From Flavobacteriales bacterium (GTDB lineage Bacteria; Bacteroidota; Bacteroidia; Flavobacteriales_G; JALEGO01): a stretch of 64,000 nucleotides of DNA. A program made the translations under genes and the position numbers. The notes below the pieces were generated by a model. It was given only the letters and a program-made list of their open reading frames with translations, was not told where the DNA came from and did not search any database. Positions 1-64,000 of this stretch are shown in pieces (within the stretch, counting starts at the first letter, position 1; each line of letters begins with the position of its first letter). Where the stretch lies: the NCBI GenBank assembly GCA_020628935.1, contig JAHDEG010000009.1, positions 1-64,000 of the forward strand. The letters run 5' to 3'.

Positions 1-134
1 TAGAATTTTAAATAAATCTAAAACTCTAAATGAATGACAAAGATAATACTAATAAGGGGAAGTTTATTAAGTATTAATTCTTAGAGTTGTTAGGATATTC
101 AAAAATAAGAGTTATAGCAAATAACATAAATATA

Positions 135-584
135 TTATTTACTCAACAAGTCTTTAAACTCATCATATGAGAACCCTCTACTAAGCATAAAGGTGGAGAT
201 TTTTTGGTTTAAAGTAAGTCTTTTATAAGACTGTTTTAAGACTTTCATTTTCACTATAAAAACATGTTCAATTACTTGAGCATACCTTGCTTCGTCAATT
301 GATGAAATAGCAATATTAATATTGTATTGAGAAACTCTTTTTGCTCGTAAATTTTGAATGATTTTATGCTTCCCCCAATAAGATAAGTTTACTTTATCGT
401 TAGTGAAGCTTTTAGCATAACGTTCTTCGTTGAGGAAATTTTCTGAGATTAACTCTGAAATAATGTTTTGGGAGGTAATAAAATCTACCCCCCAGTTTTG
501 CAATTTTTGCTCAATGTCAAATTGGCAGTACTCCCTTATCGAACAAGCCTTTTTTAAGCGATCTAAAGCTAATTCAGGAAGCAA
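135..584 (-). CDS. recX: Regulatory protein RecX
   Basis: 149 aa; RecX-like helical repeats (EYCQFDIEQKLQNWGV...ISELISENFLNEERYAKSFTNDKV...KIIQNLRAKRV). Confidence 0.85.
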   Translation of the reverse strand: MLPELALDRLKKACSIREYCQFDIEQKLQNWGVDFITSQNIISELISENFLNEERYAKSFTNDKVNLSYWGKHKIIQNLRAKRVSQYNINIAISSIDEARYAQVIEHVFIVKMKVLKQSYKRLTLNQKISTFMLSRGFSYDEFKDLLSK

Positions 585-602
585 TTTTAAAGTAGTATAT
601 CG

Positions 603-824
603 TTAATATTCGTCCTCATCAAAGAAGAAATCCTCTTTAGACGGATAATCAGGCCAGATATCTTCAATGGTTTCAAACTGCTCTTCATCATCCTCAATTT
701 CTTGAAGATTTTCTATAACTTCAAGAGGTGCTCCAGTTCTAATTCCAAAATCAACAAGTTCTTCTTTTGTTGCTGGCCAAGGCGCATCTTCTAAGTAAGA
801 TGCTAATTCAAGTGTCCAATACAT
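603..824 (-). CDS. Small acidic DUF2795-like protein
   Basis: 73 aa; LASYLEDAPWPATKEELVDFGIRTGAPLEVIENLQEIEDD, acidic tail. Confidence 0.7.
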   Translation of the reverse strand: MYWTLELASYLEDAPWPATKEELVDFGIRTGAPLEVIENLQEIEDDEEQFETIEDIWPDYPSKEDFFFDEDEY

Positions 825-917
825 AATCTAAGTAGTAATTTTTGCAAATCTAATTTTTTTCAGATAAAAAACAAGGAATTTTAAAATTTCTATTAAAATT
901 AGCTTAATACTATGCTG

Positions 918-1997
918 TTATTGGGCTACAGGAGCTTGGGCTGATATAAAATCAACATCTTTATTTAATGGGAAATGCATTAGGTAGGATAAACCATCTT
1001 CAATAGGCATCTCTTCAAATAAAATTTTAAAAAGAGTTTGTGTAATAGGAGCATGAAAACCGTATTTATTAGCTAAACCGTTAATCACCCTAATAGTTCC
1101 AACACCTTCAGCAACATCAGACATTTCATTTAAAACCTCATCTAACGTTTTACCGCTTGCAATCATTCGTCCAACAGTAAAATTCCTACTTAATTGACTT
1201 GAGCAAGTAGCCACCAAATCACCGATACCTGCCATACCCAAAAAAGAACTAGGATTACAGCCAAGAATTGTTCCTATCCATGTTAACTCTGCTAAGCCCC
1301 TTGATATTAACATAGCTTTGGAGTTTTCACCGTAGCCTATACCATGTAGTGCACCAGCCGCAATGGCTATAATGTTTTTAAGCACTCCGGTTAACTCAAC
1401 GCCTTTAACATCTGAGCTAGAATAAACTTTAAAATTTCTATTTGAAAGTGCTTTACGGCCCTGTTTTATTACCTCGTCAAATGTTGATGCTAAAACAGTA
1501 CCAGCCATTTGTCCTTTATCAATTTCTCTTGCGAGATTAGGACCTGAGAAACAGCCAACCCTTTTAGTAATGGTTTCCTCCAGAATAACCTCACTCATTG
1601 TTTTTATGTCGTTTGAATCAATTTTTGAGCTTCCATCGATACTTGCGATATCAAGTGCTGAAATATCAAAACCTTTAACTCCATGAATTATAACATGATC
1701 AGGATTAATATAAGGCGACAATAATCTCATTTTTGAGCGCATAGCATACGAACGTACAACCGGAAAGATTAAAGTACATGTATTCGCAAACTGCTGAGGA
1801 TCTGAAATTACTTTTATAGACTGATCTATCTTTATTCCTTTTATTTCTCCTCCCTCATTTATTTGTTTAATTGACTCTTCTCTCTGTGTAAACACATATG
1901 TTTCACAGTTTTTAGCGAGAAGGTTAGCTATCACACAACCAAACAATCCTGCCCCTACGACACCAACTTTTTTTTTAGGCTTTATACTTAAATTCAT
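918..1997 (-). CDS. gpsA: NAD(P)-dependent glycerol-3-phosphate dehydrogenase
   Basis: GVVGAGLFGCVIANLLAKN Rossmann start; FSGPNLAREI, GVLKNIIAIAAG, GMAGIGDLVATCSSQLSRNFTVG. Confidence 0.93.
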   Translation of the reverse strand: MNLSIKPKKKVGVVGAGLFGCVIANLLAKNCETYVFTQREESIKQINEGGEIKGIKIDQSIKVISDPQQFANTCTLIFPVVRSYAMRSKMRLLSPYINPDHVIIHGVKGFDISALDIASIDGSSKIDSNDIKTMSEVILEETITKRVGCFSGPNLAREIDKGQMAGTVLASTFDEVIKQGRKALSNRNFKVYSSSDVKGVELTGVLKNIIAIAAGALHGIGYGENSKAMLISRGLAELTWIGTILGCNPSSFLGMAGIGDLVATCSSQLSRNFTVGRMIASGKTLDEVLNEMSDVAEGVGTIRVINGLANKYGFHAPITQTLFKILFEEMPIEDGLSYLMHFPLNKDVDFISAQAPVAQ

Positions 1998-3634
1998 ATT
2001 TTATCTTCAAAAGAGTATCCTAATAATCTATTATGGTAAAAGTAAAGCAAGTTCATGTCTTTGGTGTTTATCCTACCTAAACTATCTACGAACAGAACCT
2101 TTTTAGTGTGATAAATTCCAACATTTTTAATTCCATCTTGAATGAGCTCTTCAATTCCTTCCTCACATATAGGGTCTAGCCTTAGCTTACCATTTTTTTC
2201 ATGTTCAATTAGCACCTGCTGAAATTCACTTATTTTTTTGTAGAAAAACAAATATTCAATTGCGGTGTCATTTTCCGTCAGCCTTAACATATTGTATAAA
2301 TCAAAGGCTTCATAACGTTTTTTTATTAACTCAAAAGCTAAAAATGAAACTATATGACTACTTAATACAATATTCTCTTTCTTGTAAGATTCTACTATTT
2401 TATCAGCTAAAATTTGAGTGTACTGGCTATCTCTTTGTTTTAGCAATTTTAGCTTTCCGTCAGACACAAAGTATTTGGTTACATCAATTATTCTTCCGTT
2501 TGATGAAATACTCTCACCATGTTTATTCACATAATTACCTAGTACATCCATTGGTCGGCCAAAAGACAATTTAATTTCAGACCCTTTAGAAAAGAAATTC
2601 CAAATGAATCCTAATACTTGAAAAAAACTACCAAACTGTTCTTTTTGTAAATATACCTTTTCTTTACCCTTTTGTTTAAGATGTTGCTTTACAAGACCTT
2701 GAGCCTCCAACACAAAATGATAGCCAATGACCACTGGCACAACGAATATTTTCTTTTGATTCTCTTTGTTAATGAAGTTTTTTGCCTGAGCTTCGACTAC
2801 TGTACCCAGTAAACCTAGTTTTAATTTATCCTCCATTGAACCCGATCTTGAGCGTGTTCCTCCTGGAAAAAAAAGACTATGAGTGCCTCGTTCAATTGCT
2901 ATTCTACTAAATGCCTTTAGGGTTTCTAAATACGGGGCGTTTTTCTTCCTCCTATCAACTTTGTAAGCTCCTAAACGGTTAATAAAATAACCAATTATCC
3001 TGTTATTAAATAAGTTTAAACCAGCACCGTATAAAAATGGTGGCAGTTTAGCTAAAAACACTCCATAGCCAATAAGTATAGAGTCTAAATTACTAAAATG
3101 AGTTGGCACCAAAACAATTGTGCCTTTGTCTGCAAGTTTTTTTACTTGATCAATAGAGCCCTTTAGCTGAACTTTATCAGAAACTTTCTTCTGATTAGTA
3201 AAAAAGCCCTTAATCCCATTCATAGCTCTACTCAACAACCATGAAAACATAACAGGAACAACAGCAACAGAAAACTTATATGAGCTTAAGTTAAACTTGC
3301 CCGTAATTTCACGTGCATAACCATCAACAATTTCTCGCAAAAGCTCTAATTCTCTATCGGTTTTTTCTTCGTCTGACTCTAAGGCTGTTATCTGAGATAA
3401 TCTTTGTTTGTATTTAGACCATTTCCTGTCTTCTTTCTTAGGGTCGACAGCCCAGGGGGTATGAATTGTTCTGAAAATTTCTTTGTAAACTGTTTTTTCT
3501 AAAACATCTATTAATGAAGAATCTTTTTTTGAAGCTATTTTTTTTAGCTCATTAATACTTTCTAAAATTACCTGCTGAACAAAAGCTTCCTTTTCTTCAT
3601 TTAACTTTATTAAAGGCCAGTTTTTAGATTCCAC
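1994..3634 (-). CDS. Glycerol-3-phosphate/1-acyl-G3P O-acyltransferase family protein
   Basis: PTHFSNLDS (HX4D-like) and FFPGGTRSRSG acyltransferase motifs; 4-nt ATGA overlap with gpsA. Confidence 0.85.
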   Translation of the reverse strand: MESKNWPLIKLNEEKEAFVQQVILESINELKKIASKKDSSLIDVLEKTVYKEIFRTIHTPWAVDPKKEDRKWSKYKQRLSQITALESDEEKTDRELELLREIVDGYAREITGKFNLSSYKFSVAVVPVMFSWLLSRAMNGIKGFFTNQKKVSDKVQLKGSIDQVKKLADKGTIVLVPTHFSNLDSILIGYGVFLAKLPPFLYGAGLNLFNNRIIGYFINRLGAYKVDRRKKNAPYLETLKAFSRIAIERGTHSLFFPGGTRSRSGSMEDKLKLGLLGTVVEAQAKNFINKENQKKIFVVPVVIGYHFVLEAQGLVKQHLKQKGKEKVYLQKEQFGSFFQVLGFIWNFFSKGSEIKLSFGRPMDVLGNYVNKHGESISSNGRIIDVTKYFVSDGKLKLLKQRDSQYTQILADKIVESYKKENIVLSSHIVSFLAFELIKKRYEAFDLYNMLRLTENDTAIEYLFFYKKISEFQQVLIEHEKNGKLRLDPICEEGIEELIQDGIKNVGIYHTKKVLFVDSLGRINTKDMNLLYFYHNRLLGYSFEDKI

Positions 3635-3785
3635 TCAAAAATTTTGAGCGAAATTAGTGAATTAAGTATTCCACAACAACGTTAAACAAACAAACAGGCA
3701 TTTTTATAAACACTAAACTGTTCATTGTACTTCTAAAGCACAGATAAATTGCGTATTTTAGCGTACAAAATTTATTTATACAAGT

Positions 3786-4406
3786 ATGGGTAAGCATGTT
3801 GCAATAGCTGGAAATATTGGTTCAGGAAAAACCACATTAGCTGAATTATTGGCTAAACATTACAAGTGGGAACCTCAATTAGAAGAATTAGATGACAACC
3901 CATACATAAATGACTTTTATAACGATATGCAACGATGGTCATTTAACCTTCAAGTATATTTTTTAAACTTAAGATTTAACCAAATTCTTGAAATAAGAAA
4001 CAGTGAAAAAACTGTAATTCAAGACAGAACTATTTTTGAGGATGCTTATATTTTTGCGCCTAACTTGCACTCAATGAGCTTGATGACAACTAGAGATTTT
4101 GAAAATTACTTTTCGTTATTTCACTCAATGGAACAGTACATAGAAGCGCCTGATTTACTAATATACCTTAAGGCTAGCGTACCTAAATTAGTAAACCAGA
4201 TACAAAAAAGAGGTAGAGAGTATGAAGAATCTATCCGACTTGATTACCTAAAAAAACTTAACGAACGCTATGAATCTTGGATAGCAACATACAATAAAGG
4301 TAAACTACTAGTAATTGACATTGATGAGAACAACTTCCCTGATGACCAGGAGGATTTAGGCAAAATAATACGAAGAATTGACGCTGAACTTTTTGGGTTA
4401 TTTTAA
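3786..4406 (+). CDS. Deoxynucleoside kinase
   Basis: AGNIGSGKTTLAELLAKHY P-loop, QDRTIFEDAYIFA, RGREYEESI. Confidence 0.9.
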   Translation: MGKHVAIAGNIGSGKTTLAELLAKHYKWEPQLEELDDNPYINDFYNDMQRWSFNLQVYFLNLRFNQILEIRNSEKTVIQDRTIFEDAYIFAPNLHSMSLMTTRDFENYFSLFHSMEQYIEAPDLLIYLKASVPKLVNQIQKRGREYEESIRLDYLKKLNERYESWIATYNKGKLLVIDIDENNFPDDQEDLGKIIRRIDAELFGLF

Positions 4407-4424
4407 TACCACTTTACCAAACCA

Positions 4425-5267
4425 ATGAGTATCAACGAAATAATTAATTTCACCCTTTTCGAATACGATAAGTATAAACTAACCGTACTTTCTTTGCTAT
4501 TAGTAGCACTGATATACGCGGTTACAAAACTGTTAGTTATAACCATTAAAAAGGTACTTGATAACTCAAAGTATAACAACCAAATCGGAAAAGGTAGAGT
4601 TCATTCAACCTACCTTATTTTTAAGTATTTAATATGGCTTATTGCAGCAGTGTTAATGCTGCAATCGGTTGGTCTTAAGCTAACTTTCTTATTAGCTGGT
4701 TCAGCTGCGCTTTTGGTAGGTTTGGGATTTGGACTACAACAAATTTTTGCTGATATAGTTAGTGGCGTTTTTTTACTTTTTGAAGGAAGCATTCAAGTAG
4801 GAAATGTGCTTGAGGTTGATAATATTATTGGCAGAGTTAAATCAATTCAACTCAGAACTTCTAAAGTTATCTCAAGGGATGGCATAATCATAATAATACC
4901 TAATCACAAATTTATTTCGGAAAACGTAGTTAACTGGAGTAACTCATCTCGTGCAACCCGATTTAAAATTAAAGTTGGCGTTGCGTATGGATCTGATGTT
5001 GAAAAAGTAAGAGATTTGCTTTTGGAATGTGCATTAAAAAACAATTCAGTTATAAAAGAATCCAAAGACTTAAGCCCAATAGTTCGCTTAATTGACTTCG
5101 GCAGTAGTTCACTTGATTTTGAATTGCTTTTCTGGTCTAAAAACGTATTTCGTGTAGAAACCACATTAAGCGACATTAGATTTGACATAGTAAAAAGCTT
5201 TAACACAAATAACATTAGTATACCATTTCCTCAAATGGATGTACACATGATTAAAAACAACGATTAG
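4425..5267 (+). CDS. MscS-family mechanosensitive ion channel
   Basis: Three TM helices then GFGLQQIFADIVSGVFLLFEGSIQVGN...IIIPNHKF MscS signature. Confidence 0.9.
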   Translation: MSINEIINFTLFEYDKYKLTVLSLLLVALIYAVTKLLVITIKKVLDNSKYNNQIGKGRVHSTYLIFKYLIWLIAAVLMLQSVGLKLTFLLAGSAALLVGLGFGLQQIFADIVSGVFLLFEGSIQVGNVLEVDNIIGRVKSIQLRTSKVISRDGIIIIIPNHKFISENVVNWSNSSRATRFKIKVGVAYGSDVEKVRDLLLECALKNNSVIKESKDLSPIVRLIDFGSSSLDFELLFWSKNVFRVETTLSDIRFDIVKSFNTNNISIPFPQMDVHMIKNND

Positions 5268-5270
5268 TTT

Positions 5271-6221
5271 ATGAACAGCGCATTAAAAATTGTAGAAATA
5301 AACTCAGAAATAGGTGCCGGTACTAGGGGCTCAAGCACAGGCATTCAGGCAATAAAAACGGCTGCATATAACAATAACGACATATCTAAATTCAAAAAAT
5401 TCAAGCGAGCTATATTAGAAAACAGAAATGAGGCGCTATACGAAGGTCAAAATACTCCAAACGCAAAATACATTGAGCCCTATGCTAAGCACTTTAAATA
5501 TGTATGTGAGGAGGTTAAAGAAATTGCTCAAAACTCAGAAAAGCTTATTTTTTTAACTGGAGATCATTCAAATGCAGCTGCAATAATTAAAGGAATAAGA
5601 AAAGCAAGGCCAACAAAAAAAATAGGCGTTATTTGGATTGATGCTCATGCAGACCTACACACTCCTTACACAACCCCTTCAGGCAATATACATGGAATGC
5701 CCCTTGCTGTGGCTTTAAAAACAGATAACCTCGATAAAAAAAGGAATGCGCCTGATGAAATAACAAAAAAGCTTTGGGAGGATTTTAAAGAACTAGACAC
5801 AAACATACAAGATATTGAATTAGCATTTATAGGCTTAAGAGACACAGAACCAGAAGAAAATTATCTCATTGAAAAACATAATATACCAGTATACACAGTA
5901 AAGCAAGTTGCTGAAAACATGACAGATAATGTAGTAAATCCAATCAAAAAACAGCTAGAGAATTGCGATGAAGTTTACATCTCTTTTGATGTAGATAGTA
6001 TGGACCCTGATCTTGTTTCTTACGGAACTGGCACACCTGTTAAAGGCGGTCTAAGCTTAGAAGATGCCGACAAACTAGTTAGCAGATTACTGGAAACTAT
6101 TAAAACAGTTAAAACATTCGAAATCACTGAAGTAAACCCAACTTTAGACAACAAATGCAATAGAATGGCTGAAGCAGCAAATCAAATACTCAATACCGCT
6201 ATCAAATTTTTAAATCAGTAA
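5271..6221 (+). CDS. rocF: Arginase/agmatinase-family ureohydrolase
   Basis: GDHSNAAA, WIDAHADLHTP, SFDVDSMDPDL, EVNPTLD metal-binding motifs. Confidence 0.88.
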   Translation: MNSALKIVEINSEIGAGTRGSSTGIQAIKTAAYNNNDISKFKKFKRAILENRNEALYEGQNTPNAKYIEPYAKHFKYVCEEVKEIAQNSEKLIFLTGDHSNAAAIIKGIRKARPTKKIGVIWIDAHADLHTPYTTPSGNIHGMPLAVALKTDNLDKKRNAPDEITKKLWEDFKELDTNIQDIELAFIGLRDTEPEENYLIEKHNIPVYTVKQVAENMTDNVVNPIKKQLENCDEVYISFDVDSMDPDLVSYGTGTPVKGGLSLEDADKLVSRLLETIKTVKTFEITEVNPTLDNKCNRMAEAANQILNTAIKFLNQ

Positions 6222-6227
6222 CCATAC

Positions 6228-8006
6228 ATGAATTTTAAATCATTAAGCACAATTGTACATGAACAGTTAAATCTTATGTACAACCAAGTTATTGCAGACA
6301 GTTTAATTCAAGTTAATAAAACAAGGAAAGACTTCGAAGGAGATATAACACTGGTTGTTTTTCCACTATTAAAAATATCTAAAAAGAAACCAGAATTAAC
6401 CGCTGAAGAAATTGGTGAATACCTAGTGAAAAACCTGGCTAACATTGACTCATATAATGTAGTTAAGGGTTTTTTAAACCTTGTACTGTCTAATAAATTC
6501 ATGTTAAATAATTTAGCCTTAGCAATTAAAAGCGGTTTAAATTATGGAGATTTAGAACAAAAAAACGAAACCGTAATTGTAGAGTATTCATCCCCCAACA
6601 CCAATAAACCACTTCACCTTGGGCATGTGAGGAATATTTTATTAGGATATTCAGTTTCCGAAATTCTTAAAGCCAACGGTTACGATGTAATTAAAACTCA
6701 AATAATTAACGATAGAGGAATTCATATTTGCAAGTCAATGCTGGCTTGGCAAAAATATGGAGAAGGAGAAACCCCTCACAAATCAGAAGTTAAAGGAGAT
6801 AAACTTATAGGTAAATACTACGTCCGTTTTAACGAAGAGTATAAAAAAGAAATAAAAACACTTACAGACCAAGGAATTGATCAAAAAGAAGCCGAACAGC
6901 GAGCCCCAATATTATTAGAAGCGAGGGAAATGCTTCAAAAATGGGAACAATCAGACCCAGAGGTTATTGAACTTTGGAAAATGATGAACGGATGGGTTTA
7001 TGAGGGATTTGACGTTACCTATAAAAATCTTGGAGTTGATTTTGATAAGCTTTATTATGAATCAGAAACCTATTTATTAGGCAAAGAGCTAGTAACTGAA
7101 GGAGTTCAGAAAAATATATTTCAGCAAGAGGAAGACCAATCTATTTGGTGTGACTTAACAAATGACGGACTCGATAAAAAACTACTTTTAAGGAGTGATG
7201 GTACTTCTTTATACATCACCCAAGATATGGGTACTGCTGTTTTAAGATATAGAGATTACCCGAATACAATTAAACAAATTTACACTGTAGGTAATGAACA
7301 AGATTATCACTTTAAAGTGTTATTTAAAGTACTAGATAAATTAGGGTACGAATGGGCTAAAGACAGTTATCATTTGTCTTATGGCATGATGGAGTTGCCC
7401 TCCGGAAAAATGAAATCAAGAGAAGGAACAGTTGTAGATGCAGACGACCTAATGTTTGAAATGTACAGCACTGCAAAGCAAAAAACAATAGACTCCGGCA
7501 AGCTTGAAGATTTAAGTGAAAACAAAAAAGATGAGCTTTATTGGTCAATTGGTTTAGGTGCGCTAAAGTATTTCATCTTAAAAGTTGATCCAAGAAAAAA
7601 AATGCTTTTTAATCCTGAAGAATCAGTAGACTTTCAGGGAAATACAGGACCTTTTATTCAGTATACTCATGCAAGAACTAAGTCTATCGCCAGCAAAGTA
7701 GAAGCGTTATCAAACAAAGACCTAAATGAGAATTACGAATTAAGAAAGGAAGAAAAAGAGGTAATTAAAGTGATACTCGACTTTCCAAACATCATAAAAG
7801 ATGCAGGTAGCACATATAGCCCAGCATTAATAGCAAATTACCTATTTGAACTCGCTAAAACATATAACCAGTTTTATCACGGCTTACCTATTTTAAAAGG
7901 GTCAGATGAAGAAATAAGTTTTAGAGTAACCTTAACCCAAAAAACAGGACAAATTTTACAAAGAGGATTAACATTACTTGGTATATCAGCCCCAGAACAG
8001 ATGTAA
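6228..8006 (+). CDS. argS: Arginyl-tRNA synthetase
   Basis: SSPNTNKPLHLGHVRN HIGH motif, KMKSREGTVVDADDL, C-terminal anticodon-binding domain. Confidence 0.96.
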   Translation: MNFKSLSTIVHEQLNLMYNQVIADSLIQVNKTRKDFEGDITLVVFPLLKISKKKPELTAEEIGEYLVKNLANIDSYNVVKGFLNLVLSNKFMLNNLALAIKSGLNYGDLEQKNETVIVEYSSPNTNKPLHLGHVRNILLGYSVSEILKANGYDVIKTQIINDRGIHICKSMLAWQKYGEGETPHKSEVKGDKLIGKYYVRFNEEYKKEIKTLTDQGIDQKEAEQRAPILLEAREMLQKWEQSDPEVIELWKMMNGWVYEGFDVTYKNLGVDFDKLYYESETYLLGKELVTEGVQKNIFQQEEDQSIWCDLTNDGLDKKLLLRSDGTSLYITQDMGTAVLRYRDYPNTIKQIYTVGNEQDYHFKVLFKVLDKLGYEWAKDSYHLSYGMMELPSGKMKSREGTVVDADDLMFEMYSTAKQKTIDSGKLEDLSENKKDELYWSIGLGALKYFILKVDPRKKMLFNPEESVDFQGNTGPFIQYTHARTKSIASKVEALSNKDLNENYELRKEEKEVIKVILDFPNIIKDAGSTYSPALIANYLFELAKTYNQFYHGLPILKGSDEEISFRVTLTQKTGQILQRGLTLLGISAPEQM

Positions 8007-8050
8007 TTAAAATTAAACATTGCATGTTTTTGCATTGTTAATTAACGCTA

Positions 8051-9238
8051 ATGCAAAAAAAAGAACTACTCATTTTAATTCTTCTAGCCTGTGTAAACTT
8101 TACCAATATTGTTGATTTTATGGTAATTATGCCACTAGCCCCGCAATTTGAAAAGGCTTTTCAAATAAACCCAAATCAGTGGAGTTGGGTGGTTAGTTCA
8201 TATGCGTTATCTGCATTTGTTTCAGGCATGTTATGTGTTTTCATTATCGACAAAATGGACCGCAAAAAGTTTTTGCTCTATTCCTACCTAGGCTTTATTA
8301 TAGGCACATATATTTGTTCACTAGCAACTTCTTACAATTTATTAGTTTCTGCGAGAGTGTTAACTGGTTTTTTTGGAGGATTAATTGGCACTGTAGTACT
8401 ATCGATAGTAGGTGATGTAATACCTGTAAAAAGAAGGTCTTTAGCAATGGGTATTATCACTACTGGGTTTTCGGTAGCTGCATCATTTGGAGTTCCATTA
8501 GGTATTTACTTGGCCGATAAATACACTTGGGACACCCCTTTTCTAGTAATAGCAATCTTTGCATCCTGTGTTTGGGTATTATCATACTTTGCTATACCAA
8601 ATGTGAGAGAGCATTTAAAAAATCAAAGTACAGATAAACCCTTCAAAATTTTAAAAGAAATATTAATAGATAAGAATAGACAACGCGCATTTTTCTTTTA
8701 TTCCATATTAATATTCGGACAGTTTCTGGTTATCCCTTTCTTAAGTCCCTACCTAGCTCGAAACTTAGGTTTAGATAGTGCTGGCTTAATACTTATGTAT
8801 GCTGCAGGTGGTATTTGCACTATTGCTACCGCACCGGTATTTGGCAAATTGGCTGATAAATATGGTAGAAAAAAAGTCTTTAAAATACTATTAGTTATAT
8901 CGCTCTTTCCCGTAGCTTTAATAACAAATTTAAACACGAATATTACTGCCTATATATTAATTGTTACAAGTTCATTTTTTGTATTCATAAGCGGAAGACG
9001 AATTCCTGCAATTTCACTAGTAATTGCAACATCTCCCCCCGAAACTAGAGGAGCTTTTATGAGCATAAGGTCTGCATTACAGCAACTTGCAGCAGGCTTA
9101 GCATCGTTTGTATCAGGAGTCATTATTATCGAAAACAGCAATGGTTTATATGAAAGATATAACTGGGTAGGGTATATTTCAATAATCATCTGTTTTACAA
9201 CACTCTTTATGCTTAAAAAAATAAAAGAAGTACACTAA
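8051..9238 (+). CDS. MFS transporter
   Basis: 12-TM pattern; DKMDRKKFLLYSY and GKLADKYGRKKVFK loop motifs. Confidence 0.88.
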   Translation: MQKKELLILILLACVNFTNIVDFMVIMPLAPQFEKAFQINPNQWSWVVSSYALSAFVSGMLCVFIIDKMDRKKFLLYSYLGFIIGTYICSLATSYNLLVSARVLTGFFGGLIGTVVLSIVGDVIPVKRRSLAMGIITTGFSVAASFGVPLGIYLADKYTWDTPFLVIAIFASCVWVLSYFAIPNVREHLKNQSTDKPFKILKEILIDKNRQRAFFFYSILIFGQFLVIPFLSPYLARNLGLDSAGLILMYAAGGICTIATAPVFGKLADKYGRKKVFKILLVISLFPVALITNLNTNITAYILIVTSSFFVFISGRRIPAISLVIATSPPETRGAFMSIRSALQQLAAGLASFVSGVIIIENSNGLYERYNWVGYISIIICFTTLFMLKKIKEVH

Positions 9239-9341
9239 AGCATTACAGTAATTAAAATCATTATCAACGTAAACTATCCTTGCAAAAATTGTAGTTGTGC
9301 AATTAGTGCCTTAAATTAGTTTTACTATTTACATTAAGCTT

Positions 9342-10124
9342 ATGAGTTCATATCAAAATATACTAACAGAAATAAAGGAGAATACATTAATTATAACAAT
9401 TAACAGGCCCGATAAGCTAAATGCGCTAAACCTAAAAACACTTCAAGAAATTGATCATGCAGTTACATCAAGTAAAAATGATAAAAAAATTTGGGGGATA
9501 ATTATAACTGGAGCAGGACAAAAAGCATTTGTAGCGGGTGCCGATATTTCTGAGTTTAAACACTTTAATATGGAGGAAGGAAAAAACCTTTCTGCAGCTG
9601 GTCACGATATATTTAATAATATAGAACGTTTCCCAAAACCAGTAATTGCAGCAGTAAATGGCTTTGCTCTAGGAGGCGGTTGTGAACTAGCAATGGCCTG
9701 TCATATGAGAATAGCTTCAGAAAATGCACGTTTTGGGCAACCAGAAGTTAACTTAGGTATAATACCAGGCTATGGAGGTACACAAAGATTAATAGATCTT
9801 ATTGGGAAAACAAAAGCAACAGAATTACTTTTAACCGCAGACATTATTAAATCAGACCAAGCATTACAATTAGGCTTGGTAAATCATGTAGTTGAAATCG
9901 ATAATTTAGAAGGTAAATGCATGGAAATCCTTCAAAAAATATATTCTAAATCACCAATGGCAATTAAAAAAGTCATTCAATGTGTTAATGCATATCATGA
10001 TAAACAAACAAATGGTTACGATTTTGAAATTGAAGCATTTGGTAGTTGTTGCAACACAAATGAATTTACTGAAGGTACTAATGCTTTTATAGAAAAAAGA
10101 AAAGCAAACTTCAGGGCGCTATAA
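9342..10124 (+). CDS. Enoyl-CoA hydratase/isomerase family protein
   Basis: AGADISEFK, NGFALGGGCELAMACHMRIAS, GIIPGYGGTQRL. Confidence 0.93.
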   Translation: MSSYQNILTEIKENTLIITINRPDKLNALNLKTLQEIDHAVTSSKNDKKIWGIIITGAGQKAFVAGADISEFKHFNMEEGKNLSAAGHDIFNNIERFPKPVIAAVNGFALGGGCELAMACHMRIASENARFGQPEVNLGIIPGYGGTQRLIDLIGKTKATELLLTADIIKSDQALQLGLVNHVVEIDNLEGKCMEILQKIYSKSPMAIKKVIQCVNAYHDKQTNGYDFEIEAFGSCCNTNEFTEGTNAFIEKRKANFRAL

Positions 10125-10142
10125 TCAATAACTTGTAGTTTT

Positions 10143-11630
10143 TTGTCTAACCCTATTAAGAAATTATTTTCTCAAACTGCTATTTACGGCGTAAGTAGCA
10201 TACTCGCGCGATTTTTAAATTACCTGCTAACGCCCCTATACACAAGCAAGCAGGTTTTTTCACCAGATCAGTATGGTATTATTACAGAAATGTATGCCTA
10301 TGTAGCGTTTTTAATTGTGCTACTCACCTACGGAATGGAAACCGCATTTTTCCGATTAACCACACGTAAAGATGCATCACCAAACACATACAGTACAGTA
10401 GTAACATCCATTGTCTCTACAACTGCTATTTTTATAGCCTTAGCTTGTTTTGGTGCAGAACCAATAGCTAAATGGTTAAGATATCCCAACAACTCAGAAT
10501 TTGTTATTTGGTTTGCCTTTATTGTAGGATTAGATGCTATTTCTTCTATTCCATTAGCACGACTAAGAAAGGAAAACAAAGCCGTAAAATTTGCCTTAGC
10601 TAACTTCTTAAATGTTGGTACAAACATTGGGTTAAACCTATTCTTTTTAGCTTATTGTCTGCCAAAATACAATGCTGGTGAAACCAACTTTTTAATAGAC
10701 ACTTTTTACAACCCTGAGTTAGGAGTAAGCTACGTGTTTATTTCAAATTTAATAGCAAGCACCGTAAAGTTTGCCGTTTTATCCCCCCTATTACTTAAAG
10801 GAAGATTTAAATTTGAAAAAGCAGTATTTAAAAAAGCATTAATATACGGCCTTCCGCTTTTATTTGCTGGGATGGCAGGTATGGTTAATGAAACGATAGA
10901 TAGAATATTACTAAAAAGGATGCTTTTCCCCGAAATGGGAGAACTTAAAACAATGACCCTTATTGGCATTTATGGGGCCTGTTATAAAATATCAATCATA
11001 ATTACGTTATTTATACAAGCTTTTAGATATGCTGCAGAGCCCTTCTTCTTCAATCAAGAAAAAGTAGCCAACGCAAAAGATGTGTATGTTCTTGTTATGA
11101 ACTATTTTATTATTGTTTGCTCATTTATCTTTTTACTAATTAATTTATTTATAGATCAAGTAAAATATTTTATTCCAAATCCGGAGTATTGGGAAGGGCT
11201 AACAATAGTGCCAATTTTACTATTAGCAAATATATTCTTAGGCATTTACTATAACTTAGCTATCTGGTATAAACTAACAGATAAAACAATGTATGGCGCT
11301 ATAATATCAGTATTTGGAGCTATGGTTACACTAATATTAAATATTATCCTAATCCCTAAATTCAATTATGTAGGATCAGCCTGGGCAACACTCATTTGCT
11401 ATTCCTCTATGTGTGCAATCTCTTATTATTTTGGGAGGAAATACTTCCGCATTAACTATAACATAAAAAAAATATTTAGCTATCTAATGCTTTCAATAGC
11501 ACTAACATACTTAGCCAAATACTTATCCGGAAACATCAACTATTTCTTTTTAAACTTTAGTTTTATTTCTCTCTTTATAGCTATTATAGTACTCTCTGAA
11601 CGACAATCATTTAAATCATTCCTAAAATGA
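10143..11630 (+). CDS. Oligosaccharide flippase (MATE/Wzx-like), TTG start
   Basis: Multi-[28 protein letters not shown] start typical of polysaccharide biosynthesis flippases; TTG at 10143. Confidence 0.85.
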
Positions 11631-12064
11631 AACAAGTTAAAATAATAAACAAATCAAAAAATGATCTCCCAAAGTATGAAACGGAAGGATCTGCAGGGGT
11701 AGATATTAGAGCAAACCTTGAAAACACTATTACACTCAACTCATTAGACCGAACATTAATTCCAACAGGCTTATATCTCGAAATTCCTCAAGGGTATGAA
11801 GCACAAGTAAGACCAAGAAGCGGTTTAGCAGCTAAATTTGGAATCACAGTACTTAACACCCCTGGAACCATTGATTCTGATTATAGAGGAGAAATAAAGG
11901 TAATACTCGTTAACCTTTCAAAAGAAGCATTTGATATTAAAAATGGCGAACGTATTGCTCAAATTGTTTTTGCAAAAGTAGAACAGGTAACATTTGTTAA
12001 TACAACCGAATTATCACTAACCGAGAGAGGTGAAGGAGGATTTGGATCTACCGGAAAAAATTAA
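11627..12064 (+). CDS. dut: dUTP diphosphatase
   Basis: [49 protein letters not shown]. Confidence 0.96.
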
Positions 12065-12067
12065 TTC

Positions 12068-12742
12068 ATGTTAAAGCAAGCAGTAATAATTTTATTCATT
12101 CTCTTATCCTCACAATTAAACGCTGCAGACAGTGTAACAGTGTATATTAGCTTAACTAATAACGCTGGTTACCCAATAATAAATGCGGATTTAGAAATGA
12201 CTTTATTACCTAATCAGGAGGTTATTCGGCTAAAAACAAATAGCCTTGGCAAGGCCAACTATAGAGTTGCATATTTAGGAAATAGATCGTGTGAGTTTAA
12301 AATAAAATATCGGGAAGATTTATATGCTTTTAATAATAACTACCAAATACCTGAACTATATGAGAAACCCGAGCTCAGAATCAAACTAAAATACGAACCT
12401 AAGTATTTAGTATTGAATGACGTAGAATTTACATTTCCAGAAGTTACTTTACAATGTAAATCACATAGAGAATTAAACGACTTAGTTGAAATGTTAAACT
12501 TAAAACCTAACATGAAAGTACGTTTAGTAGGGCACTGTAGCATGTTAAATGAGCAAGAGAGTAACCTAAGCGCTTCTCAAAATATGGCTGAGCAAGCAAA
12601 AGACTTTTTAGTTAAAGAAGGAATAAACGAAAACAGAATTAAAACCTCTGGTTTAGGTAGTAAATTACCAATAGTTGGTAATCATGTGCCGCAATTTAAA
12701 AAACGAAATACAAGACTAGAAGTTAAAGTTTTAAGTGACTAA
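12068..12742 (+). CDS. OmpA-family C-terminal domain protein
   Basis: Signal peptide; VRLVGHCS...NLSASQNMAEQAKDFLVKEGINENRIKTSGLGSKLPI...NTRLEVKVL OmpA-like fold. Confidence 0.8.
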   Translation: MLKQAVIILFILLSSQLNAADSVTVYISLTNNAGYPIINADLEMTLLPNQEVIRLKTNSLGKANYRVAYLGNRSCEFKIKYREDLYAFNNNYQIPELYEKPELRIKLKYEPKYLVLNDVEFTFPEVTLQCKSHRELNDLVEMLNLKPNMKVRLVGHCSMLNEQESNLSASQNMAEQAKDFLVKEGINENRIKTSGLGSKLPIVGNHVPQFKKRNTRLEVKVLSD

Positions 12743-12823
12743 TGTATATATCTTAACTTCATTTAAGAATATCTCTGTTAGAGATTATCTATCTTTGAAA
12801 ATCAATCATTCTATAACATTACT

Positions 12824-13834
12824 ATGAAAATTGTTATTCCAATGGCAGGCATGGGTAAAAGAATGCGCCCACACACGCTTACCACTCCTAAACCTCTGCT
12901 ACCTGTTTCAGGTGAACCAATAGTTGAAAGGCTTGTAAATAATATTGCGAAGTTAGTCAACACTCAAATAGAAGAAGTCTGTTTTGTAATTGGCAAATCA
13001 TTTGGTCAAGAAGTTGAAAAACACCTTATCTCCATAGCAGAAAAATTAAATGCTAAAGGCACAATTTATTATCAAACCGAAGCTCTAGGTACTGCACATG
13101 CTATTTATTGCGCCAAAGACTCTATAAATAATGAAACCATCGTTGCATTTGCAGATACGTTGTTTGATGCTAATTTTAAACTAGATAAAACAGCCGACTC
13201 CATTGTATGGGTAAAGCAAATCGAAGATCCAAGTGCATTTGGTGTAGTAACAACAAATGAATCAGGTGAAATAACTGGCTTTGTAGAGAAACCTGCTGAT
13301 TTTGTCTCTGACTTAGCTATTATCGGAATATATTACTTTAAAGACGGGGAAGAACTTAAAAAGCAAATCCAATATTTAATAGATAACAAAATTATTAAGG
13401 GAGGAGAATACCAACTAACCGATGTTTTAGAAAATTTACGAAAAGAAAACAAAGTTCTAAAAACAGGAGAAGTTGATGCTTGGATGGATTTCGGAAACAA
13501 AAACGTATTTATTTCTTCCGTAACACAGATTTTAAACAATCATAAAATAGCTAGTAAAAGCGATAACTTCGAAAACAGTACTATTATTGAGCCTTGCTTT
13601 ATAGGTGAAAACGTTAAAATTAAAAACTGCAAAATAGGCCCAAATGTTTCAATTGAGACAAATACAAAAATTACAGACTCTGTAATTAGCAATTCAGTTC
13701 TTATGGGTAATTCAAACATAAAAAACACTCATTTGAATAACAGTATGATAGGTAATTTTGTTACCATTAATGATGATAAAAAACCTAAAGAATTAAACAT
13801 GGGTGATTACAATACATTTACAGTACATGATTAA
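12824..13834 (+). CDS. Sugar nucleotidyltransferase (glucose-1-phosphate thymidylyltransferase-like)
   Basis: MKIVIPMAGMGKRMRPHTLTTPKPLLPVSGEPIVERL; C-terminal left-handed beta-helix-like repeats. Confidence 0.88.
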   Translation: MKIVIPMAGMGKRMRPHTLTTPKPLLPVSGEPIVERLVNNIAKLVNTQIEEVCFVIGKSFGQEVEKHLISIAEKLNAKGTIYYQTEALGTAHAIYCAKDSINNETIVAFADTLFDANFKLDKTADSIVWVKQIEDPSAFGVVTTNESGEITGFVEKPADFVSDLAIIGIYYFKDGEELKKQIQYLIDNKIIKGGEYQLTDVLENLRKENKVLKTGEVDAWMDFGNKNVFISSVTQILNNHKIASKSDNFENSTIIEPCFIGENVKIKNCKIGPNVSIETNTKITDSVISNSVLMGNSNIKNTHLNNSMIGNFVTINDDKKPKELNMGDYNTFTVHD

Positions 13835-15596
13835 AACCAAAACTCCCATATATATTCTATTAACCTTTAGCTTATTACTTTGCTTTGGCAATAATTCGTT
13901 TGCCCAAAAAAAGAAAAACCTAAAAGAGAAAATAAGCCTGAGCGAAAAAAAAAGACTTCAACTTGCCTCTATGTTTATAGATGCGAATAAAGAAAAAGCG
14001 CTAGGTAATTACGAGGTTTCTGCCGCTCTTTTTCAGAAGTGCCTTGAGTTAGACAAAAACAATGCTGCCTCTGCATACGAACTAAGTAAAATTTATTTAG
14101 GAGGCTCTATTTCCAGAACTGGAATAAACAAAGATCTTCTCAATAAGTCATTACAATTAGCAGAAAAAGCTGTTAAAGAAGATGAAACCAACATATGGTA
14201 TAAAGAGCTTTTAGCTCAAATTTACGATGTTAAAGGTGACGATAAAAACATACTTAAAACATACGATGAACTAATAGTACTAGATCCTAAAAACGTAGAG
14301 TATTACAGTGCCAAAGCAACCGTATTTGAAAGACAAAAAGATTACAATAAAGCTATTGAAACCTACAATAAAATTGAAGAAATCTTAGGCATTAACGCGA
14401 GCACATCCTTCAAAAAAAGTAAGCAATGGTTTATGCTCAAAAAAGAAGATAAAAGTATTAACGAAATTGAAAAACTAATTTCAGCATTCCCTCAAAACAC
14501 TGATTATTATCAAAAGCTTGCCGAAATTCACATGCTTAACGATAACGAAAACAAAGTTATCGAAACCTATGAACGACTTAAAAAAGTAGATCCTGAAAAC
14601 GGACAAATACATTTGTACTTATATGAAATGTATATCAAAAAAAATGAACCCGAAAATGCTTATAAAGAAGCTCAATTACTGTTTCAAAATGAACTTATTG
14701 ATATAGATAAGAAGGTAAAAATTGCATTAAACTATTACATCCTCACAGAAAAAGACTCTAGTTATAAGCCAAAAACAGAAGAACTAATTGATCTTTTAAT
14801 GACTGTAAATCCTGATGAAGCTAAATCATTTGCTATTGCTGGTGATTACTATTTAAGAGAACAACAAAAAGAAAGAGCTTTAAACTACTTTATTACGGCA
14901 GTAAACCTCGATCAAAATCGCTACCCAATTTGGACGCAAGTATTTTTAACTGCTGCCGAACTTAATAAACACGATACAATTATTGCACTTGGCGAACAAT
15001 GCAAAGAGTTTTTCCCAAATCAACCAACACCCTATTACTTTAAAGGAATTAGCTTGTTGCAATTAAACAAAAATGAAGCCGCAATAGAAGAACTAGTTTC
15101 AGGGAAAAACATGGTATACGACAACCTACCGCTATTAATGCAATTTAATTCTCTATTGGGTGATGCCTACAATAACACTAAACAGTATAAAAAATCTGAC
15201 GAAGCTTATGAAAGTGTTTTAGCTTTAGACTCAAACAATATTCAAGTATTAAATAACTATGCCTACTATTTATCTGTAAGAAAAGAAAAATTAAATAGAG
15301 CTCTTGAAATGTCTAAAAAAACAGTTGATTATGACTCCGAGTCCAGCACCTTTGCAGATACATATGGATGGATATTTTATCAAATGAAACAGTATAACGA
15401 AGCTGAAAAATGGATTAAAAAATCTATAGAATTAGGAGGCGACAACAGCGGAATTATTGTTGAACACTTAGGCGACATTTACTTTCAACAAAATAAAATT
15501 GAGCTCGCAATTCAACAATGGAAAAAAGCACTTAAATTAGGTGGTACTACTGAAAATTTAGAAAAAAAGATTAAAGATAAAAAGCTATATGAGTAA
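13827..15596 (+). CDS. TPR-repeat protein with signal peptide
   Basis: ORF track starts at 13803; ATG at 13827 gives MIKTKTPIYILLTFSLLLCFGNNSFAQ signal peptide and short overlap with upstream gene; multiple TPRs. Confidence 0.85.
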   Translation: MIKTKTPIYILLTFSLLLCFGNNSFAQKKKNLKEKISLSEKKRLQLASMFIDANKEKALGNYEVSAALFQKCLELDKNNAASAYELSKIYLGGSISRTGINKDLLNKSLQLAEKAVKEDETNIWYKELLAQIYDVKGDDKNILKTYDELIVLDPKNVEYYSAKATVFERQKDYNKAIETYNKIEEILGINASTSFKKSKQWFMLKKEDKSINEIEKLISAFPQNTDYYQKLAEIHMLNDNENKVIETYERLKKVDPENGQIHLYLYEMYIKKNEPENAYKEAQLLFQNELIDIDKKVKIALNYYILTEKDSSYKPKTEELIDLLMTVNPDEAKSFAIAGDYYLREQQKERALNYFITAVNLDQNRYPIWTQVFLTAAELNKHDTIIALGEQCKEFFPNQPTPYYFKGISLLQLNKNEAAIEELVSGKNMVYDNLPLLMQFNSLLGDAYNNTKQYKKSDEAYESVLALDSNNIQVLNNYAYYLSVRKEKLNRALEMSKKTVDYDSESSTFADTYGWIFYQMKQYNEAEKWIKKSIELGGDNSGIIVEHLGDIYFQQNKIELAIQQWKKALKLGGTTENLEKKIKDKKLYE

Positions 15597-16416
15597 GCTA
15601 TCAAAAATCTTAATCCTTTCTTTTTCAGTTCATTTATTACTGAACTCATGTAAGTCAAAAAAAGGACTTTTTAGAAACAAAAACACAGCTAAAAGCTCAC
15701 AAGAATCAATAAAAAACTACCTTAAAGACAGTATAGCAATATCTCCCAAAATCAAATTTTTAAGCTTTAAATTAAACGGGAAATATGAGTGTAAAGAAAG
15801 AAACTTACCAATAAAAGCGAGCGTAAGAATTTATAAGGACAGCCTAATTTGGGCTTCAATCACTCCTCTATTGGGAATTGAGGTAGCAAGAGTACTAGCA
15901 ACAACAGATTCTGTATTTGTAATTAATAGACTACAAAGCCAGGTTATGAAAGGCTCAGTTAAAAATTTTACAGAGCAATATAATATTTCAAACGGGTTAG
16001 AGTCAATAATTAATGTCATTTTAGGAAGAGCTTTTTTACCCGATACACTTGTAAATAGTAAAACAATGGTAAGAAATAAAGACACTCTATCTGTACTAAC
16101 CACATTTAACGCATTTGATATAAAAACTAATTTACCCGACACCTATAATTATAAAACCAATATTATAAAGAAAGAGCAAAAAATTGTCAGTCAAAACATA
16201 GCTAAACATAACAAAAGCCAGTCTTTAGGAGCTTCCTATTCAGATTTTCAAAACATCTCCTTCGAAAACGGAGTATTTGCCATACCTTTTCAACAATCAT
16301 TTCATATTTTTGATGGAGATGATATTAAAATTGAAGGAAAACTTAGTAAAATGGACACTGCAAAATGCATGTTCCCGTTTAATATATCAAAGAAGTACGA
16401 AGTTGTCTATTTCTAA
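15589..16416 (+). CDS. DUF4292-like lipoprotein
   Basis: Lipobox LLLNSCKSKKG; position between TPR and M23 genes. Confidence 0.7.
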   Translation: MSKLSKILILSFSVHLLLNSCKSKKGLFRNKNTAKSSQESIKNYLKDSIAISPKIKFLSFKLNGKYECKERNLPIKASVRIYKDSLIWASITPLLGIEVARVLATTDSVFVINRLQSQVMKGSVKNFTEQYNISNGLESIINVILGRAFLPDTLVNSKTMVRNKDTLSVLTTFNAFDIKTNLPDTYNYKTNIIKKEQKIVSQNIAKHNKSQSLGASYSDFQNISFENGVFAIPFQQSFHIFDGDDIKIEGKLSKMDTAKCMFPFNISKKYEVVYF

Positions 16417-17575
16417 AATTTTATTTTTTCTACTCCTATCAGTTTCTATATCAGATATAGCTATTGGCCAATCAGATCCCAAAAAGCTGGAAGCTAAGAA
16501 AAAAGCTATTCAAAAGCAGCTAAAAGAAACAAACGCTCTACTTAGCACTACAAAGAAAAACCAAAAAGCAACACTTCAAGAATTAGAACTAATAAAAGCT
16601 AATTTAGGAGCTCGAAAAGAATTAATAAGTACAATTAGACAAGAAATAAACCAAATTGATGAGCAAATTGAAGAAACAAATGATATTATTTCTTCCATGC
16701 AATCCGACTTAAAAAACTTGAAAGATGAGTACGCAAAAATTATTGTAGAATCTTACAAAAACCGATCTAAGTACGATCGTTTAATGTTCATACTCGCTTC
16801 AGACAATTTTAACCAAGCCTACAAACGTTACAAATACCTTCAGCAATATATAGAATACCGCCAACAGCAGGCCAGTTTAATTCAAGAAAGCCAAACCAAC
16901 CTTAATAACAAAGTAGAGCAGCTAACTCAAATAAAAAACAAGAAATTAGGTCTCCTTCAAAATAAAAACAGCGAAAAAAAGTCGCTCGACTCAGAAAGAA
17001 AAAAACAAGAAGAAACCATAAATAAACTAAAAAGCAAAGAAGGAGAACTTAAAGATCAACTTAAAAAGAAACAAAAAGAACTTAAAAAATTAGACGCGGC
17101 CATTAAAAAAGCAATTGACGAAGCAAACAAAAAGGGAGCTCTAAATAAAGCAGAAGTTAAGCTCATGGCAGAGTTTGAGAAAAACGTTGGCAAACTCCCC
17201 TGGCCTGTTTCAGGTAAAATAACCGGCAAATTTGGCCGACAGCAACACCCTGATTTACCAGGCATTTATATTGACAACGATGGAATTAACATAACCCCCA
17301 TTTCAGGCAAAACAGTAAAAGCAGTTTTTGATGGCGAAGTAACCATGGTAGTAATTATTCCCAATGCTGGTAAGGGCGTACTTGTAAGACATGGTAAATA
17401 TATAAGTGTGTATTTTCAAATGGATGAAATTAACGTAAAAAAAGGTCAGCAAGTAACTACGGGAACAGTTTTAGGCACAGTAGGAAATAACGAAAACGGA
17501 CTGCCCGAGTTACGTTTCGAAATAAGAAAAGGTAAAATAGCCCTTAACCCTAACAAGTGGCTAAGAAAAATGTAA
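16403..17575 (+). CDS. EnvC-like murein hydrolase activator / M23 peptidase
   Basis: Coiled coil then LPWPVSGKITGKFGRQQHP...VRHGKYISVYFQM...VGNNENGLPELRFEIRKG. ORF track starts at 16277, but in-frame TTG at 16403 gives signal peptide (L/M)SISKILFFLLLSVSISDIAIGQ. Confidence 0.85.
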   Translation: MSISKILFFLLLSVSISDIAIGQSDPKKLEAKKKAIQKQLKETNALLSTTKKNQKATLQELELIKANLGARKELISTIRQEINQIDEQIEETNDIISSMQSDLKNLKDEYAKIIVESYKNRSKYDRLMFILASDNFNQAYKRYKYLQQYIEYRQQQASLIQESQTNLNNKVEQLTQIKNKKLGLLQNKNSEKKSLDSERKKQEETINKLKSKEGELKDQLKKKQKELKKLDAAIKKAIDEANKKGALNKAEVKLMAEFEKNVGKLPWPVSGKITGKFGRQQHPDLPGIYIDNDGINITPISGKTVKAVFDGEVTMVVIIPNAGKGVLVRHGKYISVYFQMDEINVKKGQQVTTGTVLGTVGNNENGLPELRFEIRKGKIALNPNKWLRKM

Positions 17576-17681
17576 AATAACCAGGGCGTAACCCCGCTAT
17601 TCGCGCGGTCGGGTTTTACCCTACAGCTCCTCGCTCGCAAAGCTCTCTGTGGGGTTTCCACTTCACCCCCTTACGCAAAAT
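17531..17681 (+). repeat. Direct repeat pair I, copy 1: 45 nt of M23 CDS 3' end plus GGGCGT...ACGCAAAA repeat (core 17584-17680)
   Basis: 151 nt aligning ungapped to 19827-19977 with 4 mismatches. Confidence 0.97.
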
Positions 17682-17977
17682 AGCTTCATTACAAGGCTAA
17701 AACAGTTTTATTTGAACCATTAACTGACTAAAGCTACTCGCTAATATTTGCACTAACAAAGTCGATAATTTCAAAGATTGGAATATTAGTTATTCCATTA
17801 ATAATTTCATATTTATACGTGTTTAGAGTTGGCGAAAGTATTATCTATATAATATCATCAGATATGCATAACTTAAAAGAAATAACCATAAGTGAACTAC
17901 AACTATTAAAAGTATTATTGCAGAACAAATGTTAGCAATATATAAAGTATTAATCATCAATATATAATTCATCTCCT

Positions 17978-19618
17978 ATGAACGATTCCCGATTTCCTGA
18001 ATTATCCTCCAAACAAATACAAAACCTATCCAAGCTTGGTGTAGAAGAACATTTCAATGAGCCAACTCGTATTTTTTCTTTAGGAGATTATCAATACGAC
18101 TTTTTTGTAGTGTTAAAAGGAAAAATATTAGTGACTGATGCAGGAGACCACTCAAATATAATTGCCGAACACACAAAGGGACAATTTTCAGGAGATTCAG
18201 GAATGTTATCTAACCGAAGGGCTCTTTTTAATGCTACAACAACTTCAGACACTAATTTATTAAGAATTACACCAGAAAACCTAAAAACCGCGATTTCAAC
18301 CTACAGCGACATTAGTGATGTATTACTAAACGCTTTTTTATTGCGAGATGAAACTGTGCTGAAAGATTTTGAGGGAGGAATTAAAGTTTTTGGCAAGAGC
18401 GATTCCAATAACACATATACCATTCGCGACTTTATGGAAAAAAATCATATTTGGCATACGTTTGTCGATGTGGAGAAATCTGAAGTGTCTTTAGAGTTAC
18501 TAGAACAATTTAACCTTGATACAACTGATTTTCCAATTCTTATAGATAGCGATGGAAGAGTAGCTGTTAACCCTAGCATTAAGAATCTAGCTAAGTATAC
18601 GGGTGTATTAATGGATTTTGAGGATGAAATTTTTGATGTTTTGGTCATCGGAGCTGGGCCAGCAGGATTAGCCGCAAGTGTTTATGCCGCCTCCGAAGGA
18701 TTAAGTGTAGTAACTATTGACTGCAATGCCCCTGGCGGACAAGCTGGTAAAAGCTCAAAAATTGAAAACTACTTGGGTTTTCCAACAGGAATTTCCGGTG
18801 GTGACCTTGCAAACAAGGCGTACATACAAGCACAAAAATTTGGTTGTAAAATATCCATTCCCCACAAGGCAGAAAAATTTGAATACAATGGAGATTACTA
18901 TTTAGTAACAGTTTCAAATAGTAATATAATTAAAACCAGAACTATTGTAGCAGCAACAGGTGCCAAATACCAACGATTACCAGCAAAAAACCTTTCCAAA
19001 TTTGATGGAATCGGAGTATATTACAGTGCTACAGGAATGCATGCAGCTCAATGTAAAGACTCAGATATTGGAGTTGTTGGCGGAGGCAATTCTGCTGGCC
19101 AAGCCGCTTTATTTTTATCTGATTTTGCCAGTAAAGTTTATATAATTTTAAGAGGAGATGATTTAGGGGCTAAAATGAGTGATTATTTGGTTCAAAGAAT
19201 AATAGCCTGCGAAAACATAGAAGTATTGCTTAATACTAGCGTTACTGAGCTTAAAGGAAATACACAGTTAGAGTCTTTACTTATAAAATCAAAAAACGGT
19301 AAAGAAGAAGAGAAAAACATAACAAATCTTTTCACGTTTATTGGCGCAAAACCAAGCACTGATTGGTTAAACAATCTGGTTGAAACAGACGAAAAAGGAT
19401 TTATTTGTACTGGAAATTCAATTTCCTCAGAATCAATTGCTAATTCAGAGGCCTTCAAAAATAGATTGCCTTATAATTTTGAAACAAGTACCTGTGGATT
19501 TTTTGCTGTAGGAGATGTGCGAAAAGGTTCAGTAAAGCGGGTTGCGTCAGCTGTGGGAGAAGGATCTGTAGTCGTGAGCGAAATTCATAGTTATCTATCG
19601 CTTCGAAGAGATAATTAA
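17978..19618 (+). CDS. Cyclic nucleotide-binding domain / thioredoxin reductase-like FAD oxidoreductase fusion
   Basis: N-terminal CNMP-type barrel (FFVVLKGKILVTD...GQFSGDSGMLSNRRALFNATT), middle Grx-like segment, C-terminal VIGAGPAGLAASVYAASEGL...GGGNSAGQAALFLS; canonical CATC replaced by SATG. Confidence 0.88.
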   Translation: MNDSRFPELSSKQIQNLSKLGVEEHFNEPTRIFSLGDYQYDFFVVLKGKILVTDAGDHSNIIAEHTKGQFSGDSGMLSNRRALFNATTTSDTNLLRITPENLKTAISTYSDISDVLLNAFLLRDETVLKDFEGGIKVFGKSDSNNTYTIRDFMEKNHIWHTFVDVEKSEVSLELLEQFNLDTTDFPILIDSDGRVAVNPSIKNLAKYTGVLMDFEDEIFDVLVIGAGPAGLAASVYAASEGLSVVTIDCNAPGGQAGKSSKIENYLGFPTGISGGDLANKAYIQAQKFGCKISIPHKAEKFEYNGDYYLVTVSNSNIIKTRTIVAATGAKYQRLPAKNLSKFDGIGVYYSATGMHAAQCKDSDIGVVGGGNSAGQAALFLSDFASKVYIILRGDDLGAKMSDYLVQRIIACENIEVLLNTSVTELKGNTQLESLLIKSKNGKEEEKNITNLFTFIGAKPSTDWLNNLVETDEKGFICTGNSISSESIANSEAFKNRLPYNFETSTCGFFAVGDVRKGSVKRVASAVGEGSVVVSEIHSYLSLRRDN

Positions 19619-19826
19619 AGGAATAAATAGTTTGTAAATAATCTACAATCCCCCAAAAAAAATTCTTTATTTAAAACACTATAATACTACAGAAGTGAAA
19701 ATTGTACAATACAATGGGAGCGGAATAATAAATATTAACGGGAAATAACTTGCCTAAACGGCATCTTCTATTGCCTGTTCTGAATTCATTATAATTAACC
19801 AGCCATATAACAAATAAATCACTAGC

Positions 19827-19977
19827 GGTAAAATAGCCCTTAACCCTAATAAGTGGCTAAGAAAAATGTAAAATAACCAGAGCGTAACCCCGCTATTCGC
19901 GCGGTCGGGTTTTACCCTACAACTCCTCGCTCGCAAAGCTCTCTGTGAGGTTTCCACTTCACCCCCTTACGCAAAAT
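19827..19977 (+). repeat. Direct repeat pair I, copy 2: orphan copy of M23 gene tail (GKIALNPNKWLRKM*) plus GGGCGT-type repeat (core 19880-19976)
   Basis: 151 nt, 4 mismatches to 17531-17681, all transitions. Confidence 0.97.
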
Positions 19978-19984
19978 TGTATTT

Positions 19985-20758
19985 TTAAAACACCCCATAA
20001 AGCTTCGCTACAGAAACAGCAAGCATCAAATAAAAAAGAATTTTAACAACACTATTTCCTTTCGGGCTCTCGGTGGCGATTTTAGCACCTATCCATCCTC
20101 CCAAACCTTGGCCCAATGCCAATACTCCAGCAATTTTCCACTCAATTAACCCATAATACATAAAAAGTATAATAGTAGGTAGGCTATATGTAGCAACAAC
20201 TAAATTTTTAATTGCATTTGTTTCATCGGCAGGTTTCCCCTGTAAAAAGTGTAGAAATCCAAAAAAAATCAACCCAAAACCAGCCTGAATAAATCCTCCA
20301 TAAAACCCCAAAATAGAAATAACAATAATACTTACATATAAGGGAATAGTAAATAAACCAGCTTTACCCTTAAAAACAACATCTTTTATATTTAAAAAAA
20401 CAATTAAAACTACCAAACAGCTTATAACAGTTTTAACAACCCAAGCCATACTCTGCTCGGTTACATTAGAGGCAATATAAGCGCCTATTAAAGCTGTTAT
20501 TACAGATGGCAACACATAATATAGTAGATGCTTTTTACGAATTAACCCCTTCCTTATAAAGGAGTAAGAGCTAACAGAAGTTTGTACAAAAATACCTAAA
20601 CGGTTAGATGCATTTGCAGACAACGCAGGTAAACCAACCATCATCAAAAAAGGAAGTGTTATTATAGATCCTCCCCCAGCTAATGTATTAATAACACCAA
20701 CTACAGCACCCAATACAAAAGTAGCTACAAGCTGAATTAATCCATTATCAAATTCCAC
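19985..20758 (-). CDS. TauE/SafE-family (TSUP) membrane permease
   Basis: GAVVGVINTLAGGGSIITLPFLMMVGLPALSANASNRLG...GFYGGFIQAGFGLIFFGFL. Confidence 0.9.
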   Translation of the reverse strand: MEFDNGLIQLVATFVLGAVVGVINTLAGGGSIITLPFLMMVGLPALSANASNRLGIFVQTSVSSYSFIRKGLIRKKHLLYYVLPSVITALIGAYIASNVTEQSMAWVVKTVISCLVVLIVFLNIKDVVFKGKAGLFTIPLYVSIIVISILGFYGGFIQAGFGLIFFGFLHFLQGKPADETNAIKNLVVATYSLPTIILFMYYGLIEWKIAGVLALGQGLGGWIGAKIATESPKGNSVVKILFYLMLAVSVAKLYGVF

Positions 20759-20763
20759 TAAAC

Positions 20764-21720
20764 CTATTTAGTAACACTTAAAGTAGAAAATGATATAGAC
20801 TCAGGAGCATATATTTTATCCAATATTTCGTGCTCACTATTTTGAGCCAATATTTGCTTAGGATAATCAATATCGTTGTTAGGCAACTTGTAAAAATATT
20901 TGTCGCCAGCAACTTTAACAAAATCACCTGAACGAACCACTTTATTTCCTAAACTTGTAAGAATTGTTTCTTGATTTGATAAATGCTTGTTAACTGCATT
21001 AGTATGGCCATCATGTAACATTGTGTATAGCTTTTTAAAATCATCGTTTGTTATAATAGCAGTATATACTTCTGGGTGATTTTGTTGGGCAAACTGTAAA
21101 TACCATGATATAAATAATTCAAACTCATAACCAGCAACAAGTACATTGCTATTCTTTATTAAGTAATCTACCCAAACCTGAGTATTCTCATCAGGTACAT
21201 TTTTTCTCAAATACCCGTACATTTCTTGATAAGCTAAAATATCTTGGTAGTAAGCTGCATATTCTTCCATTATTCCAAAAATTCCATTTTTTTGAGAATC
21301 CATATCTTGGTTATCAGAGTTAATATACTCTCCAAAGCGAAACAAGGCTTTTTGATATTCAGGGTGAACAAAATCTTTTAATTCAGAACTATTAAAAACA
21401 GGGAAACGATTTATAGTAATACTATTTCTACGATTTACAAAATAAACTCTTTTTGTAGGATCATTATTAGCCTCATAATTATGATGATGGTATGTTTCGT
21501 GAACAATTGTAGGAAATGCGTTTAAAACATCAACTACAGAATTACCAGCACAGTACTTAGATGAGTTAAACTTGGTAGCCATTAATATATCATTTCCATT
21601 AGTACAATTTTGAGATGCAATCTCAATAGCATAGTCATTCATTTTTTCATCCGTCAGAGATGAATTACTAAAAGAAAATAAAACTAAGCCTAACGCTGCT
21701 AAAACTGAACTACGTAACAT
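20764..21720 (-). CDS. Exported protein with HExxH motif, putative zincin
   Basis: Signal peptide; TIVHETYHHHNYE (HETYH) followed by GIMEEYAAYYQD. Confidence 0.55.
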   Translation of the reverse strand: MLRSSVLAALGLVLFSFSNSSLTDEKMNDYAIEIASQNCTNGNDILMATKFNSSKYCAGNSVVDVLNAFPTIVHETYHHHNYEANNDPTKRVYFVNRRNSITINRFPVFNSSELKDFVHPEYQKALFRFGEYINSDNQDMDSQKNGIFGIMEEYAAYYQDILAYQEMYGYLRKNVPDENTQVWVDYLIKNSNVLVAGYEFELFISWYLQFAQQNHPEVYTAIITNDDFKKLYTMLHDGHTNAVNKHLSNQETILTSLGNKVVRSGDFVKVAGDKYFYKLPNNDIDYPKQILAQNSEHEILDKIYAPESISFSTLSVTK

Positions 21721-21880
21721 ATACCAGAATTTTCATTCTTGTACTGAGATCAAATCATTTTGGTTACGAAAAAAAATACATAAAAAAAGGTTTCATTTTT
21801 TAACACTAAATTTAATGTGCTGTAAATAAATCGTTTAAGAAAAAAAAGACTTAATTACACCCTCTCATCAAATTAAATAG

Positions 21881-21911
21881 TTGGAGCGTGTTATTTCACT
21901 TATTACATTTG
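21881..21911 (+). promoter_or_regulatory. Bacteroidota-type promoter (TTG - 20 bp - TACATTTG)
   Basis: TTG at 21881-21883, TACATTTG at 21904-21911 matching TAnnTTTG, 29 nt upstream of the ATG at 21940. Confidence 0.75.
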
Positions 21912-21939
21912 CAAAATTAAACAAATAAATTTAAATACT

Positions 21940-22899
21940 ATGAAAAAATTAATTGCTTCCTTTTTATTTAGCAGTACAGTTTTATTCTCTGTAGCTCAAT
22001 CTGGAATCGAAGAAATGACTGAGTTCCCGCCAAATGCTGAACCAGGAAAATGTTACGCAAAATGTAGAGTACCAGCTGAGTACGAAACTAAAACTGAAAG
22101 AGTAATGACTAAGCCTGAAGGCAAAAAGTTAGTTACTATACCTGCAAAATACGAAACGCAGCCTTTCAAAGTATTAGTTAAAGAAGAGCAAATAGTAAAA
22201 AGAGTTATACCAGCTACTTTTAAAACGTTAACTGAAAGAGTATTAGTAGACGAAGGTTCTTCTAAAGTAAAAGTTGTTCCTGAAACATATGAAACAGTAA
22301 GCGAAAAAGTTTTAGTTTCTCCAGCAAGAACTGAGTGGGTTAAAGGTAAAGCAGACAAAAACTGTCTTTCTGCAGATCCATCTGATTGTAATGTATGGTG
22401 TTTAAAAGAAATTCCTGCTACTTACAAAACAGTTTTCAAAAGAACTTTAAAAACTCCAGCTAAGTATGAAGAAGTTACTTCTGAGCCAGTTTACAAGACT
22501 GTTAGCAAAAGAGTTGTTGATACTCCAGAAAGAATTGTTGAAGAAGTTCTTCCTGCAGTTTACAAAACTGAATACAGAAAAGTATTAGTAACACCAGCTA
22601 GAGCTGAAGAAAAAATTATTCCTGCAGAATTTAGCACTGTAACTAAAAGAGTTATGACTAAGTCTGAGTCTGTTGGTGAGTGGAGAGAAATCTTATGTAA
22701 CACCAAATTAACTTCATCTAAAATTGCTCAAATCCAAAAAGCATTAATCGCTCAAGGATACAGCGTTGGAAACCATGGTGTTGATAACATTTTTGGTAAT
22801 GATACTAAGGTTGCTTTAACTCAATTTCAAAAAGATAATAATTTACCAGTAGGTAACTTAAATGTTGAAACATTAAAAGCATTAAACATAGCTTACTAA
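21940..22899 (+). CDS. Repetitive exported protein with C-terminal peptidoglycan-binding domain
   Basis: Signal peptide; repeated (I/V)PAxYxTVxxRVLVxPA units; C-terminal KLTSSKIAQIQKALIAQGYSVGNHGVDNIFGNDTKVALTQFQKDNNLPVGNLNVETLKAL. Confidence 0.8.
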   Translation: MKKLIASFLFSSTVLFSVAQSGIEEMTEFPPNAEPGKCYAKCRVPAEYETKTERVMTKPEGKKLVTIPAKYETQPFKVLVKEEQIVKRVIPATFKTLTERVLVDEGSSKVKVVPETYETVSEKVLVSPARTEWVKGKADKNCLSADPSDCNVWCLKEIPATYKTVFKRTLKTPAKYEEVTSEPVYKTVSKRVVDTPERIVEEVLPAVYKTEYRKVLVTPARAEEKIIPAEFSTVTKRVMTKSESVGEWREILCNTKLTSSKIAQIQKALIAQGYSVGNHGVDNIFGNDTKVALTQFQKDNNLPVGNLNVETLKALNIAY

Positions 22900-22920
22900 G
22901 CTAATTTTAATAATATTCTT

Positions 22921-22954
22921 AAAAATCCTGTGTATTAATATACACAGGATTTTT
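22921..22954 (+). terminator. Intrinsic terminator
   Basis: Perfect 15-bp stem AAAAATCCTGTGTAT-TAAT-ATACACAGGATTTTT with T-rich 3' side, 22 nt after the 22899 stop. Confidence 0.9.
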
Positions 22955-22966
22955 TATTTTTATACC

Positions 22967-23485
22967 ATGCGGTACATTATATATATTGCTTTTTTTGCAA
23001 TCTTTTCGTGCACTACTAGAAGTTTTTGCCAGAAACTTCATACTTACGATGTACACCCAGAAGAATACGACAACCAAAATTTCAATTTAAATCAGCAAAC
23101 TAACATTGCAACTACGCTAGCTTTAGAAAATGAAATTACATTTCCTTTTTTTGATGGTTCATTTAATGAGCTTCAGCAAACGGCCAAAGAAAATAACAAA
23201 CCATATTTCGTATACTTTAATGCTATATGGTGCGGGCCTTGTAGGCAAGTAAAATCAAATATACTCACCAATAAAACACTTATAAGCTTATCTGAAAACG
23301 AAAACCTAGCATATTCAATAGATGTTGAAGATTTTGAAGGAATAGAAATCAGTCAAAAATATAACGTAAAACAACTACCCTATTTTATATTTTTTAATCC
23401 AGATCAAACGGTGGCAGGGACAATAACAGGATACATAAGCCCTGATACGTTTATAAAAAAAATGAACGAATATTTTAATAAATAA
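22967..23485 (+). CDS. Thioredoxin-like protein
   Basis: FVYFNAIWCGPCRQVKSNIL (WCGPC) and KYNVKQLPYFIFFNPD. Confidence 0.88.
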   Translation: MRYIIYIAFFAIFSCTTRSFCQKLHTYDVHPEEYDNQNFNLNQQTNIATTLALENEITFPFFDGSFNELQQTAKENNKPYFVYFNAIWCGPCRQVKSNILTNKTLISLSENENLAYSIDVEDFEGIEISQKYNVKQLPYFIFFNPDQTVAGTITGYISPDTFIKKMNEYFNK

Positions 23486-23487
23486 TA

Positions 23488-24429
23488 CTAAGGAGCAACA
23501 ACCCTTAATTGCTCGCCTACAATTATTTTATTTGAAAACAACTTATTCCATGAAATAAGCTGATTTAAGCTAATGTTATTTTTTCTTGCAACAGAAAGTA
23601 AGTCATCCCCCTCTTTTACTATATAATACCCCTTAGGCAAGCTTTCAACAACATCTTCTGAACCTTTTTCGTTTACAGTTAATGAATCAATAGTAGTAAC
23701 CTCATCCTCTTTTTTGTATAAAAACTCACTAAGTAAAGACTTAGTTTTTTCATAAGAATCTGCAACATCAGTAGTTGAACCTAATAGTTTCCCTTCTGGT
23801 TTAACCTCTAAATTAGCATCTGGATTATTTTTACCGCATTGGCAAGATGTATCGGGTGGCGCGATGTTGTAAGCTAATCTTAAACTATCAACTTGTTTAT
23901 TTAAATTTTGTACTTTGTGTAATTCAATCAAATTAGTAGCAACTAGTTTTAATTGTTCATTATTTTTAGGCAATGAATCTTTCTGCTTTAATTGACTAAT
24001 TAAATCGTTAAACAACGTATTAGCCTCGCTGTATTTACCTAATTCTTTATACGTAATTGCCAGATGATTCTGGTCAGAGAAAAGTAAATCACTTTCTGGA
24101 GCTAATACCTTTTGCTCTAATTCGATAGCCTTAGTAAAGTACTTTTCAGCGTTTTTAAAATCTTTTAAATGGTAATAGCTCAAACCCAAATTGCTGTACG
24201 CAAATGCTTGTTGATATATTGGAGCACCCTCCTTAATAGATGCACTAAATTGCTTATTCGCTATTACCAATGATTTATCATAATCTTTCTGATTAAAAAA
24301 TTTTTGATATTGTTCCTCTAGGTCATCCCAGGATTGACTGTGGGAAACTATAGAGAAAAAAATGAAAAAAAGAGCTAATAAAAAACTCTTAACTCTTTTA
24401 TGTAAAACATCAGGCCACATGGTAAACAC
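23488..24429 (-). CDS. TPR plus C-terminal LysM protein
   Basis: SNLGLSYYHLKDFKNAEKYFTKAIELE TPR; YYIVKEGDDLLSVARKNNISLNQLISWNKLFSNKIIVGEQLRV LysM. Confidence 0.85.
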   Translation of the reverse strand: MFTMWPDVLHKRVKSFLLALFFIFFSIVSHSQSWDDLEEQYQKFFNQKDYDKSLVIANKQFSASIKEGAPIYQQAFAYSNLGLSYYHLKDFKNAEKYFTKAIELEQKVLAPESDLLFSDQNHLAITYKELGKYSEANTLFNDLISQLKQKDSLPKNNEQLKLVATNLIELHKVQNLNKQVDSLRLAYNIAPPDTSCQCGKNNPDANLEVKPEGKLLGSTTDVADSYEKTKSLLSEFLYKKEDEVTTIDSLTVNEKGSEDVVESLPKGYYIVKEGDDLLSVARKNNISLNQLISWNKLFSNKIIVGEQLRVVAP

Positions 24430-24476
24430 AAAGTTATTTTTTAAAACCTGAAATCAAATGCTGTTCTCTAAAAAAT

Positions 24477-25892
24477 CTACTTTCCTCTACCCTGTAAAAC
24501 AATTAGTACGGTGTATATTAAAATTTTTAAATCTACAAATATCGACATGTTCTCTATATAAAGAATATCATACTTTAACCGTTCTATCATTTGATCAACA
24601 TTTTCGGCATATCCATATTTAACCTGTCCCCAAGAAGTTATGCCTGGGCGAACTCTTTGCAAATAAGCATAATGTGGAGCTTTTTTTAAGATCTTATCAA
24701 TAAAATATTGGCGTTCAGGCCTGGGCCCAACTAAAGACATATCCCCAATTAATACATTGTAAAATTGAGGCACTTCATCAATTCGAGTTTTTCGCATAAA
24801 CCTCCCTAAAGGAGTTACTCTAGGGTCGTTTTCTTTAGCTAGCATTGGTCTAGATTTTTCTGCATCAACGTACATAGACCTAAACTTATATATAGAAAAA
24901 GATTTTCCTCCCTTACCCACACGCTTATGAGAATAAAACGCAGGACCAGGAGATGATAGCTTTACAAGAATCGCTACCAATAAATAAGCCCATGAAAAAC
25001 ATATTAAAATAATTACCGAAACCGTAATATCAATAATTCTCTTAGCAACCCATTGCCATTGAGGAATAATCTCTTGATTTATTTCTATTAAAGGAACGCC
25101 TAAAATAGAATTCATTTTTACCTGACCAGACAAAATATTATATAAATCAGGGATTATTTTAACGTATATATCCTCTGGCTTTAAGTAATTTAAAATTTTA
25201 CGAATTTTGTCATGCTCAGATGATTCAATTGCTATAATTACTTCTTCAATTTTATTTTGATGAATAATTTCCCGTATATCTTTAATATAACCCAAATGTG
25301 GCAAGCGATTTTCAAGCTCAGTCATTCGTTTTGACCTAATATGTACAAAACCTTTTAAATTATAACCAGAAGAAACCTTTGCATTCTGTATTTCTTCAGC
25401 TAAACTTAAAGCACGCTCATCACTTCCTATAATTAAAGTGTTAAACCCAATTTTTCTGTTATGAATTTTACGTACAGTAGAGGTACTAATTAAAAACCTT
25501 GGTATATATGTAATGATGAAGTGAACAATGAAATAAAATAAAATTGCCTGATAATAAAACCTGTAACTAGCAACAACATCATCAAGCAACAAAGTAAAAA
25601 AGATTGCTAGTACCCCAATAATGCTAATCCAGAAAGTTTGAATTAGTTCTTTTAATCGCGACCTTCTATAAGGGTTATTATAAAAGCCCGACAAAAAATA
25701 CAAAATAACCCAAAAAAAAGGCACAAGTAATAATCCTTTAAAAAAGCGATCACCAAAGGTTAACTCAACAGAATAGCCAAATTTAAGAGGCTCTAAATAT
25801 AATTTTCTAAAAACATAAAACACAGCCCAGGCTATGCCTGCTGTAAGCAAATCAAAAAAAGCGTAGGTTAAAGATCTTAGCTTGTTATTCAT
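24477..25892 (-). CDS. Undecaprenyl-phosphate sugar phosphotransferase (WcaJ/exopolysaccharide sugar transferase family)
   Basis: N-terminal TMs; RIIDITVSVIILICFSW...SPGPAFYSHKRVGKGGKSFSIYKFRSMYVDAE...TRIDEVPQFYNVLIGDMSLVGPRPE. Confidence 0.93.
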   Translation of the reverse strand: MNNKLRSLTYAFFDLLTAGIAWAVFYVFRKLYLEPLKFGYSVELTFGDRFFKGLLLVPFFWVILYFLSGFYNNPYRRSRLKELIQTFWISIIGVLAIFFTLLLDDVVASYRFYYQAILFYFIVHFIITYIPRFLISTSTVRKIHNRKIGFNTLIIGSDERALSLAEEIQNAKVSSGYNLKGFVHIRSKRMTELENRLPHLGYIKDIREIIHQNKIEEVIIAIESSEHDKIRKILNYLKPEDIYVKIIPDLYNILSGQVKMNSILGVPLIEINQEIIPQWQWVAKRIIDITVSVIILICFSWAYLLVAILVKLSSPGPAFYSHKRVGKGGKSFSIYKFRSMYVDAEKSRPMLAKENDPRVTPLGRFMRKTRIDEVPQFYNVLIGDMSLVGPRPERQYFIDKILKKAPHYAYLQRVRPGITSWGQVKYGYAENVDQMIERLKYDILYIENMSIFVDLKILIYTVLIVLQGRGK

Positions 25893-26761
25893 TAAATACC
25901 TGAGTGAATCAACTTAATGTTATCTAAGTAAGTAACAGAGTTCTCTTGACCAGATTGGTGCCCCACCAAAAATTGAATTTGAAACGTTAGTGCATTAGGG
26001 TTTGCAGTAACACTGGTACCTAAATCAATATAAATTTTATTCCATGTTTCTTTAGGGTATAAAATAATTATACTTGACGACTGAATGTCTTGTGGCACAT
26101 TACTTATTAACCTAATTTCAATTTGAGCCGATGTTTTGTAATCGAGCTCTAAATAAACATCATTACCACTTTTTGGCAGCACATAACTTTGCTCACTTGT
26201 TGCCAAATAAAACTCATCAGCACTATTTAATTCAATTTTAGCAGATCTTCCTCCCTCATAAACTTCTTCAGGGTTTGTAGTTATTTGTAAACTTTCACTA
26301 TCTCCGGTTTCAGACAAGCTAAAAGTTCCTCCTTCAAAATCTTCAAGCCAAGGAAAACTTAATTGTTCAAAATACCTAGCTGTTGGTGCAACATGAACTA
26401 TGCTGTCTGGGTATAACATAAAATTATCATCCTCATAAAAAGCGAAAAAAGGATAATCTAAACGAAGTGCTGTAGAACCACTATTTTTAATACCAGGCCT
26501 AACTTTAAGATTTACTTCTCCTTCAGCAAGAACAGGTATAGTTGCCGGAAGCTCAAATCCTCCAATAAATTTATCATCAACATACACCCAGGCATCAACA
26601 ATATTACTAGAGTTAGAACCTTCCTGGGCGTAATTGGTAACCATCTCAATATCATCAATGTGAATAAACGAAGGTATAGGTTCTTCGGGGTTTATCACTT
26701 CACACGATATTAAAACGTGGACAATAAAAATAACTAAGGATATTCTCTTTAATAAGACCAT
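25892..26761 (-). CDS. Hypothetical lipoprotein
   Basis: Lipobox IVHVLISCEVINPEEP; beta-rich C-terminal region. Confidence 0.65.
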   Translation of the reverse strand: MVLLKRISLVIFIVHVLISCEVINPEEPIPSFIHIDDIEMVTNYAQEGSNSSNIVDAWVYVDDKFIGGFELPATIPVLAEGEVNLKVRPGIKNSGSTALRLDYPFFAFYEDDNFMLYPDSIVHVAPTARYFEQLSFPWLEDFEGGTFSLSETGDSESLQITTNPEEVYEGGRSAKIELNSADEFYLATSEQSYVLPKSGNDVYLELDYKTSAQIEIRLISNVPQDIQSSSIIILYPKETWNKIYIDLGTSVTANPNALTFQIQFLVGHQSGQENSVTYLDNIKLIHSGI

Positions 26762-26842
26762 TGTGCTGTACGAACTGTGAAACGAAATTAACCAATATTT
26801 ATTGTACTTTATAATGAAATAATTAAGCTAGTAAAAAACCTT

Positions 26843-26871
26843 TTGCCAAAGTAATTATTTTCATACCTTTG
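26843..26871 (+). promoter_or_regulatory. Promoter for tRNA-Cys (TTG - 18 bp - TACCTTTG)
   Basis: TTG 26843-26845, TACCTTTG 26864-26871, 8 nt before tRNA 5' end. Confidence 0.75.
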
Positions 26872-26879
26872 AAAAATAG

Positions 26880-26950
26880 GGTCGCGTGGCCGAGTGGTTA
26901 GGCAGAGGTCTGCAACACCTTCTACAGCGGTTCGAATCCGTTCGCGACCT
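26880..26950 (+). tRNA. tRNA-Cys (anticodon GCA)
   Basis: Acceptor GGTCGCG/CGCGACC; anticodon stem GAGGT-CTGCAAC-ACCTT; T arm AGCGG-TTCGAAT-CCGTT; genomic CCA at 26951-26953. Confidence 0.95.
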
Positions 26951-27007
26951 CCAAATTAGATTAAAGCTCCTTTTAGGGGCTTTTTTAGTTTTAAAAATAA
27001 TAGTTCT

Positions 27008-27076
27008 GGGCACCCGAGCGGGCTATTCACTATATCTTTTTTTTACAAAAAAGGATGCCGTTGCTATCCCTGGTGC
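27008..27076 (+). repeat. Decayed copy of GGGCGT-type repeat
   Basis: GGGCacccgaGCGGGCTATTCACTATATC...AAAGGATGCCGTTGCTATCCCTGGTGC parallels the 3' module GGGTACCACTGCTGCCCTTCACGC of the intact copies. Confidence 0.55.
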
Positions 27077-27450
27077 AGTTTGGTACTACTACTGATTGTG
27101 TATTCTTATTTCGATTAACCTTGTTTAAAAATCATCCACTAAAACTCTTCCCTAGCCAGCACAGGAGTATTAGCTTATTGCTGATTAGCACTTTAGTTTA
27201 AGCGTTGTGTATGAGCGACCTTGGAAGCCATTTACACTGCGTTTATTACTTGTGCTAAAAAAATAACTAAAGCGGACAGCCGGGTATTGCTCACATGAAT
27301 AACATATAGACTAAAATACCTCTTCTCAAATTTCTCGCCCTGTAAAAAAAATTTTGACTTTATTTTTAAATGTTTAAACAAAAAGCACACGGTAATGTTA
27401 CAACAAATTAAAATTTTAACTTGGCTTAATTATCACAAACAAAATAAACC

Positions 27451-27990
27451 ACTATGGACTGAAAGTACCATAGTTTTGTAACGGACTAAAAGTCCTAGTT
27501 AATCAATTATGAATTCAGAATTTGTATTATCACCTGGTTTTCGATGATGTTCTAGATATTCATTAACCATTTCATCCGTTATGTTTCCTGTGCTCCAACA
27601 ACCATAGCCTATAGACCAAAAGTGACGACCCCAGTATTTCTTCTTTAATTCAGGAAACTCCATCTGCAATTTCCTAGAACTGCGACCTTTCAATTTTTTA
27701 ACTATACCACTTACCGACTGTGAGGGACGATAATTTATGTGCATATGAACATGATCTTTAGAGACAACTCCTCGAACATTTGAAATATCCTCCGCCTCAC
27801 AAATCTGGATTAACAAGCTACGACACCTAATTTTAATGTCATTTTGAAGAACAGCATAACGATACTTGGTAGCCCAAACTATATGAACAGTAAGGCGGGA
27901 AACTGAATGACTATGAGAACGTTGTGATTCCATAGTTAAAGTTAATATTTTTAGAAGCTAAAGCGAAATGCACTAAAGTGCATAGTTTTA
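27451..27990 (-). mobile_element. IS200/IS605-type insertion sequence, single-gene form, with end hairpins
   Basis: Y1/HUH transposase flanked by hairpins 27451-27474 (ACTATGG-ACT-GAA-AGT-A-CCATAGT) and 27968-27983 (ATGCACT-AA-AGTGCAT), both followed on the + strand by CATAGTTTT; further hairpin GGACT-AAA-AGTCC at 27483-27495. Exact termini not determined. Confidence 0.85.
27499..27933 (-). CDS. tnpA: IS200/IS605-family transposase TnpA
   Basis: VHIVWATKYRYAVL, HUH motif KDHVHMHI, Y-containing helix GYGCWSTGNITDEMVNEYLEHH. Confidence 0.95.
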   Translation of the reverse strand: MESQRSHSHSVSRLTVHIVWATKYRYAVLQNDIKIRCRSLLIQICEAEDISNVRGVVSKDHVHMHINYRPSQSVSGIVKKLKGRSSRKLQMEFPELKKKYWGRHFWSIGYGCWSTGNITDEMVNEYLEHHRKPGDNTNSEFIID

Positions 27991-28073
27991 ACTACTAATT
28001 GAGACCAATAAAATTTCATACCCCCGTTTATTATGCGTACATTCGAGCTTCAAAAATCAAAATAACTTCAAAT

Positions 28074-29129
28074 ATGAAAACAAAATTTATACTTTTATTT
28101 CTGTCCTACACGTGTGTCTCTTTTGGACAAATAACACTTAACAGCGAAAATTACCCAGTAGTGGGTGATCAAATCATAACGGTAAGAGATACTCTAGCTG
28201 TAGGCTTATCTCAAGGCGAACCTGGCGAAAACCAAGTTTATGATTTCACCCAATTTATTGCACACCAAACAGATACTATTAACTTTTTAGACCCGGATTC
28301 AACAATTTATTCTGATGATTTCCCTAATGCCACAGTTGCTTATCTTAAAGACAGTACTTACGGTTTTTTCACTCAAAACTCGGAACAAGCTGAACTTGTG
28401 GGTGGTGTAGGTTATAATCGCGTATCTGAAGATCCAATTGTTTTAAACTATACTAATAATGAGACTATAGCTAAATTCCCTACTAGCTACAATGATATGT
28501 GGAATGATACATCTCAATATGATTTCACAATTGATGTTTCTACTACTTTTGGTATTGATTCAGCAAGAAACAAAAGAGACACGTATAAACAAGTTCATAA
28601 TGATGGTTGGGGAAATGTTATTACTTCATACGGTAATTTTCAGTGTTTAAGACAAAAAACTTACGTTACAGTAATTGACACAACATGGTTGCATAGCTTA
28701 AACGGAGGTTGGGCAATATTGGGTACAGATATAGAAACTGACACCCTTTTTACCTGGTCAACTGACTACCCATCTGCTAAATACCCAATAGCATCAACCA
28801 GGTTAGATGGAAACGGTAACTTTACTTATTTAGAAGTTCTTCGAATAGCTAATGATGGCTTATCTAGTAAAGGATCTACTCGTTTAAATAACGTAACAAT
28901 TTACCCAAACCCAACCCACGATAGAGTTAACCTTTCTGGCTTAAAGACCAACACTAATTACGATTTAACCTTATTTAACTCTTCAGGACAAGCAGTTTAC
29001 ACTGAAAACCTGATAAACACAAATAATAAGACTTTAGATCTTTCCAACTTCGACAAAGGCATATACTTTTTAAGTGTAACAAACGAAGATGGAAGCTCAT
29101 CAGTTAAACAAACCTTGATCATCCAGTAA
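28074..29129 (+). CDS. Secreted protein with T9SS type A C-terminal sorting domain
   Basis: Start moved from 27999 to ATG at 28074 (MKTKFILLFLSYTCVSFGQ); C-term NVTIYPNPTHDRVNLSG...SSGQAVYTEN...DLSNFDKGIYFLSVTNEDG. Confidence 0.85.
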   Translation: MKTKFILLFLSYTCVSFGQITLNSENYPVVGDQIITVRDTLAVGLSQGEPGENQVYDFTQFIAHQTDTINFLDPDSTIYSDDFPNATVAYLKDSTYGFFTQNSEQAELVGGVGYNRVSEDPIVLNYTNNETIAKFPTSYNDMWNDTSQYDFTIDVSTTFGIDSARNKRDTYKQVHNDGWGNVITSYGNFQCLRQKTYVTVIDTTWLHSLNGGWAILGTDIETDTLFTWSTDYPSAKYPIASTRLDGNGNFTYLEVLRIANDGLSSKGSTRLNNVTIYPNPTHDRVNLSGLKTNTNYDLTLFNSSGQAVYTENLINTNNKTLDLSNFDKGIYFLSVTNEDGSSSVKQTLIIQ

Positions 29130-29141
29130 TAAAAGTATTCT

Positions 29142-29166
29142 CATTTCACAAAATAATTGTGAAATG
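29142..29166 (+). other. Hairpin (10-bp perfect stem) downstream of the T9SS-sorted protein
   Basis: CATTTCACAA-AATAA-TTGTGAAATG. Confidence 0.7.
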
Positions 29167-29173
29167 GTATTTT

Positions 29174-29208
29174 AAGCCACACCTTTAATTAGGATGTGGC
29201 TTTTTTTT
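29174..29208 (+). terminator. Intrinsic terminator
   Basis: AAGCCACA...TGTGGCTT followed by a T8 run. Confidence 0.85.
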
Positions 29209-29290
29209 ATAAAAAGCATCGCAATATTTGACCAACCATACACCCTAGAAGCAAAATAATTTGACTAAAGGTACCCTAGCCATTTACTAC

Positions 29291-29328
29291 AAATTTTACT
29301 AAAAAGGAGCAGTTGCTATCTCTGGGGC
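29291..29328 (+). repeat. Possible decayed fragment of GGGCGT-type repeat
   Basis: TTTTACTAAAAAGGAGCAGTTGCTATCTCTGGGGC resembles TTTTACAAAAAAGGATGCCGTTGCTATCCCTGGTGC at ~27050-27076. Confidence 0.4.
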
Positions 29329-29352
29329 AAATAGTTCGTTAAGAAAAAACAA

Positions 29353-31776
29353 TTATAATTTAAGGCCTAAAGTAACGTAAATATTACGACCTGTTGCAGG
29401 TAATATGCCGGGCCCAGGATATCCTGTAGCTCTTTGATTAAAATAATACTTGTTAAGCAAGTTATTTACACCCGCCTTAAATGATAGTTTTGTTAACGCA
29501 TACTGCATTGATACATCAGAAACCCAATACTGTGGAATAACACCAATAATAGCTGAGCTTGTTGCTTCAGCATTAGTTGCATCTGTGAATTGTTCACTAA
29601 CGTAGGTAAACTGATAGTTCATACTCAGCTTTTTCCATTTTAGGTCTACCCCAATTTTTAGATTCAACAATGGTACATACTCAACTTTATTACCCTCTAT
29701 TCCTCGAAAATTAGCATCAAAATAATTGCTATTGGTAAGTGCAAAATTACCAAACACATTAAACACAAGATTTTTTGACCAACCGCTAAAAAACCTTGAA
29801 ATATTTGCCTGTACAAATGACTCTAATCCATAATTTCTTGACTTAGCAATATTTGACCTATACCTGAACAAACTGAAATTTGTACTATCCGACTGCAGCA
29901 CTACCCCTATTCTATCGCTATACGATAAATAAAACACACTTAAATCATAAAAAATTTTGTTGCTGAAATTGCCTCTAATACCAACATCAGAATTAAAACC
30001 ACTTTCATCTTTAATATTAGGATCTATTCTAAAATTAGGGTTCGCTATGCGAACATCGTTAAAATTAATCGCTCGATAATTTTCTGAAAAATTTGCATAC
30101 ACCTCATGACTTTCTGTGAGTGTGTACAATACACCTAATCCCTTTAATAAAAAAGATCTGTTATAGCTTTTGGCTTCTGTACTATCATTTTCAAATAATA
30201 ACAAACCTGTTAGTGGGTGGTAATTATCTATAGAAAAACTTCCCTCTGAATTTGTACTAATAAACTCTCCTCTTAAACCGGGAATTAGTTTAATTTTTTC
30301 TCCAATTGGTATAATAGCTTCCGAAAAAAGGGCCGCATTATAACTAGGAAAACGATAACTACTTTGGCTTGGGTTACCTGGTTCTAAAAATGAAAAATCA
30401 GCATCATAACCACTACTAGCAGCTCCCTGTTCGCTCATGGTATTACCTCTATAAAGTCTACTACCAAACAATACCGAAATACCTTTTAGCTTTCCATTTA
30501 GCCGTTTCAGATACTTAGTCTCAACACCTTGGTTGGCAAAATCACCCGCAATTAAGTTCCTATTTCCTAATAAATCGCCTCTGTTTGGTGGGTCAAGTAC
30601 TCCTAGAGAGCTTCTGCTGGCAATTAAGCCAAACGTTTGAATTTTGAACTTATCATTGTTTTCAAATTTCTTTTCAAATCCTAGCGAAAAAACATTCCAG
30701 TTTACTCCAAACCAGTTTCTTTCTCGGTTAGATTGCCTTGGGTCGTCTTCAAACTGAGCATCAGTTAAACCACCAGGTTGTTGTGCTAAATAATTGAGAT
30801 GGGTAACATTTAAACTAAGTGAAGAAGTACTACTAAAATCGTAATTAAACAATCCTCCAACAGTATGTAAATTAATTTCTGAATTTGGTCTAAAACAATC
30901 ACTTCTTCTAAACTGATAAAATGTGTAATATCTAAATTTCCCAAAACTTCCACCAATAGCTGTGTAGCTATTTAAAAAATTAAATGAGCCTACTGTTTGG
31001 TATGTCTCTAGGCTAATAGGTTTATCCTTATCGCCTTCCTTTAATTTAAAATTAAGCATTCCTCCGAACTGAGTGCCATATTGTAAAGAACCAGCACCCC
31101 TTACTAATTCTATCTTATCAACAGCATCTAAGGGTGGCATGTAATATGTTTCAGGGTAGCCTAAAGCATCTGCACTAATGTCATAACCATTTTGGCGAGT
31201 ATTAAAGTTTGATGTACGATGTGGACTCAACCCTCTTCCTCCAATTGAAAGCTGCAATCCTGCACAATCTGACTCCCATATATTTAAGCCAGATACTTTT
31301 GCAAAAACCTCTCTTGCATTTGCTGCAGCTTTGTTACCACTTACATTGTTTACTGATATTACTTCACTTTTTTTTCCAGCATAAATAGACGTACCTTCTA
31401 TACGCTTAAGCTTGGTAATGCCAAAAAGAGATTCTTCTGTTTCACTATTTGGTAAAACTTTAACTGTATTTAAGTTAGTTGTTATAGGGTTTAGCCGAAT
31501 TACTTTGTTAATTGACCAATTATCTGATGTAAATGTAAATGTGACCTGCTCATAACCCAACTGAAAAACCATTGCCTTATGAGTACCTTCTTTTGACAAC
31601 TGAAGATTAACTTGTCCTTTTTTATTTGTTCTTAAAGATGTTTTATCATCTATAACAACTTGAACATCTTCTAAAGCATTTTTCTTGTTATCAGTTACTT
31701 TTAGGGCAAAATCGAATGTTTGTGCTAAAAAAAGCCCTGGGAGAAAGAGTATAAATATGCTTGCTAAAAACCGCAT
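29353..31776 (-). CDS. TonB-dependent outer-membrane receptor with carboxypeptidase-like N-terminal domain
   Basis: VNNVSGNKAAANAREVFAKVSGLNIWESDCAGLQLSIGGRGLSP plug, VRGAGSLQYGTQFGGMLNFKL, C-terminal beta-barrel strands. ATG at 31776 overlaps the upstream stop (TAATG). Confidence 0.92.
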   Translation of the reverse strand: MRFLASIFILFLPGLFLAQTFDFALKVTDNKKNALEDVQVVIDDKTSLRTNKKGQVNLQLSKEGTHKAMVFQLGYEQVTFTFTSDNWSINKVIRLNPITTNLNTVKVLPNSETEESLFGITKLKRIEGTSIYAGKKSEVISVNNVSGNKAAANAREVFAKVSGLNIWESDCAGLQLSIGGRGLSPHRTSNFNTRQNGYDISADALGYPETYYMPPLDAVDKIELVRGAGSLQYGTQFGGMLNFKLKEGDKDKPISLETYQTVGSFNFLNSYTAIGGSFGKFRYYTFYQFRRSDCFRPNSEINLHTVGGLFNYDFSSTSSLSLNVTHLNYLAQQPGGLTDAQFEDDPRQSNRERNWFGVNWNVFSLGFEKKFENNDKFKIQTFGLIASRSSLGVLDPPNRGDLLGNRNLIAGDFANQGVETKYLKRLNGKLKGISVLFGSRLYRGNTMSEQGAASSGYDADFSFLEPGNPSQSSYRFPSYNAALFSEAIIPIGEKIKLIPGLRGEFISTNSEGSFSIDNYHPLTGLLLFENDSTEAKSYNRSFLLKGLGVLYTLTESHEVYANFSENYRAINFNDVRIANPNFRIDPNIKDESGFNSDVGIRGNFSNKIFYDLSVFYLSYSDRIGVVLQSDSTNFSLFRYRSNIAKSRNYGLESFVQANISRFFSGWSKNLVFNVFGNFALTNSNYFDANFRGIEGNKVEYVPLLNLKIGVDLKWKKLSMNYQFTYVSEQFTDATNAEATSSAIIGVIPQYWVSDVSMQYALTKLSFKAGVNNLLNKYYFNQRATGYPGPGILPATGRNIYVTLGLKL

Positions 31777-33107
31777 TAATAAGGATAGGGCAACACCCAA
31801 CTATTTCTGTTTTTTAAATCTCTACTAATTGTTGCTAAATCAACATTAGCTTTTATAAACGGCTTTGATCCTTTACCATTTAGGGTTGCGAATGACTGTG
31901 CATATATTTTTGGATTTTTAATTCCGTAAGCTTTGTATTCATCCTTCAAAAAATGAGCAAATTGCAATATCATATCTGGCTGTGTGGCCATCATTTTTAT
32001 CTGATTTGGAGTAAGATAATTGCTGTTATTCACTTCTTGCTGATAGTTTAAATTGTTTTCATCCTTAATTATAAAAGTTATATAACCTGCTTTTTCCATT
32101 AGCATCACCCTCCAACTAAATCTATAGCCCTCTTCTGACCAATAAACGTTGCTCGAATAAGCCAAATGCCTTAAAGGAATTATAACTTGAACTAATACAA
32201 AAATAGCCAGAAATAAGAAGCTGCCTCTACCTATTTGTGGGGAGTTATTCACCGAATTAAATGATTTTTTTTCTATCAGCAACTGAAACTTATTGAAAGA
32301 GAAAAATACTAAGTTAAGCCCAATCATAAAGAAAGGAAACATACCTATGGGAAACAAAACCCAGGTAGCCAAATGGAATACGATTACTGAAAAATAAGCC
32401 ACTTTTCTAGTTTTATTTTTTAGTAAAAAAATCCATATAAAAAGATCAAAAGCAGCACCAAACCAACTGAATAAATAAGCTGTTTGTTTATAATCAAACA
32501 AGCCGCCTAAAATAGGCAAACCAGCTTTAGCCCTTAACCAAAGAGCGAGTGGCTGTGCGTTAGCTAGCCATTCATAATTTAGCTTAGCCAATCCTGCAAA
32601 AAAATACAAAACACATATTTGAAACTTAATAAGAAAAATATAAAACAACGGTATTCTACTCCGTTTTACACTGGGAAATAAATAAGCATCAATAGAAAAA
32701 GCTCTATGAGCTGGCATAAAAATTAATAGAAAAGCCACTACAGTTACAAAATAGTAATGGTTTAAATAGTTGGTTTTATCTATTAACTCAACATAGGTAA
32801 AAGAAAAGAAAAATAAGAGCGTATTTAATCTGTAAAAAGCTCCTAATGCGATACATAATGCGGATATAGCAAGCAACAAAAAAATAGCGTACATGCCTAG
32901 TTCTCCGAATGGCTTAACCCAATCAAATCCTAAATATGTGAAATAATACGTTGGCTTAACATACATTTCGGTTATCCACCCGTAATAATAAAAACGAACT
33001 ACTGAAAAGCTTAATAGTAACCCAAATGCTATTCTAAAAACAATCAGCGGAGCAATGGCAACTTGCTGTTGTAACGTATTTTTAATCGACTTTAATCTAA
33101 AAATCAT
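31776..33107 (-). CDS. HTTM (vitamin K-dependent gamma-carboxylase-like) membrane protein
   Basis: Multi-TM; LNHYYFVTVVAFLLIFMPAHRAFSIDA, KFQICVLYFFAGLAKLNYEWL. Confidence 0.8.
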   Translation of the reverse strand: MIFRLKSIKNTLQQQVAIAPLIVFRIAFGLLLSFSVVRFYYYGWITEMYVKPTYYFTYLGFDWVKPFGELGMYAIFLLLAISALCIALGAFYRLNTLLFFFSFTYVELIDKTNYLNHYYFVTVVAFLLIFMPAHRAFSIDAYLFPSVKRSRIPLFYIFLIKFQICVLYFFAGLAKLNYEWLANAQPLALWLRAKAGLPILGGLFDYKQTAYLFSWFGAAFDLFIWIFLLKNKTRKVAYFSVIVFHLATWVLFPIGMFPFFMIGLNLVFFSFNKFQLLIEKKSFNSVNNSPQIGRGSFLFLAIFVLVQVIIPLRHLAYSSNVYWSEEGYRFSWRVMLMEKAGYITFIIKDENNLNYQQEVNNSNYLTPNQIKMMATQPDMILQFAHFLKDEYKAYGIKNPKIYAQSFATLNGKGSKPFIKANVDLATISRDLKNRNSWVLPYPY

Positions 33108-33159
33108 TATGCCTTAGCTTAAAAAATTAAGGCACGATGATTTTAAAACTAAGCAGCTA

Positions 33160-34305
33160 TTAATCGCCATCATTATCTTGGTAGGTAATTAAAACACCCA
33201 AATTAGAAGGCATGTCTGTCTTTAGCAAAACAACTTGCTTCTGAATGTTATTATAAATTTGATTTAAGGCATCAACACTATCGTATACTCTTTCAGACAA
33301 AGGGTCATTTAGGGCAGATAAATCATCAATAATTACATCAAACTGATTGTTTATCGCATCACTTAATAAACCGTTATCATATTTTGCATCTAAAAAATTT
33401 AAATAATCATCCAACCCTTGAGCTTCATTTCCTCCTACACCATTAAAAATATTCTTAATTGCTTTTACATGTTCTACAGCTAACTTAATGGATTGCATAC
33501 TGTACTTAGCTTCTACTTGATCTGGTCTTTGAATATTAGCTGTGCGTTTTCCTAACGGAATACCAATTCTAGCATTTTTAAATAATTCGAAATCTAAATT
33601 TAATTGATTAACCAATAAACTAATTGGGCTATCGGCACTATTATCAATATTATCTCCAAAAGTTGAGCTTCTAGTCTCCCAATCAGCAATCACTAAACTC
33701 ATGTTTTGAGACATGTCATCTAAAATAAGATCCACATAATTAAATATTAGCCCTACGTCAATACCTGTTAAATTTTCATACGCAAGGTTATTATATAAAA
33801 GGTAATCTAAAGCAGGTAAGCCTTTAGCGTCCAAATTGGTTGGGGAAGTGAGGTCTGTACCAAACTGCTGAATGTTATCTTCAATTTTTGCCGTGTCAGA
33901 AGGGAACGTGTTAATATTTGATCTGAGTTGAATTTCGTCAGCTTTATAAAACTCAAAAGCAGAGGCATCTTGCCATACTAAATATGTCTCTTCAAATGCA
34001 AGCTGAACTTCATTAAAGTTAGATGCAGTTGACTCATTCTTAAACAATTCAAATGCACTTATTAAATTCTCATTACTTAATTGAAATTGCTTGTATGCTG
34101 GTAAAATAATGTCATCAGCATAGTTTTTTAGCATTACACTTCTATCAAAAGCACCTGAATCATACAGGCATGATCCATCATCTTCTTTTGCTTTTTTGTT
34201 GTAATTAGTAGCTGTTTCATCGGTACAACCCTCTTTTTTACACCCTATAAAAACGAAAAAAACCGCTACAGCAGTTAAACTTAAAATAACATTATTTTTC
34301 ATCAT
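33160..34305 (-). CDS. Imelysin-family (EfeO/IrpA-like) lipoprotein with N-terminal GCTD motif
   Basis: Start set to MMKNN, giving lipobox FVFIGCKKEGCTDETATNYNKKAKEDDGSCLYD; imelysin-like helices (PALDYLLYN, IGIPLGKRTANIQRPDQVEAKYS). Confidence 0.8.
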   Translation of the reverse strand: MMKNNVILSLTAVAVFFVFIGCKKEGCTDETATNYNKKAKEDDGSCLYDSGAFDRSVMLKNYADDIILPAYKQFQLSNENLISAFELFKNESTASNFNEVQLAFEETYLVWQDASAFEFYKADEIQLRSNINTFPSDTAKIEDNIQQFGTDLTSPTNLDAKGLPALDYLLYNNLAYENLTGIDVGLIFNYVDLILDDMSQNMSLVIADWETRSSTFGDNIDNSADSPISLLVNQLNLDFELFKNARIGIPLGKRTANIQRPDQVEAKYSMQSIKLAVEHVKAIKNIFNGVGGNEAQGLDDYLNFLDAKYDNGLLSDAINNQFDVIIDDLSALNDPLSERVYDSVDALNQIYNNIQKQVVLLKTDMPSNLGVLITYQDNDGD

Positions 34306-34320
34306 AAAATATATTTTAAA

Positions 34321-34353
34321 AAATCTTCCTTGGCGGAACGCCAAGGAAGATTT
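34321..34353 (-). terminator. Strong hairpin between the DUF4856-like and imelysin genes (terminator/attenuator)
   Basis: Perfect 15-bp stem AAATCTTCCTTGGCG-GAA-CGCCAAGGAAGATTT, A/T runs on both sides, just after the 34367 stop (minus strand). Confidence 0.85.
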
Positions 34354-34366
34354 TTTTTCAAACAAA

Positions 34367-35563
34367 TTATAGTACTTCCTTTACTGCATCTAAATTATAA
34401 ATTGTACTCAATAAATCTCTGGCTTGCTCTAAGCTAGCTTGAGAAACTGTATAAAAATTATCTCCAATAATTTCATCAACCTGAGTAATTTGAGAACTCA
34501 TAATTTTTGCGTCAGCATAGTATTTGAGACTTCTGTAAAAAGCAACAGCTTCAGATAAAGAATGATTTCTCAGAGCATCGTCACCAAAAGTTTCGGTTTC
34601 CATGGCAGCATTTAAATAATGAATCGCAGTAGAGGCAAATACCTTCTCTAATTCTGGTCTAATTGCTGAGGCAGCCTCATTTTTGGCCTCATCGTCTTTA
34701 GCTGAAATAGCGGCTCTCCCTTTCAAGAAAAGATCCATTATAGTTTCATTTAACCCTAAAACACCGTCTCTTTTGTCAGCGTATTTACCAACAAAAACTA
34801 CCCCATCAGTATTCGTAGGAAAATTTGTAGACACTCCAAAATAACCAAACGCCTCGTCCCAGTGATGTTCCATGGTAGTATAATACTTTCCGTTAGCTGC
34901 ATCAACAGCCGTGCTGTTATCAACATTGTCTCCAATTTTGCCTTCACGAGTATAAACCTCGACCATTTGGTAATAAAGCACAGCACCCATTAACCCTTTT
35001 TCAATTAACTGAGTGTATTCTACACCATTTGCTGAACATAAGTATTTTTTTGTTCCAGTAGTACTATTTACAATACCTGCTACTCCGTTTGAACCATTAA
35101 CATCAGAATTACTTATAATACTAATACTGTCAAAATAGCTTTTGAAAAGATCAACATCTAAAACGAAACACTTGTTTTCTAATTGCTTAGTAGAGCTATT
35201 TAAATCGCTACTTACAAATGCATTATTACTGTTAGAAAACATATCTAATAATCGTTGTTTATCTAAAACAGCACCATCATCGGCTGAAGATAAATAAACC
35301 TTCATTTCAGCCAGCATATTTAGTCTATCTGTCTGACCAGAGTAACTAACAGTACTGTTATTATTCTCATCTTTAAACTCATATGTTTCCGGAATGTTTA
35401 GCATAGAATGATGGTGAATAGTATCGTACATACACGTGCCATCATCATCTTTGGCTTTTTCATCATAATTGGTTGCTTTCTCATCTGTACAACCCTCTTT
35501 TTTACAAGAAACAAACATTGTTAATGCTAAGCAGGCTAATAATACCGTAGATCTTAATTTCAT
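34367..35563 (-). CDS. DUF4856-like lipoprotein with N-terminal GCTD motif
   Basis: Lipobox TMFVSCKKEGCTDEKATNYDEKAKDDDGTCMYD; HHWDEAFGYFGVSTNFPT. Confidence 0.8.
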   Translation of the reverse strand: MKLRSTVLLACLALTMFVSCKKEGCTDEKATNYDEKAKDDDGTCMYDTIHHHSMLNIPETYEFKDENNNSTVSYSGQTDRLNMLAEMKVYLSSADDGAVLDKQRLLDMFSNSNNAFVSSDLNSSTKQLENKCFVLDVDLFKSYFDSISIISNSDVNGSNGVAGIVNSTTGTKKYLCSANGVEYTQLIEKGLMGAVLYYQMVEVYTREGKIGDNVDNSTAVDAANGKYYTTMEHHWDEAFGYFGVSTNFPTNTDGVVFVGKYADKRDGVLGLNETIMDLFLKGRAAISAKDDEAKNEAASAIRPELEKVFASTAIHYLNAAMETETFGDDALRNHSLSEAVAFYRSLKYYADAKIMSSQITQVDEIIGDNFYTVSQASLEQARDLLSTIYNLDAVKEVL

Positions 35564-35696
35564 CTTATTCTTATTTAGACTTATTATAAATAACGATTCA
35601 AAAGTACACGATTATCTCAGCTTAACGCTACCACATTTTAGGTATAATAAAATATATTAGCCCAATATATTCACAACAAAAAGATATTGGTTACAC

Positions 35697-36557
35697 TTGC
35701 ACATGCAAAAAAATTTAGCAGAGATTATTCAAGTTTTTATTGGCGTTATTTTGGCCAGTATAGGGTTAAAAGCTTTTTTATTACCCAACGGCTTTTTAGA
35801 TGGAGGCGCAACAGGAATAGCCATATTAATTAAAGAAATTTATAATGTTAATATTTCTATCACAATTCTTTTAGTTAGCCTTCCATTCTTTGTACTTGCC
35901 TGGTTCACTATCTCAAAAAAAGTTGTCATAAAATCCATTTTTTCAATTCTTCTTCTCGTCATAATTATTCATTTCGAAAACTTTACATCCATTACAACCG
36001 ATAAGCTACTCATTGCTATTTTTGGCGGATTATTTCTAGGTGCAGGTATTGGCTTAGCTATTAAAAACGGAGCAGTACTTGACGGATCAGAAATTTTAGG
36101 GATTTTTATCAATCAACAATTCGGTATTAGTATAGGCAGGGTAATACTATTATTTAACTGCGTGCTATTTGTCATTACGGCACTAATTCTTTCTACCGAA
36201 GTTGCCATGTACTCAATACTAACCTTTCTAATAACAGCAAAAGTTATAGACTTTACCATAAAAGGCTTTGAAGACTATGTAGGCCTAATGATTATTTCTG
36301 AAAAAGGAGCTTTTTTAGAAGAGCAACTCACCAAACAAATCGGTATTGGCATTACAAACTACGCAACATTGAGAGGTTCTGGTAAAAGCGGAAAAATAAA
36401 GAACCAAAACGCGATACACACGGTTATTAACAGAATAGATATTAAACGAACCTACAATCTTATTGAGAAAATAGACGAAAGCGCATTCATAATAGAGTTT
36501 GACGTAAATAACGTACAAGGAGGTAAACTAAAAAAATACTTCACAAAAGCTGATTAA
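35697..36557 (+). CDS. YitT-family (DUF2179) membrane protein
   Basis: GVILASIGLKAFLLPNGFLDGGATGIAIL; C-terminal DUF2179-like domain GFEDYVGLMIISEKG. Confidence 0.88.
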   Translation: MHMQKNLAEIIQVFIGVILASIGLKAFLLPNGFLDGGATGIAILIKEIYNVNISITILLVSLPFFVLAWFTISKKVVIKSIFSILLLVIIIHFENFTSITTDKLLIAIFGGLFLGAGIGLAIKNGAVLDGSEILGIFINQQFGISIGRVILLFNCVLFVITALILSTEVAMYSILTFLITAKVIDFTIKGFEDYVGLMIISEKGAFLEEQLTKQIGIGITNYATLRGSGKSGKIKNQNAIHTVINRIDIKRTYNLIEKIDESAFIIEFDVNNVQGGKLKKYFTKAD

Positions 36558-36583
36558 TCAAAAAGATAGCCACTAAAAATTCT

Positions 36584-36680
36584 GGGCGTGCCCCTGATTA
36601 AATCAGGGTCAGGCCATACGTTTTACGCTTCATTCGCTAAGCTCATTGCAGGGTACCACTGCTGCCCTTCACGCAAAAAA
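36584..36680 (+). repeat. Direct repeat pair II, copy 1 (GGGCGT...ACGCAAAA)
   Basis: 91-nt core aligns ungapped to 39801-39891 with 4 mismatches; internal hairpin CCCTGAT-TAA-ATCAGGG. Confidence 0.95.
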
Positions 36681-36688
36681 AATAAAAT

Positions 36689-36721
<33 letters not shown>

Positions 36722-36768
36722 TCTTTAGGCACGTTTATTTCCTATCTTAGTTTCATAACATTGTAATT

Positions 36769-39700
36769 ATGAATTCAACATATAAAGCGCTCATTTTATT
36801 TTCCTATATTTTACTCTTTGCTAATTATAGCTACGGACAGAGTGTAGGCGTAAACTCAGATGGCTCTGCACCAGACGCTTCTGCCATTTTAGATGTAAAA
36901 TCTACCACAAAAGGCTTACTCGTACCACGAATGACTACAGTACAACGTAATAATATAACATTGCCCGCAACAGGCTTATTAGTATTTGATACTGACGAAG
37001 ATGCACTATATGTAAACACAGGCACGGGTGCTTCACCAGTATGGGAGCAAGAATTAACAGATAATAACCAAACAGGTTGGAGCTTAACAGGAAACTCAGG
37101 TACCTCTACCGGAACTAATTTCTTAGGCACAACCGATGCTAGAGACTTAGTTTTTAGAACTAATAACACTGAGAAAGCAAGAATAAGAAGCAATGGTAAT
37201 TTTGGTTTAGGAATTATAAACCCAGCGAGTAAACTACATGTTTCAGACGGTAATAGCGTTTCCTCAAGCTTATATACTACAGACTACCAAATTATTTCTG
37301 CACAAAACACAGCTCCAGGTTTTAATATAATTTCTTCATCAAGTAGTTCAGCAGCACATCGGGGTGTTTTTAAAGCTACCAGATCAAGAGGCTCTTTATC
37401 CTCCCCTACTAGAGTACAAAATGGTGACCAAACATTTTCACTATTAGGTTCAGGTTACGATGGTACAAATAATTTAGCAACAGCGGGTATAAGTTTTTTA
37501 GTTGACGGAACAACCAATACCAATGTAATACCACAGGCAATAATTTTTGAAACCTCAGAAACCACTGGACGAAATGAAAGACTTAGAATAGCTGCCGATG
37601 GTAATGTAGGTATAGGTACAAGTGATCCTGCTGCAAAATTAGAAGCAGTAACCAACAGTTCATTAGCCTATTCGGCAACAACCCAATCTATCACTACAGG
37701 GGCATCTGATGTACTACTACTTTCTAACAACAACGCAAATGCAAATGTAACCTACTTAAAATTTCAGAATAGATTTTCTGGAAGTTCAATGGCACGTATC
37801 GGACTTGTACACGATGGCGGAGCTGATGGATCTCTGGTTTTTCAAACAAGAAATGGTGGCGGACAAACAACTGAGAAAATGCGACTACATCGAAACGGAA
37901 ATGTAGGTATTGGAACAGATAACCCCGTCTCCAGGTTAGATATTGACAATGGTAAATTAAGTATTGAATCTGCCAGTAACGGAAGAAACTGGCTATTTGG
38001 AAGCACGACAGCTACTTCTTCAGGTTTATCTATAAACTATAGAGGAACAGAAGATAAAATTGTATTTGCCCCTATTGGCAGTACTGGTGGCAACTTTCAA
38101 CTACAAATTGATAATGCAAATTCTCAAACTTTTCCTAATTATTCCTTTATTGGGGATAACAATACAGGCATGAGAAATGTTACAAGTTCACCTGACATGT
38201 TACGTTTTACAACAGGGGGAATAGATAGATTAACTATAAATAGCGCAGGAAATGTCGGAATAAATGAACTAAGTCCAGACGAAAAACTACACGTTGTTGG
38301 CTCCATAAAAATGGAAGACGGAAACCAAGGAGCAAACAAAATATTAGTGTCTGACGCAAATGGTGTGGGTAGTTGGCAAAATGCAAGCTCTGTTAGTGCA
38401 GGCATATATGGCGGTAATGGTACAACTCCTAGCGCAACAGCAGTTACTGTAACCGATAATATTAACTTTGATAGCAACACCCTTTTTATTGATGGCACTA
38501 AAAATGAAGTGGGTATTGGAACAAACTCTACAGTTGCAAAATTAACATTAAGAGGTATTGTATCGGGTGAACTAAGATTACTCGATTTAAGAAATAATTT
38601 TGGAGCAGCAAACGATATAACATCTATAAGAATTGATGCGGGTGGAGGAGCTAATTCAGGAACGTTTTTAAAACACATGAGACAAGGTGTTGCTGGAGGT
38701 GATTTCGCAATTTTTACATCGGCAACTTCAACAGGAACTTCATTTGAACGATTTAGAATTAGTAAGGATGGTAATGTAGGTGTTGGAACTGACGACCCTA
38801 AAACAAAGTTGCAAGTAAGTGGCACACACTTAATAACAGGTTCAGACGGAGCTGGAGACCCTAGTGCAGATGGTTTAGCTTTAGACTACACAGCTACCGA
38901 AGCACGAATTCGAGCTGCAGATGCTGTAAATGGGGGCGACATGCCGTTAACCTTTTACACGTCCGAAGGCGGCTCCGTAGAAGAAAAACTTAGAATTGAT
39001 CCTTTTGGAAATGTTGGAATAGGATCATCTTCTCCAACTGAACAACTACACGTTTCATCTGAAACAGATCATACATGGAAAAGAGAAGTGTATGGAACTA
39101 ACCCTGGCACTATAAGAATTGACTGGAGAAGAGGTACTAGAACTGCTCCATTAGCACCTGCTGTAAATGATGAGATAAGCTTGCTTAGCTTCTATACTGG
39201 CGGCTCATCAGGTGGGGTATTTGCGAATCCCTCTGTAGAAATAAAAGCTAAAATAGCCAGTATGGGTTCTGCAGTTTCAAATACAGATCTAAAATTTAAC
39301 GTAATAACTAGTGCCACGGGTCTGCCGATTGAAGCTATGACCATTAAAGGGCTTACTGGTAATGTGGCTATTGGCAATGTTGGAACCGTAGACGAAAAAC
39401 TTGTAGTTCGTGGCAACGTAAAAGCTATTTCTTTTATAGCTACAGCTGCGAGTACGGGCGCATACAAGTACAACACAACATCAAATATGAGCGTACCCGA
39501 TTACGTTTTTGAAAACTACTTTGACAGCAATACCAAAAACAACCCAGAATACAAACTACTTTCCCTCAACAAGCTAGACTCTTACATAAAAAAGAACAAG
39601 CACTTACCAAGAGTGCCAAGTCGCGAGCAAATATTAAAAGATGGTGCTATAAACCTACAAGCCTTAGGTATGGTAACTTTAGAAAAAGTAGAAGAGGCGC

Positions 39701-39783
39701 ATTTATACATTTTAGAGCTTGAAAATAAAAACCAGCAGTTAGAAAAACGTATTAAGCGACTAGAAAAATTAATCTCTAAGTAA
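36769..39783 (+). CDS. Large exported surface/tail-fibre-like protein with GNVGIGTxxP repeats and C-terminal coiled coil
   Basis: Signal peptide [18 protein letters not shown]; recurring [57 protein letters not shown]-term [10 protein letters not shown]...[27 protein letters not shown]...[21 protein letters not shown]. Confidence 0.85.
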
Positions 39784-39800
39784 ACCCAACCGTTTTAATT

Positions 39801-39897
39801 GGGCGTGCCCCTGAAAAAATCAGGGTCAGGCCATACGTTTTACGCTTCATTCGCTAAGCTCATTGCAGGGTGCCACTGCTGTCCTTCACGCAAAAAA
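39801..39897 (+). repeat. Direct repeat pair II, copy 2 (GGGCGT...ACGCAAAA)
   Basis: 91-nt core, 4 mismatches to 36584-36674; hairpin stem CCCTGA/TCAGGG kept, loop changed. Confidence 0.95.
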
Positions 39898-39920
39898 CTA
39901 CAAATAATTTTATTTATAGC

Positions 39921-40052
39921 CCGGAATGTAGAAAATAGCCTTTGCTTTTGTATACCTGTATTTATCATTTTATGAAAGCGACCCTGTGAAGCTCTTCGTA
40001 AAATGTATATAAATACGGTTTTACAAAGAGTAAAGCTATGCCGAAATGCCGG
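39921..40052. repeat. Long imperfect inverted repeat (~60-nt arms, ~11-nt loop)
   Basis: Left arm 39921-39979 and reverse complement of 39991-40052 share CCGG, ATAGC, TTTGTA, GTATTTAT, CATTTTA(T/C)GAA, GC in register. Confidence 0.7.
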
Positions 40053-40061
40053 AAACAGCTC

Positions 40062-41279
40062 TTAATCGTTCTTAAACTTAAGCAACAACTTTTGTGGAAT
40101 ATAGGATCCTATAAAACCTATGAGTAAAACGGTTATAAAAACAATACCTACATCAAAAAACCGGACTTGAACGGGATAAAAATCTACAATAACTCCATTA
40201 AGCGGCACCAAACCAATGTACTGCTGATACCAACACAAAGCAACACCTAAAACAATACCTATCACTACTCCGATTAGACTAATTAACACTCCGCAAATAA
40301 GAAAAACACGCTTAATTTGAACATTATTTAAGCCAATAGATTTAAGGGTTCGAATCTCTTTATTTTTATCTAAAATAATCATGGTTACTGCCCCCATTAA
40401 ATTAAAAGCAGATATTATTATTACAAATAGCAAAATACAAAAGGCTATCCATTTTTCTGTTTTATTAGTCTTAAATATAAGTTCATTTAACTGAGCACGG
40501 GTTTTCACATTATACCTACCACCCAATATATTGTTTATTTGCTCTGCAAGCTGCTCTGCATTTACGTTGGGCTTAAGTTTAACTTCTATATTAGAAACTT
40601 CGTTATTAAAATCGAGTAACTGCTGCATGAGCTCAATGGGTACGAGCACGTATTTTGAATCAAAATCTTGATTAATGGCAAATATACCTGAAGGATAAAC
40701 AACAGCTGTTTTAAATGCCGATTCGGGTTTAGTTAATGAAATGTTGCCCTTTCGTTTTGCCGAGTATACTTTTACCGGCCGAGGGAATTCTTTTATAAAC
40801 ATATTTAAACGGGCAGCTACTCCATAGCCAAATACAGCATAATTTATATCGTTTTCTTTTAGTTTATACTCACCTTCCATAACGGTGTTTTCTAAATGTA
40901 CTGTTTCATTAAATAGCGAATCAACACCTTTCAGCACCACTATTATATCTTTATCGTCATAGTTTAAATAACAGGTTTCTTGAATGCTTGTTGCTATTTG
41001 CTCAATCCCTTCTATCTTTTTAAGATCAGAAATTACCACAGAATCTAAGGAAATGGCTTTACCATACTTCGCGGTAATTTTAATATCAGGATCGAACGAC
41101 TTGTATAACGATTTGATAATATCATCTAAACCATTAAATGCCGATAACACTACCACCATAGCTATGGTTGCAATAGCTATACTTACTATTGAAATAGAGG
41201 TTATTAAATTAATTAAATTTGCCTTTTTGGTTGAAAGCAAATACCTCAATGCTATTTTAAAGGGTACATTCATGGGCAA
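40062..41279 (-). CDS. FtsX-like ABC transporter permease (LolC/LolE-type)
   Basis: FKIALRYLLSTKKANLINLITSISIVSIAIATIAMVVVLSAFNGL; C-terminal ILDKNKEIRTLKSIGLNNVQIKRVFL. Confidence 0.9.
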   Translation of the reverse strand: MPMNVPFKIALRYLLSTKKANLINLITSISIVSIAIATIAMVVVLSAFNGLDDIIKSLYKSFDPDIKITAKYGKAISLDSVVISDLKKIEGIEQIATSIQETCYLNYDDKDIIVVLKGVDSLFNETVHLENTVMEGEYKLKENDINYAVFGYGVAARLNMFIKEFPRPVKVYSAKRKGNISLTKPESAFKTAVVYPSGIFAINQDFDSKYVLVPIELMQQLLDFNNEVSNIEVKLKPNVNAEQLAEQINNILGGRYNVKTRAQLNELIFKTNKTEKWIAFCILLFVIIISAFNLMGAVTMIILDKNKEIRTLKSIGLNNVQIKRVFLICGVLISLIGVVIGIVLGVALCWYQQYIGLVPLNGVIVDFYPVQVRFFDVGIVFITVLLIGFIGSYIPQKLLLKFKND

Positions 41280-41282
41280 AAA

Positions 41283-41316
41283 AAATGCGATAGACTTTTA
41301 CAAATCTACCGCATTT
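41283..41316 (-). terminator. Probable terminator after the T9SS-sorted CxxCH protein
   Basis: AAATGCGATAGA...TCTACCGCATTT stem with one mismatch, T-rich on minus strand. Confidence 0.7.
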
Positions 41317-41336
41317 AATTTATGTTTATTTATTTT

Positions 41337-42164
41337 TTAGTAAAGCACTAATTGCTTTTCATAATTTTGTGCACCTACTGAGGCTTGAAGTATATACATA
41401 CCTTTACTAAGAGAATTTGCATTTAGTTCGTATGGTGTTCCTGCTATTGTATTATCAGTAATAGTAAGTACTACTTTACCATTTAAATCAAAAATTTGTG
41501 CATTAAGTATTCCTGATTCGGAAAATACTAAATTCATATTTTCACCAACCGCAGACGGATTAGGATAAACATTTAGGTTGTTAAACCCTTTTGTTACTTG
41601 ACCGTTAGATGTAAGTATATTTTCTGAAACCGTGGTATTGTCTAACACTATTTCGTCACCAGATGTTCCGCCATTGTTGTTTGCAAAATTTGCAGAAGCA
41701 TAAAAAGTAACACTACCTGTAGATGCTACTGGGGCAACCCAATCAAACGTCCATGATTTGGAGTCAGTGCCTGAATTACTTGAGGCATTATGTGAAGCAT
41801 ATCTTCCAGAAGTTTGCACTGCAACCTCAGCATTATTCATAAATGTGCCAACATATTCGTTAGCAGCATTCATTGAGGTTATTTGGAAACCAAATTTACT
41901 AATCCCTGCTTTTGTTATTGAAACAGTTACCTGATACGTTTCTCCTCCTACGTAACCCGTTTGCGGAATATTTGAAGTTATTATACCCGGCAACGCTGTC
42001 GCATTAGGACCAAAGTGACATCCTGTACAGTTAATTTCGCCTGGGGCACCTGTTCGAGCAGCTGGAGCTTGAGATGAATTACCAGATACGTCTTGCGTAA
42101 AAATGGAATAAGAGAACGTTAACACTGCTGCTGCCGCAGTAAAAAGGATAGTTTTTCTAATCAT
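41337..42164 (-). CDS. T9SS-sorted protein with choice-of-anchor V-like N-terminal region and CxxCH motif
   Basis: Start set to MIRKTI; APGEINCTGCHFGPNA; C-term NLNVYPNPSAVGENMNLVFSESGILNAQIFDLNGKVVLTI...LSKGMYILQ. Confidence 0.8.
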   Translation of the reverse strand: MIRKTILFTAAAAVLTFSYSIFTQDVSGNSSQAPAARTGAPGEINCTGCHFGPNATALPGIITSNIPQTGYVGGETYQVTVSITKAGISKFGFQITSMNAANEYVGTFMNNAEVAVQTSGRYASHNASSNSGTDSKSWTFDWVAPVASTGSVTFYASANFANNNGGTSGDEIVLDNTTVSENILTSNGQVTKGFNNLNVYPNPSAVGENMNLVFSESGILNAQIFDLNGKVVLTITDNTIAGTPYELNANSLSKGMYILQASVGAQNYEKQLVLY

Positions 42165-42190
42165 ATACGTAGATTTACATAAAAGATATG

Positions 42191-43231
42191 TTAAAATTTC
42201 CAATTATAGGTACTTATTTGCTCTAAAGATGCTACTAATAAGTCAATTGTACCCTGAACATCGCCTTTATGTACCATTTCAACAGTTTGATGAATATGTC
42301 TTGTAGGTATTGAAATTGCACCTGCTATAGATCCGCCTGGTGTTTGTCTTTGTATTGCTGCGGTATCAGTTCCGCCACCTGTTAACAATTCTGTTTGATA
42401 AGCAATTTTATTTTTTTTGGCGGTTTCCTTTAAGAAAGCAACCATTCTATAGTCGCAAATGGTAGATGTATCCATTATTTTAACTGCTGTTCCTTTACCT
42501 AGGCTTGAAACCTTTTGTTCTGGTTTCGCACCAGGAACATCAAAAGCTATGGTGGTATCTAAAGCAATTCCGAAATCTGGTTTAATACTCATTGTTGATA
42601 CGTGCGCTCCTCTTAAGCCAACTTCTTCTTGCACTGTAAATACTCCGTAAAAATCGTATGAAGGATTTTTAAGTTGCTTGAGCGCTTCAATAAGAATAAA
42701 TACACTTATTCTGTTATCTAACGACTTGCAAGTAAAACAATCACCAATAACTGAAAAAGATTGATCTCTTGTAATTGGATTGCCTACTTCAATAAATTTC
42801 TCGACTTCTTCTTTTGGTAAACCCAAATCGATAAAATAATCGGTACTTTTTGGTGATTTGGTTCTTTCTTCGGCAGACATAACATGAATAGGTTTACTTC
42901 CCATTACTCCTAGTAAGTCCTTTGTACCGTGAACGATTACTCTTTGCGAAGTATGTGTTTTAGGATCGAAACCACCTAAAGTATGAAAACGTAAAAAACC
43001 GTTATCATCAATATGTTTTACGATAAAACCTATTTCATCCATATGTGCGGCAGCCATAACTTTTTTAGAGCTATCCATACCCTTAATACAGGTAATTACA
43101 TTACCCATATTATCCACTTCAATGCTATCTACATGTGGTTTTACTTCTTTTAAAATAAGTTCTCTTATTTTGGTCTCAAAACCTGACGTACCAGGTGTTT
43201 CACATATATTTTTAAGTAAATCTAAATTCAT
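42191..43231 (-). CDS. M42-family metallopeptidase
   Basis: ICETPGTSGFE, AAHMDEIGFIVKHID, DNRISVFILIEAL, VQEEVGLRGA, GGGTDTAAIQ. Confidence 0.93.
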   Translation of the reverse strand: MNLDLLKNICETPGTSGFETKIRELILKEVKPHVDSIEVDNMGNVITCIKGMDSSKKVMAAAHMDEIGFIVKHIDDNGFLRFHTLGGFDPKTHTSQRVIVHGTKDLLGVMGSKPIHVMSAEERTKSPKSTDYFIDLGLPKEEVEKFIEVGNPITRDQSFSVIGDCFTCKSLDNRISVFILIEALKQLKNPSYDFYGVFTVQEEVGLRGAHVSTMSIKPDFGIALDTTIAFDVPGAKPEQKVSSLGKGTAVKIMDTSTICDYRMVAFLKETAKKNKIAYQTELLTGGGTDTAAIQRQTPGGSIAGAISIPTRHIHQTVEMVHKGDVQGTIDLLVASLEQISTYNWKF

Positions 43232-43243
43232 TATACTATTTTT

Positions 43244-44665
43244 TTAAGCGTTGCTTAATTTAATCATGTTTGATTGTCCTTTTTCACTAATTGGCATACT
43301 TGCTATATGAATAACAAGATCGTTTTCTTTCACGTACTCTTTTTTTCTGAGAATGTATTTAACATCTGCCATAGTATGATCTGTACTTACAAATTTATTG
43401 TAATAAATACCGTGCACTCCCCAATATAAACTTAGTGAGTTTAATATTTTACGATTACTAGTACAGGCAAAAATATCTGCCTTTGGTCGGTAGCTTGAGA
43501 CTTTAAGTGCTGAGTAACCTGAAAACGTCATAGTTACTATCGCTTTTGCGCCTGCCAACTGTGTTAAACGACTAGCATTCTCGCAAATGGAATCGGAAAT
43601 TTCTCTTTGATGACCTTTTTTTAGTTGGTGATGCTTATAATAAATAGAGTCGTATGTTTCGGTATGAGCCGCAATTTTGGACATTGCTTTAATTACTTGC
43701 ACCGGATACTTCCCTACTGATGTTTCTCCGCTTAACATAACCGCATCAGCACCATCTAAAACGGCATTTGCAACATCGTTTACCTCAGCTCTTGTAGGAG
43801 TAATGTTGGTAATCATAGTTTCCATCATTTGAGTTGCAATTATTACCGGCTTAGCGGCTTTATGACATTTATTAACTATAGTTTTTTGAATTAACGGAAC
43901 TTCTTCCATTGGCACTTCAACGCCTAAATCGCCTCTTGCAACCATAATAGCATCTGACTCTGCAATGATATCATCTAATTCTTTAAGTGCTTCTGGCTTT
44001 TCAATTTTAGCTATTACTTGCGCGTCACAATGATTATCTTTTAAAACATGTTTTAATTCAATGATATCATGAGCCGAACGTACAAACGAAAGTGCAACCC
44101 AAGAAATATCTTCCTTCATAACAAATACCAAGTCTTTTTTATCGTTTTCGGTTAAACTTGGAAGTGAAATTTTAGTAGTAGGTAAATTAACGCCTTTACT
44201 TGAAGAAAGCGGACCTCCGTACAATACTTTAGCAACAACCTCATCCTTACCATTTGAAGAAATTGCTTTTAACTGAAGTTTTCCGTCATCAATTCTTATT
44301 TCATCGCCCGGCTTAACGTCTTCAGCAAATTTTGAGTACTTTACTGGTATACGCTCTTTGGTACCGATAAATTTTGCAGTGCTTAAAATAACCTCTTGAC
44401 CTTGATCGAGCATTATTTTATTATCTGCTATTTCACCTACCCGCAACTTTGGGCCACCTAAATCAGCTAGCAAGGCTACGTAAGTGCCCATTTCGTTATT
44501 TAGTTCATGTATACGATCAATTACTAATTTATGATCTGAATGTTTACCATGTGAAAAGTTTAATCTTATCACATTTACGCCTGCTAAGATCATTTCTTTT
44601 AGCACTTCTTTTGAAGAAGATGCCGGACCAACTGTGGCCACTATTTTTGTTTTGTTTAAACTCAT
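43244..44665 (-). CDS. pyk: Pyruvate kinase
   Basis: Start set to MSLNKTKIVATVGPASSSKE; MLAGVNVIRLNFSHG, IAKIEKPEAL, MVARGDLGVEVP, GADAVMLSGETSVGKYPV. Confidence 0.96.
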   Translation of the reverse strand: MSLNKTKIVATVGPASSSKEVLKEMILAGVNVIRLNFSHGKHSDHKLVIDRIHELNNEMGTYVALLADLGGPKLRVGEIADNKIMLDQGQEVILSTAKFIGTKERIPVKYSKFAEDVKPGDEIRIDDGKLQLKAISSNGKDEVVAKVLYGGPLSSSKGVNLPTTKISLPSLTENDKKDLVFVMKEDISWVALSFVRSAHDIIELKHVLKDNHCDAQVIAKIEKPEALKELDDIIAESDAIMVARGDLGVEVPMEEVPLIQKTIVNKCHKAAKPVIIATQMMETMITNITPTRAEVNDVANAVLDGADAVMLSGETSVGKYPVQVIKAMSKIAAHTETYDSIYYKHHQLKKGHQREISDSICENASRLTQLAGAKAIVTMTFSGYSALKVSSYRPKADIFACTSNRKILNSLSLYWGVHGIYYNKFVSTDHTMADVKYILRKKEYVKENDLVIHIASMPISEKGQSNMIKLSNA

Positions 44666-44837
44666 AATTATATGCCTAAAGATAAGTATAAATAGCAAAG
44701 GAATGCAAAGTTATTGCATTCTATGAAGCATTTAAAATTGCAAAAAAACAGATTGTAAAATACCAAAAGCTCTACTATTTATGAAATTAGGACTGCTTAG
44801 TTTAAAGCTTAATTTAAAAAATTATATTTGAAGGAAT

Positions 44838-45362
44838 TTGACATTAACTATGAACAATCTCGATTTATTTTTGTGCCTACCGATTGCTTACGGACTTTAC
44901 AAAGGGTTTAAGAAAGGTCTTGTTTTTGAAATAATTTCTATTGTATCGCTGGTTATTGCTTTGTTTTTAAGTAAAAGGTTCTCAAATATTGCTGAACAAT
45001 ATTTAATGAATCAAGAGATTATATCAGAAAAATACCTTGGGGTTGTATCCTTTATTTTACTTTTCATCACTATTGTATTAGTTATAAACCTTATTGGAAA
45101 AATAATTGAAAAAGTTTTAAAAACAGTTCACCTTCAATTTATAAACAAAATCGCTGGGGCTGTTTTTGGGGGAATAAAATTCTTTTTAATTATAAGTGTA
45201 ATGGTGTTTTTCTTTGATCGTTTTAACGGATATATGGAAGTAATTAATCCGAAAAGTATTCAACAAAGTAAGTTATATCAATCTAGTATTGGTGTTTCTG
45301 AGTTTTTAACTCCAAAAATACTTAATCATCTGTCGGTTAATAAGCCAAGTCTTGAGCAATAA
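44838..45362 (+). CDS. cvpA: CvpA-family membrane protein
   Basis: 4-TM; YGLYKGFKKGLVFEIISIVSLVIALFLSKRFS, AGAVFGGIKFFLIISV. Confidence 0.8.
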   Translation: MTLTMNNLDLFLCLPIAYGLYKGFKKGLVFEIISIVSLVIALFLSKRFSNIAEQYLMNQEIISEKYLGVVSFILLFITIVLVINLIGKIIEKVLKTVHLQFINKIAGAVFGGIKFFLIISVMVFFFDRFNGYMEVINPKSIQQSKLYQSSIGVSEFLTPKILNHLSVNKPSLEQ

Positions 45363-46042
45363 TCTTTAGCTGCATTTTGTTCGGCTTCTTTTTTTGAATT
45401 ACCGTAATTTAAAGATCTGTGTTCTTTATTAACATATAACCGGCACAGAAATATTTTGCCAGGATTATTCGAATGTAATTCACTTTCAAAAATCCAATTA
45501 TACTTGTTTTTTTGAGCCCATTCAATGAGAATACCTTTAAAATTACAGTCTATCTCTGCCTCTGAATAATTTACATATGCGTCTAGTAAATTTTTAATAC
45601 AGGTTGACGCTTTTTTAAATCCTAAATCTAAAAAAACAGCTCCCAAAAGAGCTTCTAATGCATTGCCGTAAATAGAACTTTTAATACTTAAACCAGATTT
45701 CTGAACTTTTACTACACTTTTTAAATTAAGTTTTTCTGCAATTTTATTTAGGGATTTTCGACTTACCATGCTCGATTTCATTTTGGTAAGCTTTCCTTCC
45801 GAAAAGTGAGGGTAACGAAGAAACAGCTCTTCTCTCACTACTAAATCGAGTACTGAATCACCTAAAAACTCTAACCGCTCGTAGTTAACAGCACCTTTGT
45901 CATCGTTTACTGAGGAGTGGGTTAATGCCCTGTCATAAAAATTAATGGAACTAATTTTTATGTTTAGCTTATCATATATAAACGTTGCTAATTCTTTGTT
46001 TTCTTTAGAGAAACTAAGTGGGGTATTAAAAAACCAGTACAC
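45326..46042 (-). CDS. rnc: Ribonuclease III
   Basis: YERLEFLGDSVLDLVVREELF, YGNALEALLGAVFLDLGF, C-terminal dsRBD. Confidence 0.94.
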   Translation of the reverse strand: MYWFFNTPLSFSKENKELATFIYDKLNIKISSINFYDRALTHSSVNDDKGAVNYERLEFLGDSVLDLVVREELFLRYPHFSEGKLTKMKSSMVSRKSLNKIAEKLNLKSVVKVQKSGLSIKSSIYGNALEALLGAVFLDLGFKKASTCIKNLLDAYVNYSEAEIDCNFKGILIEWAQKNKYNWIFESELHSNNPGKIFLCRLYVNKEHRSLNYGNSKKEAEQNAAKDYCSRLGLLTDR

Positions 46043-46045
46043 TGG

Positions 46046-47299
46046 TTATTGCTCAAACTTTTTAAAGATAACTGATGCATTATGACCTCCAAAGCCAAAA
46101 GTGTTACTCAACGCGTAATTCACTTGTTTATTCTGTGATTTATTCAGTGTTAAGTTCAATTTTGAGTCAATTTCAGGATCGACCGTCTCATTGTTTATTG
46201 TTGGTGGAATAATGTCATTTTTAACTGCTAAAATGCTTGCAATACCTTCAATAGCACCCGCAGCACCTAACAAATGACCTGTCATTGATTTTGTAGAGCT
46301 AATATTAAGCTTGTAAGCGTGATCTTTAAAAATTTCTTGAATTGCTTTTACTTCAACAATATCTCCTAATGGGGTTGATGTACCATGAACATTGATATAA
46401 TCAATTTTTGAAGGATCAATTTCTGCATCTTCTAAAGCCAATCGCATTACACTTTTTGCCCCTGTAGCTTCAGGGTGTGGCGCTGTTAAATGGTAAGCAT
46501 CAGCCGACATACCGCCACCTACAACTTCGGCATAAATTGTTGCGCCTCTTGCAAGGGCATGATCTAGCTCTTCTAATACAACTGAGCCGGAGCCTTCGCC
46601 AAGCACAAAACCATCTCTGCTTACGTCAAATGGACGAGAAGCTGTTTGTGGCGTATCGTTTCTGGTTGAAAGCGCTCTTAATGCATTAAAACCACCGATA
46701 CCTGCTTGATTAACTGCTGCTTCGGATCCTCCAACTACAAAAACATCTGCTTTGTTTAATCTTATATAATTAAACGCATCAATAAATGCATTAGTAGATG
46801 ATGCGCATGCAGAAACTGTAGTGAAATTAATTCCCCTAAAACCAAATTTCATTGAAATATGACCAGAAGCGATATCTGAAATCATTTTAGGAATGAAGAA
46901 AGGGTTAAACCTAGGTGTGCCATCACCTTTTGCATATTCTGTTACTTCGTTGTAAAAGGTATTAAGACCTCCAATACCTGAACCCCAAATAACTCCACAA
47001 CGATCTAGATTAACTTTATCTAAATTCAATTGAGAGTTACTTACAGCTTCTGAAGAAGCAACCAATGCGTATTGTGAGAAAAGATCTAATTTTCTTAGTT
47101 CCTTTCTTCCAAAATGATCTTCTGCTTTAAAGCTTTTGACCTCGCATGCAAACTGAGTTTTAAACTTAGAAGCATCAAAGTGTTTAATAGGCGCAGCACC
47201 ACTTGTTCCGGAAATTAAATTACCCCAAAACTCGTTGATGTTATTACCTATTGGGGTAACTGCACCTAAGCCCGTAATTACTGCTCTTTTAAAAGGCAT
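46046..47299 (-). CDS. fabF: Beta-ketoacyl-ACP synthase II
   Basis: RAVITGLGAVTPIGN, TVSACASSTNAF, NVHGTSTPLGD, STKSMTGHLLGAAGAIE, NTFGFGGHNAS. Confidence 0.97.
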   Translation of the reverse strand: MPFKRAVITGLGAVTPIGNNINEFWGNLISGTSGAAPIKHFDASKFKTQFACEVKSFKAEDHFGRKELRKLDLFSQYALVASSEAVSNSQLNLDKVNLDRCGVIWGSGIGGLNTFYNEVTEYAKGDGTPRFNPFFIPKMISDIASGHISMKFGFRGINFTTVSACASSTNAFIDAFNYIRLNKADVFVVGGSEAAVNQAGIGGFNALRALSTRNDTPQTASRPFDVSRDGFVLGEGSGSVVLEELDHALARGATIYAEVVGGGMSADAYHLTAPHPEATGAKSVMRLALEDAEIDPSKIDYINVHGTSTPLGDIVEVKAIQEIFKDHAYKLNISSTKSMTGHLLGAAGAIEGIASILAVKNDIIPPTINNETVDPEIDSKLNLTLNKSQNKQVNYALSNTFGFGGHNASVIFKKFEQ

Positions 47300-47316
47300 G
47301 TTGCCAGAGATTGTAA

Positions 47317-47550
47317 TTATGAGTTTTCTTGAATATATTTTACAGCTTCACCAACTGTTGCAATATTTTCTGCTTGATCGTCTGGAATAGCTATATTAAA
47401 TTCTTTTTCGAATTCCATGATTAGCTCAACTGTATCTAAAGAATCTGCGCCCAAATCGTTAGTAAAGCTTGCTTCCATAGTTACTTCGCCTTCATCCACA
47501 CCAAGCTTATCAACTATAATGGCTATAACTTTTGATTGTATATCTGACAT
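47317..47550 (-). CDS. acpP: Acyl carrier protein
   Basis: 77 aa; [29 protein letters not shown]. Confidence 0.97.
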
Positions 47551-47623
47551 AATTGGAATTTTAAATTTTACACTGCAAAATAAAGTAAAAATTCAACAAC
47601 TGTCAATTTAATTTTGCTTTACT

Positions 47624-50089
47624 TCATTCGAAGTAATATACTCGCTTAACTCTTTCGGAAACATTTGTAAGCATTTCATATGGTATTGTGTGAGCGTTTT
47701 TTGCCAATTTTTTAAGCTGTTGAGGGGTTTCATATATAACAACTTCATCGCCTAGTTCTACCTTTATTTTAGAAATATCAATCATACACATATCCATACA
47801 AATATCACCTATAACCAATGCTGCAGTTCCGTTAATATATACATGTGTTTTTTCATTACCCAACATTCTTGGAAAACCATCGGCATACCCTATTGGTATT
47901 ACAGCTATTGTTTTATCTGTATGTGCTATAAACTTCCTCCCATACCCAACTGATTCTCCTTTTTTAATCTTTTTAATTTGAGTTATTTTTGTTTTTAAGG
48001 ATCCTACTAATTTTATTTTATTCTGAATAATATTAGCGGTTGAAACACCGTACAAACCAACTCCCAACCTAACCATTTCATACTGCTGTTTTACAAAGCG
48101 CTCAATGCCAGATGAGTTGAGAATATGTCTTAAAAGTGAATACCCTAGTTTTGTAGTTAATTGATTAGAATTTGCTTCAAATAGTTTAATTTGACTTCGT
48201 GTAAATTCATCTAATGTAGGGTCGTTGCTAGCCACTAAGTGCGAAAAAACAGACTTTACAACTACTCTTTTTTGGTGTTTTAGTAAATGAATAGCTTCTT
48301 TTAAAGCATCTGTTTTTATGCCTAACCTATTCATGCCTGTGTCTAGCTCTAGATGAATATTAAGAAAAACCCCTTCATCCTCACAAAAAATTAAAAGCGC
48401 TTTTAAGAAATGAATACTAGACACAACTGGTTCTATATTATACTGAACGAATAAATGAAACTGACTTATTTCGGGCACCATTACCATTATTGACGTAGTT
48501 ATTCCTTTTTTTCGAAGTAGGATGGCTTCATCTATATATGCCAATCCTAAATAGTTAACATTTGCATACTCCAATGTTTTTGCCATTTCATAATAACCAG
48601 CTCCGTAGGCAAAGGCTTTGAGCATTACCATTTTTTTTGTGTTCGGATTAAGCAATGAACTAAAAAAGCGATAGTTTTCTTCAACTGCCTTTAGGTTTAT
48701 ATTTAAAGTAGTATTATGTGTTTTTAACTCTAACAAATTAATTATTGAGTTCATATTTGAACCAATTGTACCTTTAACAAGAATTCCGCAGTTGGAAAGC
48801 GGATTTTTCTTTAAAAAAACACTCAAACTCTTGTTATCATTAAATATATTTACCTCAGTATGGCTTTGTAAATTGGTGTATTTCTCTTGAGAGCTAGTAA
48901 CTAGATAAAGTTTTTTTATCGCATATAAACTAATTAACTGTGTTAACTGATTTTGTAATTGACTTACAACATTTTTTGACAGGGTAGCATCTGACAAAAT
49001 AAGCACTCGCGTTTGTGTGACAGGCACTATTTGAGCAAGTCTATCTAAAGATATTCTTAATGTATTTAAGTCGAAAACATAAGTGTCATTTATTATAAGT
49101 GATTGATTAACAGACGACTTAACCTCTAGTTTTGTTTGAATAACCGAAAGTGTATTAAACTTATTTTCGAACTGTTTTAAATTATACTTGAGCACTTTTA
49201 ATGTAGCCGTGCAGTGAAATGCATTTTGTAAAGATGCTGAGTCTGAAAATGGCAATTCAATGTTTACTTGATCATTATTAAATACTATAGTTGCTTTAAC
49301 TCCGTTTTGATGTTTTTTAATTTCGGAAACATACATATTGGCGCTTGAGTCTAACATTGACCATGTATACACGGGAATTTTTGAGATTTCGATTTGATTA
49401 AAAACGGTATTATCGTCTTTACAACAAATCAACACATCACAAGCTTTAAACAGCTTGAGTTTTTCTGAAATTTTATCGTTTATTGAGTGAAAGTTTTCTT
49501 CATGCTCTGCTCCTATATTTGTGAGTAAGCCAAAATTTGGTTGTATTATGTTTTGAAGACAATCCATCTCATGCATTTGAGATATGCCTGCTTCAAAAAC
49601 ACCTAACTCGTCTTCAGATGACATTGAAAGCAAGGATAGTGGCACTCCAACTTGAGAGTTATAACTTAACGGACTGCGAACTACCTTAACTTTATCACAT
49701 AAAAGTTGATACAACCATTCTTTAATTATTGTTTTGCCTCTACTACCAGTTATAGCTAATACAGGTATGTTGTATTGAGCCCGATGATGCTTTGCGAATT
49801 CTTGCAGGGCTAGTGTTGTATCGGCCACCTTTAAAAAAGATATATCTTTTTTAAAGGTGGAGGTATTAAACATTTTTACAACTACGAAGGCAGTTACTCC
49901 TTTATTGATTAAAGCTGATATAAAATCATGGCCATTATTTGTATCACCAACAATTGCAAAAAATAAAACTTGGTTATTTGCATTAACTGTTCTGCTGTCA
50001 ATACTTACTTGTGTGATAGTTTGGTTATTAATTACTTCTAAATTGCTAACATTAATTACCTCGGCTATTTGCTTTAAAGTATAGTGCAT
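47624..50089 (-). CDS. murF-alr: Bifunctional UDP-MurNAc-tripeptide:D-Ala-D-Ala ligase / alanine racemase
   Basis: MurF half AITGSRGKTIIKEWL; Alr half MLKAFAYGAGYYEMAKTLE and MVRLGVGLYG...VGYGRKF...IPIGYADGFPRML. Confidence 0.94.
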   Translation of the reverse strand: MHYTLKQIAEVINVSNLEVINNQTITQVSIDSRTVNANNQVLFFAIVGDTNNGHDFISALINKGVTAFVVVKMFNTSTFKKDISFLKVADTTLALQEFAKHHRAQYNIPVLAITGSRGKTIIKEWLYQLLCDKVKVVRSPLSYNSQVGVPLSLLSMSSEDELGVFEAGISQMHEMDCLQNIIQPNFGLLTNIGAEHEENFHSINDKISEKLKLFKACDVLICCKDDNTVFNQIEISKIPVYTWSMLDSSANMYVSEIKKHQNGVKATIVFNNDQVNIELPFSDSASLQNAFHCTATLKVLKYNLKQFENKFNTLSVIQTKLEVKSSVNQSLIINDTYVFDLNTLRISLDRLAQIVPVTQTRVLILSDATLSKNVVSQLQNQLTQLISLYAIKKLYLVTSSQEKYTNLQSHTEVNIFNDNKSLSVFLKKNPLSNCGILVKGTIGSNMNSIINLLELKTHNTTLNINLKAVEENYRFFSSLLNPNTKKMVMLKAFAYGAGYYEMAKTLEYANVNYLGLAYIDEAILLRKKGITTSIMVMVPEISQFHLFVQYNIEPVVSSIHFLKALLIFCEDEGVFLNIHLELDTGMNRLGIKTDALKEAIHLLKHQKRVVVKSVFSHLVASNDPTLDEFTRSQIKLFEANSNQLTTKLGYSLLRHILNSSGIERFVKQQYEMVRLGVGLYGVSTANIIQNKIKLVGSLKTKITQIKKIKKGESVGYGRKFIAHTDKTIAVIPIGYADGFPRMLGNEKTHVYINGTAALVIGDICMDMCMIDISKIKVELGDEVVIYETPQQLKKLAKNAHTIPYEMLTNVSERVKRVYYFE
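49825..49860. repeat. Perfect 36-nt palindrome inside murF-alr
   Basis: CCACCTTTAAAAAAGATATATCTTTTTTAAAGGTGG equals its own reverse complement. Confidence 0.97.
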
Positions 50090-50130
50090 TTAAATAATTA
50101 TGTAATTTAGAATAAAACTTATTTAACCTC

Positions 50131-50937
50131 ATGTCAGAAATTACTAGCATTGCTAATAAAAAAATAAAAGAGCTTATTAAGCTTAAAGATAATCAAAAGA
50201 GAAAAAAGCTAGGCGTATTTTTATGTGAGGGTAAACGAGAAATAATGCTTTTAATTAAAAGTAGGTATCTCACTAAAACTATTATTGTATGTAATAAGTA
50301 TTTAGATGGTGATGGAAAGCTCTTACTTAATGCATTAGATGAAAAATCAAATATTAATCCAGAACGTATTGAAGTTAGTGCAAATGTTTATGACACAATA
50401 GCATACAAAAAAGGGCAGGATGGAATTATTGTAAAGGCGGAGGTTATGGAAGGGAGCTTTAACAATATATCTCACAAAGAAAAAAATGTAGTTGTTTTAG
50501 AATCTATTGAAAAGCCGGGCAACTTGGGAGCTATTTGCCGAACATTAGACTCTGCAGGAATTAAAACTATTATTTTAACTAACTCTGTAACTGATGAGTT
50601 TAACCCCAATGCAATTCGCTCTAGTCTTGGAACTGTTCTCTTACTAAACATTATAAAAACAGATAATGAAACTGCTCAAAAATGGGCAAACAATAATAAA
50701 TATTCTATTACAGCTACTTCTGCTAAGAATAGTAAAAACTTATATGCTCACGAATTTGGACCTAAGAATCTAATAGTTTTCGGATCAGAAGACAAGGGGC
50801 TCTCTGATTATTGGGAGCAAGAAGAAATTAGCTATGTGAAAATTCCAATGAAAGGGATGGCAAGCTCTTTAAATTTATCCGTTGCTTGTGCTCTGGTTGT
50901 ATACGAACAAGTTAGACAGTCGTCTGCGGGGAAATAA
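50131..50937 (+). CDS. TrmH/SpoU-family RNA methyltransferase
   Basis: ESIEKPGNLGAICRTLDSAGI, PNAIRSSLGTVLLL, IVFGSEDKGLS, IPMKGMASSLNLSVACAL. Confidence 0.94.
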   Translation: MSEITSIANKKIKELIKLKDNQKRKKLGVFLCEGKREIMLLIKSRYLTKTIIVCNKYLDGDGKLLLNALDEKSNINPERIEVSANVYDTIAYKKGQDGIIVKAEVMEGSFNNISHKEKNVVVLESIEKPGNLGAICRTLDSAGIKTIILTNSVTDEFNPNAIRSSLGTVLLLNIIKTDNETAQKWANNNKYSITATSAKNSKNLYAHEFGPKNLIVFGSEDKGLSDYWEQEEISYVKIPMKGMASSLNLSVACALVVYEQVRQSSAGK

Positions 50938-50939
50938 CA

Positions 50940-51638
50940 TTATTCTAAATTTAAACAGTTTTGCATTCTCGAAAACTCTGAGCTTACTTTAGCTAAAATA
51001 GTAACAGGCTCTTTTGTAAATGGATGGTTAAATGATAATGAGCTCGCATGAAGCATCATTGATGACATATTCCATTTCTCCTTAAATAGCCTGTTTTGTT
51101 TACTACATCCATGCGGACGGTCACCTATTATAGGATGTCTTAAGTGATTTAAATGTTTTCGTATTTGGTGCATACGACCTGTTGATGGAAACGCTTCAAT
51201 TAAGGAATATCTTGATGTGGAATGTTTCCCGAATGGTATCGCAAGCTCCGAATGTTTCAGTAATTTAAAATCGGTTATAGCGGTCTGGCGTTTGCCGCTG
51301 TCATTTACTAGATCATAGTTGACATAGATACTTTGAGGAAAGTATCCTCTTACAATTGCTGTATATCGCTTTCTAACATCTTTATATTGAAATAATTCTT
51401 GCGCTCTTTTAGCAGCTTCAGAAGAAAGAGCAAAAAGCAATACACCAGAAGTTTTCCTATCTAATCTATGAATAGGAAAAACCTTTTGATTTATTTGATC
51501 TCTTATTAATTGTAAAGCAAAAACATCTTCATAAGCAGCTAACTTAGTTTTGTGCACTAAAAGGCCATGAGGTTTATTTATTGCTACGTAGTGTTTGTCT
51601 TGAAAAACTACATCAAGCAAATGCTTGATATTTGTCAA
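50940..51638 (-). CDS. RluA/TruC-family pseudouridine synthase, TTG start
   Basis: VAINKPHGLLVHKT, FPIHRLDRKTSGVLLFA, STGRMHQIRKHL. Confidence 0.92.
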   Translation of the reverse strand: MTNIKHLLDVVFQDKHYVAINKPHGLLVHKTKLAAYEDVFALQLIRDQINQKVFPIHRLDRKTSGVLLFALSSEAAKRAQELFQYKDVRKRYTAIVRGYFPQSIYVNYDLVNDSGKRQTAITDFKLLKHSELAIPFGKHSTSRYSLIEAFPSTGRMHQIRKHLNHLRHPIIGDRPHGCSKQNRLFKEKWNMSSMMLHASSLSFNHPFTKEPVTILAKVSSEFSRMQNCLNLE

Positions 51639-52547
51639 TTATCTTAATGTAAGAGAGTAATTGCCTAGCTCGTTACCTTCAGTAAAAAGCTGTATTATAT
51701 ATTTTCCTTCTGTGATAACATCACTTGAAGTCCAATAAAGGCAAACATCTTGAGAAGAGTTTGTATAATCTATCTCTCTTGCATGTGTATAAACACTTTT
51801 TCTGCCTTTTACTTCAAAAGAATCATCTTTTTGAGAACCTAAAATAGCTCCAAACGGACTAATTATCCTCATATATATTTTTCTTTTTCCGGCTTTAGCC
51901 AAACTGTTTTCAGCTATTGCAAAACAACATTTAATTAGCTCCGTTCTTGAAGCTTTGTCCGTTTCTTTATAAGTACCATTAGATTTAATATTTTGACCAG
52001 AGACAGTAACTCCGGCAATTTTTAACATAGAGCCTAATTTAACTTGTTCTGATAAATTGGTTTTTTCATTTTCCAATTCAGATGCATATTGCTTTTCCTT
52101 ATCTAGCTCAGACTTCACATTTGTATTTTCAACAATTAAGTTTTGATTAGCTGTGTTTAAGGAATCGATCGTCACTAAGTAACCTTTCATAATTTCTCTT
52201 AAAGTCTCAGTCTCTTTTTTAAGCTTAGATATCGTCCAATTTTTGTTTTTGGCCGACTGAATAAGTTTTTTAATTTTTTCTTGCTCAGCGATAAGCTCAT
52301 CGCTCATGTTTTGGTGTTGTTCAGAAAGTTCAGTGTATTGAGCGTCCATCTCATTTAAACTACCTATTATGCGTTCGCGCTCCAGGTCACCATTATCTAC
52401 ATCTACTTCACAGGCTGCAATTTGCTCTTTTAAGTTTGTATTTTTAACGAATAGCGTTGCGATACCAACTAGCGCTAACAGTAATAATATACCTAATATT
52501 AATGAAGACTTATTACTTTTTTTAGGTTCAGAATTAACGTTTTCCAT
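51639..52547 (-). CDS. Single-TM coiled-coil protein of unknown function
   Basis: N-terminal TM (SSLILGILLLLALVGIATLFV), long coiled coil, beta-rich C-terminal domain. Confidence 0.7.
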   Translation of the reverse strand: MENVNSEPKKSNKSSLILGILLLLALVGIATLFVKNTNLKEQIAACEVDVDNGDLERERIIGSLNEMDAQYTELSEQHQNMSDELIAEQEKIKKLIQSAKNKNWTISKLKKETETLREIMKGYLVTIDSLNTANQNLIVENTNVKSELDKEKQYASELENEKTNLSEQVKLGSMLKIAGVTVSGQNIKSNGTYKETDKASRTELIKCCFAIAENSLAKAGKRKIYMRIISPFGAILGSQKDDSFEVKGRKSVYTHAREIDYTNSSQDVCLYWTSSDVITEGKYIIQLFTEGNELGNYSLTLR

Positions 52548-52596
52548 AAGGTTATTTTATTTGCGTTGAGTTACAAATATATGTAAATTATATAGT

Positions 52597-53304
52597 ATGA
52601 TTAGAAGCTGCTTTAGTGACTTTCTTCATATATTTTATCCGAAAGTTTGCGTTTGCTGTACAGACGCATTAATCACAAGTGAAAAATTCTTATGTTTTAT
52701 TTGCGAAAGTAAATTACCCCTTTCTAACACTCTCTATTACAACGATGAGGATTTAGAAAAATTGTTTTGGGGTAGGTGCGATATTTCTCATGCAACTTCA
52801 TTATATAGATTTTACAAAAATAGCCCTGTTCAAAAAATGATTCATGAAATAAAGTATAAGAACAATCTTGATTTAGCTGAATTCTTAGCTATTAAGCTTG
52901 CCAAACAAATTAAAAACTCAAACAAGTTTGAGCATATTGACGGTATTATGCCTATTCCTATGCATCCTTCAAAAGAAATAAAAAGAGGGTATAACCAAAG
53001 CGAAGTTATAGCAAGTACTGTTTCCAAACATTTAGGTGTTACATTATTTAAACGCCAAGTAAAACGAATTGACATAAACAATAGTCAGACTACAAAATCT
53101 AGGTTGGAACGTTGGCAAAACATCAAAAACTCTTTCCTTTTAAAACACCCTGATGATTTGAGAGGAAAAAATATAATTGTTATTGATGATGTTATCACAA
53201 CAGGGTCTACCATTGACGCCCTGGTAACTTGTTTAAAACAGACTGTCAAAATTAAAACAAGCATAGCCGCATTAGCCTTTACTCCCTCTTCTAACATTAT
53301 TTAA
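52597..53304 (+). CDS. ComF-family phosphoribosyltransferase-like protein
   Basis: N-terminal Cys cluster (CVCCTD...CFIC), IPMHPSKEIKRGYNQSE, IIVIDDVITTGSTID PRPP motif. Confidence 0.92.
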   Translation: MIRSCFSDFLHIFYPKVCVCCTDALITSEKFLCFICESKLPLSNTLYYNDEDLEKLFWGRCDISHATSLYRFYKNSPVQKMIHEIKYKNNLDLAEFLAIKLAKQIKNSNKFEHIDGIMPIPMHPSKEIKRGYNQSEVIASTVSKHLGVTLFKRQVKRIDINNSQTTKSRLERWQNIKNSFLLKHPDDLRGKNIIVIDDVITTGSTIDALVTCLKQTVKIKTSIAALAFTPSSNII

Positions 53305-53351
53305 GAGTACTATTATACAACATTTGTATTTTTTCAACGTACTTTAGCTCT

Positions 53352-55430
53352 ATGGATTTAATAAATAGAGATATTAGTTGGCTATCGTTCAACGAGAGGG
53401 TTTTGCAGGAAGCTGAGGATGCTACTGTTCCTTTAATTGAGCGACTTAGGTTTTTAGGTATATATTCTAATAATAGGGACGAATTTTTTAGAGTTAGAGT
53501 AGCAGCCTTAAGAAGGTTAGCTAGCCTGAGAAAAAAAGATCAAAAATTATTAAAAAACAGCCCTCAGCTAATTTTAAATAAAATCCAAAGTACTATTCTG
53601 AAACAAGAAAAAAGAGTTCAGAAAGCATATAAAACACTTTTACATGAATTGGATAAGAACAACATTAGCTTAGTTGATAATTTAAACTTACCTGAGAGTA
53701 TTCATGATGAAATAAGAACGGTTTTTAGAAAAAAAATAAGACCTGCACTTGTTCCGATAATGTTAGACAAGAACAGGGAGTTCCCTTTTTTGAAGGATAG
53801 GGCTTCATATCTTGCAATAAAATTTAATGGACTTAAACATAATCAAGAATTAAAGTATGCACTTTTAGAAATTCCTACTAAAGTAATTTCTAGATTTATC
53901 ACTCTTACTAAGAAAAACGATAAACAGTTTGTAGTTTTACAAGACGATGTAATTAGATTTTGCCTAGCAGAAATTTTTAACATTTTTGAGTATGAAAGTA
54001 TTGAAGCATATTCAATTAAAGTAACCAGAGATGCGGAGCTTGATTTAGATGACGATATTTCTAAAAGCTTGATTGACAAGTTATCAAAAAGTTTAAAAAA
54101 CAGGTCGGCTGGGGCACCAGTTAGGTTTATTTATGATAAGGAAATTGCGCCCGACTTACTTGAGTTTTTAACAGAGCAATTAGAATTAAAAAAAAACAAC
54201 AACATCATTGCAAGTGGTAGATACCACAACTTTAGAGACTTTATATCTTTTCCTGACTTAGGAAATAAACATCTTACAAATAAACAAATAAAAAATGTTC
54301 CTCATAGGTACCTACATGGAGTTAAAAGCACGCTAAACACAATTAAAAAACAAGATATATTTTTACATTATCCTTATCATAGTTTTAATTATATAGTAGA
54401 TATTTTACGGGAAGCAGCTATTGACCCAGAAGTTACATCAATAAAAATAAACTTATATAGAGTTGCTAAAAACTCTCATGTTATAAACGCTCTTATAAAC
54501 GCGGTAAAGAACGGAAAAAAAGTTTTAGCAGTAGTTGAACTCAAGGCGCGATTTGATGAAGAAGCAAATATTGAATGGGCAAATAAACTTCAGGAGGAGG
54601 GTGCTAGTGTCGTATTTGGATCGCCTGAACTTAAGATTCATGCTAAGCTCATCGTTATAACCAAAATTGACAAAAAAGGCGTTACAAAATTCGCCCATAT
54701 TGGCACCGGAAATTTTAATGAAAAAACAGCTAATATATACACTGACATTTCAATCATTACATCTAATAAAAAAATCAGTAATGAGGCCGACAAAGTGTTT
54801 GATTTTATTGAAAACCCTTACAGCATTAAGCGCTTCAGCAGCATAATACTATCTCCGTTTGCAACTCGAAGAAAATTTATTAGCCTAATTGATACTGAGA
54901 TAGAGAACGCTCAAAAAGGGAAGAACAGCTATATTATTCTTAAATTAAACAACCTAGTTGACTCAGAAATGATTGACAAACTTTATGAGGCAAATCAATT
55001 TGGAGTTACAATTAAATTAATAATTAGAGGCATATGTGCATTAACGCCTGGAGTTAAAGATTTAAGTGATCGTATTGAGGTTATTAGTATTGTTGATCGT
55101 TTTTTAGAACATAGTAGGGTTGCTATTTTTTGTAATGATGATAACGAAAAACAATTTATTTCATCTGCCGACTGGATGGCAAGAAACCTTGATAACAGAA
55201 TTGAAGTTTCAGTACCCATACTCGACAATAAAGTTAAAAAGCTGTTAAGAACTATTATTGACTTACAGTTAAGCGACAATACCAAGGCAAGAATAATTGA
55301 TAAAAAACAAAAGAATACGTATAAAAGGCCTAAAAAGAAGAACAAACAGTTACGCTCTCAAATAGCAGTTCATGAGTATTTAATGAATAATTTCTCACAA
55401 GATAATAACGTAAAACAAAAAACCCTTTGA
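53352..55430 (+). CDS. ppk1: Polyphosphate kinase 1
   Basis: RDISWLSFNERVLQEAED, NRDEFFRVRVAALRR, HYPYHSFNYIVDILREAAIDP, HAKLIVI, HIGTGNFNEKTA. Confidence 0.96.
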   Translation: MDLINRDISWLSFNERVLQEAEDATVPLIERLRFLGIYSNNRDEFFRVRVAALRRLASLRKKDQKLLKNSPQLILNKIQSTILKQEKRVQKAYKTLLHELDKNNISLVDNLNLPESIHDEIRTVFRKKIRPALVPIMLDKNREFPFLKDRASYLAIKFNGLKHNQELKYALLEIPTKVISRFITLTKKNDKQFVVLQDDVIRFCLAEIFNIFEYESIEAYSIKVTRDAELDLDDDISKSLIDKLSKSLKNRSAGAPVRFIYDKEIAPDLLEFLTEQLELKKNNNIIASGRYHNFRDFISFPDLGNKHLTNKQIKNVPHRYLHGVKSTLNTIKKQDIFLHYPYHSFNYIVDILREAAIDPEVTSIKINLYRVAKNSHVINALINAVKNGKKVLAVVELKARFDEEANIEWANKLQEEGASVVFGSPELKIHAKLIVITKIDKKGVTKFAHIGTGNFNEKTANIYTDISIITSNKKISNEADKVFDFIENPYSIKRFSSIILSPFATRRKFISLIDTEIENAQKGKNSYIILKLNNLVDSEMIDKLYEANQFGVTIKLIIRGICALTPGVKDLSDRIEVISIVDRFLEHSRVAIFCNDDNEKQFISSADWMARNLDNRIEVSVPILDNKVKKLLRTIIDLQLSDNTKARIIDKKQKNTYKRPKKKNKQLRSQIAVHEYLMNNFSQDNNVKQKTL

Positions 55431-55453
55431 TTATAATTAATCAAAGGGTTTTT
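55418..55453. terminator. Bidirectional terminator between ppk1 and the sigma factor gene
   Basis: Perfect 16-bp stem AAAAACCCTTTGATTA-TAAT-TAATCAAAGGGTTTTT; includes ppk1 stop codon TGA (55428-55430). Confidence 0.9.
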
Positions 55454-55479
55454 GTTCTCTTTTAAAAGTAGAATTTCAC

Positions 55480-56340
55480 CTATAGGTAGTGCTTCAACAA
55501 TTTTGAATTTAATTTTTTTCTTAACACTCTAAGTGCTTTTTCTCTGATTTGACGAATTCTTTCTCTTGTTAATTCTAATCTATTAGCAATTTCTTCTAAT
55601 GTCATAGGAGCTTCGCCATTTAAACCAAAAGAGAAACGAACAACATCTGCCTCTCTAGGCTTAAGAGAAACCAGTACCCTCTCAATATCAACACATAACG
55701 AGCTTTGCATTAAGCCATCGATTGGATTAGAAGCATTATCGTTTTCTAATACATTAAGTAAGCTATTTTCTTCACCATCGATCATTGGTGCATCTACAGA
55801 AACTTGTTTTTGTGAATAAGAAAATAAATCACCAATAGTAGATGAAGATGTTTCAAGCACTTCCCCTAATTCTTCGTTTGAAGGAGCTCTCTCAAATTTT
55901 TGCTCCAATTTTGAATAAGCTTGCGTTATTTTTTGAATAGCACTTACCTTATTCAGTGGTAACCTAACAACTCTTGAATTTTCTGCTATTGCTTGCATTA
56001 TGGACTGACGAATCCACCATACCGCATAGGAAATAAACTTAAACCCTTTTGTTTCATCAAATCGCTTTGCAGCAGTAATTAAACCAATATTACCTTCGGC
56101 TATTAAATCCTCTAGTGTTAAGCCGTGACCTTGGTACTGTTTAGCTACACTAATAACAAAACGTAGGTTTGCGTTTACTAATTTATTGAGTGCTTCATCA
56201 TCTCCTTGCTTGATTTTCACCGCTAAAGAAACCTCTTCCTCAGGAGTTATCATCCCTTCTTTTGAAACGTCACTCAGATATTTGTCAATTGACTTACTAT
56301 CCCGATTAGTTAACTGTTTGGTTATTTTTAATTGCCTCAT
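55480..56340 (-). CDS. rpoD: Primary-type sigma-70 factor
   Basis: VNANLRFVISVAKQYQGHGLTLEDLIAEGNIGLITAAKRFDETKGFKFISYAVWWIRQSIMQAI; ELTRERIRQIREKALRVLRKK. Confidence 0.95.
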   Translation of the reverse strand: MRQLKITKQLTNRDSKSIDKYLSDVSKEGMITPEEEVSLAVKIKQGDDEALNKLVNANLRFVISVAKQYQGHGLTLEDLIAEGNIGLITAAKRFDETKGFKFISYAVWWIRQSIMQAIAENSRVVRLPLNKVSAIQKITQAYSKLEQKFERAPSNEELGEVLETSSSTIGDLFSYSQKQVSVDAPMIDGEENSLLNVLENDNASNPIDGLMQSSLCVDIERVLVSLKPREADVVRFSFGLNGEAPMTLEEIANRLELTRERIRQIREKALRVLRKKLNSKLLKHYL

Positions 56341-56474
56341 CTAATAAATTCTTTGCTTACCTGGCAAATGTAAATTCAATTTGGTGTTCAAAAAAATTTA
56401 TTTAACAACAGATGCATTTTCCACTAACAACAGATTGTTCATAGCTCTTACAGCCCTTATAAACAAAGGATACA

Positions 56475-57725
56475 TCAAGCTTGTTTATGAAACTCCAAAA
56501 CCGTTATTTCTGGTGGCATACCTACTCTACCAGGAAAACCTAAAAAACCAAACCCCTGATTTACATACAAAAATTGTTTACCAACATTATACAATCCTGA
56601 CCATTGTTTGTACCTATGTTGAGCTGGGCTGTATCTAAATTTACCTAGATTCACTCCGAACTGCATGCCATGGGTATGCCCTGATAAAGTTAAATTTACT
56701 TTTGTTTTTTTATTAATTTCGGCATCCCAATGTGTCGGATCATGTGACAACATGATTTGAAATTCATCGTCAGTTGTTTCTCGCATAGACTTTGAAAGAT
56801 TTCCATACTGAGAAAAACCTTTACCCCAGTTTTCTAGGCCGATTATTCGTATTGACTCTCCGTTTATTGTGAGTTTTTTGTTCTCATTTAATAATAAGTC
56901 AAAACCTATGTCTTTGTGAAATTGCTTAACTCCCTCCAAATTTTTTCTTTTATCCTCTTTACTCTCCCAAGGAGAATAATCGCCATAATCATGGTTACCA
57001 AGTATAGAGAATTTCCCGTGCTTTGCTTTTAACTTAGAAAACGGTTCTACCCAGCCTTCTGTTTCTTGAGCAAAGTTATTTACCATATCACCAGTAAAAA
57101 ATATGAGGTCTGGGTTAACACTATTTATCATTTCAAGGCCTTTGCTTACTTCACTAAACGCCTGATTAAAACTACCTAGATGCGCGTCAGATATATGAAC
57201 CGCTGTTAAACCCTCAAAAGAATCTGGTAAATCACTAAAGTAGAGTTTCTTCCGCACAATTTTAAAATCGTATTTTCCTTTAATCATACCATAAATAATG
57301 GCAAAAAACGGAACTGAAGCTACCAAAAGACCGATTTTTGTAAGAAAGGAGGATCTTGAAATAGGCTGACCTGAGTTTGAACTAATTTTAGCACCAACTT
57401 TCATTGTTAAGAATCCCACATCTTCCAAAAAATGAAAACCTAAAAATATTAGTTTTGGCACCAATGAAAGTATTGCTAACCCCATAAACAAGTTAAATAC
57501 CGCACTGCCTTTAGGGCTTGGACGTAAATCCATATTCATCATCATAAATATGAATCCTCCATAAATAACAAATGAGAACAACCAATAAATTGTTGTAATT
57601 CCTTTTCTGACATTTGCTGAATCTAATGTCTTTAAAAGCTGACGAATGCCTTTAAACGCATATACATCTACTAAAAAAAGAAATACGATAACTGTAGATA
57701 AAAAGATAATGGGTTCGGTTCTCAC
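56475..57725 (-). CDS. Membrane-anchored metallophosphoesterase
   Basis: VHISDAHLGSF, FFTGDMVNN, ILGNHDYGDY, LSGHTHGMQFG; N-terminal TMs. Confidence 0.93.
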   Translation of the reverse strand: MRTEPIIFLSTVIVFLFLVDVYAFKGIRQLLKTLDSANVRKGITTIYWLFSFVIYGGFIFMMMNMDLRPSPKGSAVFNLFMGLAILSLVPKLIFLGFHFLEDVGFLTMKVGAKISSNSGQPISRSSFLTKIGLLVASVPFFAIIYGMIKGKYDFKIVRKKLYFSDLPDSFEGLTAVHISDAHLGSFNQAFSEVSKGLEMINSVNPDLIFFTGDMVNNFAQETEGWVEPFSKLKAKHGKFSILGNHDYGDYSPWESKEDKRKNLEGVKQFHKDIGFDLLLNENKKLTINGESIRIIGLENWGKGFSQYGNLSKSMRETTDDEFQIMLSHDPTHWDAEINKKTKVNLTLSGHTHGMQFGVNLGKFRYSPAQHRYKQWSGLYNVGKQFLYVNQGFGFLGFPGRVGMPPEITVLEFHKQA

Positions 57726-57756
57726 AAAATATTTTTTAGGGTAACAATGTAGTTAA

Positions 57757-58296
57757 CTAAGGGTTCTTTTGGTCGCGCTTCTTTTTCGCTAAATAAACGG
57801 CAATCATTATAACAGAAAAGAAAAGTGCAAACACTACCCCAATCCATGAGGTGAATATTGCTGCTTTAAATACAATAATAAAAACTATTGCGACTAGAAA
57901 AACTGAAGCCAACTCATTCCAAATTCTTAGTTGAAAGGATGACAATACATAGTTTTCGTTCTGAAGGGACTTATATACATACCCACAAAAAAAGTGATAT
58001 GCTATTAACAAAAACACAAAAAACAATTTTAAGTGCATAAAAGGCTGAGACCAATAATTAAGTAGATGCAATAAAATAAAACCCAAAATAACAGTTAAGA
58101 TCATTGAAGGATAGGTTATTCCGAACCAGAGTCTCTTTTCCATTATCTTGAACTGTTTTTTTAATATAGACTTTTCTGGCTCTTCGAGTTCATTTGCCTG
58201 AGTGTGGTAAATAAACAACCTCACTATGTAAAAAAGCCCGGCAAACCAGGTTACAACAAAAATTATATGAAAAGCTTTTAGGTAAAAGTAGGCCAA
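57757..58296 (-). CDS. hemJ: HemJ/CopD-family membrane protein (protoporphyrinogen oxidase HemJ-like)
   Basis: YLKAFHIIFVVTWFAGLFYIVRLFIYH...MEKRLWFGITYPSMILTVILG. Confidence 0.85.
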   Translation of the reverse strand: MAYFYLKAFHIIFVVTWFAGLFYIVRLFIYHTQANELEEPEKSILKKQFKIMEKRLWFGITYPSMILTVILGFILLHLLNYWSQPFMHLKLFFVFLLIAYHFFCGYVYKSLQNENYVLSSFQLRIWNELASVFLVAIVFIIVFKAAIFTSWIGVVFALFFSVIMIAVYLAKKKRDQKNP

Positions 58297-58299
58297 CGA

Positions 58300-59943
58300 T
58301 TAATGTTTAATTATTATTTTTTTGCTAATATTTACATCGCTACCTTGAATACTTAAGATATAAATACCATCAGAAAAATTAGCTGTTTGTATCTCCAATT
58401 GCTTATTATTATATTGACCAGCATACACCTGTGAACCAGTTATTGATCTAAGTTCTACATTTGCAAAAACTAATTCATCCTCAAAATTAATACTTAGTAG
58501 CGTGCTTGAAGGATTCGGGTATACCTGCAGGCTTTTCTCGATAAAAGATGTTGATTTAGTCGAAGGTACTGTAATAGAAACTGTAATAGGTATATAAACA
58601 GTGTTGTTACTCTCGTCACTTTCAATTGATACATTATTATTGTCTAACTCAATAATTAAAAACGATTCTCCGTTTGCCTCTTGAGGTAATGATACTTCGG
58701 TCTGAAACACACTTACTTTCCCACCAAACAGTATAGGAAATGCACCTGAAACTAAAACTTCATCGTCTTGTGAAACTACAGAGTCGGTAGAGTATAAAAT
58801 CCTGTATGGTGCGTTGTTTACTGGTGCGTAACCTAAGTTATACATATTCCAATTAACTTGAACAGGTTCATTAACACCTACAAAAGAGGATGAAATAGAT
58901 ATAAAATCGGGATATAAATCTGCTTTATCTGAACAATTCACCATGAGATCATAACTACTGCCTGATCCATCAGCTCCATCTACTACTACATAGTACGTAC
59001 CTGGAGCAGCATTATTTAGCGTTGCTGAATTATACGATATCCCTCCCACACAGCTATCTGGAGAACAATCATTAAGAATTAAAACATCAAGGTTTCCTGC
59101 ATAATTTTTTATAGTTGCAGTAATTTGTCCCGAATCACTGAGAATTACCTGATGTATGCGATCAGGCCCTTGATAAACTGATTGACTACAGTTATATTGA
59201 TCGGCTTTAGAGAAAGAACTGCTTGCTGTATCAGAATACCAAACTCCACAATTTGCATTTATTGCTTCAGTACAAATAAATGAATTATCTGTACTTGGTC
59301 CTGTACATGTGACATCTAAAAAATCTTGTAAGGCATCGTAATAAGCTAAGGCAAAACTGTCTCTCCACAATGGATCTAATAATTTGGGTTTGTCCGCAGG
59401 GAAATCTACAAACCCAATTTCACTTAAACAACCATACATATTTAGGTTTTTTAAAACTCCTAAATGAAACGACAGGTAGTCATCGTCTTCTACAACTCTT
59501 CTATCTACCCAATCTCCTTTTTCTACCATATTAGCCTGAATAATGGTTGCAAATAGTTCGTCTTCATCATCCGGCTGACCGGCTAATTCACACCAAAAAG
59601 TTTCTGTACCAGTCCCTCCTCCAGCATTACAATGTACGCTAATAAATGCATCTGCATCCCAGTTATTTGCCATGGTGTATCTCTGAGCTAAGCTAATCCA
59701 ACTTCCGCAATCATTCGTAGGTCGTGTTAGATAAACCTGCCAATTGCATTCATCATCTATTTTGTTTTTCAGCTTACCGCTGACAGCAAAAGCTGTATTA
59801 ATTTCAGTATCTGTTCTTCCATCCCCGTTAGTGCAATCGTTATTGTAGCCATGTCCAGCATCTAAAACTACAATAGTTTGAGAATTGCTGCTAAACGAAG
59901 CGATTATAAGCGTAAAAAGTATTAAAATTTTATTAATCATCAA
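58300..59943 (-). CDS. N-acetylmuramoyl-L-alanine amidase with PPC/CARDB-like domains and T9SS sorting domain
   Basis: VVLDAGHGYNNDCTNGDGRTDTEINTAFAVS, SVHCNAGGGTGTETFW, LSEIGFVDFPAD; DLYPDFISISSSFVGVNEPVQVNWNMYNLG; QVYPNPSSTLLSINF...NFSDGIYILSI. Confidence 0.88.
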   Translation of the reverse strand: MMINKILILFTLIIASFSSNSQTIVVLDAGHGYNNDCTNGDGRTDTEINTAFAVSGKLKNKIDDECNWQVYLTRPTNDCGSWISLAQRYTMANNWDADAFISVHCNAGGGTGTETFWCELAGQPDDEDELFATIIQANMVEKGDWVDRRVVEDDDYLSFHLGVLKNLNMYGCLSEIGFVDFPADKPKLLDPLWRDSFALAYYDALQDFLDVTCTGPSTDNSFICTEAINANCGVWYSDTASSSFSKADQYNCSQSVYQGPDRIHQVILSDSGQITATIKNYAGNLDVLILNDCSPDSCVGGISYNSATLNNAAPGTYYVVVDGADGSGSSYDLMVNCSDKADLYPDFISISSSFVGVNEPVQVNWNMYNLGYAPVNNAPYRILYSTDSVVSQDDEVLVSGAFPILFGGKVSVFQTEVSLPQEANGESFLIIELDNNNVSIESDESNNTVYIPITVSITVPSTKSTSFIEKSLQVYPNPSSTLLSINFEDELVFANVELRSITGSQVYAGQYNNKQLEIQTANFSDGIYILSIQGSDVNISKKIIIKH

Positions 59944-60949
59944 GTATATTTAAAGTGTAAACCAGTACATTGCCCGTTTTTTCATCTTCACAGGTAAGTA
60001 ACTTTCCATCACCGCTAATAGATGGCCACATTTCAGTAATGTAAGGGGTTTTGGTTAAGTTTTTAGATGTTCTTGTGCTTAAATTATAATAATAAACTTC
60101 TGATCCTGATGTACTGTGACCGTCATTTGTCTCGTCTAAAAAATAAATAAATCCATTTTTGTTAGGATGCCATGCGGTTGCTATACCTTGAACTAAGCTT
60201 GTCTCATCACCGGTTTCTAGCTCTAATAAATTAATCATGCTTCCAGAATGAACTAGCACGTAATCTTTTTTGGGAGATAATATTGGGTTGTAATACTGAG
60301 ATTGATTTTTAGTAATCACCACAGAATTTGTTGAGTTAGAGGTAGTTTTTGATATCTGTAAATTTTCATTTATAAACAATAGGGGATCATTTGCATCTTG
60401 TGCCGAAGCTAAACTTTGAATTGTTCTATGATCAACAGCTGTTAGTTCTTTTGTTTGTTTTGCAGTAATAGAATACGTGTAAACCTTCCAGTTGTTATTC
60501 ACTTTTTCTTTGTAAAAAATGACATCGCTATCATTACTCCAGTAGCTATTAAACCCTATTCTGCTATTTTCTTTTACACTACCAATTAAAGAAGAAGTGG
60601 TATTATCAAAAATGTAAATCCCATAATTACCTTCGGTTGTTGCTATTAAAAATTTTCCGTTGGGCGAAATTTTAGGACAGGCCAGTGCCTTCTTATATGA
60701 AATTTTTCTTTTGAGTGAAAGGACAGGTTCGTTGTTAGACTTTTTATCATTATTATTAACATCTTGTAAATTAGCAGCGGAATTTGGTGAAGCTATTTGG
60801 TTTTCAGTGAATACCCCACCCGTTCCTTGAACTGATTCTTTTACTAAAAAACCATTGATATTAGCCGAATCATTGGCTTGGTCACAAGCAACTAAAGTTA
60901 AGATTAAGCAGAATGCTAATAAAAATGAAATTTGATTAGAAAAAACCAT
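59933..60949 (-). CDS. WD40/TolB-like beta-propeller lipoprotein
   Basis: Lipobox LTLVACDQAND; PKISPNGKFLIATTEGNYGIYIFD, SGDGKLLTCEDEKTGNVLVY. Confidence 0.75.
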   Translation of the reverse strand: MVFSNQISFLLAFCLILTLVACDQANDSANINGFLVKESVQGTGGVFTENQIASPNSAANLQDVNNNDKKSNNEPVLSLKRKISYKKALACPKISPNGKFLIATTEGNYGIYIFDNTTSSLIGSVKENSRIGFNSYWSNDSDVIFYKEKVNNNWKVYTYSITAKQTKELTAVDHRTIQSLASAQDANDPLLFINENLQISKTTSNSTNSVVITKNQSQYYNPILSPKKDYVLVHSGSMINLLELETGDETSLVQGIATAWHPNKNGFIYFLDETNDGHSTSGSEVYYYNLSTRTSKNLTKTPYITEMWPSISGDGKLLTCEDEKTGNVLVYTLNILDD

Positions 60950-61053
60950 TATAATAAATATACAAAATTGAAGATTATCTAACCATTTATTAATTGCATT
61001 GTATGAATTAAATTAATATTTGAAATAGTATTAGTACATTTGAAAAAATACTT

Positions 61054-61127
61054 ACGCCCGTAGTTCAACTGGATAGAATACCAGATTTCGGCTCTGGTGG
61101 TTGAGGGTTCGAATCCTTCCGGGCGTA
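61054..61127 (+). tRNA. tRNA-Arg (anticodon TCG)
   Basis: Acceptor ACGCCCG/CGGGCGT; anticodon stem CCAGA-TTTCGGC-TCTGG; T arm GAGGG-TTCGAAT-CCTTC; TACATTTG -7 element at 61035. Confidence 0.93.
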
Positions 61128-61250
61128 TTTTTACATTATGAAAAACTCTAAAAAATTATATAAACAATAACAATGTTTTGTTTAATAAGTTATTTGTTGT
61201 TTTTATCGACCCACCTCCCTTTTCATACCCAACACAAAATACTTTGAATT

Positions 61251-62039
61251 TTGAATAAAGAAAAACTGAATAGCATAATTTTCGGAACAGACACTCCTAT
61301 AGGTAGGAAGTTTGATATTACCCTGTTAATTATCATTTTAGTTAGTGTTGCTTTCGTAATGCTAGAAAGCATTCCTAGCTTAGATTCATCATATGGCTCA
61401 TTTTTTCACGTTGCCGAAATTGCATTTACAATCTTCTTCACACTTGAGTACCTAGTAAGAATTTATATCAGCCCTAAGCCCTTAAAATACATCTGGAGTT
61501 TTTGGGGGATAATTGATTTACTTTCAATTTTACCTACCTATGTTGGCATTTTTTACAATGGTTACCGATTTTTAAGAGCTATTAGAATTTTAAGGCTACT
61601 AAGGGCTTTCAAAGTACTAAACTTGAATCAATTTACTGGTGAGGGAGCGAAGCTTGGCGATGCTATAATGGCTAGTAAAAATAAAATTATCGTATTCTTT
61701 TCTTTTATTTTAACTGTTGTTTGTGTGTTAGGAACAATTATGTATGTGGTTGAGGGAACTGATCATGGATTTACGTCTATTCCAGAAAGTATTTATTGGG
61801 CAATAGTCACTGTGACAACAGTTGGGTATGGAGATATAGCTCCAGAGACAGTACTTGGTAAATTTATAGCGAGTTTTTCGATGATAATTGGTTATGCAAT
61901 AATAGCCATCCCTACAGGAATTGTTAGTAGCGAACTTCACAAAGAAAAAGGAAAAATTCAGTGTTCACAATGTAGAAGCAAAGTACTTATTTCAGATAAT
62001 TTTTGTTACAACTGTGGGGAGAAGAATATTGTAAGCTAA
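61251..62039 (+). CDS. Voltage-gated K+ channel with C-terminal zinc-ribbon, TTG start
   Basis: S4-like RFLRAIRILRLLRAFKVL; selectivity filter TVTTVGYGDIAPET; CSQCRSKVLISDNFCYNCG. Confidence 0.92.
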   Translation: MNKEKLNSIIFGTDTPIGRKFDITLLIIILVSVAFVMLESIPSLDSSYGSFFHVAEIAFTIFFTLEYLVRIYISPKPLKYIWSFWGIIDLLSILPTYVGIFYNGYRFLRAIRILRLLRAFKVLNLNQFTGEGAKLGDAIMASKNKIIVFFSFILTVVCVLGTIMYVVEGTDHGFTSIPESIYWAIVTVTTVGYGDIAPETVLGKFIASFSMIIGYAIIAIPTGIVSSELHKEKGKIQCSQCRSKVLISDNFCYNCGEKNIVS

Positions 62040-62192
62040 AATTGAGTTTTTCTTGATCTAGCAAAAAATCTGATCATTTATTTCAACTTTGCCGTCTAAC
62101 TAGACAGGCAGTTTTTATCATCAACATCCTAACTTTTACAAGGTCAATTGAATTGTAATTAAAGCTAGCTAAATACTAGATGTGTGACCGCT

Positions 62193-64000
62193 TTAAAACA
62201 AAAAGCTCATATTTACGTTAAATAGATTCTCTTCATTTGATATTTGGTATATAGCAGAGATAACAGATCTCTTGAAAGGTGTTGCCCAAACTCCACCACC
62301 GTAGCTACCGTGCCATTTTGATGAATTCTCATTTTCTATAAAAACTTTACCATTATCTAAATAAGTTAATATTCCTAAGGACGAGGGAAATAAGTACGTT
62401 CTGAAACTTACTAGTTTAATTCTTAAATCAATGTTGTTAAACAACACTGATCTTCCAGAAAACCTAAATCTTCTGTACCCTCTTAAGTTACCTTGATTAA
62501 TATTTAATGTTCTCCCCCCTAATGAACCTGCTTGATAGAAGGCATATTCCCCTAATATTGTTGAACCACCAAAACGAACCGCCAAAGTTGGTTTAATTTT
62601 CATGTTACCTGATATGAAAATACCCAATTGGGATTCTAATTTGCTATTTCCTCTTTTGTAGGCTGAATTATATAAATAATTACCTGAAGTTTCCCAGAAA
62701 ATTCCTTTTGTAGGAGCAGTTTCACTGTTTACAGTGTTGTAATTGTATTGGAATTGTAGGCCTAAAAGACTGGCAGCGTCAAACGCAACATTATCTAAAT
62801 TGGAGGATGGCGATGATATAAACTTATCATTTTCTGGTTTAACATTTACAAATTGATATAACGGTCCTATTCTAAATGTTTTGGCTTTTGAAATTCTCCT
62901 TTGTGACGCTATAAAGATATTGGCTTGATTAAACCTATAGTTATAGAAAGAAGGATTACTGTTTAGAACTTTGGTTTCGTTTCCTAAACCATAGAAATTA
63001 GTATTTCCATTAGGCGACAAAATTCGAACGTCAATGTGAAGGTCATTTTTGCCAAATAGGTTAAACAAATTACCTTGAGCAAGGAATGAATAAGCATCAG
63101 TTTTAAGAGCTTTTGCCCCTTTTATAGTTAAATCTATTGAACGTGGTTTTTTTCTCCAGTCGTGCTTTTGGATTATTGCACCTAGACCTAAAAACAAGCC
63201 ATCATCTACATTAAATCCATAGGCTGGGACAGGTATTATTTTGTCTTCCACAAATCTTTCGTCTGTATATAAGTTGACATCAGATTCTTTTTTCAGTTTC
63301 TCTTTAGTTTCTGATCCTCCCTGAATTTTAGTGCCTTCAGTATCGTACACCATCGTTTTTTTTCTAATACCATCTACTTGTGAGTTATCAAAAACTTCGT
63401 CCGCACCGTCTCCGCCAATTAGCCGGACTAAAATACCTTGCTTTCCGCTTCCGGTTACGTGAAATTTATCGTCATTGCCGAATCCATAAATTCTGATTTC
63501 TTTGGTTTCGCTTTTTTTGAATTCTCTACTATAAAACAAGTTTTTTTGCTCGTCATCCTTTGACTTTCTATAAACATTTACACTAGTATTTCCATTCTGC
63601 ATTCTCACAATTTCGAAGAGTTCTTTTTTATCACTCCCTAAAACTTCAACTTCTTCGGCCAGCAGATTATAATACTCCTTGGCATACTTCACAATATCAT
63701 CTCTTCTTTGTTTAAGTTTTGAGGTAATCTCCTCTCCATTTAACTTGTAGATTTGCTCAGGAAACTGTTGAATTGCATTATTTATGACTTCATCGCTTAA
63801 ATTTTGCTGTAGCTCTGTCGAAATATCGATCCATTGTTTTTCTGTCAAGCGAGTTAAAAATTTTCTATCAAATGACCTTCCGTTAATAGTTAAGTTGTCA
63901 ATTCGCTTTATTTTGTGATTAAAACTATACATTTTAGGCATACCCCAATCTCTGGTAGCTAACCACGGTACTATGCCGTCTATTTTATCAAAAACTTGAT
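62193..64000 (-). CDS. Outer-membrane BamA/surface-antigen-like beta-barrel protein, 5'-truncated by window edge
   Basis: ORF track starts at 63941 (MPKMYS), but the frame stays open to the edge (...QVFDKIDGIVPWLATRDWGMPKM); C-terminal barrel QGNLRGYRRFRFSGRSVLFNNIDLRIKL. Confidence 0.75.
   Translation of the reverse strand, partial: QVFDKIDGIVPWLATRDWGMPKMYSFNHKIKRIDNLTINGRSFDRKFLTRLTEKQWIDISTELQQNLSDEVINNAIQQFPEQIYKLNGEEITSKLKQRRDDIVKYAKEYYNLLAEEVEVLGSDKKELFEIVRMQNGNTSVNVYRKSKDDEQKNLFYSREFKKSETKEIRIYGFGNDDKFHVTGSGKQGILVRLIGGDGADEVFDNSQVDGIRKKTMVYDTEGTKIQGGSETKEKLKKESDVNLYTDERFVEDKIIPVPAYGFNVDDGLFLGLGAIIQKHDWRKKPRSIDLTIKGAKALKTDAYSFLAQGNLFNLFGKNDLHIDVRILSPNGNTNFYGLGNETKVLNSNPSFYNYRFNQANIFIASQRRISKAKTFRIGPLYQFVNVKPENDKFISSPSSNLDNVAFDAASLLGLQFQYNYNTVNSETAPTKGIFWETSGNYLYNSAYKRGNSKLESQLGIFISGNMKIKPTLAVRFGGSTILGEYAFYQAGSLGGRTLNINQGNLRGYRRFRFSGRSVLFNNIDLRIKLVSFRTYLFPSSLGILTYLDNGKVFIENENSSKWHGSYGGGVWATPFKRSVISAIYQISNEENLFNVNMSFLF

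Follow-up and report, generated by a model that had tools for sequence, protein, structure and literature searches.

We found that the two near-identical repeats flanking a redox gene in a Flavobacteriales bacterium carry a member of a dispersed family of DNA elements, which would form hairpins, mirror the Flavo-1 RNA on its opposite strand, and mostly sit just behind stop codons. The explanation we favour, to which we give an even chance of being right, is local copying or conversion, at replication forks, of a DNA element prone to hairpins, as opposed to the movement of a gene cassette. The copy behind an M23 peptidase gene, together with that gene's last codons, would have been copied about 2.3 kb downstream, giving the pair of repeats seen here (pair I). 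We infer that the hairpin would stall a replication fork, whereupon the nascent strand would switch template, a mechanism reached by inference just as is that of the insertion alternative considered below; another copy or a site no more than a few kb away would be the easiest target, whether direct or inverted. The redox gene, an accessory gene, may lie between the copies by chance or may have been brought in by the same event.

Pair I lies in the window, by which we mean the whole stretch of 64,000 nt that was analysed. An earlier note on this DNA had described the pair as 151 nt long (17531-17681 and 19827-19977), ungapped, with 4 differences, and as enclosing exactly one same-strand gene; direct comparison bears out the alignment, and the gene is at 17978-19618. 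The differences (n=4) are AACAAG/AATAAG, GGGCGT/GAGCGT, ACAGCTC/ACAACTC and TGTGGGG/TGTGAGG, the copies are spaced 2296 nt apart, and their match (E = 5e-69) is far beyond chance. Overlooked in the earlier note was that the 5' copy starts within the coding sequence of the M23 peptidase (16277-17575): the shared stretch of 151 nt consists of 45 nt of coding sequence with the stop codon, a spacer of 8 nt and an element of about 96 nt. Because the M23 C-terminus NP..W(L/I) is common to relatives, the native tail is that at 17531-17575, and therefore 17531-17681 is the parent copy and 19827-19977 the derived copy, which holds a duplicate of the last codons of the M23 gene. The features of the window are listed below, where R1 is a covariance model built from 11 copies of the element.

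16277-17575, plus strand: M23 peptidase (EnvC-like), the upstream core gene, in a conserved TPR-DUF4292-M23 block.
17531-17681, plus strand: repeat copy 1, the parent, with the last 45 nt of the M23 coding sequence, the 8-nt spacer and the core at 17584-17679 (from direct comparison and the M23 C-terminus against relatives).
17584-17679, plus strand: core element, Flavo-1-like, GGGCGT...ACGCAAA (R1 match of 101.9 bits).
17978-19618, plus strand: cNMP-binding and thioredoxin-reductase-like fusion of 546 aa (Pfam PF00027 and PF07992), accessory by its distribution, enclosed by pair I.
19827-19977, plus strand: repeat copy 2, derived, with the M23 3'-end remnant and spacer at 19827-19879 (4 differences in 151 nt).
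19880-19975, plus strand: core element, second copy (R1 match of 97.4 bits), its end 9 nt from the convergent TauE stop codon in the ORF table.
19985-20758, minus strand: TauE/SafE permease, the downstream convergent gene.
27008-27079, plus strand: diverged third relative of the element (R1 match), with an Rfam Flavo-1 match on the minus strand at 27012-27078.
36584-36677, plus strand: second pair, copy 1, of another subtype, identity confined to the element.
36769-39783, plus strand: gene inside the second pair, encoding 1004 aa without a Pfam match; one of a paralogous family, with 8 matches in the genome.
39801-39894, plus strand: second pair, copy 2, identity confined to the element.

The second pair (36584/39801), which the earlier note had also reported as enclosing one same-strand gene, does so: its copies are 96% identical over 98 nt and the enclosed ORF of 1004 aa spans 36769-39783. 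At 36697-36720, shortly 3' of the first copy of this pair, the dinucleotide GA is repeated over about 24 nt.

The core element, about 95 nt long (GGGCGT...ACGCAAA), is a dispersed repeat. The covariance search that the earlier note had proposed returned 40 R1 copies in the draft genome of 2.13 Mb, which is 82% complete. R1 copies were also found in 10 of the 31 genomes of a search of relatives (source genome included), and a class-wide sample of 396 genomes gave R1 matches in 113. In three genomes, near-identical copies have sharp ends (TTT, then GGGCGT...ACGCAAA) and unrelated flanks; that they share the element ends and not the flanks speaks for local copying. No target-site duplication is evident by eye in the flanks of near-identical copies, and the single element-level empty site has diverged flanks. 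Subtypes average about 57-60% identity, with no mosaics between them among the copies, and blastn of the element against phage and plasmid collections gave no match.

The repeat family is tied to the Flavo-1 RNA motif (Rfam RF01705; Weinberg et al. 2010, PMC2864571) by position and structure, sharing its places and fold family. In genome G393, 40 of the 62 R1 matches coincide with RF01705 matches, every one of the 40 on the opposite strand. The gathering score of RF01705 (42) is passed in the window by the diverged copy only, whose direct minus-strand match at 27012-27078 forms the link between the repeat family and RF01705. Pair I falls below that threshold: no Flavo-1 match appeared in 17500-20100 even at E<=5, and Rfam on the repeat itself gave a chance match only. 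Given the opposite-strand overlaps in G393 and the match at 27008-27079, sequence comparison identifies the repeat as Flavo-1 on its mirror strand; since Rfam's model misses pair I, this pair belongs to an unrecognised subfamily. A literature search that took in few subscription journals found nothing on such repeats in Bacteroidota. Within the same coverage the family is partly known, having been described as an RNA whose function is unknown; no account turned up of Flavo-1 as a DNA repeat, of an opposite-strand subfamily or of a proximity effect.

One indication of local copying is that the most similar copies sit together in two genomes. In the source genome (G000), ranking the 528 copy pairs by similarity puts three adjacent pairs at the top, each on the same strand and 2.3-3.2 kb apart (permutation p<5e-5). 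In G273, the top 2 of 1540 pairs are likewise adjacent, 1.6 and 1.9 kb apart, and inverted (p=4.5e-4). Local copying accounts for direct and inverted neighbours alike, for identity that stops at the element ends in some pairs and runs into adjoining sequence in others, and for the correction of hairpin arms described below. Against it, G393 has no proximity effect; its near-identical copies are dispersed, and therefore long-range movement must also exist. The earlier note had suggested asking if same-subtype pairs bracket single accessory genes more often than expected. Same-subtype copies are indeed close neighbours beyond chance in G000 and G273, but not in G393, and the third pair in the source genome, on contig C6, encloses three genes (gene names for contig C6 and for G018, G044 and G273 were read from translations alone).

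A layout like that of pair I was found in G044, where a direct pair 2.7 kb apart encloses two accessory-looking genes in the order core gene, repeat, accessory-looking genes, repeat, convergent core gene. Here homology runs past the element on both sides, and in pair I on one side, which fits the copying of a segment and not of a fixed unit. The G044 pair (contig C86, L298:4878-7734) encloses genes for a CHRD-like protein and a small lipoprotein-like protein, and its homology takes in an apparent intrinsic terminator whose stem is broken in the second copy.

These two loci are also well explained by the main rival, in which an accessory gene was inserted with target duplication. The redox gene, the M23 tail and the repeat, for example as a circle or fragment from a relative, would have entered at the M23-repeat region through general homologous recombination, so that this region now stands as a direct repeat on both sides. 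Consistent with this, the derived copy contains part of the M23 coding sequence, as Campbell-type integration leaves, and the extended homology and layout of G044 follow as well. The distribution of the redox gene also agrees. The earlier note had stated that a TrxR-like gene kept at the same place by all relatives would tell against its own proposal of mobility; we found a homologue in 4 of 30 relatives, at 42-43% identity only, whereas homologues at 56-65% occur in other Bacteroidota. The TPR-DUF4292-M23 block is kept across relatives, without the redox gene alongside. On this distribution we classify the redox gene as accessory, and it was probably acquired horizontally. In 401 kb of flanks of 24 redox-gene homologues, we found neither the R1 repeat nor the neighbours that the gene has here. 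Insertion leaves unexplained the inverted near-identical pairs and those pairs whose identity ends exactly at the element ends, and it requires that the donor had this subtype at this very locus, yet subtypes differ by about 40% within a genome. We regard insertion as possible and somewhat doubtful.

Elements are gained and lost both with and without genes. Between the sister species G018 and G019, four elements are unshared; of the two sites read, one differs by an element only and one by an element plus a gene. At the latter, between folP and accA, G018 has an element and one gene that are both absent in G019. The joint presence or absence of the two as a block also favours insertion. The gene concerned (L325:3889-5089, G018 contig C19, versus L336 in G019) encodes an apparently secreted protein of 310 aa. 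At the other site, an element behind a long ORF of G018 (possibly dnaE, read from its translation) is missing in G019. That element (L326:3962-4063, minus strand, G018 contig C17) overlaps the stop of the ORF and supplies its last codons. Six sister species of G393 are without the element seen behind a conserved gene in G393. Empty sites were also sought in the source genome's own genus, but none of the relatives is of that genus.

The earlier note had proposed that the repeat acts as an integron-cassette-like recombination site, with a site-specific recombinase using it in the manner of attC and moving units of a gene and its 3' repeat. Some features recall this. Genes are enclosed by pairs, the single strand folds strongly with covariation, and, like the imperfectly folding attC sites placed behind a gene's stop codon, 19 of the 32 copies examined in the source genome lie within 30 nt behind a same-orientation stop codon (2 of these behind doubtful short ORFs). 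Units of one gene and one same-orientation site, arranged in arrays, were not found. The best pairs of G273 are inverted, and therefore no circle could be excised from them; the C6 pair holds three genes; and there are no arrays. Recombinant sites would mix subtypes that differ by about 40%, yet there are no mosaics. The 24 redox-gene homologues lack repeats, and no recombinase domain occurs among the window genes scanned around pair I, nor was an integrase seen near it. Unlike attC sites, moreover, the repeat has a branched fold, has direct and inverted neighbours, and is gained or lost without genes. Because of the inverted pairs, the lack of subtype mosaics and the movement of the repeat without genes, the cassette proposal is not supported, and we consider it highly improbable.

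Movement of REP-like elements in trans by a Y1 (HUH) transposase was also considered. The discrete ends, the dispersed near-identical copies and the hairpins with two fixed T.G mismatches would suit it, and a Bacteroidota subclass of RAYTs (2.6) is reported to have atypical flanking structures that recur at other places in the genome (PMC6006769). The repeat resembles REP/BIME elements served by RAYT (TnpA-REP) in being a small, intergenic, palindromic repeat of high copy number with discrete ends, often behind genes. It differs from them in being longer (80-112 nt, branched), in having no GT[AG]G foot and in that no RAYT was found beside its copies here. The only Y1 transposase match of the genome does fall in the window, at 27499-27933 on the minus strand. 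This gene is of IS200/IS605 type and lies about 420 nt from the diverged Flavo-1-like copy at 27008-27079. No Y1 gene flanked by repeat copies was found; the sole R1 match near one (L116) is that same diverged copy, and the flanks of the IS200-type gene are unlike the repeat. In relatives, 11 RAYT-like genes with a subclass 2.6-type motif (YIH[QN]NP and variants; L358, L359, L360, L361, L366, L371, L373 and others) carry neither an R1 nor a Flavo-1 element at their loci, and elements occur in G003 and G008, where Y1 gave no match. With unrelated flanks at the IS200-type gene and no such repeats alongside the RAYT-like genes of relatives, we rejected the Y1/RAYT link for this family and hold movement by a Y1 transposase in general to be improbable.

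The fold of the element bears on both local copying and a function as RNA. Across 33 copies of the source genome, pairing holds in 95.9% of cells, and changes on both sides are seen in 21 of the 25 pairs; these figures are far above shuffles and slid controls, in an alignment fitted to, and hence biased towards, the model. T.G is fixed at two positions. Outside these, G.T and A.C cells are about equally rare, at 7 vs 10, 7 vs 4 and 9 vs 8 in three genomes. An RNA helix is expected to tolerate G.U and not A.C, so that the near-equality suggests DNA complementarity instead of RNA pairing. Double changes together with this symmetry agree with local copying, and template switching has been proposed as a source of double changes without intermediates (PMC8794818). 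The double changes could also stem from strong selection on the hairpin.

Comparison of G018 and G019, which are about 83-90% identical in DNA over these loci, identified eight orthologous elements, mostly better conserved than the adjoining intergenic DNA. In one G019 element, the right arm repeats the left as an exact reverse complement for 32 bp, whereas the G018 orthologue is imperfect. The perfect palindrome has a 4-nt loop (L335:4040-4141, minus strand, G019 contig C5, versus L324:4039-4141, minus strand, in G018). A perfect arm of this kind is what template-switch correction leaves in a quasipalindrome (PMC7202029); here it is a single case, with the direction of change assumed, and to that extent it favours local copying. 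Quasipalindrome mutation by template switching (PMC7202029, PMC8794818) matches our observations in the perfect palindrome against its orthologue and in double changes with few wobble intermediates. It differs in that it is known for the correction of arms in place and not for the copying of whole elements kilobases away; the insertion of a templated segment of 80-190 nt at such a distance would be unusual for template switching.

If the element were instead a conserved functional RNA, a 3' UTR or an sRNA as Rfam files Flavo-1, its near-identical neighbours would reflect ordinary gene conversion. The extreme covariation, the G.U pairs fixed at two positions of the R1 strand, and conservation above that of most adjoining intergenic DNA between G018 and G019 are as expected of an RNA. 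However, Rfam's model is on the strand opposite to the fold modelled here, and G.T and A.C are otherwise symmetric. In a published Flavobacterium transcriptome, Flavo-1 matches are equally sense and antisense, many of them beyond transcribed regions (PMC9723704). This lack of a consistent strand or of strand-consistent transcription sets the repeat, which behaves as a dispersed DNA repeat, apart from an RNA family and is in keeping with local copying. We judge a functional RNA very unlikely.

We tentatively extend local copying to the class as a whole, in a form that may well prove too broad. Flavo-1 would be a DNA element and not an RNA, and hairpin-driven template switching would both keep its arms complementary and copy the element, at times with pieces of adjoining genes, a few kb away, giving rise to near-identical pairs around accessory genes class-wide. 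Rfam lists Flavo-1 among sRNA families whose function is unknown, and the Flavobacterium transcriptome found no sense in its strand or transcription. If Flavo-1 is a DNA repeat, its covariation would be an effect at the DNA level, which calls for caution in covariation-based RNA discovery, and Bacteroidota would have a REP-like class of their own in which the locality of copying can be measured.
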